Shown one piece after another: positions 1 through 52,387 of a stretch of DNA of 52,387 bases. A program made the position numbers and the translations under genes. Each line of letters opens with the position of its first letter. Position 1 is the first letter of the stretch. Under the pieces are notes generated by a model. It was not told where the DNA came from. It did no database searches and worked only from the letters and a program-made list of their open reading frames with translations. This stretch comes from Clostridiales bacterium (GTDB taxonomy: Bacteria > Bacillota > Clostridia > Lachnospirales > Lachnospiraceae). The DNA is taken from the NCBI GenBank assembly GCA_021204045.1, contig JAJQAA010000011.1:1-52387 (forward strand), in the 5' to 3' direction.

Positions 1-58
1 TGGTTAGAGCGCCGCCCTGTCACGGCGGAGGTCGTGGGTTCGAATCCCATCCGGGTCG
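1..58 (+). tRNA. tRNA-Asp (GTC), 5' end cut off by the window
   Basis: The window opens inside the D-loop (TGGTTAGAGC). The anticodon arm presents GTC, the T-arm reads GGGTTCGAATCC, and the 3' acceptor strand CCGGGTC at 51-57 is followed by discriminator G58. No CCA is encoded. It is the first of seven closely packed tRNA genes. Confidence 0.93.
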
Positions 59-93
59 TTGGCGATATCAGGTCGCTGTAGATATATGAAACA

Positions 94-166
94 GGGGTCT
101 TAGCTCAGCTGGGAGAGCATCTGCCTTACAAGCAGAGGGTCACAGGTTCGAGCCCTGTAGGCCCCA
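94..166 (+). tRNA. tRNA-Val (TAC)
   Basis: Acceptor strands GGGGTCT (94-100) and AGGCCCC (159-165) pair with one G-U. The anticodon stem TCTGC/GCAGA closes the loop CTTACAA, giving anticodon TAC. The T-arm has GGTTCGAGCC. No CCA is encoded. Confidence 0.96.
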
Positions 167-191
167 TTTTCAGAAGCATAACTGGTCTTCC

Positions 192-264
192 GCCGATATG
201 GCTCAATTGGCAGAGCAGCTGATTTGTAATCAGCAGGTTATCGGTTCGAGTCCGATTATCGGCT
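192..264 (+). tRNA. tRNA-Thr (TGT)
   Basis: Acceptor strands GCCGATA (192-198) and TATCGGC (257-263) pair fully and the discriminator is T264. The anticodon loop TTTGTAA is closed by GCTGA/TCAGC, giving anticodon TGT. Confidence 0.96.
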
Positions 265-284
265 TGTAATTTAATAATTATCAT

Positions 285-366
285 GGGGGAGTTCCCGAGT
301 GGCCAAAGGGGACAGACTGTAAATCTGCTGGCGATGCCTTCAGTGGTTCGAATCCACTCTCCCCCA
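285..366 (+). tRNA. tRNA-Tyr (GTA)
   Basis: A class II tRNA of 82 nt with a long variable arm after the anticodon arm. Acceptor strands GGGGGAG and CTCCCCC pair, and the loop CTGTAAA carries anticodon GTA. The extra arm (about 328-341) is as expected for bacterial tRNA-Tyr. Confidence 0.95.
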
Positions 367-394
367 TTTTGCAGTTGTTTTTTCTGCGTATTGG

Positions 395-468
395 CGCGGG
401 GTGGAGCAGTCTGGAAGCTCGTCGGGCTCATAACCCGAAGGTCGCAAGTTCAAATCTTGCCCCCGCAA
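395..468 (+). tRNA. initiator tRNA-fMet (CAT)
   Basis: The first acceptor base C395 faces A467 and is unpaired, and the anticodon stem ends in three G-C pairs (GGG/CCC) around CTCATAA. Both are hallmarks of bacterial initiator tRNA, so this is not an elongator Met or Ile2 tRNA. Confidence 0.95.
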
Positions 469-472
469 TTTT

Positions 473-545
<73 letters not shown>

Positions 546-548
546 TAT

Positions 549-621
549 GGGCGTGTAGCTCAGGCGGTAGAGCACTTGACTTTTAATCAAGTTGTCCGGG
601 GTTCGAATCCCCGCACGCTCA
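549..621 (+). tRNA. tRNA-Lys (TTT)
   Basis: Acceptor strands GGGCGTG (549-555) and CACGCTC (614-620) pair with one G-U. The anticodon loop CTTTTAA is closed by CTTGA/TCAAG, giving TTT. It is the last tRNA of the array. Confidence 0.96.
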
Positions 622-634
622 GGACGTGCGAAAC

Positions 635-675
635 GGCGAGAATCCTTGATTTTGTCTGGGTTTGTCGCCTTTTTT
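635..675 (+). terminator. terminator of the tRNA array
   Basis: GGCGA (635-639) pairs with TCGCC (665-669) and, inside it, AATCC (641-645) pairs with GGGTT (658-662). Six T follow at 670-675. It lies 13 bases after tRNA-Lys and is well placed to end the tRNA transcript. The rest of 676-827 shows only an AT-rich promoter-like stretch with TATAAT at 745-750 and no good -35. Confidence 0.7.
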
Positions 676-827
676 ATTATCATATCTGTGAAATTCTATA
701 ACGATCGTCATTATCAAAAAATCATAATGTTTTCCTTAAATGATTATAATAGACAGCATATGGCAGACTTGCCTTATTGGTTAATGTCTGGTAAGATGAA
801 TGCATGTGATAAGGCAGGGATTGTACT

Positions 828-2633
828 ATGGCGAATGAACATATGCATTCCGGGGACGACTGGCGGGATGATTTTGAAAAACTATATATTTGTACGTATT
901 CTGATGTGTATCGTCATATTTGTCGAAGGGTATTACAGAAGAACCAGGTGCGGGAATTAATGGTTCGGACATATGTGGCGGCCTATTTGGATACCGGGTT
1001 ACGGGAACAGATACGGGCATCATTACAGGAAGAACTTACAGAACAAACAGGAATTTCCGAAAAAAATAAAAAGCAGCAGTCAATCGCAGTGGAGTGGTTA
1101 GAGGAAAAAGCAGATGAGCTGGCCAGAAAGCAATTCGGAGTTTCTCCGGAAGAAATAGAAACTGCCGCAGCGGCGGAAAAAATGTATGAAAATGAGGGCG
1201 CAGCAGATGTGAGTATGAATATCGATGAGACGTCGATATTTCTTGAAATCGGAGATCGGCTGCCTGATGAGGATAATGATTCAAAAGATACATTGGGAGG
1301 AATGATTGTTTCTTTGCTAAAGTATGCGCTTTCGCTGGCGGTACTGGTGGGAGCGGTGTATGTTCTGATATTTAGTCTGCAAATATTAAAAGGACATTGG
1401 GAGGGGCTGAGAGGACCGTTGCTGGAGTCTCTGGTAGATGCCGAGAAGATCGAAACGGAGAGTCCGGATGAGGAAATAACCATAAAATTGAAAGACAAGA
1501 TTGCGTATTTATCGGAGATCGGAGAAATCCTTTATATCGTGCCTTTGGAGGAAGCAGAATGGGATGAGGAACTCGTGGATAATCCGGAAATCCTGGAACA
1601 TGGAGAGTGGGTTTATTATTTACCCTGTCCGGAACGGGAAGATACTTTGCTGGGTGATGTATCGTCTGAATTATTTCATATCTTGTACCGGATGAGTGAC
1701 GATGGAAAAAGAATCCAGATTATTGAGCAGCAGGTAGAAGATTTTACATTCTGGAATGATGAACTTTATGTTTATAAGGAAGGAAGAGTTCACCGTATAG
1801 ATAAAGAGAGTCATTTTGAGGAGTATGTGCCGGGGATTTATGCGAAGGAATGGGACGGGGAATGGTATCTTTATGATACACTTGGACGAACGCCGGCTAC
1901 CGATGCAGAAGGCAACGTACACTTTGAAGATCGGGTTTATAAGCTGTCCTCCGGACGCGTCGTGGGGGTTGAGCCGGATGTACGGGAAAAGGATGGTATT
2001 ATTTATGAATTACGTCTGATCAGCAGACAGGATGATGAATATGCGATTTACCGGATTGAAAATGACGAAGAGGAATTGTTCGCCAGAGGCCAGCGTACAA
2101 TTGACAGTTTCTGTATTGTCGGGGACTGGCTTTATTACAGCGCCTGTGTCCGGCGCGCCACTACGCAGAAAAATTATAGCAGCCTGTATCGAAAATCATT
2201 GACCGAAGACGCCGGGGAAGAGCTTTTGCTGGAACGTTTTCCGGGGCGCGTATGGCAGCTGTATTATTCGGAAAATACGGAAAAACTTTATGGAAATTAC
2301 ACTCCTCGAAACTGGGAAAGCGCCTACGGAGAAATTGCGGTATTTTCAAAGGATGGAGAAATGTACTGCCTGGATGGCGGGGAAGCGCGCCTTACGCGGG
2401 AAACGACAGGTGATGATGCACTAGAATTTGTGATTGCTCAGGATGGAAAAATCTGCTGTTACTGGCAGAACCAGTATTGGAAACGTCGCCAGGAACCAAC
2501 CGCGATCTGGCGTGATACGTTGATGTTTTTAGATGACAGAAGCTTGAATTTGTCAAAAGATCAGGATGAAGAAGAGGACGAGTGGGAGGATGAAATCGAG
2601 CTGGAGAATGATCTGACAATGCCGGCGGAATAA
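828..2633 (+). CDS. single-pass membrane protein with sigma-region-2-like N-terminus and propeller-like extracellular part
   Basis: Not recognised as a named family. The 601-residue product has a charged cytoplasmic part (1-155), one hydrophobic segment at about 159-187, and an acidic exterior (about 190-570) rich in Trp/Tyr blades of the kind W-x-Y-Y/L-Y-x-x-E-G-R-V, suggesting a DUF5050-like or beta-propeller fold. Residues 16-56 (FEKLY, DVYRHI, then VRELMVRTYVAAYLD) resemble the two helices of an ECF sigma region 2; this is inference from pattern only. The ATG at 828 has GGCAGGGA just upstream. The C-terminus is very acidic (EEEDEWEDEIELE). It stands 28 bp before the decarboxylase gene and may be cotranscribed with it. 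A sensor or envelope-stress role is possible but unproven. Confidence 0.75.
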   Translation: MANEHMHSGDDWRDDFEKLYICTYSDVYRHICRRVLQKNQVRELMVRTYVAAYLDTGLREQIRASLQEELTEQTGISEKNKKQQSIAVEWLEEKADELARKQFGVSPEEIETAAAAEKMYENEGAADVSMNIDETSIFLEIGDRLPDEDNDSKDTLGGMIVSLLKYALSLAVLVGAVYVLIFSLQILKGHWEGLRGPLLESLVDAEKIETESPDEEITIKLKDKIAYLSEIGEILYIVPLEEAEWDEELVDNPEILEHGEWVYYLPCPEREDTLLGDVSSELFHILYRMSDDGKRIQIIEQQVEDFTFWNDELYVYKEGRVHRIDKESHFEEYVPGIYAKEWDGEWYLYDTLGRTPATDAEGNVHFEDRVYKLSSGRVVGVEPDVREKDGIIYELRLISRQDDEYAIYRIENDEEELFARGQRTIDSFCIVGDWLYYSACVRRATTQKNYSSLYRKSLTEDAGEELLLERFPGRVWQLYYSENTEKLYGNYTPRNWESAYGEIAVFSKDGEMYCLDGGEARLTRETTGDDALEFVIAQDGKICCYWQNQYWKRRQEPTAIWRDTLMFLDDRSLNLSKDQDEEEDEWEDEIELENDLTMPAE

Positions 2634-2661
2634 CTGTTGAAAGAAAGAGGTTCGTGATCGG

Positions 2662-4263
2662 ATGAAAAATGACTCAGAAATTCCGGAGGATTCTTTGTAT
2701 GGTCTGTTAAAAGAATACAGTGATTCTGATTATTATCCATTCCATATGCCGGGACATAAACGGCAGGTGAAGGATGATTTTTTGCGGGAGTTTGACAATC
2801 CTTTTGCAATCGATATTACAGAGATTGAAGGATTTGATAATCTGCACCATCCACAGGGAATCTTAAAACGATCAATGGAAACGGCAGCCAGAATTTATCA
2901 TTCGGATAAAACATATTATCTGGTTAATGGTTCCAGTTGCGGCATCCTCAGCGCGGTATGCGCGGTGACGAAACCTGGCGGGCATTTACTCATGGCGAGA
3001 AACTGCCACAAATCTGCATATCATGCGGTTATCCTCAATCAACTGAAACCGGAATACATTTATCCACAAATCATTGGAAAATTGGGGATACAAGGCGGGA
3101 TTTCTGCGGAAACTGTGGATAAATCACTTAATGAACATCCCGGATGCGAGGCCGTACTGGTCGTCTCGCCGACCTATGACGGTGTGGTTTCGGATATTGC
3201 AGCGATCGCGAAGGTTGTGCACAGACACGGCTTGCCATTGATTGTCGACGAGGCTCATGGGGCACATTTTCCATTTATGGATGATGAGAATTGTCAAAAT
3301 TGTAGGCCGGCACTGGAGTGCGGCGCGGATATTGTTGTCCAAAGTTTACATAAAACGCTTCCTTCTTTGACGCAGACGTCCGTTTTGCATGTGAAGGAAG
3401 GGCGGGTGAATATCGCGCGTCTGGAACGTTATTTGCAGATATTCCAGAGCAGCAGCCCATCGTATGTGTTTATGGCGGCGATGGAGCGCTGTATTCGCGA
3501 AATGCAGGCAAACGGCAGAGTACGGATGCGACGGCATATGGAGCGGATCAGGAAAATGCGACAGCGTCTTGCGGGTTTGTGCGCGTTGCGGCTGCTGGAT
3601 CGGGAAAGCGCAGGAAACAGTGGCGCGGCGGTATATGATATTGATGAGACAAAGCTGGTGATCTCCACGCGTGGTTGCCGGAATATCCGGGAGCGTCAAA
3701 ATACGCAGGGAATCGAGACAATACAGGAGTTCCAGAATACAGAGGAAGCTTGCAGGACACGGCGATCAGGAGAGCTCGTGACCGGTACCTGGCTGGAGCA
3801 GGTGCTGCGACAGGAGTATCATCTGGAGATGGAGATGGCGGGTACGGATTATGTTGTGGCGATTACGACCTGTTTTGACACGCAGGAGGGACTTGATCGG
3901 CTGACGGATGCCCTGCTGCAGATCGACAGCCGGTTAACACGTGAGGAAGAAGAGCGGAAAGAAGGAACCAACGAGGGAGCGGACATTTCTCCGGATGTTT
4001 GTATGACACCTGTGGCGGCGATGGATGAAGAAGCAGAAATTCTGGATATCGCGGACTGTGCCGGACGCGTTTCCGCAGAGTTTGTTTATGTTTATCCGCC
4101 GGGGATCCCGATTTTGGTGCCGGGCGAGCGGATTTCCGGGAAAATTATCAGACGAATCGCTTCTGCCGGGCAGCAGGGACTCTCCGTGCAGGGACTGGAG
4201 GACCCTCAGGCGAAGCGGTTGCGGGTGACGGCAGAGATGATGTCAGAAAAGATCAGGGAGTAA
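2662..4263 (+). CDS. Orn/Lys/Arg decarboxylase family protein (PLP-dependent)
   Basis: A cytosolic PLP enzyme of fold type I that removes the carboxylate of a basic amino acid to give a polyamine or diamine (cadaverine, putrescine or agmatine). Seen: FHMPGHK at 27-33, DEAHGAHF at 196-203 with the Asp that contacts the PLP ring nitrogen, and SLHKTLPS at 228-235 with K231 as the Schiff-base lysine. At 533 residues it is the short clostridial/YaaO-like form without the N-terminal wing domain of enterobacterial enzymes. The stretch about 330-375 between core and C-terminal domain is variable and charged. It is followed six bases later by the guanylate-kinase-like gene. Substrate cannot be told from sequence alone. 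Confidence 0.92.
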   Translation: MKNDSEIPEDSLYGLLKEYSDSDYYPFHMPGHKRQVKDDFLREFDNPFAIDITEIEGFDNLHHPQGILKRSMETAARIYHSDKTYYLVNGSSCGILSAVCAVTKPGGHLLMARNCHKSAYHAVILNQLKPEYIYPQIIGKLGIQGGISAETVDKSLNEHPGCEAVLVVSPTYDGVVSDIAAIAKVVHRHGLPLIVDEAHGAHFPFMDDENCQNCRPALECGADIVVQSLHKTLPSLTQTSVLHVKEGRVNIARLERYLQIFQSSSPSYVFMAAMERCIREMQANGRVRMRRHMERIRKMRQRLAGLCALRLLDRESAGNSGAAVYDIDETKLVISTRGCRNIRERQNTQGIETIQEFQNTEEACRTRRSGELVTGTWLEQVLRQEYHLEMEMAGTDYVVAITTCFDTQEGLDRLTDALLQIDSRLTREEEERKEGTNEGADISPDVCMTPVAAMDEEAEILDIADCAGRVSAEFVYVYPPGIPILVPGERISGKIIRRIASAGQQGLSVQGLEDPQAKRLRVTAEMMSEKIRE

Positions 4264-4268
4264 TCTTG

Positions 4269-4862
4269 ATGGGGAAGATTTTTTACTTAATGGGAAAAAG
4301 TGCGTCCGGAAAGGATACGATTTACAAGCGACTGCTTGAAGATTGCCCACAATTGGGACGCATTGTCCTCTATACGACCCGTCCGCGCAGGGAAGGGGAG
4401 ACGGATGGTGTGGAATATTATTTCACAACATCGGGAACGCTTGCGCAGTTCGAACAGGAAAACAAGCTGATTGAGAAGCGCGTTTACCATACTGTGGCCG
4501 GAGAGTGGAGTTACGCGACGGTGGACGATGGACAGATAGATTTGTCTGCGAACAGCTGTCTGACAATCGGAACATTGGAGTCTTACGAAAAAATACGGAA
4601 TTATTTTGGTTCGGAGGCGATTGTACCGCTGTATGTTTTTGTGGATGACGGCGAGCGCCTTGCGCGTGCGCTTGCGCGGGAACGGCAGCAGGCACAGCCG
4701 AATTACGCGGAATTGTGCCGGCGTTTTCTGGCGGACGAGCAGGATTTTGCCGGGGAACGTCTGGAACGGCTCGGCGTGGAGCGGATATTTGTAAATGACG
4801 ATCTGGAGCGCTGTGTGGAGGAAATCAAAATTTCTATACAGCGGAATGATTTTATGCTATAA
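4269..4862 (+). CDS. guanylate kinase-like P-loop kinase
   Basis: Guanylate kinase phosphorylates GMP to GDP. The product (197 residues from ATG 4269) has a P-loop written MGKSASGKDT near the N-terminus and the GMP-binding segment YTTRPRREGETDGVEYYF at about 36-53, which matches the family's TTRxPRxGE pattern. The P-loop is divergent (KSASGKDT rather than PSGVGKST), so this may be a paralogue rather than the main Gmk. A TTG at 4266 is directly upstream; the ATG is preferred because CAGGGAG at 4255-4261 is then eight bases away. It is translationally close to the decarboxylase stop. Confidence 0.85.
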   Translation: MGKIFYLMGKSASGKDTIYKRLLEDCPQLGRIVLYTTRPRREGETDGVEYYFTTSGTLAQFEQENKLIEKRVYHTVAGEWSYATVDDGQIDLSANSCLTIGTLESYEKIRNYFGSEAIVPLYVFVDDGERLARALARERQQAQPNYAELCRRFLADEQDFAGERLERLGVERIFVNDDLERCVEEIKISIQRNDFML

Positions 4863-4941
4863 TTTTTAAGGCAGAAAATCCGCGAAAGTGGGGATAACGA
4901 AACAAATCTAAGCGTACCGGAGAAAAGGAGGTGAGCGGTCC

Positions 4942-5931
4942 ATGCTGAAATTTGATGATATTCTGGGACAGGAAGCGGTGAAAGAACATTTGCAGAATGC
5001 GATTGAAACACATAAAGTGTCCCACGCGTATATATTGTCTGGCGAGGCGGGCATGGGGCGCAAAACTCTGGCACACGCGTTTGCCCTTACGCTGTTTTGT
5101 GAGCAGGGGCGGCGGCAGCCATGCATGAGCTGTCATGCGTGTAAGCAGGTACAGAGCGGCAATCATCCGGATCTGATCCATGTGACACATGAGAAGCCGG
5201 GAAGCATCGGCGTGGATGACATTCGCAGCCAGATTAACGACACCATTCCGGTGCGCCCATATAGCAGCGAGTACAAGATTTACATCGTAGATGAAGCGGA
5301 AAAGATGACGATACAGGCGCAGAACGCGTTGCTCAAGACGATCGAAGAACCTCCGCCTTATGCGGTGATCTTTCTGCTGACAACCAACCAGGAGGCCTTC
5401 CTGCCCACGATTTTATCGCGCTGCGTGCAGTTAAAGCTGAAGCCGCTGCGCGATTCTGTGGTAAAAGACTACCTGACAGAGACGATGCGGATATCGGAGG
5501 CAGACGCCGAGATTTATGCGGCATTTGCGCGGGGGAACCTGGGACGGGCCATTCAGCTCGCTTCATCGGAGCAGTTCCGCGCGATGTATATGCAGCTGCT
5601 TCAGCTGATGAAAAATATTCATACACTGGATATTTCCGTGCTCCTTGAGGAAATCCGTCGGATAAAGGAGGGAAATCTTGACATTTATGAATGTCTGGAT
5701 TTCATGCAGCTGTGGTATCGCGATGTGCTGCTTTATAAGGTAACGAAGGATATTAACCTGCTGATTTTTAAGAATGAGTACCGGGCCATCAATGAGGCCA
5801 GTCAATACAGCTCTTACGAAGGACTTGAGAACGTGCAGAAGGCGATCGACAAGGCGCGGGTACGCCTGGATGCCAATGTCAACATGGAGCTGGTAATCGA
5901 GCTGCTTTTGCTGGCAATGAAGGAAAATTAA
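4942..5931 (+). CDS. holB: DNA polymerase III delta' subunit
   Basis: Part of the clamp loader that places the sliding clamp on DNA. The 329-residue product has the AAA+ fold: a degenerate P-loop GEAGMGRKT at about 34-42, in which the usual Lys is Arg, as expected for the non-hydrolysing delta' subunit. It also has a four-Cys zinc module (CEQG...CMSCHAC) at about 52-68, YIVDEAEKM in the Walker B region, and the SRC motif (ILSRCVQL) at about 154-161. The start at 4942 follows AAAGGAGG. Its position before ricT, a tRNA methyltransferase gene and rsmI is the conserved Firmicute order. Confidence 0.95.
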   Translation: MLKFDDILGQEAVKEHLQNAIETHKVSHAYILSGEAGMGRKTLAHAFALTLFCEQGRRQPCMSCHACKQVQSGNHPDLIHVTHEKPGSIGVDDIRSQINDTIPVRPYSSEYKIYIVDEAEKMTIQAQNALLKTIEEPPPYAVIFLLTTNQEAFLPTILSRCVQLKLKPLRDSVVKDYLTETMRISEADAEIYAAFARGNLGRAIQLASSEQFRAMYMQLLQLMKNIHTLDISVLLEEIRRIKEGNLDIYECLDFMQLWYRDVLLYKVTKDINLLIFKNEYRAINEASQYSSYEGLENVQKAIDKARVRLDANVNMELVIELLLLAMKEN

Positions 5932-5981
5932 AGCAAACGTGATTTGCGCCGCCGGAAGAACGGCGGAGGAATGGAGTTAAG

Positions 5982-6890
5982 ATGACGACAGTAATCGGAG
6001 TACGTTTTCGCAGCGTTGGGAAGATTTATTATTTTTCTCCCGGAACGCTGGATATTAAAAATGGTGACAGTGTGATTGTCGAGACTGCCCGCGGGACGGA
6101 ATTCGGTCATGTGGTCCTGGGCAACCGGGAAGTGGAAGACAATAAGGTCGTGCAGCCGTTAAAGACGGTGATCCGTATGGCAACGGAGGAAGACTGTATC
6201 CGTGAGCAGAACAATCGCAAAAAAGAAAAGGATGCTTTTGCGATCTGCAAAGAAAAAATCCGTAAACACAAACTGGAAATGAAGCTGATTGACGTGGAAT
6301 ATACATTTGATAATAATAAGATCCTGTTTTATTTTACCGCGGACGGGAGAGTGGATTTCCGTGAACTGGTGAAGGATCTTGCATCCGTATTTAAGACGCG
6401 GATCGAGCTGCGTCAGGTCGGCGTGCGCGATGAGACAAAGATTGTCGGGGGCGTGGGCATCTGCGGCCGGGCACTTTGCTGTCATTCTTATCTGTCGGAT
6501 TTTGTCCCGGTTTCGATTAAGATGGCAAAGGAACAGAATCTGTCGCTGAATCCATCAAAAATTTCCGGCGTATGCGGCCGCCTGATGTGCTGTCTGAAAA
6601 ACGAGCAGGAGACCTATGAATATCTCAACAGCAAGCTGCCGGGTATCGGCGATTATGTAACGACGGACGACGGGTTAAAGGGCGAGGTGCAAAGCGTCAA
6701 TGTGCTGCGCCAGCTGGTTAAGGTTGTCGTTACCGTCGACAAGGATGAAAAAGAGGTTCGCGAATACAGGGTGGATCAGCTGAAGTTCCGGCCACGACGC
6801 AGGAAGGGGAAAGCCGATGTGGAGGACAAGGAGCTGAAAAAGCTTGAGGCCCTGGAGAAAAAAGAAGGAAAATCGAAACGCGATGAATGA
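5982..6890 (+). CDS. ricT: PSP1-domain protein RicT (YaaT)
   Basis: RicT is part of the RicA-RicF-RicT complex which, in Bacillus, binds iron-sulfur clusters and stimulates RNase Y dependent mRNA processing and sporulation phosphorelay activity. Seen: 302 residues, N-terminal segment (IGVRFRSVGKIYYFSPG), central PSP1 core with RELVKDLASVFKTRIELRQ, and the Cys-rich signature ICGRALCCHSY ... VCGRLMCCLKNE at about 163-206. The C-terminus is a basic, low-complexity tail. The start has GGCGGAGGAATGG upstream. It overlaps the next gene by eight bases, so the two are translationally coupled. Confidence 0.93.
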   Translation: MTTVIGVRFRSVGKIYYFSPGTLDIKNGDSVIVETARGTEFGHVVLGNREVEDNKVVQPLKTVIRMATEEDCIREQNNRKKEKDAFAICKEKIRKHKLEMKLIDVEYTFDNNKILFYFTADGRVDFRELVKDLASVFKTRIELRQVGVRDETKIVGGVGICGRALCCHSYLSDFVPVSIKMAKEQNLSLNPSKISGVCGRLMCCLKNEQETYEYLNSKLPGIGDYVTTDDGLKGEVQSVNVLRQLVKVVVTVDKDEKEVREYRVDQLKFRPRRRKGKADVEDKELKKLEALEKKEGKSKRDE

Positions 6891-7617
6891 ATGCAGAATA
6901 GATGAGCGTATCGACGATCTGCAGCGCAACGGATATCGGATCATCCAGAAGAAAACGGGGTTCCATTTCGGCACGGATGCTGTGCTTCTCTCCGATTTCG
7001 CCTGTGTAAAGGCCGGAGAACGGGTACTGGATCTGGGTACGGGCAGCGGCGTCATCCCGATTCTGATGGAGGCGAGGTCGCAAGGGGCACATTTTACCGG
7101 ACTGGAAATTCAAACGGATCTGGCAGATATGGCCGCCCGCAGTGTGCGGCTCAATGGTCTGGAAGATTGCGTGGAGATTGTCCTGGGGGATATTAAAGAA
7201 GCCAGCCGAATATGCGGCCGGGCTTCTTTTGATGTAATAACCGCAAATCCGCCGTATATGACAGGCAGCCATGGCCTGGAAAACCCGGATCCCATGAAAG
7301 CAATTGCGCGGCATGAATTGCTGTGTACATTTGCAGATGTGGCGCGGGAGACGGAAGCGTTGCTGCGGCCGGGCGGCCGGTTTTATCTTGTGCATCGTCC
7401 GCGCCGCCTGGCGGAGCTTATCTCGACGATGCGTGAGTATCATCTGGAACCGAAGCGGTTAAGGTTTGTGTATCCGTTTGCGGACAGGATGGCAAAGCTG
7501 GTGTTGATTGAGGCCGTGCGGGGCGGCGGTGTGATGCTGAAGGTTGAGCCGCCGCTGGTTGTGTTCCGGGAGCCGGGGATATATTCGGAGGAAATCACTG
7601 CCGCCTATGGAAATTGA
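6883..7617 (+). CDS. tRNA1(Val) adenine-N6 methyltransferase-like protein (TrmN6/YabB)
   Basis: A class I SAM-dependent methyltransferase. Seen: motif I DLGTGSGVIP at 50-59 and the catalytic NPPY at 122-125 typical of N6-adenine methylation; family members modify A37 of tRNA-Val. The product is 244 residues from ATG 6883, which overlaps the ricT stop; an in-frame upstream start inside ricT was rejected because the 6883 ATG has GAAGGAAA ahead and fits family length. Its place between ricT and rsmI matches yabB of Bacillus. The exact tRNA substrate is inferred from the family. Confidence 0.9.
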   Translation: MNECRIDERIDDLQRNGYRIIQKKTGFHFGTDAVLLSDFACVKAGERVLDLGTGSGVIPILMEARSQGAHFTGLEIQTDLADMAARSVRLNGLEDCVEIVLGDIKEASRICGRASFDVITANPPYMTGSHGLENPDPMKAIARHELLCTFADVARETEALLRPGGRFYLVHRPRRLAELISTMREYHLEPKRLRFVYPFADRMAKLVLIEAVRGGGVMLKVEPPLVVFREPGIYSEEITAAYGN

Positions 7618-7630
7618 GGAAGGAGAGGGA

Positions 7631-8491
7631 ATGGATCAGAAAAACGAGAATGACGTCGGCAGACTGTATCTGTGCGCGACGCCGATTGGCAATCTCGGTG
7701 ATATCACATTCCGGGTGTTGGAAACCTTGCGCCAGGCAGACCTGATCGCAGCTGAAGATACGCGGCATACCATCCACCTGCTGAATCATTTTGATATCCA
7801 TACGCCGATGACCAGCTATCATGAGTATAATAAAGTGGACAAAGCACGGTATCTGGTCGGTCTTCTTAAAGAGGGAAAGCAGATCGCGCTGGTGACAGAC
7901 GCCGGTACGCCGGGTATTTCTGATCCGGGGGAGGAGCTGGTGCGTCAATGCTGCGAGGCGGGGATTGCGGTAACATCTCTGCCGGGACCAGCCGCCTGTG
8001 TGACGGCATTGACGATGTCGGGTCTGGCGACCAGGCGCTTTTGTTTTGAGGCGTTTCTTCCGCCGGACAAAAAAGAGCGGCGATGGATCCTTGAGGAACT
8101 GAAACGGGAGACGCGGACGATTATTATCTATGAAGCGCCGCATCACCTTATCAGCATGCTTCAGGAGCTGGCTGACGTTCTTGGCATGGATCGCCGTCTG
8201 GCACTGTGCCGGGAACTGACCAAGCGCTATGAAGAGGCGGATCGGGCAACGATCGGCGAGACGCTGGAACGTCTGGCGCGGGAGGAACCCAGAGGGGAGT
8301 ATGTGCTTGTCATTGAAGGACGCCGGATTGGGGATATCCGCAGAGAGGAGCAATCCTCCTGGGAGGAACTGTCGCTGGAGGAACATATGGCGCTCTATCT
8401 TGACCGGGGCATGGACAGAAAGGAGGCGATGAAGCAGGTGGCGAAAGACCGGGGGGTCAGCAAGCGGGACGTTTACCGGGAGCTGTTGTGA
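7631..8491 (+). CDS. rsmI: 16S rRNA (cytidine-1402-2'-O) methyltransferase
   Basis: RsmI adds the 2'-O-methyl group on C1402 in the decoding centre of the small subunit. The 286-residue product has the tetrapyrrole methylase fold: CATPIGNLGDIT at 15-26, AEDTRHT at 41-47, VTDAGTPGISDPG at 88-100 and the LPGPAAC segment near 116-122. The ATG at 7631 follows GGAAGGAGAGGG; an open frame extends further upstream but lies inside the preceding gene. The gene ends the housekeeping run. Confidence 0.95.
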   Translation: MDQKNENDVGRLYLCATPIGNLGDITFRVLETLRQADLIAAEDTRHTIHLLNHFDIHTPMTSYHEYNKVDKARYLVGLLKEGKQIALVTDAGTPGISDPGEELVRQCCEAGIAVTSLPGPAACVTALTMSGLATRRFCFEAFLPPDKKERRWILEELKRETRTIIIYEAPHHLISMLQELADVLGMDRRLALCRELTKRYEEADRATIGETLERLAREEPRGEYVLVIEGRRIGDIRREEQSSWEELSLEEHMALYLDRGMDRKEAMKQVAKDRGVSKRDVYRELL

Positions 8492-8562
8492 GAATGTCTG
8501 TTTCCGGGAGAGTGTCCAGAAAAAGATATTGGAAATGATGGGAAACGACTGTGAAAATGTCC

Positions 8563-8591
8563 TTGACAAACAGCAGTACATTTAATACAAT
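8563..8591 (+). promoter_or_regulatory. fabH operon promoter
   Basis: TTGACA at 8563-8568, a 17-base spacer and TACAAT at 8586-8591 form a near-consensus sigma-A promoter. Transcription would begin at about 8598, so the palindrome at 8605-8617 lies just downstream of the start. Confidence 0.8.
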
Positions 8592-8604
8592 ACACCTGAA
8601 ATAC

Positions 8605-8617
8605 TTTGAAATTCAAA
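8605..8617. promoter_or_regulatory. putative FabT operator
   Basis: TTTGAA-A-TTCAAA is a perfect 13-base palindrome just after the fabH promoter. The known FabT boxes of Streptococcus and Lactococcus have the same TTTGA...TCAAA arms. A FabT-like MarR protein is encoded 6.3 kb downstream (14973). Binding would block or slow transcription of the fab operon. Inference from position and motif. Confidence 0.65.
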
Positions 8618-8671
8618 ACATTTGAAACTAAAACTAAATTTCAGAACATTTCTTAACAGGAAAAAACGATT

Positions 8672-9634
8672 ATGACAGGAAAAATCATAGGAACCGGTTC
8701 TTATTTACCGGACCGGATAGTAACAAATGACGAGCTGGCGGGCATGATGGAGACGAGCGACGAATGGATTCGCAGCCGTACTGGCATTGCCGAGAGGCGG
8801 ATCGCCCTGGATGAAGGCACGACCGGCATGGCTGTGAAGGCGGCGCGCAGGGCGCTTGAAAGTGCCGGAGTTGAGGCTGAAGAACTGGATCTCATCCTTC
8901 TGGCGACCTCGACGCAGGATCATCTGTTCCCTTCTGGAGCCTGCGAGGTGCAGGCGACTTTAGGGGCGGTCAATGCCGCGGCGTATGATATCAGCGCGGC
9001 CTGTACCGGCTTTATTTTCGGACTGGCGTCTGCTCAGGCATTTATCCGCTCGGGTATGTACCGCACAGCATTGATTATCGGCGTGGACTGCTTAAGCAAA
9101 ATTATGGACTGGAGTGACCGTGGTACCTGCGTGCTTTTTGGCGATGGAGCCGGCGCGGCAGTCGTGAGGGCGGAAGATCGCGGCATGATCCATGCGGTGA
9201 TGGGATCCGACGGCACGAAAGGACCGGTGCTTTCCTGCGTTGCCCGTTCCGAGGGCAATGCGTTTAATGGCCGGACGCCTGAACTGGGGTATACGCAGAT
9301 GGACGGTCAGGCGGTATTTAAATTCGCGGTCAAAAAGGTGCCGGAGTGCATTCACCAGCTGTTGGATGAGAGCAGTGTAGATATTGATGATATTGACTAC
9401 TTTGTATTGCATCAGGCGAACCAGCGAATCAACGAATCCATTGCCAAACGGTTGAAACAACCGCTGGAAAAAGTACCGATGAATATCGAGCGTTATGGCA
9501 ATACATCCGCCGCGACAATCCCGATCCTGCTCGACGAGCTGAACCGGGACGGAAAATTTCAGCCCGGGGATAAAATCGTGTTGGCCGGATTTGGCGCCGG
9601 TCTGACCTGGGGAGCGGCGTTGCTCGAGTGGTAA
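8672..9634 (+). CDS. fabH: beta-ketoacyl-ACP synthase III
   Basis: Starts fatty acid synthesis by condensing an acyl-CoA primer with malonyl-ACP. The 320-residue product has the full triad C111 (DISAACTGF), H247 (LHQANQRI) and N277 (ERYGNTSA) and the C-terminal GFGAGLTWG. It has an AGGAAAA site before ATG 8672. It is the first gene of a six-gene fab operon on the plus strand, with the putative FabT box in its leader. Confidence 0.97.
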   Translation: MTGKIIGTGSYLPDRIVTNDELAGMMETSDEWIRSRTGIAERRIALDEGTTGMAVKAARRALESAGVEAEELDLILLATSTQDHLFPSGACEVQATLGAVNAAAYDISAACTGFIFGLASAQAFIRSGMYRTALIIGVDCLSKIMDWSDRGTCVLFGDGAGAAVVRAEDRGMIHAVMGSDGTKGPVLSCVARSEGNAFNGRTPELGYTQMDGQAVFKFAVKKVPECIHQLLDESSVDIDDIDYFVLHQANQRINESIAKRLKQPLEKVPMNIERYGNTSAATIPILLDELNRDGKFQPGDKIVLAGFGAGLTWGAALLEW

Positions 9635-9687
9635 AATGAGAACGGTAATACAAAAATTTTAAATTATATAATAAAGGAGACAAAATC

Positions 9688-9921
9688 ATGTTAGAGAAAA
9701 TGAAAGAAATTATCGCGGATCAGCTGAGCGTTGAGGCGAACACAATTACGGAGGCTTCCTCATTTAAAGAGGATCTCGGCGCGGATTCCCTGGATCTGTT
9801 TGAGCTGGTGATGGCGCTGGAAGATGAGTATTCGGTTGAGATTCCGTCCGAGGATCTGCAGAACCTGCTGACGGTTGGCGATGTCATTGCTTATCTGAAG
9901 GAAAAGGGCGTAGAGGCATAA
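9688..9921 (+). CDS. acpP: acyl carrier protein
   Basis: The 77-residue acidic helical protein carries the growing acyl chain on phosphopantetheine attached to S34 in the motif GADSLDLFEL. AAAGGAGA precedes the ATG. It sits between fabH and fabD; a fabK-type enoyl reductase, often found next in clostridial clusters, is missing and 128 bases of non-coding DNA stand in its place. Confidence 0.97.
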   Translation: MLEKMKEIIADQLSVEANTITEASSFKEDLGADSLDLFELVMALEDEYSVEIPSEDLQNLLTVGDVIAYLKEKGVEA

Positions 9922-10049
9922 ACGAAGACAAAATATACGAGGGAATGGAAGGCTGCCGGAGTCTGTGTGATCCCGGTAGTCGTTTCCGTCGCTCAGGCGC
10001 GGATTATGGAGCGCTGTTAGATTGTTATTAAAGAAAGGAAGTACCGGTA

Positions 10050-10985
10050 ATGAGCAAAATCGCGTTTATTTATCCGGGCCAGGGCGCGCAGACATGCGGC
10101 ATGGGACAGGATTTTTACGAGCAGACAGAGACAGGTAAGGTGGTTTTTGACCTGGCCAGTGAGATTCTGGGCTTTTCTATGCCCGAACTGTGTTTTACTC
10201 CTAATGATCGCCTGGATATTACCGAATATACGCAGGCGGCGATGGTGACAACGAGCATTGCGATGACGAAAGTCCTTAGGGAGCAGGGAGTGGAGCCGGA
10301 TGTGACCGCAGGTCTGAGCCTTGGTGAATACTGTGCTCTTTACACAGCAGGTGTGATCAGTGAACGGGACGCGATTGCCACGGTGCGGCAGAGAGGCATC
10401 CTGATGCAGGAGGAAGTGCCGGTTGGCCAGGGAGCGATGGCGGCGGTACTGGCAATGGACGCGGAAAAGATCGAAGCGGTGATCGCCGGAATCGACGGCG
10501 TGCAGATCGCCAATTACAACTGCCCGGGGCAGATTGTTATATCAGGAAAGAAGGACGCCGTAGAACTCGCCAGTGAAAAACTGAAAGAAGCAGGAGCGAA
10601 GCGCTGCATTATGCTTAATGTGAGCGGGCCGTTCCATTCAAAAATGTTGACCGGAGCGGGCGAAAAGCTCGGCAGAGTATTGGAGACGGTAGAGGTTCAC
10701 ACGCCGAAGATTCCTTATGTGGCGAATGTGACGGCCGCCTATGTGACTGACGCCGCCGAAGTTAAATCGCTGCTGATGCGGCAGGTATCCTCGTCGGTGC
10801 GCTGGCAGCAGAGCGTTGAGGCGATGATCGCGGATGGAGTAGATACGTTTATCGAAATCGGGCCGGGCCGTACGCTGGCTGGATTTATGAAGAAGATTGA
10901 TCGGACGAAAAAGGTCCTGAACATAGAGAAGCTGGAAGATGTAGCAAAGGTTGTGGAAGCCTTGAAGGAGGAGGGAGCATGCTGA
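10050..10985 (+). CDS. fabD: malonyl-CoA:ACP transacylase
   Basis: Moves malonyl from CoA to ACP. The 311-residue product has the Q-G loop ([11 protein letters not shown], 8-18), the nucleophile S90 in GLSLGEY, and H195 in SGPFHSKM, plus the terminal EIGPGRTL segment. ATG 10050 follows GAAAGGAAG. Its last codons overlap fabG by seven bases (ATGCTGA), so translation is coupled. Confidence 0.97.
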
Positions 10986-11716
10986 CAGGAAAGGTAGCGC
11001 TGGTAACCGGCGCGAGCCGGGGCATCGGCAGCGAAATTGCGCGGACACTGGCAGCGAAGGGCGCGACGGTGATTGTCAATTATAATGGCTCCGCGGCAAA
11101 AGCGGCGGAGGTAGTCGCGGAAATCGAAGCAGCCGGGGGGAAGGCAGAGGCGATTCAGTGTAATGTCGCCGATTTTGCGCAGGCCGGAGAGATGATTTCC
11201 GGGATAATCAAGCAGTATGGGAGCCTGGATATCCTCGTAAATAACGCGGGTATCACTCGCGATGGTCTGGTGATGAAGATGAGCGAGGAGGATTTTGACG
11301 CCGTCCTGAGTACCAACCTGAAGGGGGCGTTCAACTGCATCCGCCACAGCGCGCGGCAGATGATCAAGCAGAGAGGTGGCCGGATTGTTAACATTTCATC
11401 CATTTCCGGTATCCGGGGGAACGCGGGGCAGGCCAATTACAGCGCTTCCAAGGCCGGGATTATCGGTTTGACCAAGGCGGCGGCGCGCGAGCTGGCCAGC
11501 CGGGGAATCACCGCCAACGCGGTGGCGCCGGGCTTTATCGTCACAGAGATGACGGACGCGCTTTCCGATGAGATGAAAGAAAAAATGCTGGAGAATATTC
11601 CGTTGAGACGGTACGGCACGACGAAGGATATCGCAAACGCGGTCGCTTTCCTCGCGTCGGATGAGGCCGGTTATATCACCGGACAGGTGCTCAGCGTTGA
11701 TGGTGGCATGGCGTAA
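10979..11716 (+). CDS. fabG: 3-oxoacyl-ACP reductase
   Basis: NADPH-dependent reduction of beta-ketoacyl-ACP. The 245-residue SDR has the cofactor loop TGASRGIG at 10-17, NNAG at 88-91, and catalytic S141, Y154 and K158 (YSASK). The C-terminal [11 protein letters not shown] is typical of FabG. GGAGGGAG precedes the start within fabD. Confidence 0.97.
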
Positions 11717-11809
11717 TTGCGGGATGATGTAATTTGTAATATCTTCGGGCGGCGGGTATTTCACGGCCCGGAATGACTGCGGCAAGGCAGGAAAGGAATG
11801 AGAACAGCT

Positions 11810-13042
11810 ATGAGCAGACGAGTAGTAGTAACCGGTTTGGGGGCGATCACTCCGATCGGGAACAGTGTGGAGGAATATTGGGAGAGCCTGAAGGCTGCGA
11901 AGGTCGGTATCGGCCCAATCACACAGTTTAACACGGAGAATTTCAAGGCGACGCTTGCTGCTGAGGTAAAGGGGTTTGATCCGAAGCAATACATGGATCC
12001 GAAGGCCGCGAAGCGTATGGAGCGTTTCTGCCAGTTTGCGGTGGCGGCGGCGGGACAGGCGATCGCGGACGCCGGGCTGGACATGACGAAGGAAGATCCG
12101 TACCGGGTCGGCGTCAGCGTTGGTTCCGGCGTGGGCAGCCTGCAGGCGATTGAACGTGCCTGCAAGACGCTGGAGGAAAAAGGTCCGGGACGCCTGAATC
12201 CGCTGTTTGTGCCGTTGATGATCGGCAATATGGCGGCGGGCAACGTTTCGATTCAGTATGGCCTCAAGGGCAAGAGTCTGAATGTGGTGACAGCCTGCGC
12301 GACTGGAACGCACAGCATCGGCGAAGCCTACCGCTCGATTCAGTACGGCGAGGTGGATGTGATGGTAGCCGGCGGCACGGAGGCGGCGGTTACCCCGACC
12401 GGAATCGGCGGGTTCGCGGCTCTGACGGCGCTGAGCACATCGACGGATCCGCTGCGCGCGTCGATTCCGTTTGATAAGGAGCGGGGCGGCTTTGTCATGG
12501 GCGAAGGTTCAGGTATCGTTATTCTGGAGGAGCTGGAGCACGCGAAGGCACGCGGCGCGAAAATTTATGCGGAGCTTGGCGGGTATGGTTCAACCAGCGA
12601 CGCTTATCACATTACCTCCCCGGCGGAGGACGGCAGCGGCGCAGCCAAGGCGATGGAACTTGCGATCGCGGATGCCGGGATGAAACCGGAGAATGTCGAT
12701 TATATTAATGCGCACGGCACGGGCACACACCACAATGATTTGTTTGAGACAAAGGCGATTCACCTGACGTTCGGCGAGCATGCAAAGAAGCTGAAAATCA
12801 GCTCGACGAAGTCGATGGTCGGACATTTGCTGGGAGCGGCCGGCGCGGTAGAATTTATCGCCTGCGTAAAGTCGGTTGAGAACGATTTTGTCCACGCGAC
12901 GGCGGGTCTGCTGGTCGATGATCCGGAGTGTGATCTTGACTACACGAAGGTTGGCACGGCGATGCCGGTGCGCTGCGCGATCAGCAATTCTCTTGGCTTT
13001 GGCGGCCATAATGCCACGTTGCTGGTGAAAAAATACGCATAA
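11810..13042 (+). CDS. fabF: beta-ketoacyl-ACP synthase II
   Basis: Condensing enzyme for chain elongation. Seen: C163 in [10 protein letters not shown]302 in [11 protein letters not shown] and H339 in [11 protein letters not shown], which form the Cys-His-His site; the C-terminus has NSLGFGGHN. The start is ambiguous: ATG 11798 (four more codons) is five bases from AGGA, and ATG 11810 gives the usual family N-terminus [11 protein letters not shown]; the latter is chosen. It follows fabG by about 90 bases that hold no gene. Confidence 0.96.
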
Positions 13043-13067
13043 ATGCCGCCGGGAGAATGGCGATGGA

Positions 13068-13511
13068 ATGGGGATTACCATGAAGCTGGGGATTAAGGAA
13101 ATTCAGGAAATTATTCCGCATCGGCATCCGTTTCTGCTGATCGATTGTATCGAAGAGCTGGAACCGGGCGTGCGTGCGGTCGGTTACAAGTCAATCACGT
13201 TCAATGAGCCGCAGTTTGCCGGACATTTTCCGGGCCAGCCGGTTATGCCGGGCGTGCTGATGATTGAGGCGCTTGCGCAGGTCGGCGCGGTGGCGATATT
13301 GAGCGTGGAAGAAAACCGCGGCAAGACCGCGTTTTTCGGCGCGATCAACAACGCGAAATTCCGCCAGGTGGTGGTTCCGGGCGATCGTCTGAAGCTGGAA
13401 TGTGAGATTATCAAACAAAAAGGCCCGATCGGTATCGGCAAAGCGGTGGCCACCAATGCAGAGGGCAAAGTGGCAGTGTCGGCAGAGTTGACCTTTGTGG
13501 TCGGAAGCTGA
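13068..13511 (+). CDS. fabZ: 3-hydroxyacyl-ACP dehydratase
   Basis: Hot-dog fold dehydratase that makes trans-2-enoyl-ACP. The 147-residue product has [12 protein letters not shown] with the active-site His and the helix [13 protein letters not shown] with the catalytic Glu. An alternative ATG at 13080 would give MKLGIKEIQ and 143 residues; both fit. Its last seven codons (LTFVVGS) are the first unit of a 20-bp tandem repeat that continues after the stop. It closes the fab cluster; no acc genes follow. Confidence 0.95.
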
Positions 13512-13590
13512 CCTTCGTGGTTGGGAGTCGATTTCCGTGGTCGGGAGTTGATTTCCGTGGTTGGGAGCTGACTTCCGTAGTCGGGAGATG
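13491..13590 (+). repeat. five-copy 20-bp tandem repeat starting in fabZ
   Basis: Five units of exactly 20 bases begin at 13491, 13511, 13531, 13551 and 13571. Each has the form A-[CT]-[CT]-TT-[CT]-GT-[GA]-GT-[CT]-GG-[GA]-AG-x-[CT]-G. The first unit is coding and contains the fabZ stop; the other four are intergenic. A half-unit resemblance at 13477-13490 suggests the repeat arose from fabZ coding sequence. Confidence 0.93.
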
Positions 13591-13696
13591 AAGCGAACAC
13601 TAAAATACAGTATAATAACGTGCGTGCAAAGTCAGGAATAACTTTTTCATCCTGTCCATAAACTGAAATAAATGAATTCGGTGTGAGGCAGGAATT

Positions 13697-14299
13697 ATGT
13701 TGAATTATCTGTGGAGCGGGATGCTGGCGGCCGGACTGATCTGGGCGGCGGTGTTTGGACGGCTTGGCGCGGTGACACAGGCACTTCTTGATTCTGCGCG
13801 TGAGGCAGTGGAGCTGGGAATCGGAATGCTGGGCGTGATGGCGTTCTGGTGCGGTATTCTGGAGATCGGGCGGCGGGCCGGGCTGATCGACTGGTTTACG
13901 GCGCGGATGGAACCGATCCTGGATTTTTTGTTTCCGGAGCTGGGACGGCGGCATCCGGCGCGTCAGCCGATTGCTGTGAATATGATCGCCAACATTCTCG
14001 GGCTTGGCATGGCAGCGACGCCGGCCGGGCTGGAGGCCATGAAGCAGCTGGCAGCGGACGCAAAGGTACTGGAGGATGGCAAATCCATAGCGACGGATTC
14101 GATGTGTACGTTTCTGATTTTGAATATATCTTCTCTCCAGCTGGTGCCGATCAATATGATTGCTTACCGCAGTCAATACGGCAGTGTCGACGCACAGGCT
14201 GTGATCGGTCCGGCACTGCTGGCGACGTTCTGTTCCACGGCGGCCGCGGTGCTGTTCTGTAAGCTGGTGCACGCAAAAAAGGCGGTGAGGCGCTGGTGA
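13697..14299 (+). CDS. spmA: spore maturation protein A
   Basis: Integral membrane protein of the nucleoside-recognition (Gate) family; in Bacillus spmA and spmB are needed for full dehydration of the spore core. The 200-residue product starts with a hydrophobic helix (LWSGMLAAGLIWAAVFG) and has the signature NMIANILGLGMAATPAG at about 95-111 and NISSLQLVP near 147-155. GAGGCAGGAA precedes ATG 13697. Its stop overlaps the spmB GTG start by four bases. It supports a spore-forming host. Confidence 0.93.
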   Translation: MLNYLWSGMLAAGLIWAAVFGRLGAVTQALLDSAREAVELGIGMLGVMAFWCGILEIGRRAGLIDWFTARMEPILDFLFPELGRRHPARQPIAVNMIANILGLGMAATPAGLEAMKQLAADAKVLEDGKSIATDSMCTFLILNISSLQLVPINMIAYRSQYGSVDAQAVIGPALLATFCSTAAAVLFCKLVHAKKAVRRW

Positions 14300-14808
14300 T
14301 TGCCTGGCTGTCACAAATTCTTGTGCCGCTTACGGTGGGCTATATTGTTGGCTTTGGCCTGCTTTCCCGACGGCCGGTGTTTGACGATTTTCTGGCCGGG
14401 GCGATGTCGGGGCTGCGCACGGTAGGAGAGATTTTGCCGACGCTGATTGGCCTGATGGCGGCGGTCGGCGTGCTGCGCGCCTCCGGACTGCTGGATGCAA
14501 TCGCGCGTGTTCTGGAAACGCCAGCCGCATGGCTGCATTTTCCGAAGGAACTGATTCCGCTTTCCCTTGTGCGGCTGGTTTCCAATTCGGCCGCGACCGG
14601 GTTAGCGCTGGATCTGTTTACGCGCTACGGACCGGATTCGCCGGTTGGTATGGCAGCTTCGGTATTGCTCAGCTGTACGGAGACGGTATTCTATTGTCTG
14701 AGCATGTATTTTGGATCGATTCATGTCGGAAAAACACGGTACGCGGTGCCGGGCGCGTTGTTTGCCACTGGGGTGGGAATTGCCGTCAGCATTCTTCTTA
14801 CCTGTTGA
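14296..14808 (+). CDS. spmB: spore maturation protein B
   Basis: Partner of SpmA in the membrane. The 170-residue product has the Gate-domain motif LVRLVSNSAATGLALDLF at about 91-108 and four to five hydrophobic segments. It starts with GTG at 14296 in a GTGA overlap with spmA. No other gene lies between it and the regulator at 14973. Confidence 0.93.
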   Translation: MIAWLSQILVPLTVGYIVGFGLLSRRPVFDDFLAGAMSGLRTVGEILPTLIGLMAAVGVLRASGLLDAIARVLETPAAWLHFPKELIPLSLVRLVSNSAATGLALDLFTRYGPDSPVGMAASVLLSCTETVFYCLSMYFGSIHVGKTRYAVPGALFATGVGIAVSILLTC

Positions 14809-14900
14809 TTGGAGCAGGCTGAAAATTTCAATGTTCCCTTCATCGGCATTTTTTCACAAAATGGACACACGCTTGTAAGAAATTTCTAAGGAATATACGG

Positions 14901-14929
14901 TTGTCTTGCAGAAAAAAATCATGTATAAT
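14901..14929 (+). promoter_or_regulatory. promoter of the fabT-like gene
   Basis: TTGTCT at 14901-14906 and TATAAT at 14924-14929 are 17 bases apart. Transcription would start about 14936, leaving a short leader with GAGGAGA before the GTG start at 14973. No clear TTTGAA/TTCAAA palindrome is seen here. Confidence 0.7.
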
Positions 14930-14972
14930 ACGTACAAGGCTTTTGTCTTCCTTAAATCAGTGAGGAGAAAAA

Positions 14973-15407
14973 GTGGATGCTTATGAAACCTTGAATGATG
15001 TGCTGGTCCACCTTTTCCGGGATATTACCAATCTCGAGGAAAAAGCGATCGTTACGTCGGAGTTTTCAGATATCACAAACAACGACATGCACGTCATACA
15101 GGCGATCGGCATGGAAGAACCGAAAAACATGTCCACCATTGCGAAAGAGCTTTCGGTGACGGTGGGTACCCTGACCATAGCCATGAACAGTCTCGTGAAA
15201 AAAGGATATGTAACCCGCGAGCGAGGCCGGGAGGACAGGCGAGTGGTCTATATTTCTTTGTCCGAAAAAGGACAGTGTGCGTATCGCAATCATGAGAATT
15301 TCCACAGGCAGATGATCGAGGCCGCTCTGGACGGTTTATCGCCAGAGGAGACAGAAGTACTGACAAAAACACTGATGAAGCTGGATCAATGGCTTCGTGA
15401 GTTTTGA
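14973..15407 (+). CDS. fabT: MarR-family regulator, FabT-like
   Basis: A 144-residue winged-helix protein. It follows streptococcal FabT closely from end to end: ITNNDMHVIQAIG, ELSVTVGTLTIAMNSLVKKG (recognition helix region), REDRRVVYISLSEKG (wing) and the terminal helix LSPEETEVLTKTL. FabT represses fab genes when loaded with acyl-ACP. Here it sits 1.4 kb after the fab operon rather than in front of fabH. The candidate operator is at 8605. Start is GTG with GAGGAGA upstream. Confidence 0.82.
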   Translation: MDAYETLNDVLVHLFRDITNLEEKAIVTSEFSDITNNDMHVIQAIGMEEPKNMSTIAKELSVTVGTLTIAMNSLVKKGYVTRERGREDRRVVYISLSEKGQCAYRNHENFHRQMIEAALDGLSPEETEVLTKTLMKLDQWLREF

Positions 15408-15434
15408 GGATAACCAAAGGAGGCACTTGTTATT

Positions 15435-15986
15435 ATGAAAAAAATTCTCGTATGTTTGCTTGCCGGCGTGATGATTCTGTCGCTGGCTGCCTGTACTCCG
15501 ACGACAGAAAAAAATAAGACGGGTCAGACCAAAGCGACAAACGGCGTAGATACGGTAAAGAATCCGGATCCGACAGCGCCGGATCTGGACGTGGTTTCCA
15601 TCTATACGGTCAGTGCGGATGGCAGCAAGCTGGAAGGTACAATGGATGCGATCGAAGGAAAGACCGCGCAGACGCTGGTCGATTCGCTGATTGAGTACGG
15701 TGTGCTCGGGGAAGGTACGACAGCGATTTCCTTTACGGCTGAGGGTGAGCTTTCAAGCGAGGAGGTTGGCCCGGGCATTATCAAGATTCCGGGCTTTGAG
15801 ATTCCGAGTAATTCGAGGGAGTATGGCACGTTGAATTTAAGCGCGGTTCCAGATGAGAAGGATGATATGGCGCTGCACGCGATTGCCAATACCTTTATCG
15901 AGAATATGGCAGTTACTTATATGACGATCCAGGTGGACGGCGAGACGGTTGCGGAAAATTATACATTTATGGAAGTCGGAAAATAA
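15435..15986 (+). CDS. small lipoprotein, possibly GerMN-like
   Basis: A 183-residue secreted lipoprotein: positive N-terminus, hydrophobic h-region and lipobox LSLAAC with C20, then a Thr/Lys-rich linker. The folded part (about 55-180) has TAQTLVDSLIEYGVL and ALHAIANTFIEN, which recall the helices of GerMN domains, and ends with VDGETVAENYTF. Assignment to GerMN is tentative. AAAGGAGGC precedes ATG 15435; 27 bases separate it from the fabT-like gene, so they may be cotranscribed. Confidence 0.75.
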   Translation: MKKILVCLLAGVMILSLAACTPTTEKNKTGQTKATNGVDTVKNPDPTAPDLDVVSIYTVSADGSKLEGTMDAIEGKTAQTLVDSLIEYGVLGEGTTAISFTAEGELSSEEVGPGIIKIPGFEIPSNSREYGTLNLSAVPDEKDDMALHAIANTFIENMAVTYMTIQVDGETVAENYTFMEVGK

Positions 15987-16099
15987 AATTTTCAGAAAAA
16001 GGAACCGTAAAAAACTTTATTTTTTGGTGAAATTTTCTTCTGTCGGTGAGTTATAATATAAGAGTAACAAATGGATTGTCGACAGACCGCATATTAATA

Positions 16100-16127
16100 G
16101 GGAGCTGCAAAATCTTTTGCGGCTCCC
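16100..16127 (+). promoter_or_regulatory. leader hairpin upstream of rplY
   Basis: GGGAGCTGCAAAA and TTTTGCGGCTCCC form a stem of about 12 pairs with one G-U and a tight loop, 48 bases before the rplY start and downstream of a TATAAT at 16052-16057. The following bases are T-rich (TGTATTTGTATCT) but lack a pure T run. It could be the terminator of the lipoprotein gene or an attenuator of rplY. Confidence 0.5.
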
Positions 16128-16174
16128 TGTATTTGTATCTGCGGACACATTTCAGAATTTGGAGGAAGAGGTAA

Positions 16175-16783
16175 ATGGATACTTTAAAGGCTGAGAAGAG
16201 AGACATGACAACAAAAGCAAAGAAGCTGAGAAGAGACGGTTATGTGACCGGTAATGTATTTGGCCGTGAGATTGACGGTTCCATCCCGGTGAAGATCACG
16301 AAGAAGGATGCCGACCGCCTGTTCAAAAGCAAGAAGCGCGGCAGCCAGATCATGCTGGACGTCGAAGGACAGAAGATGGATGTGCTGATCAAGGATATTT
16401 CTTACAACGCGATGAAGGGGCAGATCGAGGAACTCGATTTCCAGGCATTGGTCAGCAATGAGAAGGTACATTCCGTTGCCGAGGTCGTGATTTTGAATCA
16501 CGATAAGGTGCAGGGCGCGATCGTACAGCAGGTGCTGGAAGAGATCGCTTACCGGGCGCTGCCGTCCGCGCTGGTGGAAAAAGTAGAGATCGATGTCGCC
16601 GAGATGAAGGCAGGCGATGTGGTCAAGGTAAAGGATCTGCCGATCGCGGCCGATAAGGATGTGGAGCTGCATACGCCGCTGGATGCAACCGTCGTGATGA
16701 TCACGGTTCCGCACAATTCTGCAATTGCGGAGGAACCGGCAGCGGGCGATGAAGCTGCGGAAAAGACCGATAAGGCGAAATAA
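16175..16783 (+). CDS. rplY: 50S ribosomal protein L25 / general stress protein Ctc
   Basis: Binds 5S rRNA. The 202-residue product is the long Ctc/TL5 form: the N-terminal L25 barrel (KKLRRDGYVTGNVFGREI) and a C-terminal beta domain (VLEEIAYRALPSALVEKVEIDV), followed by an Ala/Glu-rich tail. GGAGGAAGAGG stands before ATG 16175. It is the last core gene before the CRISPR-cas locus and has its own downstream terminator. Confidence 0.95.
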   Translation: MDTLKAEKRDMTTKAKKLRRDGYVTGNVFGREIDGSIPVKITKKDADRLFKSKKRGSQIMLDVEGQKMDVLIKDISYNAMKGQIEELDFQALVSNEKVHSVAEVVILNHDKVQGAIVQQVLEEIAYRALPSALVEKVEIDVAEMKAGDVVKVKDLPIAADKDVELHTPLDATVVMITVPHNSAIAEEPAAGDEAAEKTDKAK

Positions 16784-16838
16784 AAGTGCGATAAAAAAAT
16801 CGAAATAAAAATTTCCTGGGGATATCCGGGAAAATGGA

Positions 16839-16869
16839 CCTGCGCTGGGGTGCCTGGCGTGGGTTTTTT
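16839..16869 (+). terminator. rplY terminator
   Basis: CCTGCGC (16839-16845) pairs with GCGTGGG (16857-16863) with two wobble pairs, followed by six T at 16864-16869. It separates rplY from the cas promoter. The rest of the 336 bases to the cas3 start is AT-rich and holds the cas promoter only. Confidence 0.65.
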
Positions 16870-16938
16870 ATTCCCAGTATTTTTATAGGCATTCCTGAAG
16901 TAGTTCCTTTTGTCCAGCTACAAATAATGAAAAAAGCT

Positions 16939-16966
16939 TTGCAACTATTTGCAACAGGTCTATAAT
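16939..16966 (+). promoter_or_regulatory. cas operon promoter
   Basis: TTGCAA at 16939-16944 and TATAAT at 16961-16966 with a 16-base spacer. It would give a leader of about 145 bases before the chosen cas3 start. All cas genes follow on the same strand with short gaps or overlaps, so this is likely the single operon promoter. Confidence 0.65.
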
Positions 16967-17119
16967 TAATGTGTATGAAAATGTTAACGAAGACAGTAGT
17001 GCGATGTAGCCAAGTGGAAACAAATTACTGATATAAAAACAAATATGTGGGTTTCGGCTGTCTTTCAGGAAGCGATAGAGAACGAAGCACAGACAAAGTT
17101 GGAAAAGAAGGAAAAGATG

Positions 17120-19915
17120 ATGGATTTATGTAAGGCACTTTGGGCAAAGAAAAGTGATGATCAGGGAAAAGAAGAATGGCTTCCTTTGATGCAGCATCTG
17201 GAAGATACGAGCCGCGTATGCGGATTTTTATGGGATCATTGGCTCTGTGACGGGCAAAGAAAGATTATTGTGGGAAATCATGATCAGGATACGGGAAGGC
17301 AAGTTATGCTTTTCCTGGGCGCTATCCATGATTTGGGCAAAGCGACTCCTACTTTTCAAATTAAAGGAGGCAGGACAAAAAGTGATCTTGACATTGAACT
17401 TTTAGAACGTCTGGAGATGGCTGGAGCGAGAGGAATTTCGAATTTGCAGCTTGCCAGTGCCGGAGAGAGCCCCCACAATATTGCCGGAGAAGCGTTATTG
17501 AAGCAGTTTGATGAGAGGTTCCAATGCCCGGAAGATATTTCATCAATCGTAGGAGGCCATCACGGACGCCCGGCAAGCTGGAGTACCATCGAAAAACAGC
17601 TCATTGCATATAGGATAAATTATTATCAGACGGAGCATAAGTCAGATTCGCTGTGGCAATTATGGGAGAAATGCCAGAGGCATATTCTGGACTGGGCGCT
17701 TGCCCGAGCCGGATTTGAATCAGCCTCAGAGATACCGGTGCTTTCGGTCCCGGGACAGGTACAGGCACTTGGGCTGTTAACTATGGCAGATTGGATTGCC
17801 AGCAATACGAACTATTTTCCATTGATACGTCTTGAAGAAGATACCATCATTGATTCGAAAGTGCGTTTTGAAACAGGTATGAGTAATTGGTTTCGTACAC
17901 ATGGGTGGGAGCCAGATGGATTGTCAGATACCACAAGAGAGTTTGAACATCGTTTTGGCTTTCCGCCCCGACCTTTACAGAAGATTTTTATCGATACTAT
18001 TGTATCAACTAAACAACCGGGTCTTTTTATCTTAGAAGCGCCTATGGGAATGGGTAAAACAGAAGCTGCTTTAATGGGAGCAGAGCAACTTGCTTTTCAG
18101 ACGGAACGCAAAGGAATATTTTTTGGGCTTCCGACGCAGGCGACATCAAATGGTATTTTTCCCAGGATAGTAAATTGGTTGAACAGTATTTCTAATGACA
18201 ACGGTTCGAAAAACGAACTTCGACTTATTCATGGCAAAGCAAATTTAAACCCAGAGTATGCGAAGTTGACCAATGCTGGCAATATCGCTGATGACGATAT
18301 TACAGACGGAAAAAAATCCTATGAAGCTTTTATTATGAACCAATGGTTTTCCGGGAAGAAGACAGCGATTATGGATGATTTTGTCGTGGGAACTGTCGAT
18401 CAGTTTCTATTGTCAGCACTGAAACAGAAGCACCTGGCACTGCGCCAATTGGGATTTGCTAAAAAAGTGGTCATTATTGACGAAGTTCATGCCTATGATG
18501 CGTATATGAGCCAATATCTGCAGATGGCGTTGACATGGATGGCCAGTTATCATGTGCCGGTTATCTTGTTATCGGCAACGCTGTCTTCTGAGTCAAGATG
18601 TGAACTTACAAAGGCATATCTGAGAGGGCTTGGTACCAAGACGAATAAGATGCAGGTCGAGGGGAAACCGCTTAAAGAGTATCTTTCTACGACCGATTAC
18701 CCACTTATTACATATACAGATGGGGAAATGGTTCATCAAGTCAGGGAGTTTCCTGTAAATGAAGAACGCAGAATTGCCATTGAGCGAATTCAGGATTCTG
18801 ATGTTACAACTGTGATTGACCAGACGTTTGCAAACGGAGGTGGTAACGTTGGAATCATCATGAATACAGTAAAACGCGCACAGGAATTGGCGCAGGAGCT
18901 TACCAAGTTATACGGAGAAGAGACGGTGGAACTGCTGCATTCTTCTTTCCTTGCGACGGAGCGGGTGCGCAAAGAAACAGCACTGGTACAGCTGTTAGGG
19001 AAGGGGAGCAACCAAAACCGTCCGAAAAAGAAAATCGTGATCGGTACGCAGGTGATCGAGCAATCACTGGATATAGATTTTGACCGGATGATCAGTGAGC
19101 TGGCTCCGATCGATCTTCTGATCCAGCGTTTGGGGCGTCTTCACAGACACGATCGCGTTCGACCATTCGGATGCAGGGAACCGAAACTCTATCTGCTTGG
19201 ATGCAGTCACGATTTGGAATTCCAGGAAGGATCGAAGGCAGTCTATGGAGGTTACCTTCTGGCACGAAGCCAATATTTCCTGGGTAATGATATTTCTTTA
19301 CCGAGAGATATTTCATCTCTTGTACAAGCGGTCTATGGAGATCAGGAGATTATACTTGCATCTCAGGGAAAAGAAAAGTATGATAAGTATAAACAGGAAG
19401 CAGATGAAAAACAGGATGGGATGAAATCCAGAGCGGGGAATTATCGAATTGTAAAGCCATATCTTGGCAATATGCTCAATAGATTGACACTCCATGATTG
19501 GTTGGATAATCTGACCGAAGATAAGTCGGATGAAGGCGGACATTCACAAGTTCGGGATGCTGATGAAAACATTGAGGTTATCGCTTTACAGAAATTAGAG
19601 CATGGATATGGAATCCTGTTTGGAAAACTGTCAGGTCAGGATCTATCAGGCAGAATACAGGAAGAAGGTATTGGAATGAGGCTGGCCGGAGAAACCTTAC
19701 GGCTTCCCAGACCGTTGTGCATGCCATATCAAATTGATAAGACGATTCGTGAGCTGGAGGATATCTACCGTACAAAATTGATGGATTGGGATGAATCAAG
19801 TTGGCTTAAAGGGAGCCTTGGTATTTTATTTGATGCAGAGATGAATTGCAGGTTGAATGGCTATCTGTTACACTACGATCAAAAGTACGGTCTGTCATAT
19901 CAGAAGGAGGGGTGA
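17120..19915 (+). CDS. cas3: type I-E CRISPR-associated helicase/nuclease Cas3
   Basis: Recruited by Cascade to unwind and degrade target DNA. Seen (numbered from ATG 17120, 931 residues): HD nuclease residues H26 (HLED), HD at 70-71 (AIHDLGK) and HH at 147-148 (GGHHGRP). The SF2 helicase has a P-loop APMGMGKT at 307-314, DEVH at 454-457 in place of DEAH, SAT at 485-487, and motif VI QRLGRLHRHD. The C-terminal domain ends the protein. An open frame extends back to 17045, but only the 17117/17120 ATGs have a ribosome site (AGAAGGA). Nuclease and helicase motifs are all intact. Confidence 0.95.
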   Translation: MDLCKALWAKKSDDQGKEEWLPLMQHLEDTSRVCGFLWDHWLCDGQRKIIVGNHDQDTGRQVMLFLGAIHDLGKATPTFQIKGGRTKSDLDIELLERLEMAGARGISNLQLASAGESPHNIAGEALLKQFDERFQCPEDISSIVGGHHGRPASWSTIEKQLIAYRINYYQTEHKSDSLWQLWEKCQRHILDWALARAGFESASEIPVLSVPGQVQALGLLTMADWIASNTNYFPLIRLEEDTIIDSKVRFETGMSNWFRTHGWEPDGLSDTTREFEHRFGFPPRPLQKIFIDTIVSTKQPGLFILEAPMGMGKTEAALMGAEQLAFQTERKGIFFGLPTQATSNGIFPRIVNWLNSISNDNGSKNELRLIHGKANLNPEYAKLTNAGNIADDDITDGKKSYEAFIMNQWFSGKKTAIMDDFVVGTVDQFLLSALKQKHLALRQLGFAKKVVIIDEVHAYDAYMSQYLQMALTWMASYHVPVILLSATLSSESRCELTKAYLRGLGTKTNKMQVEGKPLKEYLSTTDYPLITYTDGEMVHQVREFPVNEERRIAIERIQDSDVTTVIDQTFANGGGNVGIIMNTVKRAQELAQELTKLYGEETVELLHSSFLATERVRKETALVQLLGKGSNQNRPKKKIVIGTQVIEQSLDIDFDRMISELAPIDLLIQRLGRLHRHDRVRPFGCREPKLYLLGCSHDLEFQEGSKAVYGGYLLARSQYFLGNDISLPRDISSLVQAVYGDQEIILASQGKEKYDKYKQEADEKQDGMKSRAGNYRIVKPYLGNMLNRLTLHDWLDNLTEDKSDEGGHSQVRDADENIEVIALQKLEHGYGILFGKLSGQDLSGRIQEEGIGMRLAGETLRLPRPLCMPYQIDKTIRELEDIYRTKLMDWDESSWLKGSLGILFDAEMNCRLNGYLLHYDQKYGLSYQKEG

Positions 19916-19919
19916 ACCA

Positions 19920-21638
19920 TTGGGAAGGTATAACTTATTGGATGAGAAATGGATCCGGGTAATGCAAAAGAGCGGGGGTCAAATTGAAAAAGTCTCTTTG
20001 AAAGAAGTATTTGTTCATACCGGTGACTATTATGATCTGGCAGGAGAAATGGAGACACAGGATTTTGCGGTGTTGAGAGTTCTTCTGGCTGTCTTACAGA
20101 CGGTCTTTTCCAGATTTGACAGTGAAGGAAATCCGTATGATTTTATAGAGATTAACGAAGAGACTTTCCAGCAATTGGAGCCTGTTGATCAGGATGACTT
20201 ATCTGATGAGGATTCTTATTTTGAGACATGGCTGAATTTGTGGAAGAAAGGAGAATTCCCGGAAATTGTACAGGAGTACCTGGAAGCATGGAGGGATCAT
20301 TTTTACCTGTTTGACGACATGTACCCATTCTACCAGATGACGCCGGAGGAGATGGAAGAATTAGCAGACGGCGGCGGCCAGTTTTTTGGTAAAAATCTGA
20401 ACCGTACGATTTCTGAGAGCAACAATAAGATTGCGTTGTTTGCGCCGGTTACAGGGGAGGCAAAAGATAAACTTTGCAATGATCAATTGACACGGTGGCT
20501 GATCATGCTTCAGGGTTATATCGGAACTGGAGACAAGAAAAAGGTGAAAAATACAAAAAGCTCATGTTCCAAGGGATGGCTTTATGATCTTGGAGGAATC
20601 TATTTGAAAGGACATAATCTCTTTGAAACATTGATGCTGAATTGTATTCTATCAATAGAATTTGATAAACAGGATGGTGAAATAATAAAAGCTCAGATTC
20701 CATCATGGGAGAGATCTCCATCGGAGAATGTTGATATCTATTTTCATAATCATGTTGATAATAGAGCGGGCCTTTACACGAGTTGGTCCAGAGCCGTTTC
20801 ATTTATGGATGATTATCATGAGGGGAATCCGTTTAGCTGCTTCATCGCAAAGCTGCCGGAAATTAATCATGTTGGGAATTTTACAGAGCCTATGACCTGT
20901 TGGGGATGGAATGGGTCAGGGCCTAATAAAGATCAGTTTACACCTAAGAAGCATCGGTCGGATGAAGCGGTTTGGAGGCATTTTAATGTATTAATGGGAG
21001 TTGGGAAAGAAAATAAGGAACGTTTTCGACGACCGGGAATCTTGTCCTGGTATCATAAAATTTGCGAGAAGGGTTCTATAAGAGAATTGCAACATTTTAA
21101 AGTTATAATCTGCAACGTAAGTATGCGAGATGATGGAAATGCAACTTCCTGGTCTCCGGTTGATGAAATTATTGACGAAATTCAAATGGAAACGGCTGTC
21201 CTTATAGATGATAACAAAGATGGTTGGATTGAGATGATCAATGTACTGGTCGATAATACTAAGAACTGTATTGAGAAGACCCTGGTTCAATTTGTCAGAC
21301 AGATTTCCGTTATCCGGGGATATGATAGTAAAGATTATCATTTTGTAGAACAGGAACGCGAAAGATTGTATCTGGAGATAGATCAATCCTTCCGCGGTTG
21401 GCTTTATGAGCTAGAGGAAACGGATTCCATGAATGGTAAAGCTTTAGACTGGTACAGGATTCTGAAAGGAGCGATCTTAAACAGAGGAAACGAAATATTC
21501 AGGAATGCGAGCTTCACAGACCTAAAAGGGATTCAGCAAAAAGAGAAAGGGTTTATGAATATTGCAACAGCATATAACGAATTCAAACGGAATATCGCTG
21601 TTCAATTCAAATTTTTACAGGAAGGAGGAAAACAATGA
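19920..21638 (+). CDS. casA: Cascade large subunit Cas8e (CasA/Cse1)
   Basis: Recognises the PAM and contacts Cas3 in the type I-E effector complex. The 572-residue product begins YNLLDEKWIRV, the usual Cse1 start, and contains FFGKNLNRT, TGDKKK and TSWSRAVSF segments of the family. Start is TTG 19920, nine bases after AGGAGG at 19905-19910; an upstream ATG at 19857 lies inside cas3 and lacks a ribosome site. It overlaps cas11 by four bases. Large subunits are sequence-diverse, so assignment rests on position, size and the N-terminus. Confidence 0.92.
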   Translation: MGRYNLLDEKWIRVMQKSGGQIEKVSLKEVFVHTGDYYDLAGEMETQDFAVLRVLLAVLQTVFSRFDSEGNPYDFIEINEETFQQLEPVDQDDLSDEDSYFETWLNLWKKGEFPEIVQEYLEAWRDHFYLFDDMYPFYQMTPEEMEELADGGGQFFGKNLNRTISESNNKIALFAPVTGEAKDKLCNDQLTRWLIMLQGYIGTGDKKKVKNTKSSCSKGWLYDLGGIYLKGHNLFETLMLNCILSIEFDKQDGEIIKAQIPSWERSPSENVDIYFHNHVDNRAGLYTSWSRAVSFMDDYHEGNPFSCFIAKLPEINHVGNFTEPMTCWGWNGSGPNKDQFTPKKHRSDEAVWRHFNVLMGVGKENKERFRRPGILSWYHKICEKGSIRELQHFKVIICNVSMRDDGNATSWSPVDEIIDEIQMETAVLIDDNKDGWIEMINVLVDNTKNCIEKTLVQFVRQISVIRGYDSKDYHFVEQERERLYLEIDQSFRGWLYELEETDSMNGKALDWYRILKGAILNRGNEIFRNASFTDLKGIQQKEKGFMNIATAYNEFKRNIAVQFKFLQEGGKQ

Positions 21639-22219
21639 GCACAGAAAAGGAAATAGGAAAAAGTGTAAATACCATAATAAAGCAGTTGTATGGTCAATTG
21701 GATTACTCATCAGGAAAAGCCAAACTCGCCAAACTGCGGAGTTCAATGGGAAAATCAGATCTAGTTGCGACTTATCCGTTTCTGTTTGAAATGATTCCGG
21801 AAGAGCTTTTGGGGCATTCAGCAACATTATCGGATGAAGAGAAAGCAATTATCTGGAGCTTACAATTTTATGCTCTTTTACAGCAAGGAAGAAGCGACTG
21901 CGTAAATAGCGAATCAAAAATTGGTCAAAATCTCGGAAGTTCGCTATCAGAGCTTAGAAAAGATGGAGACAGTGAATCTGTTGATCGGCGTTTCAATGCG
22001 ATGATTCTGGCAGATACGGAAGAAGAGTTTAAAATGCATCTTCGTTATATACTCCGTTTATATAAGTCAAAAATCAAGGATGGAACAGTTGATTTTGCAA
22101 TGCTGGCAATGGATATTTACCGTTTTATTCATTGGGAGGATGGAAAAGAACGAATCCGTTTGACCTGGTCAAGGGAATACTATCGAATGAATTCAAAAGG
22201 AGAAGAAAATCATGATTAA
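21635..22219 (+). CDS. casB: Cascade small subunit Cas11e (CasB/Cse2)
   Basis: Two copies line the belly of type I-E Cascade and hold the displaced strand. The 194-residue, mostly helical, basic product has the usual Cse2 ending region (HWEDGKERIRLTWSREYY). ATG 21635 overlaps the cas8e stop (ATGA) and follows AGGAAGGAGG. It overlaps cas7e by eight bases. Confidence 0.92.
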   Translation: MSTEKEIGKSVNTIIKQLYGQLDYSSGKAKLAKLRSSMGKSDLVATYPFLFEMIPEELLGHSATLSDEEKAIIWSLQFYALLQQGRSDCVNSESKIGQNLGSSLSELRKDGDSESVDRRFNAMILADTEEEFKMHLRYILRLYKSKIKDGTVDFAMLAMDIYRFIHWEDGKERIRLTWSREYYRMNSKGEENHD

Positions 22220-23315
22220 CAAGAGACTTTACATGGATGTACACGCAATTCAGGTGTTGCCGCCGTCGAATATCAACAGAGATGATACAGGGAGCCCAAA
22301 GACAGCCCAGTATGGCGGTGTTCGCAGGGCAAGAGTGAGTTCGCAGGCATGGAAGAGGGCAATGCGTAGCTATTTCCATGAGAACAGCCTGGAAGTTGGA
22401 GTAGGTGTTCGTACCAAAGATATTGTTTCATATGTGGCTGAGAAGGTTGTGTCGCTGGCACCTGAAATGGATTATGATATTGCATTTAAGGAAGCAGAAA
22501 CCGCACTGAATAATGCGGGCATTTCTACAGCAAAGGACCATAAGGCAAAAGCTCTCTTTTTTATGGGAGATCGACAGGCGGAGATGTTAGCGAAAGCGAT
22601 AGTGAACGGGGAACATACCAAGAATGATAAAGATAAGCTGCAGCAAATCCTTAATGATAATCCGGAAATTGATATTGCTCTGTTTGGCCGTATGGTAGCG
22701 GATGATCCGAAATTAAATACAGACGCTGTCTGTCAGGTTGCTCATGCAATATCTACGCATGCTGTTCAGACGGAATTTGATTATTATACTGCTATGGATG
22801 ATCTTTCCCCAGAAGATCAGGCAGGTGCGGGTATGTTGGGAAATATCGAGTATAATTCATCCACATTGTACCGATATGCAAATATATCGGTTCACGAATT
22901 CATAAAGATGTTGGGCGATGAAGCGTCCACGATAGCAGCATGCAAACTTTTTATAGAAGCATTTTCGAACTCGATGCCGACAGGGAAGATTAATACATTT
23001 GCAAATCAGACTCTCCCGAGCTTTGTTATGGTTACTTTGCGGGAGGATCGGCCGGTTAATCTTGTATCTGCTTTTGAGCAGCCGGTTCAGGTAAAAGCAG
23101 GAAGTGGCTATGTGAACAAGTCGATTGAAAAATTGATGGCAGAATACGAAAAAACCGGAAAGTTTGTTGATACGCCGCTTGGTAATTTCTACCTTGATGT
23201 TACGGGGCAATCTGGTGATGAAGCAGGAGAAATCTGTGATAATCTGAAAAATCTTCTGGAGAAAGTCGGGCATAAAATTGAAGGTTGCCTGAAAGATGCG
23301 GGTGATTTGAATTGA
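22212..23315 (+). CDS. casC: Cascade backbone subunit Cas7e (CasC/Cse4)
   Basis: Six copies form the backbone along the crRNA. The 367-residue product has the conserved N-terminus (LYMDVHAIQVLPPSNINRDD) and the RARVSSQAWKRAMRSYF segment, then the lid region (MPTGKINTFANQTLPSF) near 255-271. ATG 22212 follows AAAAGGAG. It is coupled to both neighbours by short overlaps. Confidence 0.96.
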   Translation: MINKRLYMDVHAIQVLPPSNINRDDTGSPKTAQYGGVRRARVSSQAWKRAMRSYFHENSLEVGVGVRTKDIVSYVAEKVVSLAPEMDYDIAFKEAETALNNAGISTAKDHKAKALFFMGDRQAEMLAKAIVNGEHTKNDKDKLQQILNDNPEIDIALFGRMVADDPKLNTDAVCQVAHAISTHAVQTEFDYYTAMDDLSPEDQAGAGMLGNIEYNSSTLYRYANISVHEFIKMLGDEASTIAACKLFIEAFSNSMPTGKINTFANQTLPSFVMVTLREDRPVNLVSAFEQPVQVKAGSGYVNKSIEKLMAEYEKTGKFVDTPLGNFYLDVTGQSGDEAGEICDNLKNLLEKVGHKIEGCLKDAGDLN

Positions 23316-24046
23316 AGACAATTCTAATGAAATTTCAAGGGCCGCTGCAGTCCTATGGAACCGATTCTCATTTCGAAACACGTCACACAGATGATCATCC
23401 ATCCAAAGGGGCAGTTTTGGGCTTAGTAGCGGCTGCATTGGGTATCCGGCGAGAAGAAACAGTTAAGCTTCAGGAACTGTGTAATTTACGCATGGTTGTT
23501 CGCGTGGATCAAATCGGACAGATGAGCAGAGAATTTCAGATTGCTGCTAAGTATAAGAAAACAGGTGACCATGAACGCAATTATGTTACATATCGCTATT
23601 ATTTAGAAGATGCGGGTTTTCTGGTTGCGTTAGAGGGGGAAGATGCTCTGATAGAGCGCATTTATGAGGCATTGAAGCGGCCATATTTCCAGCTCTTTTA
23701 TGGTAGAAGATCTTGTCCGGTTAATTATGATTTTTTGTTGGGTATTTATGAAGGAACAGCATTTGATCAAATCAGGGAATGGCCTTGGATAGCGGCTGAT
23801 TGGTACTGTAAAAGACGATCAAGGCAGGAAAAAATTCGACTGGATGTCTATGGTGATGTAGCTTGTATGCCGGAGGAAAGTCAGAGAGTACTTAGAAGGG
23901 ATCAGCCAGTTTCCTTTTCACAGATGGGTCGTCAGCACGATTTGCGTTTTGAATCTCATAAAAGCATTTGGGTTCTTAATCCGAATTATATTCGGACAGA
24001 TTTACAGACGGAACATGATGCCTTTGCTGCTTTAATGGAGGAATGA
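23312..24046 (+). CDS. casD: Cascade subunit Cas5e (CasD)
   Basis: Caps the 5' handle of the crRNA. The 244-residue RAMP protein has the N-terminal strand KTILMKFQGPLQSYG and FYGRRSCPVNYDFLLG near 130-145. Start is TTG 23312 in a TTGA overlap with cas7e; starting at the next ATG (23327) would remove the first beta-strand. The C-terminal part SFSQMGRQHDLRFES is typical of Cas5e. Confidence 0.93.
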   Translation: MKTILMKFQGPLQSYGTDSHFETRHTDDHPSKGAVLGLVAAALGIRREETVKLQELCNLRMVVRVDQIGQMSREFQIAAKYKKTGDHERNYVTYRYYLEDAGFLVALEGEDALIERIYEALKRPYFQLFYGRRSCPVNYDFLLGIYEGTAFDQIREWPWIAADWYCKRRSRQEKIRLDVYGDVACMPEESQRVLRRDQPVSFSQMGRQHDLRFESHKSIWVLNPNYIRTDLQTEHDAFAALMEE

Positions 24047-24047
24047 T

Positions 24048-25631
<1,584 letters not shown>

Positions 25632-25632
<1 letters not shown>

Positions 25633-26549
25633 TGCCCTTTACTGTGATCACATTAACGAATGTTCCCAATTCCCTTCGAGGTGAGTTAACTAAGTGGATG
25701 CAGGAGATTGCCGTAGGCGTTTATGTTGGCAATTTCAATAGCCGCGTGCGAGAACAATTATGGCAGCATGTCTGTGACAATGTTCAAAAAGGAGAGGCTA
25801 CAATCAGTTATGCCACCAGAAATGAGATCGGGTACACCTTCGACAGTTACCAAACGAAACAAGAGATGTTTGAACTTGATGGATTACCTCTTGTCCGGTA
25901 CCCTCTTCATCAGAGAAAAGTAGAAAACGAAGAAAGGTATGGTTTCAGCAAGGCATTTCAGTCTCACATGCGATATAAGATGGAGAATAGAGATAATAAA
26001 TTGAAGCCAAATCAAAACGATTCCATCCCTGCTTATGTTTTAATAGATCTGGAAACGACGGGTCTTGATGTGGAAAGAAATCAGATCATTGAGATTGGCG
26101 CTCTTAAGGTAGAGGGGAATCATAAGGAAGAATTTAATCGGTTACTTCATGTTGATGAAAGTGTGCCGGAGTTTATAACAGAATTAACGGGCATTACGAC
26201 ACAAATGCTTGTCACTGATGGATGTGACAGGAAGAAAGGTATGAAGGAGTTTGCCTGTTTTATCGAAGATATGCCATTGGTGGGGTACAATGTCAGGTTC
26301 GATATCAAGTTTCTGAAAAAGGAGTTCTGTAGATTAGGCCTGGATTGGGAAAACAAAAGATGTATTGATATTTTATCTCTGGTAAAAAAGGAAAAACTAT
26401 TCCTCGAAAACTACAAGTTTTCAAACGTGTTGGCTAGTTATGGAATTGATGTGGAGGTGCAACATCGTGCGTTTGAGGATGTTATGTTTCTAGCCCAGCT
26501 TCTTCCAAAGTTAAATGGATTTGAAAGGGAGATTAGAAGAAAAGGTTGA
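25632..26549 (+). CDS. cas2: Cas2e fused to a DEDDh (DnaQ-like) exonuclease
   Basis: Residues 1-95 are Cas2e (MPFTVITLTNVP, GVYVGNFNSRVRE). A 35-residue linker leads to a DnaQ-type 3'-5' exonuclease domain (about 133-303) with the full DEDDh set: D139 and E141 (LIDLETTG), D224 (YNVRFDIKF), H278 and D283 (HRAFEDV). Such fusions are known in type I-E systems, including Streptococcus thermophilus, where the nuclease trims prespacers to length. That is the likely role here. The gene ends only 20 bases before the first repeat. Confidence 0.96.
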
Positions 26550-26569
26550 TTTTATGGGATCTTTTTAGT

Positions 26570-28611
26570 GTGTTCCCCGCGTGAGCGGGGGTGATCCCGT
26601 GGCACCGATTATCCTGGTCAACGTGCTGGAGTGTTCCCCGCGTGAGCGGGGGTGATCCTTCGTGCAGGGTGTCCGCGCCATGTGCATTTCCGTGTTCCCC
26701 GCGTGAGCGGGGGTGATCCCTGAACGCAGGCGATGAAATCCAGGTGGTCAACGTGTTCCCCGCGTGAGCGGGGGTGATCCTGACCTTCGTGCGGACGTAG
26801 CTCTTTTTAATGCGTGTTCCCCGCGTGAGCGGGGGTGATCCCGAGAGGAGGTGGAAAAACAGGTGCGGAACGTGGTGTTCCCCGCGTGAGCGGGGGTGAT
26901 CCTGGTTTCCGTTCCATTCTACTCCTCCTACTCTAGTGTTCCCCGCGTGAGCGGGGGTGATCCTAAAATTCCACAAAACGGGACATTTTTTTATTGGTGT
27001 TCCCCGCGTGAGCGGGGGTGATCCTATTACCGCGGCAAACAGCATTTACCCGGTGAAGTGTTCCCCGCGTGAGCGGGGGTGATCCCGCAGGAGGCCCCGG
27101 CGAATGTTATGGACGCAAGTGTTCCCCGCGTGAGCGGGGGTGATCCCATGATTGTCGGGGGAGGAGGTACTGGCTATGAGTGTTCCCCGCGTGAGCGGGG
27201 GTGATCCTGACGCTCCTCGGAAAGAAGATACCCGCTCACAGTGTTCCCCGCGTGAGCGGGGGTGATCCTATCCCCGACTTTAAAATCACGGTCATTTTTA
27301 CGTGTTCCCCGCGTGAGCGGGGGTGATCCCGTGCTCGACATATTCGGAGGCAGCGGGAGCACGTGTTCCCCGCGTGAGCGGGGGTGATCCCTGGGGAATG
27401 AAGACGGGAAATACGCATACGGAGTGTTCCCCGCGTGAGCGGGGGTGATCCCGGAGCCACAGACCCGCTGGAAGCCCATCACTGGTGTTCCCCGCGTGAG
27501 CGGGGGTGATCCCTAGATTGGAGGTTTATATAATGCCAAATAAATGTGTTCCCCGCGTGAGCGGGGGTGATCCTAAACTGTTCCGGCTATCAGAACTATA
27601 TGTCAACGTGTTCCCCGCGTGAGCGGGGGTGATCCCATACTCATCTTTCACAATATATTTCCCATCAAGTGTTCCCCGCGTGAGCGGGGGTGATCCTGCA
27701 ACATGATTCATTTCCCATCCTCCTTTAGCGTGTTCCCCGCGTGAGCGGGGGTGATCCCATCGCCAAGAGCATCCAAAAGTTTGGCTGGGCGTGTTCCCCG
27801 CGTGAGCGGGGGTGATCCTCAATCGCGCCGCCGCAGTATGGGCAAAAGTTCGTGTTCCCCGCGTGAGCGGGGGTGATCCTGGGATCTGCGGATGATCGAG
27901 CAGGCCAGGCAGGTGTTCCCCGCGTGAGCGGGGGTGATCCCGCCGTCCTCAGAGGACAACCTGACCACCGAGGGTGTTCCCCGCGTGAGCGGGGGTGATC
28001 CTGCCCATATTGGAAAGGCTAGGAGTTAACGAGGGTGTTCCCCGCGTGAGCGGGGGTGATCCTACCGGGAGTTATGCGAGTTAAGGGGCAGAGTAGTGTT
28101 CCCCGCGTGAGCGGGGGTGATCCTGAAATCACGATATCATGCAAGGAATACCGGGAGTGTTCCCCGCGTGAGCGGGGGTGATCCTAAATATCATTCCGCG
28201 TGGGCTGCTTTATACCGGTGTTCCCCGCGTGAGCGGGGGTGATCCTGCCCATATTGGAAAGGCTAGGAGTTAACGAGGGTGTTCCCCGCGTGAGCGGGGG
28301 TGATCCCGCCGATGTCGCCCTCTTCCTGGCGAATCTGGAGTGTTCCCCGCGTGAGCGGGGGTGATCCTTGCTGTGCCATCTGCATCATGTTTCCCATCTG
28401 GTGTTCCCCGCGTGAGCGGGGGTGATCCTAACATTAATTCCATCAAAAAAGCGATGGAAAAGTGTTCCCCGCGTGAGCGGGGGTGATCCTTATCCAGTCA
28501 GAATCATATGCCGGAAACTACCGTGTTCCCCGCGTGAGCGGGGGTGATCCCAAAAATAGCATTTGGGAAAACGTTATTTAGAAGTGTTCCCCGCGTGAGC
28601 GGGGGTGATCC
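26570..28611 (+). CRISPR. type I-E CRISPR array, 34 repeats and 33 spacers
   Basis: The 28-base repeat starts GTGTTCCCCGCG and ends GGGGGTGATCC with an internal CCCCGCG-TGAG-CGGGG hairpin; all 34 copies read identically by eye. Spacers are 33 bases except number 17 (27574-27607), which is 34. Spacers 24 (28002-28034) and 28 (28246-28278) are identical. Every spacer begins with C (14) or T (19). Repeat orientation and the degenerate repeats at the far right indicate transcription from the cas2 side. Several spacers read as phage-like coding sequence (see findings). Confidence 0.99.
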
Positions 28612-28618
28612 TGCACTG

Positions 28619-28647
28619 TTGCGTTCCTTTGCGCGAAATGATATGAT
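28619..28647 (+). promoter_or_regulatory. promoter inside the array insert
   Basis: TTGCGT at 28619-28624, 17 bases, TATGAT at 28642-28647. It starts eight bases after the last repeat of the main array and points at the small gene at 28679. Confidence 0.6.
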
Positions 28648-28678
28648 ATAAACACAATCAAGAAAAGAGGGTTTATAT

Positions 28679-28870
28679 ATGCCAGTATCAGAGAAAAAAC
28701 GAAAAAGCCTTGACGCGTATAACGCAACCTGTGACTACATCAGCATACGCCCTAAAAAAGAGATCGGGCACGAAATCAGAGCCGCTGCGGCCGTGGCCGG
28801 TCAGAGCTTACAAGGTTATATTTTGCAGGCTTGCCGCGAACGAATGGAGCGAGACGAAAAAGCGACTTGA
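28679..28870 (+). CDS. 63-residue Arc/ribbon-helix-helix-like protein
   Basis: A small basic protein. A strand-like segment (CDYISIRPKKEIGHEIRAAA) is followed by two helices with QSLQGYILQACRERM, the layout of Arc-type ribbon-helix-helix DNA-binding proteins that serve as antitoxins or copy-control repressors on mobile elements. GAGGG lies eight bases before the ATG. It lies between two blocks of CRISPR repeats. No toxin partner is present. Assignment to RHH is by pattern only. Confidence 0.7.
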   Translation: MPVSEKKRKSLDAYNATCDYISIRPKKEIGHEIRAAAAVAGQSLQGYILQACRERMERDEKAT

Positions 28871-28930
28871 TTTCCCGTCAGGAATTTGTTAGAATATAGG
28901 CGACGGTTGACGGGAAACCCGTCGCCTATA
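28871..28930 (+). repeat. 12-bp hairpin with a loop-complementary upstream segment
   Basis: TATAGGCGACGG (28895-28906) and CCGTCGCCTATA (28919-28930) form a perfect 12-pair stem. Its 12-base loop contains TGACGGGAAA (28908-28917), which is the exact complement of TTTCCCGTCA at 28871-28880. A third option, GACGGG-AAA-CCCGTC (28909-28923), competes with the long stem. These alternatives suggest a switching RNA or a replication/transfer hairpin. Confidence 0.8.
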
Positions 28931-28953
28931 AGCTTTAAAACCTTTTTTGCGCG

Positions 28954-28989
28954 TCAGCGTTCAGTGGTGGTGACTGGACGCTGATTTTT
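28954..28989 (+). terminator. terminator after the small RHH-like gene
   Basis: TCAGCGTTCAGT (28954-28965) pairs with ACTGGACGCTGA (28973-28984) with one G-U, loop of seven, then TTTTT at 28985-28989. It would end the transcript from 28619. Confidence 0.75.
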
Positions 28990-29006
28990 ATGCGCTGAAA
29001 CCAAAA

Positions 29007-29090
29007 TCAAATCTTGAACGATCTAACGATCTTTGCCGCTTCTGCGTCGCCCGTCCTGCACTCAATCAGCTGAGCGATCGCCTCCAAGAG
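29007..29090 (-). pseudogene. 27-codon tail of a convergent ORF, cut by a CRISPR repeat
   Basis: Read on the minus strand, 27 codons ending in TGA (29009-29007) give a protein-like amphipathic sequence (LLEAIAQLIECRTG then DAEAAKIVRSF). The reading frame continues upstream only into the CRISPR repeat at 29092, so the start is missing. It faces the small RHH-like gene and its terminator, as at the end of a small phage or plasmid gene. Family unknown. Confidence 0.4.
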
Positions 29091-29091
29091 C

Positions 29092-29241
29092 GTGTTCCCC
29101 GCGTGAGCGGGGGTGATCCTACATACAGCCGCCGTAGAGAATACACGCCGGAGTGTTCCCCGCGTGAGCGGGGGGTGATTCCTACATGGCGAACCACGAT
29201 GGGAAATATTTTGCGTGTTCCCCGCGCGAGCGGGGTGATCC
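29092..29241 (+). CRISPR. terminal block of three CRISPR repeats, two degenerate
   Basis: The repeat at 29092-29119 is perfect; 29153-29182 has an extra G and an extra T; 29215-29241 has T-to-C in the loop and one G missing. Spacers are 29120-29152 (33) and 29183-29214 (32). Degeneration at this end marks it as the old, trailer end of the array. It is separated from the main array by 480 bases of non-CRISPR DNA. Confidence 0.95.
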
Positions 29242-29275
29242 TAATCTGTATCATGTGAAGTATGAGGGGAACTAG

Positions 29276-29656
29276 ATGAAAGAAAGGGGTTATTTTTATC
29301 TGTTTTTAAGCGGATATCATAATATGACCAAGTAGCGTTTGCTGACGCGCATCGTGGAGCAAAACAAGGCTCTCCGATGGTTTCGTTTTGGTGATTTCGA
29401 TCCGGATGGCTCCCTGATCATAGAGCATCTGAGAAAAAGGACCGAGATTGATTTCCAGCCGATCCATATGGGTTGCGATGAACTGAAAAACTATCGGAAG
29501 TATGGGAGACCCCTGGAGGAAGGTGACAGAAAAAAGGCAGAAACCTTGCTGGAGAATGGGCGGTATCCGGATGAAATGACGTTTATGCTGGAGCAGGATT
29601 GCAAAATTGAACAGGAGATTGTAAGCTGGATATTGGAGCGGGAAAAAACAAAATAA
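29276..29656 (+). pseudogene. remnant of Wadjet JetD (DUF2220/Toprim C-terminal part)
   Basis: The frame reads MKERGYFYLFLSGYHN, then an in-frame TAG at 29333-29335, then RLLTRIVEQNKALRWFRFGD and DFDPDGSLIIEHL. JetD proteins have GGYHN and FGDIDxxG motifs in the C-terminal Toprim-like domain, which cuts plasmid DNA in the Wadjet system. The N-terminal two thirds and the jetA, jetB and jetC partners are absent. The TAG falls where Gln would fit (CAG to TAG). A later TTG start (29339) would give 105 residues without the GYHN motif. Dead gene. Confidence 0.75.
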
Positions 29657-29673
29657 AAAAGGAGAATAAAATT

Positions 29674-31008
29674 ATGAACACATTTATTTCACAGGAGAAC
29701 CTGAAAATGTACAGCGAAAACTTTCATAGCGTTCCGGTTCATACCATAGCGATGAACGCGGTAATTGCCAATGGTATCAATGCTTCCGCTAAGAATTATG
29801 ACGCAATTTGTCAGGACACGCCGGTTTATTCGATCCATCTGGATCAGGGGAAAGTCACCAATCAGAAGCAGAGCGGGCGGTGCTGGATGTTTGCGGCCTT
29901 GAACTGTATGCGGTTTCAGGTGATGAAGAAACTGAATCTGGAAGAATTTGAACTTTCTCAGAATTTTACGTTCTTTTATGATAAACTGGAAAAGGCAAAC
30001 TATTTTCTGGAGAGCATTTTAAAGACTCTGGACGAGCCGACGGATTCGCGTCTGATTGCGCATCTTCTGACAGCACCGGTGCAGGATGGCGGACAGTGGG
30101 ATATGATTGCGAATATCGTCTCGAAATATGGCGTAGTACCAAAGGCTGCCATGCCGGAGACAAAATCCTCATCTTCCTCCCGCGAAATGGACAGCTATCT
30201 GACGGAAAAACTTCGTGGCTATGCGTGCAAGATTCGCTCAGCTTATGAAAACGGCGCGACAATGGAGGAATTGAGAGAACAGAAAGCGGACATGATGACG
30301 ACCATTTACCGCATGCTTTGTATTTGCCTGGGAGAGCCGCCGAAATCGTTTGATTTTGAATATCGCGACAAGGACAACCGTTTCCATCGTGATGCGAATC
30401 TGACACCAAAAGATTTCTATCAGAAATATGTGGGTATAGAACTTTCCGATTACATAAGTCTGATTAATGCACCGACAAAGACGAAGCCGTTCTACCGCAG
30501 CTATACCGTTGCTTATCTTGGAAATGTTGTCGAGGGGCAGCCGGTAAAGTATGTAAATCTTCCGTCCGATGAACTGAAAAAAGCGGCAATCGCCCAACTG
30601 AAAGATGGAGAGCCTGTCTGGTTTGGCTGTGACGTCGGTAAGCGCGAGGCCAGAGATGAGGGCATCCTGGATCTTGACATTTATAAGCTGGAAGACCTGT
30701 TTGATACCAGTTTTCCGATGAATAAAGGCGAACGTCTTGACTATGGGCAGAGTCTTATGACGCATGCCATGGTGTTTCAGGGGGTTGATCTGGATGAAGA
30801 AGAGAAACCGATTCGCTGGAGAGTGGAAAACAGCTGGGGAGATGAGATCGGCGATAAGGGATTCTTTCTTATAACAGATGAGTGGTTTGATGAGTACAAT
30901 TATCAAGTCGTTGTCAATAAGAAATATCTGTCCGAAGAAGTGCTGCGCGCGTTTTCAAGCGAGCCGATTGTGCTTGATCCGTGGGATCCGATGGGCTCGT
31001 TGGCGTAA
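29674..31008 (+). CDS. pepC: aminopeptidase C (bleomycin hydrolase family)
   Basis: A cytosolic papain-fold (C1B) peptidase that removes N-terminal residues from peptides. Seen in 444 residues: C70 in QSGRCWMFAALN, H364 in MTHAMVFQG, N386 in VENSWGDEIGDKG, and the oxyanion Gln upstream of C70. The C-terminus WDPMGSLA is the self-compartmentalising tail. AAAAAAGGAG precedes ATG 29674. It is the first intact gene beyond the CRISPR island. Confidence 0.97.
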   Translation: MNTFISQENLKMYSENFHSVPVHTIAMNAVIANGINASAKNYDAICQDTPVYSIHLDQGKVTNQKQSGRCWMFAALNCMRFQVMKKLNLEEFELSQNFTFFYDKLEKANYFLESILKTLDEPTDSRLIAHLLTAPVQDGGQWDMIANIVSKYGVVPKAAMPETKSSSSSREMDSYLTEKLRGYACKIRSAYENGATMEELREQKADMMTTIYRMLCICLGEPPKSFDFEYRDKDNRFHRDANLTPKDFYQKYVGIELSDYISLINAPTKTKPFYRSYTVAYLGNVVEGQPVKYVNLPSDELKKAAIAQLKDGEPVWFGCDVGKREARDEGILDLDIYKLEDLFDTSFPMNKGERLDYGQSLMTHAMVFQGVDLDEEEKPIRWRVENSWGDEIGDKGFFLITDEWFDEYNYQVVVNKKYLSEEVLRAFSSEPIVLDPWDPMGSLA

Positions 31009-31046
31009 AGTCAATAGAGATATTTGATGTGACGAAATGAGGAAAA

Positions 31047-31082
31047 GCTCCGTTGGAAAATGATCTGCCAGCGGAGCCTTTA
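31047..31082 (+). terminator. pepC terminator
   Basis: GCTCCGTTGG (31047-31056) pairs with CCAGCGGAGC (31068-31077) with one G-U; CTTTAT follows. The T run is short. Confidence 0.55.
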
Positions 31083-31103
31083 TGTATATTCGTAAGCGTC
31101 TGA

Positions 31104-31193
31104 ATTTTGGGCGGCTTCCCGGATACACATGGCTATTACAAGGTTACGGAGAGAGTCGGGAATGCATTTAAGAATGGTATGTGGCTGAAATAA
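31104..31193 (+). pseudogene. possible 29-codon tail of a lost gene
   Basis: After a TGA at 31101, 29 codons read ILGGFPDTHGYYKV then TERVGNAFKNGMWLK and end in TAA. The composition looks like protein but there is no start or ribosome site. It ends one base before the stop of the minus-strand ORF at 31195. Family not recognised; it may be chance. Confidence 0.3.
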
Positions 31194-31194
31194 G

Positions 31195-31356
31195 TCAGAA
31201 CAGACTCATCTGTCTGTCAATCCTGCTTTCCTGCTTTGCTTCGTGAATCGGATCATCCGGATGCCTCTCTCTTATCAGGAACGGGGACTCCGGATGATGT
31301 GGCTTCATGTTTTGGCGAACTGCCGCTGCAGTCAATTCCATAAGGAGCCAGGTCAT
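31195..31356 (-). CDS. 53-residue ORF of unknown function
   Basis: On the minus strand an ORF of 53 codons begins MTWLLMELTAAAVRQNMK and ends SRIDRQMSLF, with a charged middle (RERHPDDPIHEAKQ). AAGGA lies two bases before the ATG, which is too close, and the open frame extends upstream without a start for 14 codons, so it may be the end of a larger lost gene. A palindrome CATCCGGATG (31254-31263) lies within it. The surrounding region 31009-31507 holds nothing else that can be supported. Confidence 0.45.
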   Translation of the reverse strand: MTWLLMELTAAAVRQNMKPHHPESPFLIRERHPDDPIHEAKQESRIDRQMSLF

Positions 31357-31507
31357 TTCCTTCCGCCCGTTTGTAAGCGTTTCATTTGCGTTACGGCGAT
31401 ATTATAGTTCTTTCTTTTCGGATTGAAAAGATATTGTCCAAAACTTTAAATATAAAGTTGCTGAGATAGGCATAAAATACAGTGCCTACAGATGTGTCCA
31501 GGAACTC

Positions 31508-31536
31508 TTGACTTCCCGCGACACCGATGTTAGAAT
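31508..31536 (+). promoter_or_regulatory. promoter of the structured leader and FkbM gene
   Basis: TTGACT at 31508-31513, 17 bases, TAGAAT at 31531-31536. It drives a short RNA that meets a terminator at 31580-31610. Confidence 0.75.
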
Positions 31537-31542
31537 AATCCC

Positions 31543-31610
31543 AGTGATCAGGTTGCAGAAGCTTGCGATGCCTGCGACCGGAAGGAGGACCTGCGGGCCT
31601 TCCTTTTTTT
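31543..31610 (+). ncRNA. short structured leader or small RNA ending in a terminator
   Basis: About 68 bases downstream of a good promoter: a first hairpin GGTTGCAG (31551-31558) / CTGCGACC (31572-31579) with one G-U, immediately followed by a second, GGAAGG (31580-31585) / CCTTCC (31598-31603), with seven T at 31604-31610. The FkbM gene begins 80 bases later with no obvious promoter of its own. It may be an attenuator for that gene or an independent small RNA. It does not match a riboswitch class I know. Confidence 0.55.
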
Positions 31611-31689
31611 GTGAAGATGCGAAAAATGCCGAAAAAACAGATAAAACCGTTTCTGACTTATATGGAGACGAATGACAGGAGGAGAGCCG

Positions 31690-32715
31690 ATGTGGCAAGC
31701 GCTGAAAACGGCCAGGAAACCGATTCTGCTGTACGGTATGGGAAACGGAGCGGATAAGATTTTAAATCATCTTCGGAAACTGGGGATAGCGGTGGCCGGT
31801 GTGTTTGCCAGCGACGGGTTTGTCAGACATCAGAATTTCCAAGGCTATAAAGTCGTTTCATACAGTGAGGCAAAGGAAACATTCGGAGCAATGATTGTGC
31901 TTGTCTGTTTTGGGACAAATCGGCCGGAAGTGATTGAAAATATCAGAAAGATAGCCCGTGAGCAGGAGCTGTATGCACCGGACGTTCCTGTATATGGAGA
32001 CGGTGTTTTTGATAGGGAATATTGCCTGCGGCACCGCAGTGAGCTGGAGAGCGTTTATAATATGCTGGCGGATGATATTTCAAGACACACATTTGATTCC
32101 GTTGTCCGCTATAAATTGACGGGTAAGATCCGCTATCTGTTCCGGTGTCAGACGACGCCGGAAGAAGCTTATAATAAAATATTACGTCTGAGTAAACATG
32201 AATCTTATATGGATCTGGGGGCTTATAATGGGGATACGGTTGCGGAATTTCTGCATTTTACGGGCGGCGATTATGACAGAATTATTGCTGTTGAACCCGA
32301 TAAGAAAAATTTCAGGAAACTCACCCAAAGTACGAGGGAGCTCGAACGGTGCGAATGCCGGAATGTGGCAGTCAGCGATTCTTGCTCTACCGGGAGATTT
32401 GCAATGCGCGGCGGACGAAATTCGTCTGTATGCCGACAGGGTGACGAGATTATGCTGGACAGTGTAGACAATATGGCTGGCGGAAAAATTACATATATAA
32501 AAATGGACGTCGAAGGGCAGGAAAGGCAGGCGATAAGCGGAGCGGAAACAACGATACGCGAATACAGGCCAAAACTTCTGATATCCGCTTATCACAGAAA
32601 TGAGGATTTATTTGCGCTGCCGTTACAGATCAGGGAAATCTGCCCGGATTATTCCGTGTATTTCCGGCATTATCCATATATTCCGGCATGGGATACAAAT
32701 TTCTATTTTATCTGA
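31690..32715 (+). CDS. FkbM-family methyltransferase
   Basis: A SAM-dependent methyltransferase family often acting on sugars or polyketides in envelope glycan loci. The 341-residue product has an N-terminal Rossmann-like segment (ILLYGMGNGADKILNHL), then SAM motif I DLGAYNGDT near 175-183, AVEPDKKNF, and the FkbM motif YIKMDVEGQER near 271-281. ATG 31690 is chosen because AGGAGGAG lies six bases upstream; an ATG at 31672 in frame lacks a site. No glycan genes lie next to it, so its substrate is unknown. Confidence 0.88.
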   Translation: MWQALKTARKPILLYGMGNGADKILNHLRKLGIAVAGVFASDGFVRHQNFQGYKVVSYSEAKETFGAMIVLVCFGTNRPEVIENIRKIAREQELYAPDVPVYGDGVFDREYCLRHRSELESVYNMLADDISRHTFDSVVRYKLTGKIRYLFRCQTTPEEAYNKILRLSKHESYMDLGAYNGDTVAEFLHFTGGDYDRIIAVEPDKKNFRKLTQSTRELERCECRNVAVSDSCSTGRFAMRGGRNSSVCRQGDEIMLDSVDNMAGGKITYIKMDVEGQERQAISGAETTIREYRPKLLISAYHRNEDLFALPLQIREICPDYSVYFRHYPYIPAWDTNFYFI

Positions 32716-32852
32716 GGCTGCGATATGGCCGATGTTTTTTGCAACTGACTTTTTGATGGTAAATGATAGCAGGGCTAATGAATGAAATAGCAAACCCGGT
32801 TGGCTATCATATGAATAATTTTACAATTATTTTAAATAAAAATAAAAAAGAC

Positions 32853-32880
32853 TTGAAAAAAACGCTGACCCTGCTATAAT
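32853..32880 (+). promoter_or_regulatory. promoter of the amino-acid transporter operon
   Basis: TTGAAA at 32853-32858, 16 bases, TATAAT at 32875-32880. The leader to ATG 32955 is about 68 bases with no visible riboswitch. Confidence 0.75.
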
Positions 32881-32954
32881 AGGACGCATGATTTATTGAA
32901 TGAAGATGCATAAATATTCAAAAATCATGTATAAAAAAAGAGGAGGAGAAAGAA

Positions 32955-33830
32955 ATGAAAAAATTACTGGCATGTGTATTATCTCTGACAATGGTACTGT
33001 CGTTTACCGCCTGCTCGAGCAGCTCCGGCAGTTCCACTACTACTGCTGCTCCCGTGAGCAGTGCAGCAGCCACGGAAGCGGCAGAAACTACGGAAGCGGC
33101 ACAGGAAGCGGATTCTGACGCGATCAATGGGCCGGAGGATCTGGCCGGCAAGAAGATTGGCGTGCAGGAAGGAACGACCGGCGATATCTATGTATCCGGC
33201 GATTTTGAGGAAGATTATCCGGATACGGTGCTTCGCTACAAGACCGGATACGAAGCCGTTCAGGCGCTGCTGACCGACAAAGTCAACTGCGTGGTAATCG
33301 ATGATCAGGTTGCACAGTCCTTTGTGGAGGCGAACGAGGGCCTGAAGATTCTGGAGACGGCTTACACGGACGAGGAATATGCGCTTTATATCAATTCGGA
33401 TCAGGAAGAGCTGCTGGAACAGGTTAACGCCGCGATCGCCGAGCTGCAGGAAAACGGTGTGCTGGATGACATCATTGCTTATTACATTGACGAAGATGAG
33501 ACGGCCAGCGCTTATCAGGCGCAGACGTCGGAATCTTTCCCGAACGGAACGCTGGATATCGCGGTAAACCCATACTTCCCGCCGTATGAATATTATGAAG
33601 GCGAAGAGATCTGGGGAATTGACGCGGATATGTGCCGTGCGATCGGTGATATCCTTGGCATGGAAGTGACCTTCTCCGCGATGGATTTCACCGCCAGCCT
33701 GACCGCGGTGCAGACCGGCAAGAATCTGATGGCCATGGGCGGCATTACCGTGACGGAAGACCGCGCGGCAGCCGGGCTGTTCTCCATCACCTACTACAAC
33801 GGCAAGCAGGTTATCATCGTAAAAGAGTGA
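32955..33830 (+). CDS. amino-acid ABC transporter binding lipoprotein with circularly permuted lobes
   Basis: Solute-binding protein of family 3, anchored by C20 (lipobox SFTAC). The lobe order is reversed. Residues about 57-177 are the normal second lobe (INGPEDLAGKKIGVQEGTTG, DKVNCVVIDDQVA). A linker (178-197) follows. Residues 198-291 are the normal first lobe (LDIAVNPYFPPYEYYEGEE, GIDADMCRAIGDI, GGITVTEDR). The protein ends at QVIIVKE, the point where ordinary members pass into lobe 2. Key ligand residues (the aromatic of PPYEYY, TEDR, GTTGD) are present. One continuous frame with RBS AGGAGGAG; it heads an operon with permease and ATPase. Substrate unknown, polar amino acid likely. Confidence 0.9.
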   Translation: MKKLLACVLSLTMVLSFTACSSSSGSSTTTAAPVSSAAATEAAETTEAAQEADSDAINGPEDLAGKKIGVQEGTTGDIYVSGDFEEDYPDTVLRYKTGYEAVQALLTDKVNCVVIDDQVAQSFVEANEGLKILETAYTDEEYALYINSDQEELLEQVNAAIAELQENGVLDDIIAYYIDEDETASAYQAQTSESFPNGTLDIAVNPYFPPYEYYEGEEIWGIDADMCRAIGDILGMEVTFSAMDFTASLTAVQTGKNLMAMGGITVTEDRAAAGLFSITYYNGKQVIIVKE

Positions 33831-33875
33831 GACGACAGGTTGTCTGAAAATTAAAAAGAAACGGGGAGGGTTGAT

Positions 33876-34601
33876 ATGAGCGCATGGCTGGCATCTGTCA
33901 GCGCCTGGCTGCAGGATCTGCAGGCTGACTTTATCAAAGATTTTATAGAAAAAAACCGTTTTAAAACGTATATCCTGAGAGGTCTGCGAAATACGCTCAC
34001 GATCACCCTCCTGGCGCTGGTGATTGGCGTTTTACTGGGATTCCTGATTGCGATTATCCGTTCGACCTACGTCAAAACCGGAAAACTGAAGATTTTAAAC
34101 GTGGTGTGCGCCGTTTATGTTACGGTGCTCCGGGGCGTGCCGGTGGTTGTGCAGCTGCTGATCTTTTACTTCATCATTTTTGCGAAAAATGACCCCGGCA
34201 TAGTCATGACATCCGTTATATGCTTCGGTCTCAATTCCAGCGCCTATGTTTCCGAGATCGTCCGCTCCGGAATCATGTCGATCGACAACGGACAGTTTGA
34301 GGCCGGCCGCAGCCTGGGCTTCAATTATGTCCAGACCATGTGGTACATTGTGCTTCCGCAGGCGATGAAAAATGTATTGCCCGCTTTGGGCAACGAATTT
34401 ATCGCGCTGCTGAAGGAAACATCGATCGCCGGCTATATCGGGGTGACGGATCTGACCAAGGGAGCCGATATCATCCGGAGCCAGACCTTTGACGCGCTGC
34501 TGCCGTTGTTTGTGATCGCGGCGATTTATCTGGTTCTGGTTATGGTGCTGACGAAGCTGGTGGGCATCATGGAGAGGAGGCTGCGAAACAGTGACCACTA
34601 A
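33876..34601 (+). CDS. amino-acid ABC transporter permease (HisM/GlnP type)
   Basis: Membrane channel of a polar amino-acid importer. The 241-residue product has five hydrophobic segments and the EAA loop [20 protein letters not shown] near 143-162, followed by [22 protein letters not shown]. The N-terminal [17 protein letters not shown] is typical. GGAGGG precedes ATG 33876. It overlaps the ATPase gene by 11 bases. Confidence 0.95.
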
Positions 34602-35337
34602 AGGAGACGTTCTGATCCAGGTAAAGGATCTGCACAAACATTTCGGCACGACGGTACATGCTTTAAACGGCATCACCGAGGAAATTCACAGAGGTGAAGT
34701 GGTGGTGGTTATCGGGCCGTCCGGCTCCGGGAAATCGACCTTTCTGCGTTCGTTGAATCTACTGGAGGTACCTACCAGCGGCCAGGTTATCGTCGAGGGA
34801 GAGGATATCACCGATCCAAAGGTGAACATTAATTATCACCGTCAGAAGATGGGAATGGTTTTCCAGCATTTCAATCTTTTTCCGCACATGACAGTCCTGA
34901 GGAATCTCACACTGGCGCCAATGAAACTGCGCGGATTGTCCAGGGAAGCGGCGGAAGAAAAAGCGATGGCTCTGCTGAAGCGGGTCGGTTTGGATGACCG
35001 CGCGGGGGCGTACCCCTCGCAGCTTTCGGGCGGCCAGAAGCAGCGCATTGCCATAACCAGGGCGTTGTGTATGGAGCCGCAGGTCATGCTGTTCGATGAG
35101 CCGACCTCCGCACTTGACCCGGAGATGGTCGGTGAGGTTCTGGATGTTATGAAAGAGCTGGCGAGAGATGGCATGACGATGGTGGTGGTCACGCACGAAA
35201 TGGGCTTTGCCCGCGAAGTGGCCAGCCGCATTTTATTTATGTCGGAAGGTCAGATTCTGGAGCAGGGTACGCCGGATGAATTTTTCCGCAATCCGAAGGA
35301 TCCTAGGCTTCAGAGTTTTCTTTCGAAGGTTTTGTAA
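34591..35337 (+). CDS. amino-acid ABC transporter ATP-binding protein
   Basis: The 248-residue ATPase has Walker [10 protein letters not shown] near 47-55, Q-loop [12 protein letters not shown], signature LSGGQKQR near 146-153, Walker [14 protein letters not shown] and switch His in [10 protein letters not shown]. Start GTG 34591 lies within the permease end, with AGGAGG upstream. It is closest in pattern to GlnQ/ArtP-type proteins. Confidence 0.95.
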
Positions 35338-35351
35338 AGGGGAGAACAAGA

Positions 35352-36326
35352 ATGAGGGCAACTTTGGATGAGGCATTGCAGCGGAACGGGCTTCTGGTTA
35401 TTGACGGCTCCATGTCCACTGCGCTGGAAAAGCTGGGCGCAAATCTGAATTCACGTCTCTGGACTGCGAAAGCGCTTGCTGAGACGCCGGAGCTGGTAAA
35501 GCAGGTGCATCTGGATTATTTCAAAGCTGGTGCGGACTGCGGCATCACCTGCAGCTATCAGGCGACGATTCCCGGTTTGATGGAAAACGGATATACGGAG
35601 GATGAGGCAAAGAAGCTGATCGCAAAGAGTGTTTCTATTTTCCTGGAGGCGCGGAACGAGTGGTGGGAAGCGGAGGGAAGAGAGTCCGGCCGCAGCTATC
35701 CGCTGTGCCTGGCCGGTATCGGCCCCTATGGCGCCTATCTGGCGGACGGTTCCGAGTATCGCGGAAGATACGGTATCAGTGAAGCTGAATTGAAGGCGTT
35801 TCACCAGGAGAGAATGGAAATTTTGTGGGACGCCGGGGCGGATCTTCTGCTGATTGAAACGCAGCCCTCTCTGAAGGAGGTACTCATCGAAGCCCGGATC
35901 GCCGAGGAGATGGGCGCGGACTACTGGGTTAGTTTTTCCTGTTGTGACGGCAGACATATCAACGAAGGCAACCGGATCCGTGACTGTGTTAAGACGCTGA
36001 TGACAGACCATCCGCACCTGAAAATGGTCGGGGTCAACTGCACGAAACCGGAGCACATCGGACAGTTGATTGGCGAGCTGAAGCGGGAAACCACGCTTCC
36101 GATTGCAGTATATCCCAACAGCGGAGAGGAATACGATCCGGTCACAAAGACCTGGCACGGGAAGGGCGATTCCAAAAGCTTTGGTGAGTATGCGCTGGAT
36201 TATTATCGCTGCGGCGCGACCGCGGTGGGCGGCTGCTGCACGACCATAGATGAACATATCAGACAGGTCGTTTCTGCAAGAGACCAGTACTTAAGAGAAA
36301 GAGGGAATAAAATATGCAGGCATTGA
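35352..36326 (+). CDS. mmuM: homocysteine S-methyltransferase
   Basis: Transfers a methyl group, typically from S-methylmethionine, to homocysteine to make methionine. The 324-residue barrel has the zinc ligands C230 (GVNCTKPEH) and C295-C296 (GGCCTT), and the N-terminal DGSMSTALEKLG. It follows the ATPase by 14 bases and overlaps the AGCS symporter gene by 13, so the ABC importer and symporter may supply S-methylmethionine or a related amino acid (inference). Confidence 0.95.
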   Translation: MRATLDEALQRNGLLVIDGSMSTALEKLGANLNSRLWTAKALAETPELVKQVHLDYFKAGADCGITCSYQATIPGLMENGYTEDEAKKLIAKSVSIFLEARNEWWEAEGRESGRSYPLCLAGIGPYGAYLADGSEYRGRYGISEAELKAFHQERMEILWDAGADLLLIETQPSLKEVLIEARIAEEMGADYWVSFSCCDGRHINEGNRIRDCVKTLMTDHPHLKMVGVNCTKPEHIGQLIGELKRETTLPIAVYPNSGEEYDPVTKTWHGKGDSKSFGEYALDYYRCGATAVGGCCTTIDEHIRQVVSARDQYLRERGNKICRH

Positions 36327-37750
36327 CGGACTGGCTGTACTGGGTGGACGATTTGCTGTGGGGCACCCCGATGATTGTGATTCTGGTGGGTCTGGGGATC
36401 CTGCTCTCTATCCGTTTTGGTTTTCGTTATCAGAGAAAGATTATCTTCAATTTTAAAAACACATACGCCAAAATCGGCGATAAGGGCGAGGGTAACGGTA
36501 CGATTTCCGGATTCAAAGCTGCATGTACGGCGCTTGCCAATACGGTGGGTACCGGCAATATCTCCGGCGTCGCGACGGCGATCGTCAGCGGCGGACCCGG
36601 CGCGCTGGTCTGGATGTGGTTTTCCGCCTTTTTCGGTATGTCTACAAAAGCCTGCGAGATCATTCTGGGTCAGCGTTACCGGGAACATTACAGCAAATCC
36701 ATGGATGAGTATGTATGCGATCGCTCGTTTGTGCTGAAAAACGCGTTTGGTATGAAGAGAGGCGCTGTGGCACTGGCGGTATTCTGCTTCCTTCTGGGGC
36801 CCTGGACCTGCTGTGTGCAGACGGAAGCTGTGACCAGCTCGATCAGCGAGGCCTTCGGCGTTCCCACGATTATAACGGTCGCGGTCATCAGCGTTACCTG
36901 CCTTGTGACAATCTGGGGCGGCCTGAAACGTATTTCCGGGGTCATGTCCACTGCGGTTCCCATTATGGCCGTGCTGTACATTATTATGGGCCTGGGTGTA
37001 GTGATTCTCAATATTCAGGCGGTTCCTGGGGTGATCGCGCTCATTTTCCGAAGCACCTTTTCTCCCACGGCAGCCATTGGCGGTTTTGCCGGCGCGACCG
37101 TCCGTGAGGCGATCAAATATGGCGTTGCCCGCGGCATTTATTCAAATGACGCAGGCACCGGTTATGGCATGATCGCCCACGCGTCCGCCATCACCGACCA
37201 TCCGGTCCGGCAGTCGCTGTGGGGCTGGGGCGAGATCTTTATTGATACCATCATTATCTGCTCCATCACTGCGTTTACGATTATCATTACCGGATCCTAT
37301 TATTCCTCGGACGCCACTTCCGGGGCGCTGACGACCATCGCGTTCACCAACGCATACGGCTCGATCGGCGGCAAGCTTACGGCGATCGCCATTGCGGTGT
37401 TTGCCTGGACAACGATTATCGGGATGTATTACACCTGCGAGAAGTCTGTGAACTATGCATTCGGCGATATGGAGAGGAACCGGAAGCTGATGCCCGTTTA
37501 TATGCTCTATTATATGGTTCCCTGCGTATTGCTTTACAACATTGAGGCCGATATTCTCTGGGCGTTCACGGATATCCTTTCCGCGGCGTATGTTGCAATT
37601 ACGGTCGTGTTTATCATTGCGAAGCATAAAGAGATATTCCGTCTGTTCGATGATTTCTGGAAGCGGTATGAGCCGGCAAGAGAGCGCGGCGAGAATCCTC
37701 CCTATGTGACCTTTGACTGCGCAAATGAGAAAGGGTTCATTGAAAAATAG
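36314..37750 (+). CDS. sodium:amino acid symporter, AGCS family
   Basis: Imports a neutral amino acid (alanine or glycine in characterised members) with Na+. The 478-residue product has about ten membrane segments and AGCS signatures ALANTVGTGNISGVATAI near 73-90, GGPGALVWMW, and SNDAGTGYGMIAHASA near 276-291. The stop is TAG. It is the last gene of the transporter-mmuM operon and faces mgsA. Confidence 0.93.
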   Translation: MQALTDWLYWVDDLLWGTPMIVILVGLGILLSIRFGFRYQRKIIFNFKNTYAKIGDKGEGNGTISGFKAACTALANTVGTGNISGVATAIVSGGPGALVWMWFSAFFGMSTKACEIILGQRYREHYSKSMDEYVCDRSFVLKNAFGMKRGAVALAVFCFLLGPWTCCVQTEAVTSSISEAFGVPTIITVAVISVTCLVTIWGGLKRISGVMSTAVPIMAVLYIIMGLGVVILNIQAVPGVIALIFRSTFSPTAAIGGFAGATVREAIKYGVARGIYSNDAGTGYGMIAHASAITDHPVRQSLWGWGEIFIDTIIICSITAFTIIITGSYYSSDATSGALTTIAFTNAYGSIGGKLTAIAIAVFAWTTIIGMYYTCEKSVNYAFGDMERNRKLMPVYMLYYMVPCVLLYNIEADILWAFTDILSAAYVAITVVFIIAKHKEIFRLFDDFWKRYEPARERGENPPYVTFDCANEKGFIEK

Positions 37751-37770
37751 ACCGTTTCCCGTTATAAGGT

Positions 37771-37800
37771 AATCGCTCAGCCTGAGGATTCTGTTATTTT
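37771..37800. terminator. weak hairpin between the symporter and mgsA
   Basis: AATCGCTC (37771-37778) and GAGGATT (37784-37790) can pair around a small loop; GTTATTTTTT follows on the plus strand. It could serve the plus-strand operon. It partly overlaps the end of the minus-strand mgsA remnant. Confidence 0.4.
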
Positions 37801-38267
37801 TTATCCAGCTGCTTTGCCCGGTTTTCAATATTTTTCCGGAAATTTATGATTTCGTGGTTGTATTCCTGGTCCATGTAAGGAGAAGTGATCAGGAAATCCG
37901 CGCTGGCCTTATTGTTGGCGATGGGGATATCATATACCTGGGAAATCCTCAGCAGCGCCTTGACGTCCGGGTCGTGGGGCTGAGCCTCCAGCGGGTCGGA
38001 GAAAAAGATAATGATATCGATTTTTCCTTCCACGACACGGGCGCCGACCTATTGATCGCCGCCAAGCGGACCGCTGTTAAATCCCTTTACCGGCAACTCG
38101 GTCGCTTCGGTGATCATGCGGGCGGTTGTTCCCGTCCCGCACAGGAAGTGCTTTGCCAGTATTTCTTTATTTTCTTTACACCATTTGATTAATTCTTTCT
38201 TTTTGCCATCATGGGCAATCAATGCAATATTTTTCTGTTTTCTGATTGTCAATGTTAATTTATCCAT
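37794..38267 (-). pseudogene. mgsA: methylglyoxal synthase gene interrupted by one amber codon
   Basis: The enzyme turns dihydroxyacetone phosphate into methylglyoxal. Read through, the frame gives 157 codons that follow E. coli MgsA from KNIALIAHD to [17 protein letters not shown] holds catalytic D71. Codon 73, normally the second Gln of GGDQQ, is TAG (38051-38049). After it [16 protein letters not shown] and [12 protein letters not shown] resume in the same frame. No indels are seen and the ribosome site AGGAGAT is intact. Either a recent nonsense mutation, a sequencing error, or read-through; the cas6e and AGCS genes use TAG as an ordinary stop, which argues against suppression. Confidence 0.88.
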
Positions 38268-38438
38268 AAATTTATATCTCCTGTTCTGTTTTCAAAGCTC
38301 AGTAATGGAATGTTTTTTGCTGTACAGGAAGCGGTTTCCTGTATATTCACGACACTATAAGGGGAAATTGTGTCTTTTCTGTGTTCAAAAAATAAAAATC
38401 CGGTAAAATGACAGCCGCAGGAAGTGCCCTTGAAGTGC

Positions 38439-38467
38439 TTGAAGAAGGAGAATTTTGATAGTATAAT
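38439..38467 (+). promoter_or_regulatory. pgi promoter
   Basis: TTGAAG at 38439-38444, 17 bases, TATAAT at 38462-38467. A second TTGAAG lies at 38430. The leader to ATG 38548 is about 75 bases. The remaining intergenic DNA from 38268 holds no gene. Confidence 0.75.
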
Positions 38468-38547
38468 GATGGTAACGCTTCAAGCGCGGCGGATCAAAAC
38501 AGCAGGACTGCCGCGGGAAATCAAACAGAAAGCAGGAGGAGATTACG

Positions 38548-40128
38548 ATGGTTAACTGGAACAATCTGGATACGCTTGCGTCTTATCAGGAGCTTTTAAA
38601 GGCGGAGCGCGTGGATCTGAAGGCAGTCATGTCCGGAGAGAACGGCGCAGAGCGCGTGAAGCGCTACAGCGTTCCGATGGCGGAAGGTATGGTTTATAAT
38701 TACGCGGCGAAAGCGGTGGACGATGCGGTTCTGGAGAAGCTCGGGAAGCTGGCCGAGGAGGCGCAGCTTGCGGAGAAGTTTGAAGAGCTTTACAATGGCG
38801 CGGTGATCAATACCGGCGAGAAGCGGCTTGTGCTCCACCATCTGACGCGCGGCCAGCTTGGAAAAACGGTTGAGGCCGATGGCGTGGATAAGCGTGCGTT
38901 TTATGTGGCGCAGCAGCAGAAGATCGCGGAGTTCGCGGGCAAGGTACACGCGGGAAAGATCACGAACGCGGCGGGCGAGCGGTTTACGACAGTCGTGCAG
39001 ATCGGCATCGGTGGCAGCGATCTGGGACCGCGCGCGATTTACCTGGCTCTGGAGAACTGGGCGAGAAAGCACGATACATTGAAGATGGAAGCGAAATTTA
39101 TCAGCAACGTGGATCCGGACGACGCGGCGGCGGTCCTGAATTCCATCGACGTGGCGCATTCGATTTTTGTGCTTGTCTCGAAATCCGGCACCACGCTAGA
39201 GACTCTGACCAATGAGTCCTTTGTGAAGGACGCGCTGAAAAACGCGGGACTGGATGCATCCAGGCATATGGTCGCGGTGACGAGCGAGACCTCTCCGCTG
39301 GCAAAGAGCGCGGATTATCTGGAAGCGTTCTTTATGGATGATTATATTGGCGGGCGTTATTCTTCCAGCTCCGCGGTCGGCGGCGCGGTACTCTCCCTGG
39401 CGTTTGGCCCGGAGGTGTTCGCGCAGTTCCTTGAGGGCGCGGCCGAGGAAGACAAGCTGGCCATGAATAAGGATATGTTGCAGAACCCGGCGATGCTGGA
39501 CGCGCTGATCGGCGTCTATGAGCGCAACGTGCTTGACTATCCAAGCACGGCGGTGCTTCCGTATTCGCAGGCGCTCAGCCGTTTCCCGGCTCATCTGCAG
39601 CAGCTGGATATGGAGTCCAACGGCAAGAGCGTCAATCGTTTTGGCGAGCGTGTGGGCTATCAGACCGGCCCGGTAATCTTTGGCGAACCGGGGACGAACG
39701 GGCAGCATTCTTTCTATCAGCTGCTTCATCAGGGAACCGCGATTGTTCCGCTGCAGTTTATCGGCTATCGCAACAGCCAGCTGGATACCGACGTGGTGAT
39801 CCAGGGCAGCACGAGCCAGCAGAAGCTGTGCGCAAACGTCGCGGCGCAGATTGTGGCCTTTGCCTGCGGAAAAGAGGACGAGAACCGCAACAAATATTTC
39901 GAGGGCGGCCGTCCGTCGAGCATTATCATCGGCGACCAGGTAAATCCGAAATCGGTCGGAGCGCTGCTGTCTCATTTTGAAAATAAAGTAATGTTCCAGG
40001 GCTTTGTGTGGAACGTAAACAGCTTCGATCAGGAAGGCGTGCAGCTGGGCAAGATTCTGGCAAAGCGCGTACTCGCGCACGAGACGGACGGAGCGCTGAA
40101 GGAGTACAGTGATCTGCTGAACATCTGA
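38548..40128 (+). CDS. pgi: glucose-6-phosphate isomerase
   Basis: Interconverts glucose-6-P and fructose-6-P in glycolysis. The 526-residue SIS-fold product has VVQIGIGGSDLGPRA near 150-164, VSKSGTTLETLTNE near 210-223 and HQGTAIVPLQFIGY near 397-410. GCAGGAGGAG precedes ATG 38548. It is monocistronic, ended by a strong hairpin at 40220. Confidence 0.95.
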   Translation: MVNWNNLDTLASYQELLKAERVDLKAVMSGENGAERVKRYSVPMAEGMVYNYAAKAVDDAVLEKLGKLAEEAQLAEKFEELYNGAVINTGEKRLVLHHLTRGQLGKTVEADGVDKRAFYVAQQQKIAEFAGKVHAGKITNAAGERFTTVVQIGIGGSDLGPRAIYLALENWARKHDTLKMEAKFISNVDPDDAAAVLNSIDVAHSIFVLVSKSGTTLETLTNESFVKDALKNAGLDASRHMVAVTSETSPLAKSADYLEAFFMDDYIGGRYSSSSAVGGAVLSLAFGPEVFAQFLEGAAEEDKLAMNKDMLQNPAMLDALIGVYERNVLDYPSTAVLPYSQALSRFPAHLQQLDMESNGKSVNRFGERVGYQTGPVIFGEPGTNGQHSFYQLLHQGTAIVPLQFIGYRNSQLDTDVVIQGSTSQQKLCANVAAQIVAFACGKEDENRNKYFEGGRPSSIIIGDQVNPKSVGALLSHFENKVMFQGFVWNVNSFDQEGVQLGKILAKRVLAHETDGALKEYSDLLNI

Positions 40129-40219
40129 TTTGGCCGACAGAAAGTAGAAAGCATGGTGCGTTGTCCGCAAAACGGGTTTTATCCGGCCAGGACAGCACAA
40201 AATTTGAAATGCAGATAAG

Positions 40220-40257
40220 AATCCCGGAATTGCCTGTTTTCAGGTGATTCCGGGATT
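40220..40257 (+). terminator. strong hairpin after pgi
   Basis: A 17-pair stem (40220-40236 with 40241-40257, two G-U) around TTTT. It begins AATCCCGGAAT and ends ATTCCGGGATT. No proper T run follows, so termination efficiency is uncertain. Confidence 0.55.
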
Positions 40258-40284
40258 GTTCCATACAAAGCGGGAGAGTTTGCG

Positions 40285-40779
40285 ATGGTGATTGAATATG
40301 CTAAAAAAGATGACCTTTCAAGAATAATGGAAATATATGCTCACGCCAGACAGTTTATGGCGGCAAACGGCAATCCCAGACAGTGGGGAGCGACGAACTG
40401 GCCGCCGGAAGAATTGATAAAAAAGGATATTCAGTCCGGGAAATGTCATGTATGCAGGGAGAATGGGAATATTGTCGGCGTTTTTTTCTATGATTATGGC
40501 GAACGGATCGAATCGACCTACGATAAAATTGACGGGAAATGGATGGGGAACGGCGCGTATGGTGTCGTCCACCGGATCGCTTCCGACGGTTCACGGAAGG
40601 GCACGGGAGCGTTCTGTATCCGCTGGGCGCTCGCTCAGTGCGGCGACCTGCGCATTGATACCCATGGTGATAATAAGGTTATGCAGAGTCTGCTGGAAAA
40701 ACTGGGATTTTCCTATTGCGGAATCATTTCCGTGAAGGAGGATAACGACCCGAGACTGGCATATGAAAAGGTGTTATAA
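40285..40779 (+). CDS. GNAT-family N-acetyltransferase
   Basis: Transfers acetyl from acetyl-CoA to an amine; the substrate is not evident. The 164-residue product has the GNAT beginning (IEYAKKDDLSRIMEIY), a central VHRIASDGSRKGTGAFCIRW holding the acetyl-CoA loop, and NKVMQSLLEKLGFSYCGII near the end. GGGAGAG precedes ATG 40285. It converges on azlD with a five-base gap. Confidence 0.88.
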   Translation: MVIEYAKKDDLSRIMEIYAHARQFMAANGNPRQWGATNWPPEELIKKDIQSGKCHVCRENGNIVGVFFYDYGERIESTYDKIDGKWMGNGAYGVVHRIASDGSRKGTGAFCIRWALAQCGDLRIDTHGDNKVMQSLLEKLGFSYCGIISVKEDNDPRLAYEKVL

Positions 40780-40784
40780 ACGTG

Positions 40785-41099
40785 TTATGCGAGAAATAAT
40801 TCCAGCAGAAATACGGCCGCGCAGGCTGCCAGAGATACCTGAAGCAGACTTTTGCCTTTGTAGGCCAGAATTGCGGCAGCTATCAGTGCCGCAGCTCCCG
40901 ACCAGATGGAGGCGGTGGCGTGGAGAATGGCCGGAAATGTCATGACCGACAGCGTTACATAAGGAACATAATATAAAAAGGAGCGGATCCAGGTGTTTTT
41001 GATCTCGTGCCGGATCAGCGTCAGGGGCAGCATGCGGATAAGATAGGTCACGGACGCCATGACCAGGATATAAAGCGATATGGTTGTGGAGTCACGCAT
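40785..41099 (-). CDS. azlD: branched-chain amino acid exporter small subunit AzlD
   Basis: A 104-residue membrane protein of four hydrophobic segments with the family pattern TYLIRMLPLTLIR near 18-30 and YVPYVTLSVMTFPA. With AzlC it forms a two-component exporter of branched-chain amino acids. It overlaps azlC by eight bases. Confidence 0.9.
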   Translation of the reverse strand: MRDSTTISLYILVMASVTYLIRMLPLTLIRHEIKNTWIRSFLYYVPYVTLSVMTFPAILHATASIWSGAAALIAAAILAYKGKSLLQVSLAACAAVFLLELFLA

Positions 41100-41808
41100 G
41101 ATCCGTATCCTCCTTTCGCGGGAAAAGAAATGCGGCGGCGCCGGCGATCAGTACTGTCAGGATGATGATGCGAAAGCCTGAGGAAATGCTGCTGAGTACG
41201 GGAAGGTGCTGGAACGCCAGACTGAACAGCATTGCGACCAGGATAACGCCGGCCAGGACGCGGTTTTCGCGCGCGGGCGGGATGACGATGGCGAGGAACA
41301 TCCCGTAGAGAGCTACATTCAGCGCACTCAGAAGACGCGCCGGAAGCAGGTCTCCCGAGAGGGCGCCCAGGAAGGTGCCGAAAACCCAGCCGGGGATGGC
41401 GACGGACATGAGGCCGTAGCTGTAGAAAGGGTCCAGCGTTCCCGGGCGAGATACAGATACGCCGAAAATTTCATCGGTGACGCCATAGGAGACGAAGAGA
41501 CGATGAAAGAGCGGCAGTCGCGGATCCAGCTTCTGGGACAGGGAGCAGGACATCAGACAGTAGCGTAGATTGATCACGAACTGCGTCATGGCCATCTCAA
41601 AAAAGGAGGAACCGGCCTGGATGATCCCGAGGGCGGCAAACTGTCCGGCGCTGGTGATGTTCGCGGCGGACATGATGACGGCCTGCGGTACGGAAAGTCC
41701 CGCACCGGATGCCATAATTCCGAATGTGAAGGATACCGCCAGATATCCGAGCCCGATAGGGACGCCGTCGGCAGCCCCGCGGCGGAATAAAACAAAATGG
41801 TTATTCAT
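41092..41808 (-). CDS. azlC: branched-chain amino acid exporter large subunit AzlC
   Basis: The 238-residue protein has AzlC features: GAADGVPIGLGYLAVSFTFG near the start, SAANITSAGQFAALGII, and FVINLRYCLMSCSLSQKL. About six hydrophobic segments. Its promoter carries a palindrome at 41833-41852. Direction is away from the carbonic anhydrase gene. Confidence 0.92.
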   Translation of the reverse strand: MNNHFVLFRRGAADGVPIGLGYLAVSFTFGIMASGAGLSVPQAVIMSAANITSAGQFAALGIIQAGSSFFEMAMTQFVINLRYCLMSCSLSQKLDPRLPLFHRLFVSYGVTDEIFGVSVSRPGTLDPFYSYGLMSVAIPGWVFGTFLGALSGDLLPARLLSALNVALYGMFLAIVIPPARENRVLAGVILVAMLFSLAFQHLPVLSSISSGFRIIILTVLIAGAAAFLFPRKEDTDHA

Positions 41809-41832
41809 AATATTGTGTGCCTCTGTTAATAA

Positions 41833-41878
41833 AATAAACCTGCGGGTTTATTATATCAGCTTGAACGGACATTGGCCA
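41833..41878 (-). promoter_or_regulatory. azlCD promoter with overlapping palindrome
   Basis: On the minus strand TGGCCA (41878-41873), 17 bases, TATAAT (41855-41850). A perfect palindrome AATAAACC-TGCG-GGTTTATT (41833-41852) overlaps the -10 and the start site, so it may be an operator. Confidence 0.45.
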
Positions 41879-41901
41879 GCCATTTTTCTGGGGTGATAGC
41901 G

Positions 41902-41930
41902 TTTACTTTTTCCTGCTATACCGTTATAAT
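41902..41930 (+). promoter_or_regulatory. carbonic anhydrase promoter
   Basis: TTTACT at 41902-41907, 17 bases, TATAAT at 41925-41930. It is divergent from the azlCD promoter. Confidence 0.65.
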
Positions 41931-41990
41931 TAATACAACAGCTGATGTGTGAGAAAACGGTGCAGAGAATATATTACGGAGGAGAAGCCT

Positions 41991-42629
41991 ATGCGAAAAA
42001 AGTATCATGATATTCTGACGTTCGGTACAGAAACGGTGTTCGGCGAACACAGCGCGATTTGTGAACCGGCCGCGTTTGTGCTGGATTGCCTGGTGCGCGG
42101 CAATCAGGACTACCAGACGACAGAGGAAAATCCTGCGGAGCTGAGCAGCCAGCGGCGGGCGCATACGACGGAACAGGGACAGCGGCCGTGTGCGGTGCTC
42201 ATTTGCTGCGCGGATTCGCGTGTACCGGCGGAACATATTTTTCATGCCGGGATCGGTGAGCTGTTTGTGATCCGCAACGCGGGCAATGTGATCGGGCATT
42301 TTTGCCTGGGCAGCGTGGAGTACGCGGTCGAGCATCTGAATGCGCCGCTGGTGATCGTGATGGGACATACCAATTGCGGTGCTGTCGGAGCTGCATTAAA
42401 ACATGAGATCTGGAAAGGCGGTCTGGCGAAGATCATCGAGGAAGTCGAGGCAGCCATCGGAGACGAGGTTGATCCGCGCAAGGCAGAACGCAAAAATCTG
42501 CTCCACAGCCTGAAGCGGCTGGGAGAGAGCGAGATCCTGCGTGAATTACATAAAGAAGGTCGGGTGGAATTTGCCGCCGCTATTTATGATATCAAAAGCG
42601 GGAATGTAGAGTTCCTTGCAAATGCCTGA
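41991..42629 (+). CDS. beta-class carbonic anhydrase
   Basis: Zinc enzyme interconverting CO2 and bicarbonate. In the 212-residue product the ligands are C73, D75 (with R77 in CADSR), H126 and C129 (MGHTNCGAVGAAL). ATG 41991 follows GGAGGAG; an open frame to 41949 lacks a site. Length and motifs fit the bacterial beta class. Confidence 0.95.
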   Translation: MRKKYHDILTFGTETVFGEHSAICEPAAFVLDCLVRGNQDYQTTEENPAELSSQRRAHTTEQGQRPCAVLICCADSRVPAEHIFHAGIGELFVIRNAGNVIGHFCLGSVEYAVEHLNAPLVIVMGHTNCGAVGAALKHEIWKGGLAKIIEEVEAAIGDEVDPRKAERKNLLHSLKRLGESEILRELHKEGRVEFAAAIYDIKSGNVEFLANA

Positions 42630-42713
42630 ATATCGCCGGGCGCGCCGGCTGTGGTCTGCGTCCGCGAAGCCGCGCAGGCGCGCGGATGAAAGAAAAACAG
42701 TGCCGGAGGACCG

Positions 42714-43715
42714 ATGAAGAATTATATCGTATTTGACCTGGAGTGGAACCAGTGTGCGCGGGGAAAAGCGGAGTCAATCGAGGATTTTCCGTTTGAGATT
42801 ATTGAGATCGGCGCGGTCAGGCTGGACGAGCAGTGCCGCGTGGCGGATGAGTTTCATAAGCTGATTCGTCCGCGGGAATACACGACGATGCATTATATGA
42901 TTTCCGAAGTGACGCACATGAAGATGAAGGAACTTCGTCACGACGGCGAGCGGTTTGAGGATGCGGTACGCGCGTTTTTCGACTGGTGCGGGGAGGATTG
43001 TGTTTTCTGTACCTGGGGTTCCATGGATCTGACGGAACTGCAGCGCAACCTGAAACATTTTCAGGTGCCGAATCCGTTCCCCAGGCCATTGTTTTACTAT
43101 GATGTGCAGAAGCTTTACGGATTGTGTTACAAGGATGGTGCGAAGCCGTCGTTGGACGGCGCGGTTGAGGAGCTGGGGCTTTTGGAAGAACGTCCGTTTC
43201 ATCGAGCGTTAGATGACGCTTACTATACCGGGCGTGTGCTGGCGCGGATGTATGAAGAGCAGGATTGGGAACGGCTGCTGTCATATTGTTCGATCGATTA
43301 TTACCGTCTTCCTGAGACAAAGGAGGAGGAAATATCGATTGTATTTCCCAATTATTCCAAATATGTGTCCCGTATTTTCCCGAACCGGGAGGCAGCGCTG
43401 CAGGAGCGGACCGTAACGAAGATGAACTGCTATGTCTGCGGGCGCAGCCTGCGCAAGAAAGTGCGCTGGTTTTCGCCGAATCAGAGGATTTATTACGCGC
43501 TGGCGGTCTGTCCGGAACATGGCTTCCTTAAAGGGAAGCTGCGTGTCAAGAAGGTAGATGAGGAGCGCGTGTATATCATAAAGACGTTGAAACTGACGGA
43601 TGAGGAGGGGATGGCGAAAATCTCTTCCCGTCTTGAAGATCTGCGAATCCGGCGCGCGGAGCGCAACCGGGCGAAGCGGCGGCGGTCAAGACACGGCGAT
43701 GGGGAACAAAAATAA
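42714..43715 (+). CDS. DEDDh 3'-5' exonuclease with C-terminal zinc-ribbon
   Basis: A DnaQ-fold exonuclease of the ERI1/KapD group, acting on RNA or DNA 3' ends. Seen in 333 residues: D8 and E10 (VFDLEWN), D105 (WGSMDLTELQ), H163 and D168 (FHRALDDAYYTG). After residue 235 comes a CYVCGRSLRKK ... CPEHG module that looks like a zinc ribbon, then a basic tail (RRAERNRAKRRRSRHG) that could bind nucleic acid. CCGGAGG precedes ATG 42714. Confidence 0.9.
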   Translation: MKNYIVFDLEWNQCARGKAESIEDFPFEIIEIGAVRLDEQCRVADEFHKLIRPREYTTMHYMISEVTHMKMKELRHDGERFEDAVRAFFDWCGEDCVFCTWGSMDLTELQRNLKHFQVPNPFPRPLFYYDVQKLYGLCYKDGAKPSLDGAVEELGLLEERPFHRALDDAYYTGRVLARMYEEQDWERLLSYCSIDYYRLPETKEEEISIVFPNYSKYVSRIFPNREAALQERTVTKMNCYVCGRSLRKKVRWFSPNQRIYYALAVCPEHGFLKGKLRVKKVDEERVYIIKTLKLTDEEGMAKISSRLEDLRIRRAERNRAKRRRSRHGDGEQK

Positions 43716-43720
43716 TAAAT

Positions 43721-43753
43721 AAAAATAACAGCCTTTACCCGGCTGTTATTTTT
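43721..43753. terminator. bidirectional terminator
   Basis: AAAAATAACAGCC (43721-43733) and GGCTGTTATTTTT (43741-43753) form a perfect 13-pair stem with A and T runs on both sides. It separates the convergent exonuclease and carboxypeptidase genes. Confidence 0.88.
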
Positions 43754-43773
43754 CAGTGGGATGGTACTTTCAT

Positions 43774-45381
43774 TTAACGTCCTGGACGTTTTTTCCGTGG
43801 GGATGCTGACGCGGAACTGCTCCGCCGCTGCTGGAGCAGCTGGTCGAACTCTTCCTCGGAAACGCCCATGTCGCGCAGCCGCTGCTGGCGGCGGAAATAG
43901 CGGTTTTCACGATCCTCCGCTTCCTTTTGCCTGCGGTAACTGCGGAAAGTAACGGCCGCGAAGAAAGCCGCGGCAAGAACGGCGAGCAGGAGGATGATTT
44001 TCAGCAATGTGCGCAGTATGCCGGAAGTACGGGAAACGTCTGTCGAAGCTGACTCGGTGACAGGCGTTGACGACGCATTGCCGTTCCCGGGATTGGCCGA
44101 CGTATCGGAACTGGAAGTGGTTTCGGTACTGCCGGAAGACAACGATCCGTTCGAACCTTGTGTGTCGGCAGCGATGGCGTTTCCTTGTGCCAGGGCTTCC
44201 TGCGTGTCAGCAACATCAGGAATGGGGACAAATGCCTCCGGGCTGTTCAGATTGACAAGCAGCCAGGTGCTGCCGATATCCCGGTTGCCGTAAGTATAGG
44301 ATATTTGCGCGATTGCGCCGTCCGGGGCGTCATCCTTCTGGTCGTAAGAGATATCGGAGATGATATCATCATAATCGGCTTCTATCGGGAGGGTGACGCG
44401 GCAGTCCTGCTGCAGCTCGAGCACGGACAGATCTGTGGTGGGAAGCCCGGCGATCGTCATATCGTTTTCGATTGAGGTGTAGGTGGTGTCAAAATCGGCC
44501 GCTGGCACGGACTGGAAGTTTTCAAAGCCGAAATCGAGCAGTGCCTTTGTATCGGTATAGTGGGTCTGGTGGCCGTTCAGGATGACGCTGATCAGCTTCA
44601 GACCGTCGCGCTCGGCACAGGTAACCAGCGTGTTGCCTGCCAGTGAGGTGTAGCCCGTCTTGCCACCGATAATGCCGGGATAATAAGAAGATGTGTTTTT
44701 TTTCAGCATGCGGTGGCCGGGATAGATGCGCAGTCCGTCCGGGTTGCGCTTGGTGACCGGCAGGTCATAATACAGCGTGGAATCGATCTCCACAAAGCGT
44801 TCATTTTCAAAGGCGGCCTGGGCGATCAGTGCCATATCGTGGGCGGAGGTATAATGTTCCGGATCGTTGAGACCGCTGGGATTATTAAAATGGGAGTCGA
44901 TGCAGCCGAGAGACTCTGCTTTTTCGTTCATCAGCAGGGCAAAGTCTTCCGTCGTACCGGCGACGTGTTCGGCCAGGGCGTTGGCTGCCTCATTGGCGGA
45001 GCGGAGCAGCATCGCGTAGAGGGAATCGAGCACGGTGAGGCGGTCGCCTTCATCGAGGCCGGCATTGCTGCTGCCGGATTCGACATTGTAAACGGCATTG
45101 TGCGAGTAGGTGACGACTTCATCGGGTTCGCAGGTTTCAATCACAATCAGAGCCGTCAGGATCTTGGTGATACTGGCGGGGAAATATGCGGTATGAATGT
45201 TTTTTCCGGCGAGAATAACGCCGGTATTGGCGTCTATGACGATACCGCCTTCGGCTTCAATGCTTACGCCCTCGGGCCAGTATGGCGCGGCCTGTACGGT
45301 CTGTGCGGGCAGGCCGGCGAAAAGCGTCAGGCACAGGAGGAAAGCGAAAAACCGCCGCAGCGGATAATAACGAATGTTCAT
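43774..45381 (-). CDS. serine-type D-alanyl-D-alanine carboxypeptidase (low-mass PBP)
   Basis: Trims the terminal D-Ala of peptidoglycan stem peptides outside the membrane. The 535-residue product, from the ATG preceded by GGAG, has a signal peptide cut near VQA-AP, S70-ITK-K73, SAN at 128-130 and KTG at 241-243 (GGKTGYTS). A Ser/Thr-rich linker (about 430-470) leads to a C-terminal membrane helix (LLKIILLLAVLAAAFFAAV) and a basic cytoplasmic tail. A true membrane helix replaces the amphipathic anchor of E. coli PBP5. An upstream in-frame start at 45444 has no ribosome site. Confidence 0.94.
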   Translation of the reverse strand: MNIRYYPLRRFFAFLLCLTLFAGLPAQTVQAAPYWPEGVSIEAEGGIVIDANTGVILAGKNIHTAYFPASITKILTALIVIETCEPDEVVTYSHNAVYNVESGSSNAGLDEGDRLTVLDSLYAMLLRSANEAANALAEHVAGTTEDFALLMNEKAESLGCIDSHFNNPSGLNDPEHYTSAHDMALIAQAAFENERFVEIDSTLYYDLPVTKRNPDGLRIYPGHRMLKKNTSSYYPGIIGGKTGYTSLAGNTLVTCAERDGLKLISVILNGHQTHYTDTKALLDFGFENFQSVPAADFDTTYTSIENDMTIAGLPTTDLSVLELQQDCRVTLPIEADYDDIISDISYDQKDDAPDGAIAQISYTYGNRDIGSTWLLVNLNSPEAFVPIPDVADTQEALAQGNAIAADTQGSNGSLSSGSTETTSSSDTSANPGNGNASSTPVTESASTDVSRTSGILRTLLKIILLLAVLAAAFFAAVTFRSYRRQKEAEDRENRYFRRQQRLRDMGVSEEEFDQLLQQRRSSSASASPRKKRPGR

Positions 45382-45503
45382 GAACATCTCCATTTGTTTG
45401 AATTTGGACTCCATTATCACAGTATAAGGGAAAATTCCGGACAAGTAAAGGAAAATGTTACAGGAATATTACACAGCGAATATTACACAGAAAGGAACGG
45501 AAT

Positions 45504-46946
45504 ATGAAAACGATACAGTTTGGTACCGGCGGCTGGCGGGCCATTATCGGCGAGGAATTTACCAGGGAAAACATCCAGAAGCTGGCATTGGCCTTATGTA
45601 TGAAAATGAAAGCGGAGGGCGTGGCCGGGGAAGGGATCGCAGCCGGATATGACCGACGTTTTCTCTCGAAAGAAGCGGTTATCTGGGCCTGTGAAATATT
45701 CAGCAGGCAGGGGATCCGCGTGGATTTTATCAGCCGAAGTTCGCCGACACCGCTGCTGATGCACTATGTCATGAAGCACGGGCTTCATTATGGCTTCATG
45801 GTAACAGCCAGCCACAATCCGGCCATTTATAACGGAATAAAAATTTTTACCTATGGCGGTCGGGACGCGGATGAGACGCAGACGGCGGACATTGAGCGCT
45901 GGCTGGAAAAGGCGAACGCGGATTATGTCTGCGACGATACAGAAAAGGGCAGAATGCCAACGGATTTTTATCTGGAATCGGTGAAGCAGGGGCTGGTGCG
46001 GGAAATTCATCCGCTGAATGATTATCTCGACGAGATCATAGGGATGATCGACGTGGAGGCGATCCGGAAGAGCGATCTGCGCGTGGCGGTTGATCCGATG
46101 TACGGCGTCAGTCTGACCGCGCTCACGATCACACTGTCGATCGCGCGCTGTACGATCGAGACAATCAATGCCCAGCACGATACGCTGTTTGGCGGGAAGA
46201 TGCCGGCGCCGACGGCGGAAACGTTGCGCAATTTGAGCAACTATGTGTTGGATAAGTATTGTGATATTGGCGTGGCTACGGACGGCGACGCAGACCGTCT
46301 CGGCGTTATCGACGATAAGGGGCGGTTCCTGCATCCCAACGAGATTCTTGTGATGCTGTACTATTATCTGTTGAAATACAAGGGATGGCACGGCCCGGCG
46401 GTGCGCAACATATCGACCACGCATCTGCTTGACCGGGTGGCGGAGAGCTTCGGGGAAACCTGTTATGAGGTGCCGGTCGGCTTTAAGTATATTTCCGCGG
46501 AAATGCAGCGGACGGGGGCGATTATCGGAGGAGAGTCGTCGGGCGGTCTGACGGTGAAAGGGCATATTCATGGCAAGGACGGGATTTACGCGGCGATGCT
46601 TCTGGTGGAAATGATTGCCGTGACCGGGCGGAAGCTTTCGGAGATTGCAGAGGATATCCGAAGTCAGTATGGCACGTTGCATATGGAGGAGCGGGATTAC
46701 CGGTTCACACCGGAGAAGAAGATTGAAATTCAGCGGATACTGATGGAAGAGCGGAAAATACCCAGCCTCCCCGTCGCCATCGACCATATCTCCTGGCTGG
46801 ACGGCTGCAAAGTGTATTTTGCGGACGGAGGCTGGGTGAGTGCGCGATTTTCCGGGATGGAGCCTCTGCTGCGCATCTTCTGTGAGATGGAGAACTGGGA
46901 GGATGCCCGGGAAATCTGCAGGATTTTTGAAGAGTTTTTGCTGTAA
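45504..46946 (+). CDS. phosphoglucomutase/phosphomannomutase
   Basis: Moves phosphate between C1 and C6 of a hexose. The 480-residue product has S103 in VTASHNPAIYNG (phosphoserine), the metal loop ATDGDADRLG near 252-261, sugar loop GGESSGG near 345-351, and the phosphate loop ARFSGMEPLLRIF near 453-465, where the usual SGTEP is SGMEP. AAAGGAAC precedes ATG 45504. Which sugar is used cannot be decided here. Confidence 0.93.
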   Translation: MKTIQFGTGGWRAIIGEEFTRENIQKLALALCMKMKAEGVAGEGIAAGYDRRFLSKEAVIWACEIFSRQGIRVDFISRSSPTPLLMHYVMKHGLHYGFMVTASHNPAIYNGIKIFTYGGRDADETQTADIERWLEKANADYVCDDTEKGRMPTDFYLESVKQGLVREIHPLNDYLDEIIGMIDVEAIRKSDLRVAVDPMYGVSLTALTITLSIARCTIETINAQHDTLFGGKMPAPTAETLRNLSNYVLDKYCDIGVATDGDADRLGVIDDKGRFLHPNEILVMLYYYLLKYKGWHGPAVRNISTTHLLDRVAESFGETCYEVPVGFKYISAEMQRTGAIIGGESSGGLTVKGHIHGKDGIYAAMLLVEMIAVTGRKLSEIAEDIRSQYGTLHMEERDYRFTPEKKIEIQRILMEERKIPSLPVAIDHISWLDGCKVYFADGGWVSARFSGMEPLLRIFCEMENWEDAREICRIFEEFLL

Positions 46947-46971
46947 AGCTGTCTTGCTGTAAAACTGGAGA

Positions 46972-47658
46972 TCACCTGCGCCGGCTGGCGCGGATGGCCA
47001 GAAGACACAGCGCGAACACGACGATGACGCTGATCCCGTAGGTGAGTCCGATGCGCGCTGCGGTGTCGGAGAAAAAGGGCTCCGGCACGATATTGATCAG
47101 CAGGTCGGTATTCGGATCGAGCATCCACAGATCGTTGTTGAAAAACAGCTCGTGGAAAATGACGAAATATTTTGTGAAATCAGTGGATATGATTCCGGCT
47201 AACAGCGCGAGAAGTGCGAAAAACAACACGCTCCCGGCCAGCAATGTCCGCGGCAGCAGATAGCGGATATCTGCTTTCAGGACAAACAGGAGGATGAGCG
47301 AAACCGCGATCACAGCGAGAGCGATGAGACGCAGCGACAGCGCGCCGATAAACAGGCCGCGCACATCCTCCATATGGGCGATTTCCCGCGCGTTAAAAAA
47401 CTCGCGTGCCTGTCCGGCGACGGTTGTCATGATATGCAGATCTTCCCGGTCGCCGCGCAGGTAAGCCATCATCTCGTCAGTGACATCAAGCAGGTCGTCC
47501 ATCTCCATCTGGACATCTTCAAGAACATCATATTTGGCATATTCTTTTTCAAAGTAACCCGGCGTCCAGTAGCAGACGGCTTCCACCGAAGTGATCAGCA
47601 GGATCGTCATCAGCGCAAACGCGCAAAGGACACCGAGCGTATTGTGAAGTAATTTCAT
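46972..47658 (-). CDS. DUF1461/TIGR01906-type integral membrane protein
   Basis: A 228-residue membrane protein with an N-terminal helix (LGVLCAFALMTILLITSVEA), an extracellular region with MAYLRGDREDLHIM and FNAREIAHMEDVRGLF, and three C-terminal helices. These features match the TIGR01906/DUF1461 family, whose role is unknown. AAGGAGAT precedes the ATG. It lies downstream of the amidohydrolase on the same strand. Confidence 0.82.
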   Translation of the reverse strand: MKLLHNTLGVLCAFALMTILLITSVEAVCYWTPGYFEKEYAKYDVLEDVQMEMDDLLDVTDEMMAYLRGDREDLHIMTTVAGQAREFFNAREIAHMEDVRGLFIGALSLRLIALAVIAVSLILLFVLKADIRYLLPRTLLAGSVLFFALLALLAGIISTDFTKYFVIFHELFFNNDLWMLDPNTDLLINIVPEPFFSDTAARIGLTYGISVIVVFALCLLAIRASRRR

Positions 47659-47715
47659 AACAGAAAAGCAATCTCCTTATTTAGATTCGGATAAACGGAA
47701 GGCAATGCCCGGCGG

Positions 47716-49329
47716 TTATCCGAATACTTTTTTGCCGCCCAGGAAGGTCTGGCAAATAGGAATATCCTTGATCGTCTCCACGTCGACTTCAAACGGATTT
47801 GCGCCGAGAATGACGAAATCAGCCAGCATTCCGGGAGCGATGTGTCCCTTTTTGGTTTCCTCAAAGCTGCCCTCGGCGCCGCGGATCGTGTAGCTGTCGA
47901 GCGCCTCCTGTACGGTGAAGGCCTGCTCGGGCAGGTAGGGTCCGACGTGGTCGCGGAGCGTGGTCCGTGTGATCGCGCACTGCATACCGGCCATCGCGTC
48001 TGGCAGTTCGACCGGGCAGTCGGTTCCGTTGCTGACAGAGACGCCGTTTTTCATCAGCGTCTTCCAGCTATAGCTGGTAGACGCCAGGTCTTTGCCAACG
48101 CGCTGCTCCACGATGTGGTTGTCATAATCGAGGAAAATACTCTGCGCGTAAACATGCAGGTTAAGCCGTGCGATCGTTTCCAGCTGATCAGCTCGCGATA
48201 TCTGGCAGTGGATAATACCGTGGCGGTGATCGTCGCGCGGGTGCTCCGAAAGCGCTTTTTCGTAGGCGTGCAGCACGCGGTCCAGGCAGGCGTCGCCGAT
48301 TGTGTGGACGGCGACTTGCATACCCTGCTCGTTCGCGTAGCAGATCATTTCGTCCAGGGTTTCCTGGCTGAAGACCGGGATGCCGTAGGTGGATGGATCG
48401 TCCGCGTAGGGGCGGCTTAAGAATGCCGTCCGCGCGCCCAGAGCACCGTCGCCCAGCATCTTGAGCGGCCCGATCCGGAAAAGATCGCTGCCTGTTCCGG
48501 TAATATTCCCGGCTTCGACGAATTCCTTGAGCGCGGGCAGTTCCGTGAAATTACTCTGCTCATAGACACGAACCGTTAACTCACCGGAAGCCTCCAGCTC
48601 CCGGTAAGCCTCGTTTATGGTTTGCCAGGGGACTTCCCGGTAAACGCAGTAATCGTCGGTCTGGCTGTTGGTGACGCCGTAGCTGTTCAGCGCTTTGCAG
48701 GCGCTGCGGATCATATTTTTTATCGCGGCCTTGTCCGGCACCGGAATCGCACGGTATATCATCTGCATGGCGTTGTCGTAGAATCGCCCGTCCGGTTCAC
48801 CGTTTTCCATACCGATCTGTCCGCCGTCCGGCGAGGGCGTGTCAGCGGTGACACCTAAGAGTGCGAGCGCCCGGCTGTTTACCACAAGGCAGTGACCGCA
48901 GGCGCGCACGGCGCAGATGGGGACGGTTTCGGAGACCTTATCCAGGTCGTAACGATCCGGCAGGCGGTGTACGTCGGAAAAATAATCCTGGTTCCAGCCG
49001 CACGCGCTCAGCCAGCCATTTCCGGTTACCGGATGAGCGGCAAGAAAATCGGTCAGGCATTGAAGCATGTCCGTGAGGCTGCCGGTGTGGGCAGCCAGCG
49101 GCGCTTTAAGTAAGGAACTTCCGTAATTTAACAGGTGCATATGGCTGTCGTTGAATCCGCTGCAGACAAATTTCCCGTCCAGATCCACCAGCGAATCCTC
49201 TGGCGTGGCCAGAGCCTTTGCATCCTCGTTGCTGCCGGCAAATACAAACCGGCCGTCCTCCACGGCAAACGCGGAGGACAGGGGCAGTGCCCCTGTATAG
49301 ACGTTACCATTAAAATAAATCGTTTTCAC
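47716..49329 (-). CDS. YtcJ-like metal-dependent amidohydrolase
   Basis: A 537-residue cytosolic hydrolase of amidohydrolase family 3. Seen: metal site DSHMH at about 60-64 (FNDSHMHLL), MQVAVHTIGD with a metal His near 335-344, IIHCQISRADQLE, and NGTDCPVELPDAMAG with the catalytic Asp near 440-455. It starts 12 bases after the symporter frame ends, so both are likely under the lysine riboswitch. The substrate is unknown; an amide or ester of an amino acid would fit the context (inference). Confidence 0.9.
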   Translation of the reverse strand: MKTIYFNGNVYTGALPLSSAFAVEDGRFVFAGSNEDAKALATPEDSLVDLDGKFVCSGFNDSHMHLLNYGSSLLKAPLAAHTGSLTDMLQCLTDFLAAHPVTGNGWLSACGWNQDYFSDVHRLPDRYDLDKVSETVPICAVRACGHCLVVNSRALALLGVTADTPSPDGGQIGMENGEPDGRFYDNAMQMIYRAIPVPDKAAIKNMIRSACKALNSYGVTNSQTDDYCVYREVPWQTINEAYRELEASGELTVRVYEQSNFTELPALKEFVEAGNITGTGSDLFRIGPLKMLGDGALGARTAFLSRPYADDPSTYGIPVFSQETLDEMICYANEQGMQVAVHTIGDACLDRVLHAYEKALSEHPRDDHRHGIIHCQISRADQLETIARLNLHVYAQSIFLDYDNHIVEQRVGKDLASTSYSWKTLMKNGVSVSNGTDCPVELPDAMAGMQCAITRTTLRDHVGPYLPEQAFTVQEALDSYTIRGAEGSFEETKKGHIAPGMLADFVILGANPFEVDVETIKDIPICQTFLGGKKVFG

Positions 49330-49341
49330 GTTTGTTCTCCC

Positions 49342-50815
49342 TTATTTGTCTTCATAGAAAAGACGGGTGTTTTTGTCCGCCTGGCCAACACCGAGGTAGC
49401 GTGCTTTGTAATCCTTCAGCAGCGTAAAATACTGTCCCGAGAGGATCAGGATCACGACCACGTTGACGAAAGTCGGGATGGCAGAGGTGATGTCGACCAG
49501 CGTCCAGATGAAACCCTGGTTGTTGGTCTTTACCAGGTAAATGGTCCACAGAAGTCCCGGAAGCGCGCGCACCGCGTAAAAGATCTTCATGACGACGTCC
49601 TTCACCGGCCCTTCCTGCTTGTAGAGGTGCTCCAGAATGGCCAGATCATAGGTGAGCCATCCGCCGGAGGTGGTGACGGTGAAAGATGATCATAATAAAT
49701 GCAAGCAGAATACTTCCGACGGTGCCGAAGCCGCTCGCGAACGAGCTTAACGCCAGGGTGCCGCCGTTGGTGCCGTCAACCCAGTTCCCGCTCAGAATGA
49801 CGGAAAAGCCGGTGATCGAGCAGATAATGATTGTGTCAAAGAATACCTCAAACGAACCCCAGAGGCCTTGCTCCACGGGATGCGGGGTCTTCGCGGAAGA
49901 ATGGATCATCGGGGAAGTACCCCAGCCGGCTTCGTTGGAATAAACGGAGCGCGCCATACCGACGCGGATCATCTGGCTGACCGTGCATCCGGCAAAGCCG
50001 CCGATGGCCGCGGTTCCGTTGAACGCGTTGGTGAAGATGGAGATAAACGCCGCTGGAACAAGTCGGATATTCACCAGGATCATGCCGATTCCCATAAGGA
50101 TGTAAAGGATGCTCATGAAGGGAACCAGCTTGCTGAACAGACTGGCGATTTTCCGGGTGCCGCCCGCCGTGACCATATAAGTGAGAATGCACAGCAGGAC
50201 GCCCATGATAATTACGCCCTCAATCTGGAAACCGCCCAGATTGATCATATCGAGATGGAACGCGCCGGACACAACCTGTGCCGCGGTCAGCGTCGACGAG
50301 GTCACAAAGAAGGTGGAGAAAATGCCGATGCCGAAAATAACCGCAGGAACCAGCCATAGCTTGCCCCAGTGGCGCTCCTCGCCCAGACCGCACTCCATAT
50401 AGTAGGTGGGGCCGCCGTAGAAATCACCTTTTTCGTTGGTATGGCGGTAATAGCAGCCGAGCGTAACCTCAACCTGCTTTAAAATCATACCAAGCAGTGA
50501 ACACAGCCACATCCAGAGGATGGCGCCGGGACCGCCTGCGGCAACCGCTGTAGCCACACCGGCGATGTTTCCGAAACCGACCGTGCCGCCGATGGCGGTG
50601 GAAATTGCTTCGAATGAAGTCAGCATACCCTTTTCATCGTGTGCGCCGCTGTCACTGTGGAAAATCCTCCCGATTGTCCGGTTCAGGATCCAGCCAAAAT
50701 AGCGGAACTGGAAGAAACCGGAGCGAACCGTGAAATACAGTCCTGTCGCGATCATCAGTACAATCAGCGGCAGTCCCCAAAGGATACCGTCAAGCCAGCC
50801 AAGAAACTCAATCAT
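49342..50815 (-). pseudogene. AGCS-family sodium:amino acid symporter with a frameshift
   Basis: The frame from 50815 has AGCS signatures (GGTVGFGNIAGVATAVAAGG, SNEAGWGTSPMIHSSA) and runs to LLAFIMIIF, where it goes wrong (HRHHLRR) and stops at 49646. The true continuation TVTTSGGWLTYDLAILEHLY lies in the next frame and runs on to LFYEDK at 49345. The shift is explained by one extra base in AAA at 49682-49684 (TTT on the coding strand). Joined length would be about 490 residues, normal for the family. It could be a pseudogene, a sequencing error or slippage. It sits behind the lysine riboswitch. Confidence 0.88.
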
Positions 50816-50856
50816 TTTAAATCCCCCTTATCCGGGCCGGTAACAGCGGTACACGT

Positions 50857-50885
50857 AAAAAGCAGCGGTAGCGAACTACCACTGC
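50857..50885 (-). terminator. terminator of the lysine riboswitch
   Basis: On the minus strand GCAGTGGTAG-TTCG-CTACCGCTGC (one G-U, UUCG tetraloop) is followed by TTTTT (50861-50857). It lies between the aptamer and the symporter start, as a transcription-termination expression platform should. Confidence 0.9.
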
Positions 50886-50907
50886 TTCATCAACCATGTC
50901 CATGAAA

Positions 50908-51070
50908 CAATAGCTCCTCCACCTGATGGTGAGAGTGCACAGCCTGTTTGACTATACCCCAACTACGGCAGCCTACGGAAAACTGCCGGTTTCGGCGATT
51001 GCTCCTTTCTCTGCGTTCACTGACCCCGTTGTCTCCGGACAGATACTCATAACAGCCGCGCCTCTATTGC
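50908..51070 (-). promoter_or_regulatory. lysine riboswitch (L box)
   Basis: Read on the minus strand: P1 GCAATAG (51070-51064) pairs with CTATTG (50913-50908). Conserved core elements appear in order: AGAGGCGCG, GAGTATCTG, AAAGGAGC, CGCCGAA, GGCTGTGCA and GGAGGAGCTATTG. This matches the B. subtilis lysC leader (AGAGGTGCG, AGAGTAT, GGGGAGC, CGCCGAAG). Lysine binding should favour the terminator at 50857 and switch off the symporter. Class identified by recall of the consensus, not by a covariance search. Confidence 0.9.
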
Positions 51071-51092
51071 CGACTCTGTATTTATTTCCTTA

Positions 51093-51121
51093 ACTATACG
51101 AGCTTGAGGGGAGGTTGTCAA
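51093..51121 (-). promoter_or_regulatory. promoter of the riboswitch transcript
   Basis: On the minus strand TTGACA (51121-51116), 17 bases, TATAGT (51098-51093). Transcription starts about 51086, sixteen bases before P1 of the aptamer. Nothing else is seen in 51122-51204 beyond AT-rich inverted stretches. Confidence 0.85.
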
Positions 51122-51204
51122 TAAAAATTTATAAAAATTTTATAATGGCCGTTATAAAGCGGATGTCGGTGAATATCAGAGTTCTGTTACTCTGTATTTC
51201 CAAG

Positions 51205-52263
51205 TCACTCCGCAGTCAGATAGGCGCTGGCGACATAGGCTTCCTGTCCGTTGTAGAGGATCACGGCCCATTCCGCGTCATAGGCATCGACATATTCAAC
51301 GACGGTATCCGGTCCAAGCTGTCCGAGCTTGCTTGCCTCGGTGGAAGGCTGCGAACGGACATTGATTGTCGTGGTGGTGCGCCAGGTGATATCCGGTGCG
51401 GTTTCTTCTTCCGTAGGCTCGGTTTCCGGAGCGGCCGTGGTAGTCGGAGGCTCTACGGTTCGGGTTGTTTCCACCGGAGCGGCTGTGGTGGTCTCGGATT
51501 TGGAAGAATCCGGGCGTATCAGCCGGATGACACAGAACAGTAAAATAATGCAGAGAACCGGAATCAGCAGCTTTAAAAGATCGTAGACCGTAAAGCGGCG
51601 ACGCCTGCGAAGCTGTCTCCGGCTGCGCGTGCGGCTTGTGGCGGAACGACCAGTGCCGGATACAGCACGAGCGGAACTTCCGGCACGTGAAGAAGCGGAT
51701 GTGCTGCCGGTAGTACCGGCGCGGGAGGAAGTGACGGCACGGTCGTTGGTGTCTGTGCGGGAAGACGCTGCCGTGCGTGCGGATGTGGCTGTCCGTGAAG
51801 ATGTTGCTGTGCGTGCAGGTGCGGCAGTACGAGAAGAGGTGGTTGTGCGTGTGGAAACGCCCGTTCGTACCCCCGAGCCGCGTGGACGGCTGCCGCGCTG
51901 CGCGTTGCGGTAATCGTTGGCGAAGGTATAGACCTCCTGAGATAACATATGATAGGCCTGATTGGCGTCGTACGCGTTATTATTGTCCTCATGCACGGCT
52001 TTGTTGCCGATGGTGCGGATTTTGTGATAGTGTTCATAAGTAGCTTTGTCAATCCAGCGGTTTTCGTAAAGCGCGTCGATGGAATCCTTCAGGTCGGCGT
52101 CCGCCGCAATACCGGCTCGCTCGCAAAGCTGCTTTACCATGAACTCCAGGGTCTGCCTGGCTTTGACCATTGCGCCGTTATACTGTTTCTGACCGATGAG
52201 CCGCTCGGTTTCCTTGACGCCGAGGCGGATCTTTTCCCAACTGCTGGTGCCGGTATTTGCCAT
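51205..52263 (-). CDS. DUF4145-like / SH3b membrane protein with a hexapeptide-repeat linker
   Basis: 352 residues from the ATG preceded by AAGGAGG. Residues 1-120 are helical with RTIGNKAVHED, the signature seen in DUF4145/HEPN-like domains. Residues 136-201 are about eleven copies of a six-residue unit of the form T-S-S-R-T-A. A basic stretch (RRQLRRRRR) leads into one membrane helix at 225-248. A Thr/Pro/Glu-rich linker and a bacterial SH3 domain (about 296-350, INVRSQPSTEASKLG) are outside. The layout suggests a cytoplasmic helical domain tied to a wall-facing SH3b. Function unknown. Confidence 0.82.
   Translation of the reverse strand: MANTGTSSWEKIRLGVKETERLIGQKQYNGAMVKARQTLEFMVKQLCERAGIAADADLKDSIDALYENRWIDKATYEHYHKIRTIGNKAVHEDNNNAYDANQAYHMLSQEVYTFANDYRNAQRGSRPRGSGVRTGVSTRTTTSSRTAAPARTATSSRTATSARTAASSRTDTNDRAVTSSRAGTTGSTSASSRAGSSARAVSGTGRSATSRTRSRRQLRRRRRFTVYDLLKLLIPVLCIILLFCVIRLIRPDSSKSETTTAAPVETTRTVEPPTTTAAPETEPTEEETAPDITWRTTTTINVRSQPSTEASKLGQLGPDTVVEYVDAYDAEWAVILYNGQEAYVASAYLTAE
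51661..51858 (-). repeat. 18-bp coding minisatellite
   Basis: About eleven degenerate units of 18 bases encode hexapeptides such as TSSRTA, APARTA, TSARTA and ASSRAG. Because 18 is a multiple of three, copy-number change alters linker length without breaking the frame. Confidence 0.8.
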
Positions 52264-52387
52264 AGGGAACCTCCTTTGTAAGTGAACCACTAAATATGGA
52301 TACATTATACTACAAGTAGTGGAATTATGCACGCGTTACTATTCACGGGGTGGGGAAAAGACGGACTGAGATTTTGACTTTAAATTT

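Follow-up and report, generated by a model that had tools for sequence, protein, structure and literature searches.

A natural circular permutant among the family 3 binding lipoproteins of amino acid ABC importers, probably opened at the hinge between its lobes

The gene at positions 32955-33830 (+) of a 52,387-nucleotide stretch of DNA from a Clostridiales bacterium of the Lachnospiraceae (contig JAJQAA010000011.1 of assembly GCA_021204045.1), here called the window, very probably encodes the substrate-binding lipoprotein of a polar amino acid ABC importer and, judged from its sequence, a natural circular permutant. The analysis supports a rotation in which the chain is opened at the hinge leading from lobe 1 to lobe 2 and closed by a linker between the old termini. 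The same order was found in 105 further distinct proteins, and a second permutation, cut inside lobe 2, exists beside it.

Layout of the permuted chain

The open reading frame has an ATG start preceded by a Shine-Dalgarno-like GGAGGAG and codes for 291 amino acids. Upstream lies a promoter-like site (32853-32880, +) of the form TTGAAA-16-TATAAT, the second hexamer being preceded by TG; it is a consensus match only, at 11 of 12 positions, with five such sites found against 3.3 expected. The protein begins with a signal peptide (residues 1-20; 32955-33014, +) ending in FTAC at residues 17-20, which we take to be lipobox-like, followed by a Ser/Thr/Ala/Glu spacer of 36 residues as tether (residues 21-56; 33015-33122, +). 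Then comes the first half of lobe 2, segment 2a, with the ligand residue Asp116 (residues 57-121; 33123-33317, +), and segment 2b, which holds the other half of lobe 2 together with the chain's return to lobe 1 and ends at the old C-terminus (residues 122-179; 33318-33491, +). A linker of 17 residues (180-196; 33492-33542, +) leads from there to the old N-terminus and into segment 1, i.e. lobe 1 with the ligand residue Arg270, at whose end stands the hinge sequence QVIIVKE (residues 197-291; 33543-33827, +).

This layout rests on several profile comparisons. A domain search, as had been proposed in the preliminary description of this DNA, matched the Pfam family SBP_bac_3 in two stretches in swapped order (87.6 bits, above the gathering cut-off of 26.4; E 7.8e-25), the better of them being residues 200-290 on profile positions 1-91. 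The best-scoring solved relative is AncQR (PDB 4zv1; E 4.9e-31), whose chain positions 9-103 align with residues 197-290 and positions 106-228 with residues 54-175. Given these two E values, the swapped two-piece match cannot be attributed to chance. The TIGR01096, GlnH, cystine and ArtJ models likewise each match in two stretches; TIGR01096, the NCBIfam model of the Lys/Arg/Orn binding subfamily, scores 100.3 bits, below its curated cut-off of 256.35, and the protein is not a member of that subfamily by this measure. The canonical order from lobe 1 to lobe 2 is thus absent from the native chain. When it was restored by script, one full-length match was obtained with all 25 canonical relatives, whereas the native order gave two domains above 10 bits with 23 of them and three with the other two, and the median best-domain score rose from 119.5 bits (native) to 207.0 bits (rotated). 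The spacing across the hinge from lobe 1 to lobe 2 is only 2-4 residues in 25/25 canonical relatives.

These matches bear out the reversed lobe order on which the preliminary description was built. Its lobe boundaries (57-177 and 198-291, here 57-179 and 197-291) were right to within a few residues, and its clean circular permutation, with an opened hinge and old termini joined through about 20 residues, is supported with a somewhat shorter linker. What it called the second lobe does precede lobe 1, but the end of the old chain is included in it as well. In type II binding proteins this end runs back into lobe 1; that it is found next to lobe 2 here is to be expected of a rotation at the first hinge.

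Operon and genomic neighbourhood

The permease gene (BPD_transp_1, PF00528; 241 aa; 33876-34601, +) starts 45 bp after the binding protein gene, and its end is overlapped by the start of the gene for an ABC ATPase (PF00005; 248 aa; 34591-35337, +); both assignments are Pfam matches. With its adjacent permease and ATPase, the trio has the layout of an amino-acid-type ABC importer operon, which was seen beside relatives of all three segment orders described below. A permease stands beside the binding protein or is fused to it in 80 of the 82 stretches considered (exceptions L071 and L128), and an ATPase is present in 78 of them (exceptions L071, L128, L145 and L148). The stretches of L128 and L145 stop at a contig end; even at E 1e-3, neither a permease nor an ATPase was detected in the examined stretch of L071 and no ATPase in that of L148. 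Any other neighbour recurred in at most 4 of 40 neighbourhoods.

Behind the trio, at 35352-37750 of the window, a homocysteine S-methyltransferase and an alanine-type symporter stand in tandem. The same pair occurs in a second genome of the genus (G006) with 84.5% DNA identity and without the ABC trio, which may have arrived in the window genome or been lost from G006. The methyltransferase, starting 14 bp downstream, was considered as a clue to the substrate and rejected: a homologue at E 1e-15 was found in 0 of 80 neighbourhood loci, and in G006 the gene occurs without the trio. Elsewhere in the window, a lysine riboswitch (Rfam RF00168, 81.7 bits; 50903-51074, -) lies just upstream of an ORF of 389 aa on the same strand (49646-50815, -), by appearance a sodium:alanine-type symporter. 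Seven clustered tRNA matches, one of them cut by the window end, occupy positions 1-621.

Distribution of the permuted orders

Within the genus, a match in permuted order at E 1e-12 was found in the window genome only (1/24 genomes); the relatives in G019 and G007 are canonical. Across the bacterial family, at least 82 of 397 genomes carry the hinge-cut order 2a-2b-1 among the matches listed, and the counts of this search are lower bounds, every listed single-piece match to both lobes having been split by segment profiles. All of these listed matches are 2a-2b-1 except that of G217. The 82 genomes correspond to 78 of the 79 loci L022-L050 and L151-L200, the remainder being other loci; the sequence in G190 is interrupted by a contig end. 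A search of the class with the permutant alignment gave 34 of 391 genomes passing E 1e-50, 23 with a hinge-cut protein, 10 with another order and one with a canonical protein. In the phylum, 7 of 398 genomes passed E 1e-45, those outside the class being one with a hinge-cut (G875) and two with a canonical protein.

For a census, the window protein and loci L022-L210 without L062 were combined. Of the 145 distinct proteins obtained, 106 are hinge-cut and 25 canonical, 13 belong to the second permutation, and one is a triple tandem. The canonical sample was picked by likeness to the window protein, and these ratios are not to be read as frequencies. The hinge-cut order spans 12 family codes and 87 genus codes; 79 of its proteins are stand-alone and 27 are fused to the permease. 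Across all 106, the linker joining the old ends measures 13-21 residues. The tether has a median length of 8 residues in the stand-alone permutants with a lipobox match (75/79), shorter than the window spacer, and in the fused proteins a median of 10 residues separates the end of lobe 1 from the start of permease homology. At one locus (L130, 3924-5684) two adjoining hinge-cut binding protein genes precede a single permease and ATPase.

The second permutation has the order 2b-1-2a and is cut inside lobe 2 (L066-L077 and L090; 13 distinct proteins, 7 family codes, 9 genus codes). Its chain begins halfway through lobe 2, with the strand LKILDTEY, runs to the old C-terminus and through a linker into lobe 1, and from there passes the normal hinge into the first half of lobe 2, after which it ends. 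A permease and an ATPase follow downstream in 12 of the 13 stretches, L071 being the exception. With the canonical 1-2a-2b, all three cyclic orders of the segments are represented. From the type II topology, this second permutation should keep both hinge crossings, whereas the order of the window protein should open one.

The tandem relative (L110 2913-5831, -; identical to L031) encodes, in a single frame of 973 aa, a permease with three canonical binding domains fused to it in tandem. It is the only such case among the 145 census proteins, and no half-duplicated intermediate was found there. A misreading of tandem binding domains as permutation was dismissed after an ORF-by-ORF check of the census loci, in which L031 alone was tandem. 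A link to phages was also rejected: the sole relative in IMG/VR (L086) is canonical, and further protein scans for such a link brought nothing new. Matches on plasmids comprise an Enterococcus binding protein/permease aligned across the query and a Monoglobus protein aligned by one lobe.

Number of origins

The search for homologues with the same order, suggested earlier as a way to date the event, succeeded in finding such proteins; the trees and AU tests allow one origin as well as several. Counted without distinction between gain and reversion, the hinge-cut label needs six changes in the binding protein tree (90 rows; at least four by the starred branches), six in the permease and ATPase tree (85 rows; at least four), three in the concatenated tree (78 rows; at least two) and six in a quick tree of 149 binding proteins (at least two, again by the starred branches). 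Besides the window protein, L115/L026, L116/L027, L119/L030 and L123/L042 fall outside the main clade, among canonical or second-permutation proteins, and in the quick tree L039 and L045 also belong to the small group of the window.

It seems about evenly balanced whether the main clade and this small group nevertheless go back to one old permutation, their mixture with canonical proteins being due to tree error, gene exchange or reversion. The linkers of two members of the small group, YESPEDIDRSNG (L026) and RYESPADIKYSG (L030), resemble those of the main clade, and a search with the linker motif matched 76 of the 106 hinge-cut proteins, L026, L030 and L039 among them. For the main set, an AU test did not reject a single clade with the binding protein (p 0.122, 33 rows) nor with three genes when the window was left out (p 0.083, 31 rows). 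Against a single origin stand the four or more label changes in both the binding protein tree and the permease and ATPase tree, the three-gene test with the window included (p 0.026, 32 rows, for a group that had not been named beforehand) and the window's own linker, which lacks the motif. The motif is likewise absent from L027, L042 and L045, and it was found in 0/13 proteins of the second permutation and 0/12 deep rows. One clade of all 42 hinge-cut rows gave p 0.052 with three genes. For the second permutation, the corresponding values were p 0.272 (13 rows) and 0.302 (11 rows) with the binding protein and p 0.106 (12 rows) with three genes.

The permuted order would most likely have arisen by tandem duplication and trimming, as the existing tandem relative suggests. 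Permutation by duplication is described as a model in PMC3320104, and a parent of the type required by this model is seen in the triple tandem. We tentatively propose, with somewhat more against it than for it, that flytraps of this class rotate repeatedly: the three cyclic orders coexist on the same kind of transporter, would have had more than one origin via tandem intermediates, and the hinge-cut form would be a working flytrap with a single crossing, tethered or fused to the permease from its hinge.

Function and state of the window protein

In family 3 proteins, an Arg/Asp pair holds the alpha-carboxylate and the alpha-amino group of the ligand, as known from GlnBP-type structures. The Arg in lobe 1 is present in 105/105 complete hinge-cut proteins (six pattern misses were inspected by eye, one of them truncated) and the Asp in lobe 2 in 106/106 (five misses read by eye); the window protein has both. 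Because this pair is retained, the ligand is probably a polar amino acid. The permuted protein would fold as the usual two-lobe flytrap and bind an alpha-amino acid between its lobes, with Arg270 at the carboxylate and Asp116 at the amino group; the closed flytrap would then dock on the permease, and the ATPase would drive uptake. Only one covalent hinge crossing, from lobe 2 to lobe 1, would be left instead of two, which is expected because the first crossing has been cut and both ends of the new linker are anchored in lobe 1. The membrane tether would start where lobe 2 meets the hinge.

The family may well be functional and this copy nevertheless be decaying or repurposed, i.e. serve another ligand or have no role in transport, which we regard as rather improbable. 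The window protein is divergent: of the 54 columns with at least 90% conservation among 143 relatives, it deviates in 9 (median 1), and its end branch in the binding protein tree measures 0.9 against a median of 0.17. Because of the changed columns, its ligand or activity is less sure than that of the family. Decay or a new role fits poorly with the open frame, the promoter-like site, the intact operon, the retained ligand Arg and Asp, and a partner permease and ATPase that match their Pfam families.

Still less probable is that the permutant needs to dimerise by domain swapping, its lobes pairing with those of a second chain, and cannot function as a closed monomer. The single hinge crossing expected from type II topology would ease swapping, but a linker as short as that of the 106 proteins would fit the need of a closed monomer, and the permuted type I protein TpMglB-2 was found to behave as a monomer (PMC4990184). 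A chimera or assembly rearrangement affecting an ordinary gene of this genome alone, which the preliminary description had named as its possible undoing, agrees with the single match within the genus and is practically excluded by 105 further distinct proteins that share the order and the position of the linker, and by the intact ORF and operon.

The window protein is one member of a permutant family. The sole natural permutant of a binding protein that we found in the open-access literature searched has the type I sugar-binding fold, and no permuted family 3 protein is named there in the titles and abstract openings. The hinge strand is regarded as an element that governs the closure of the flytrap; here, a whole family keeps a permutation which opens it. 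The family offers a naturally occurring test of the number of hinge crossings required by a flytrap and of the places from which it can be tethered. Moreover, two cut points, stand-alone and fused forms, and canonical relatives on like operons make it a good system to study the origin of permutations. Domain annotation that is blind to order conceals such proteins.

Comparison with known systems

TpMglB-2 (Tp0684) of Treponema pallidum is, according to PMC4990184, a naturally permuted type I glucose-binding lipoprotein, proposed as subclass 'c', whose same-order homologues occur mostly in treponemes and Gram-positives. Both it and the window protein are natural circular permutants of lipidated binding proteins of ABC transporters. 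In contrast to the type I sugar fold of TpMglB-2, where, by the same source, the permutation adds a fourth hinge crossing, one of two crossings should be opened in the window protein, which belongs to a different family with a different ligand; only SBP_bac_3 passes the Pfam cut-off, not a type I sugar-binding family.

In GlnPQ-type transporters (PDB 6h30), lobe 2 is followed by lobe 1 across the junction of tandem domains, which resembles the permuted order, and the binding domains are fused to the permease, as in the 27 fused permutants. When PDB sequences were searched with the permutant profile, 6h30 was the only one among the best 60 of 79 chains whose best stretch spanned both lobes, across this junction. 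However, the GlnP domains are each canonical, and a GlnPQ-type chain has at least two of them together with the permease, whereas the window protein has a single copy of each segment, and its permease is encoded by a separate gene.

The window protein also resembles binding proteins of the GlnH/ArtJ/AncQR type (SBP_bac_3; PDB 4zv1, 1ggg and 2pvu), with which it shares matches over both lobes, the Arg/Asp pair and the operon with permease and ATPase. It differs from them in its rotated lobe order with new termini at the first hinge and, as a probable consequence of this topology, in one hinge crossing instead of two and a tether that would start from the hinge.
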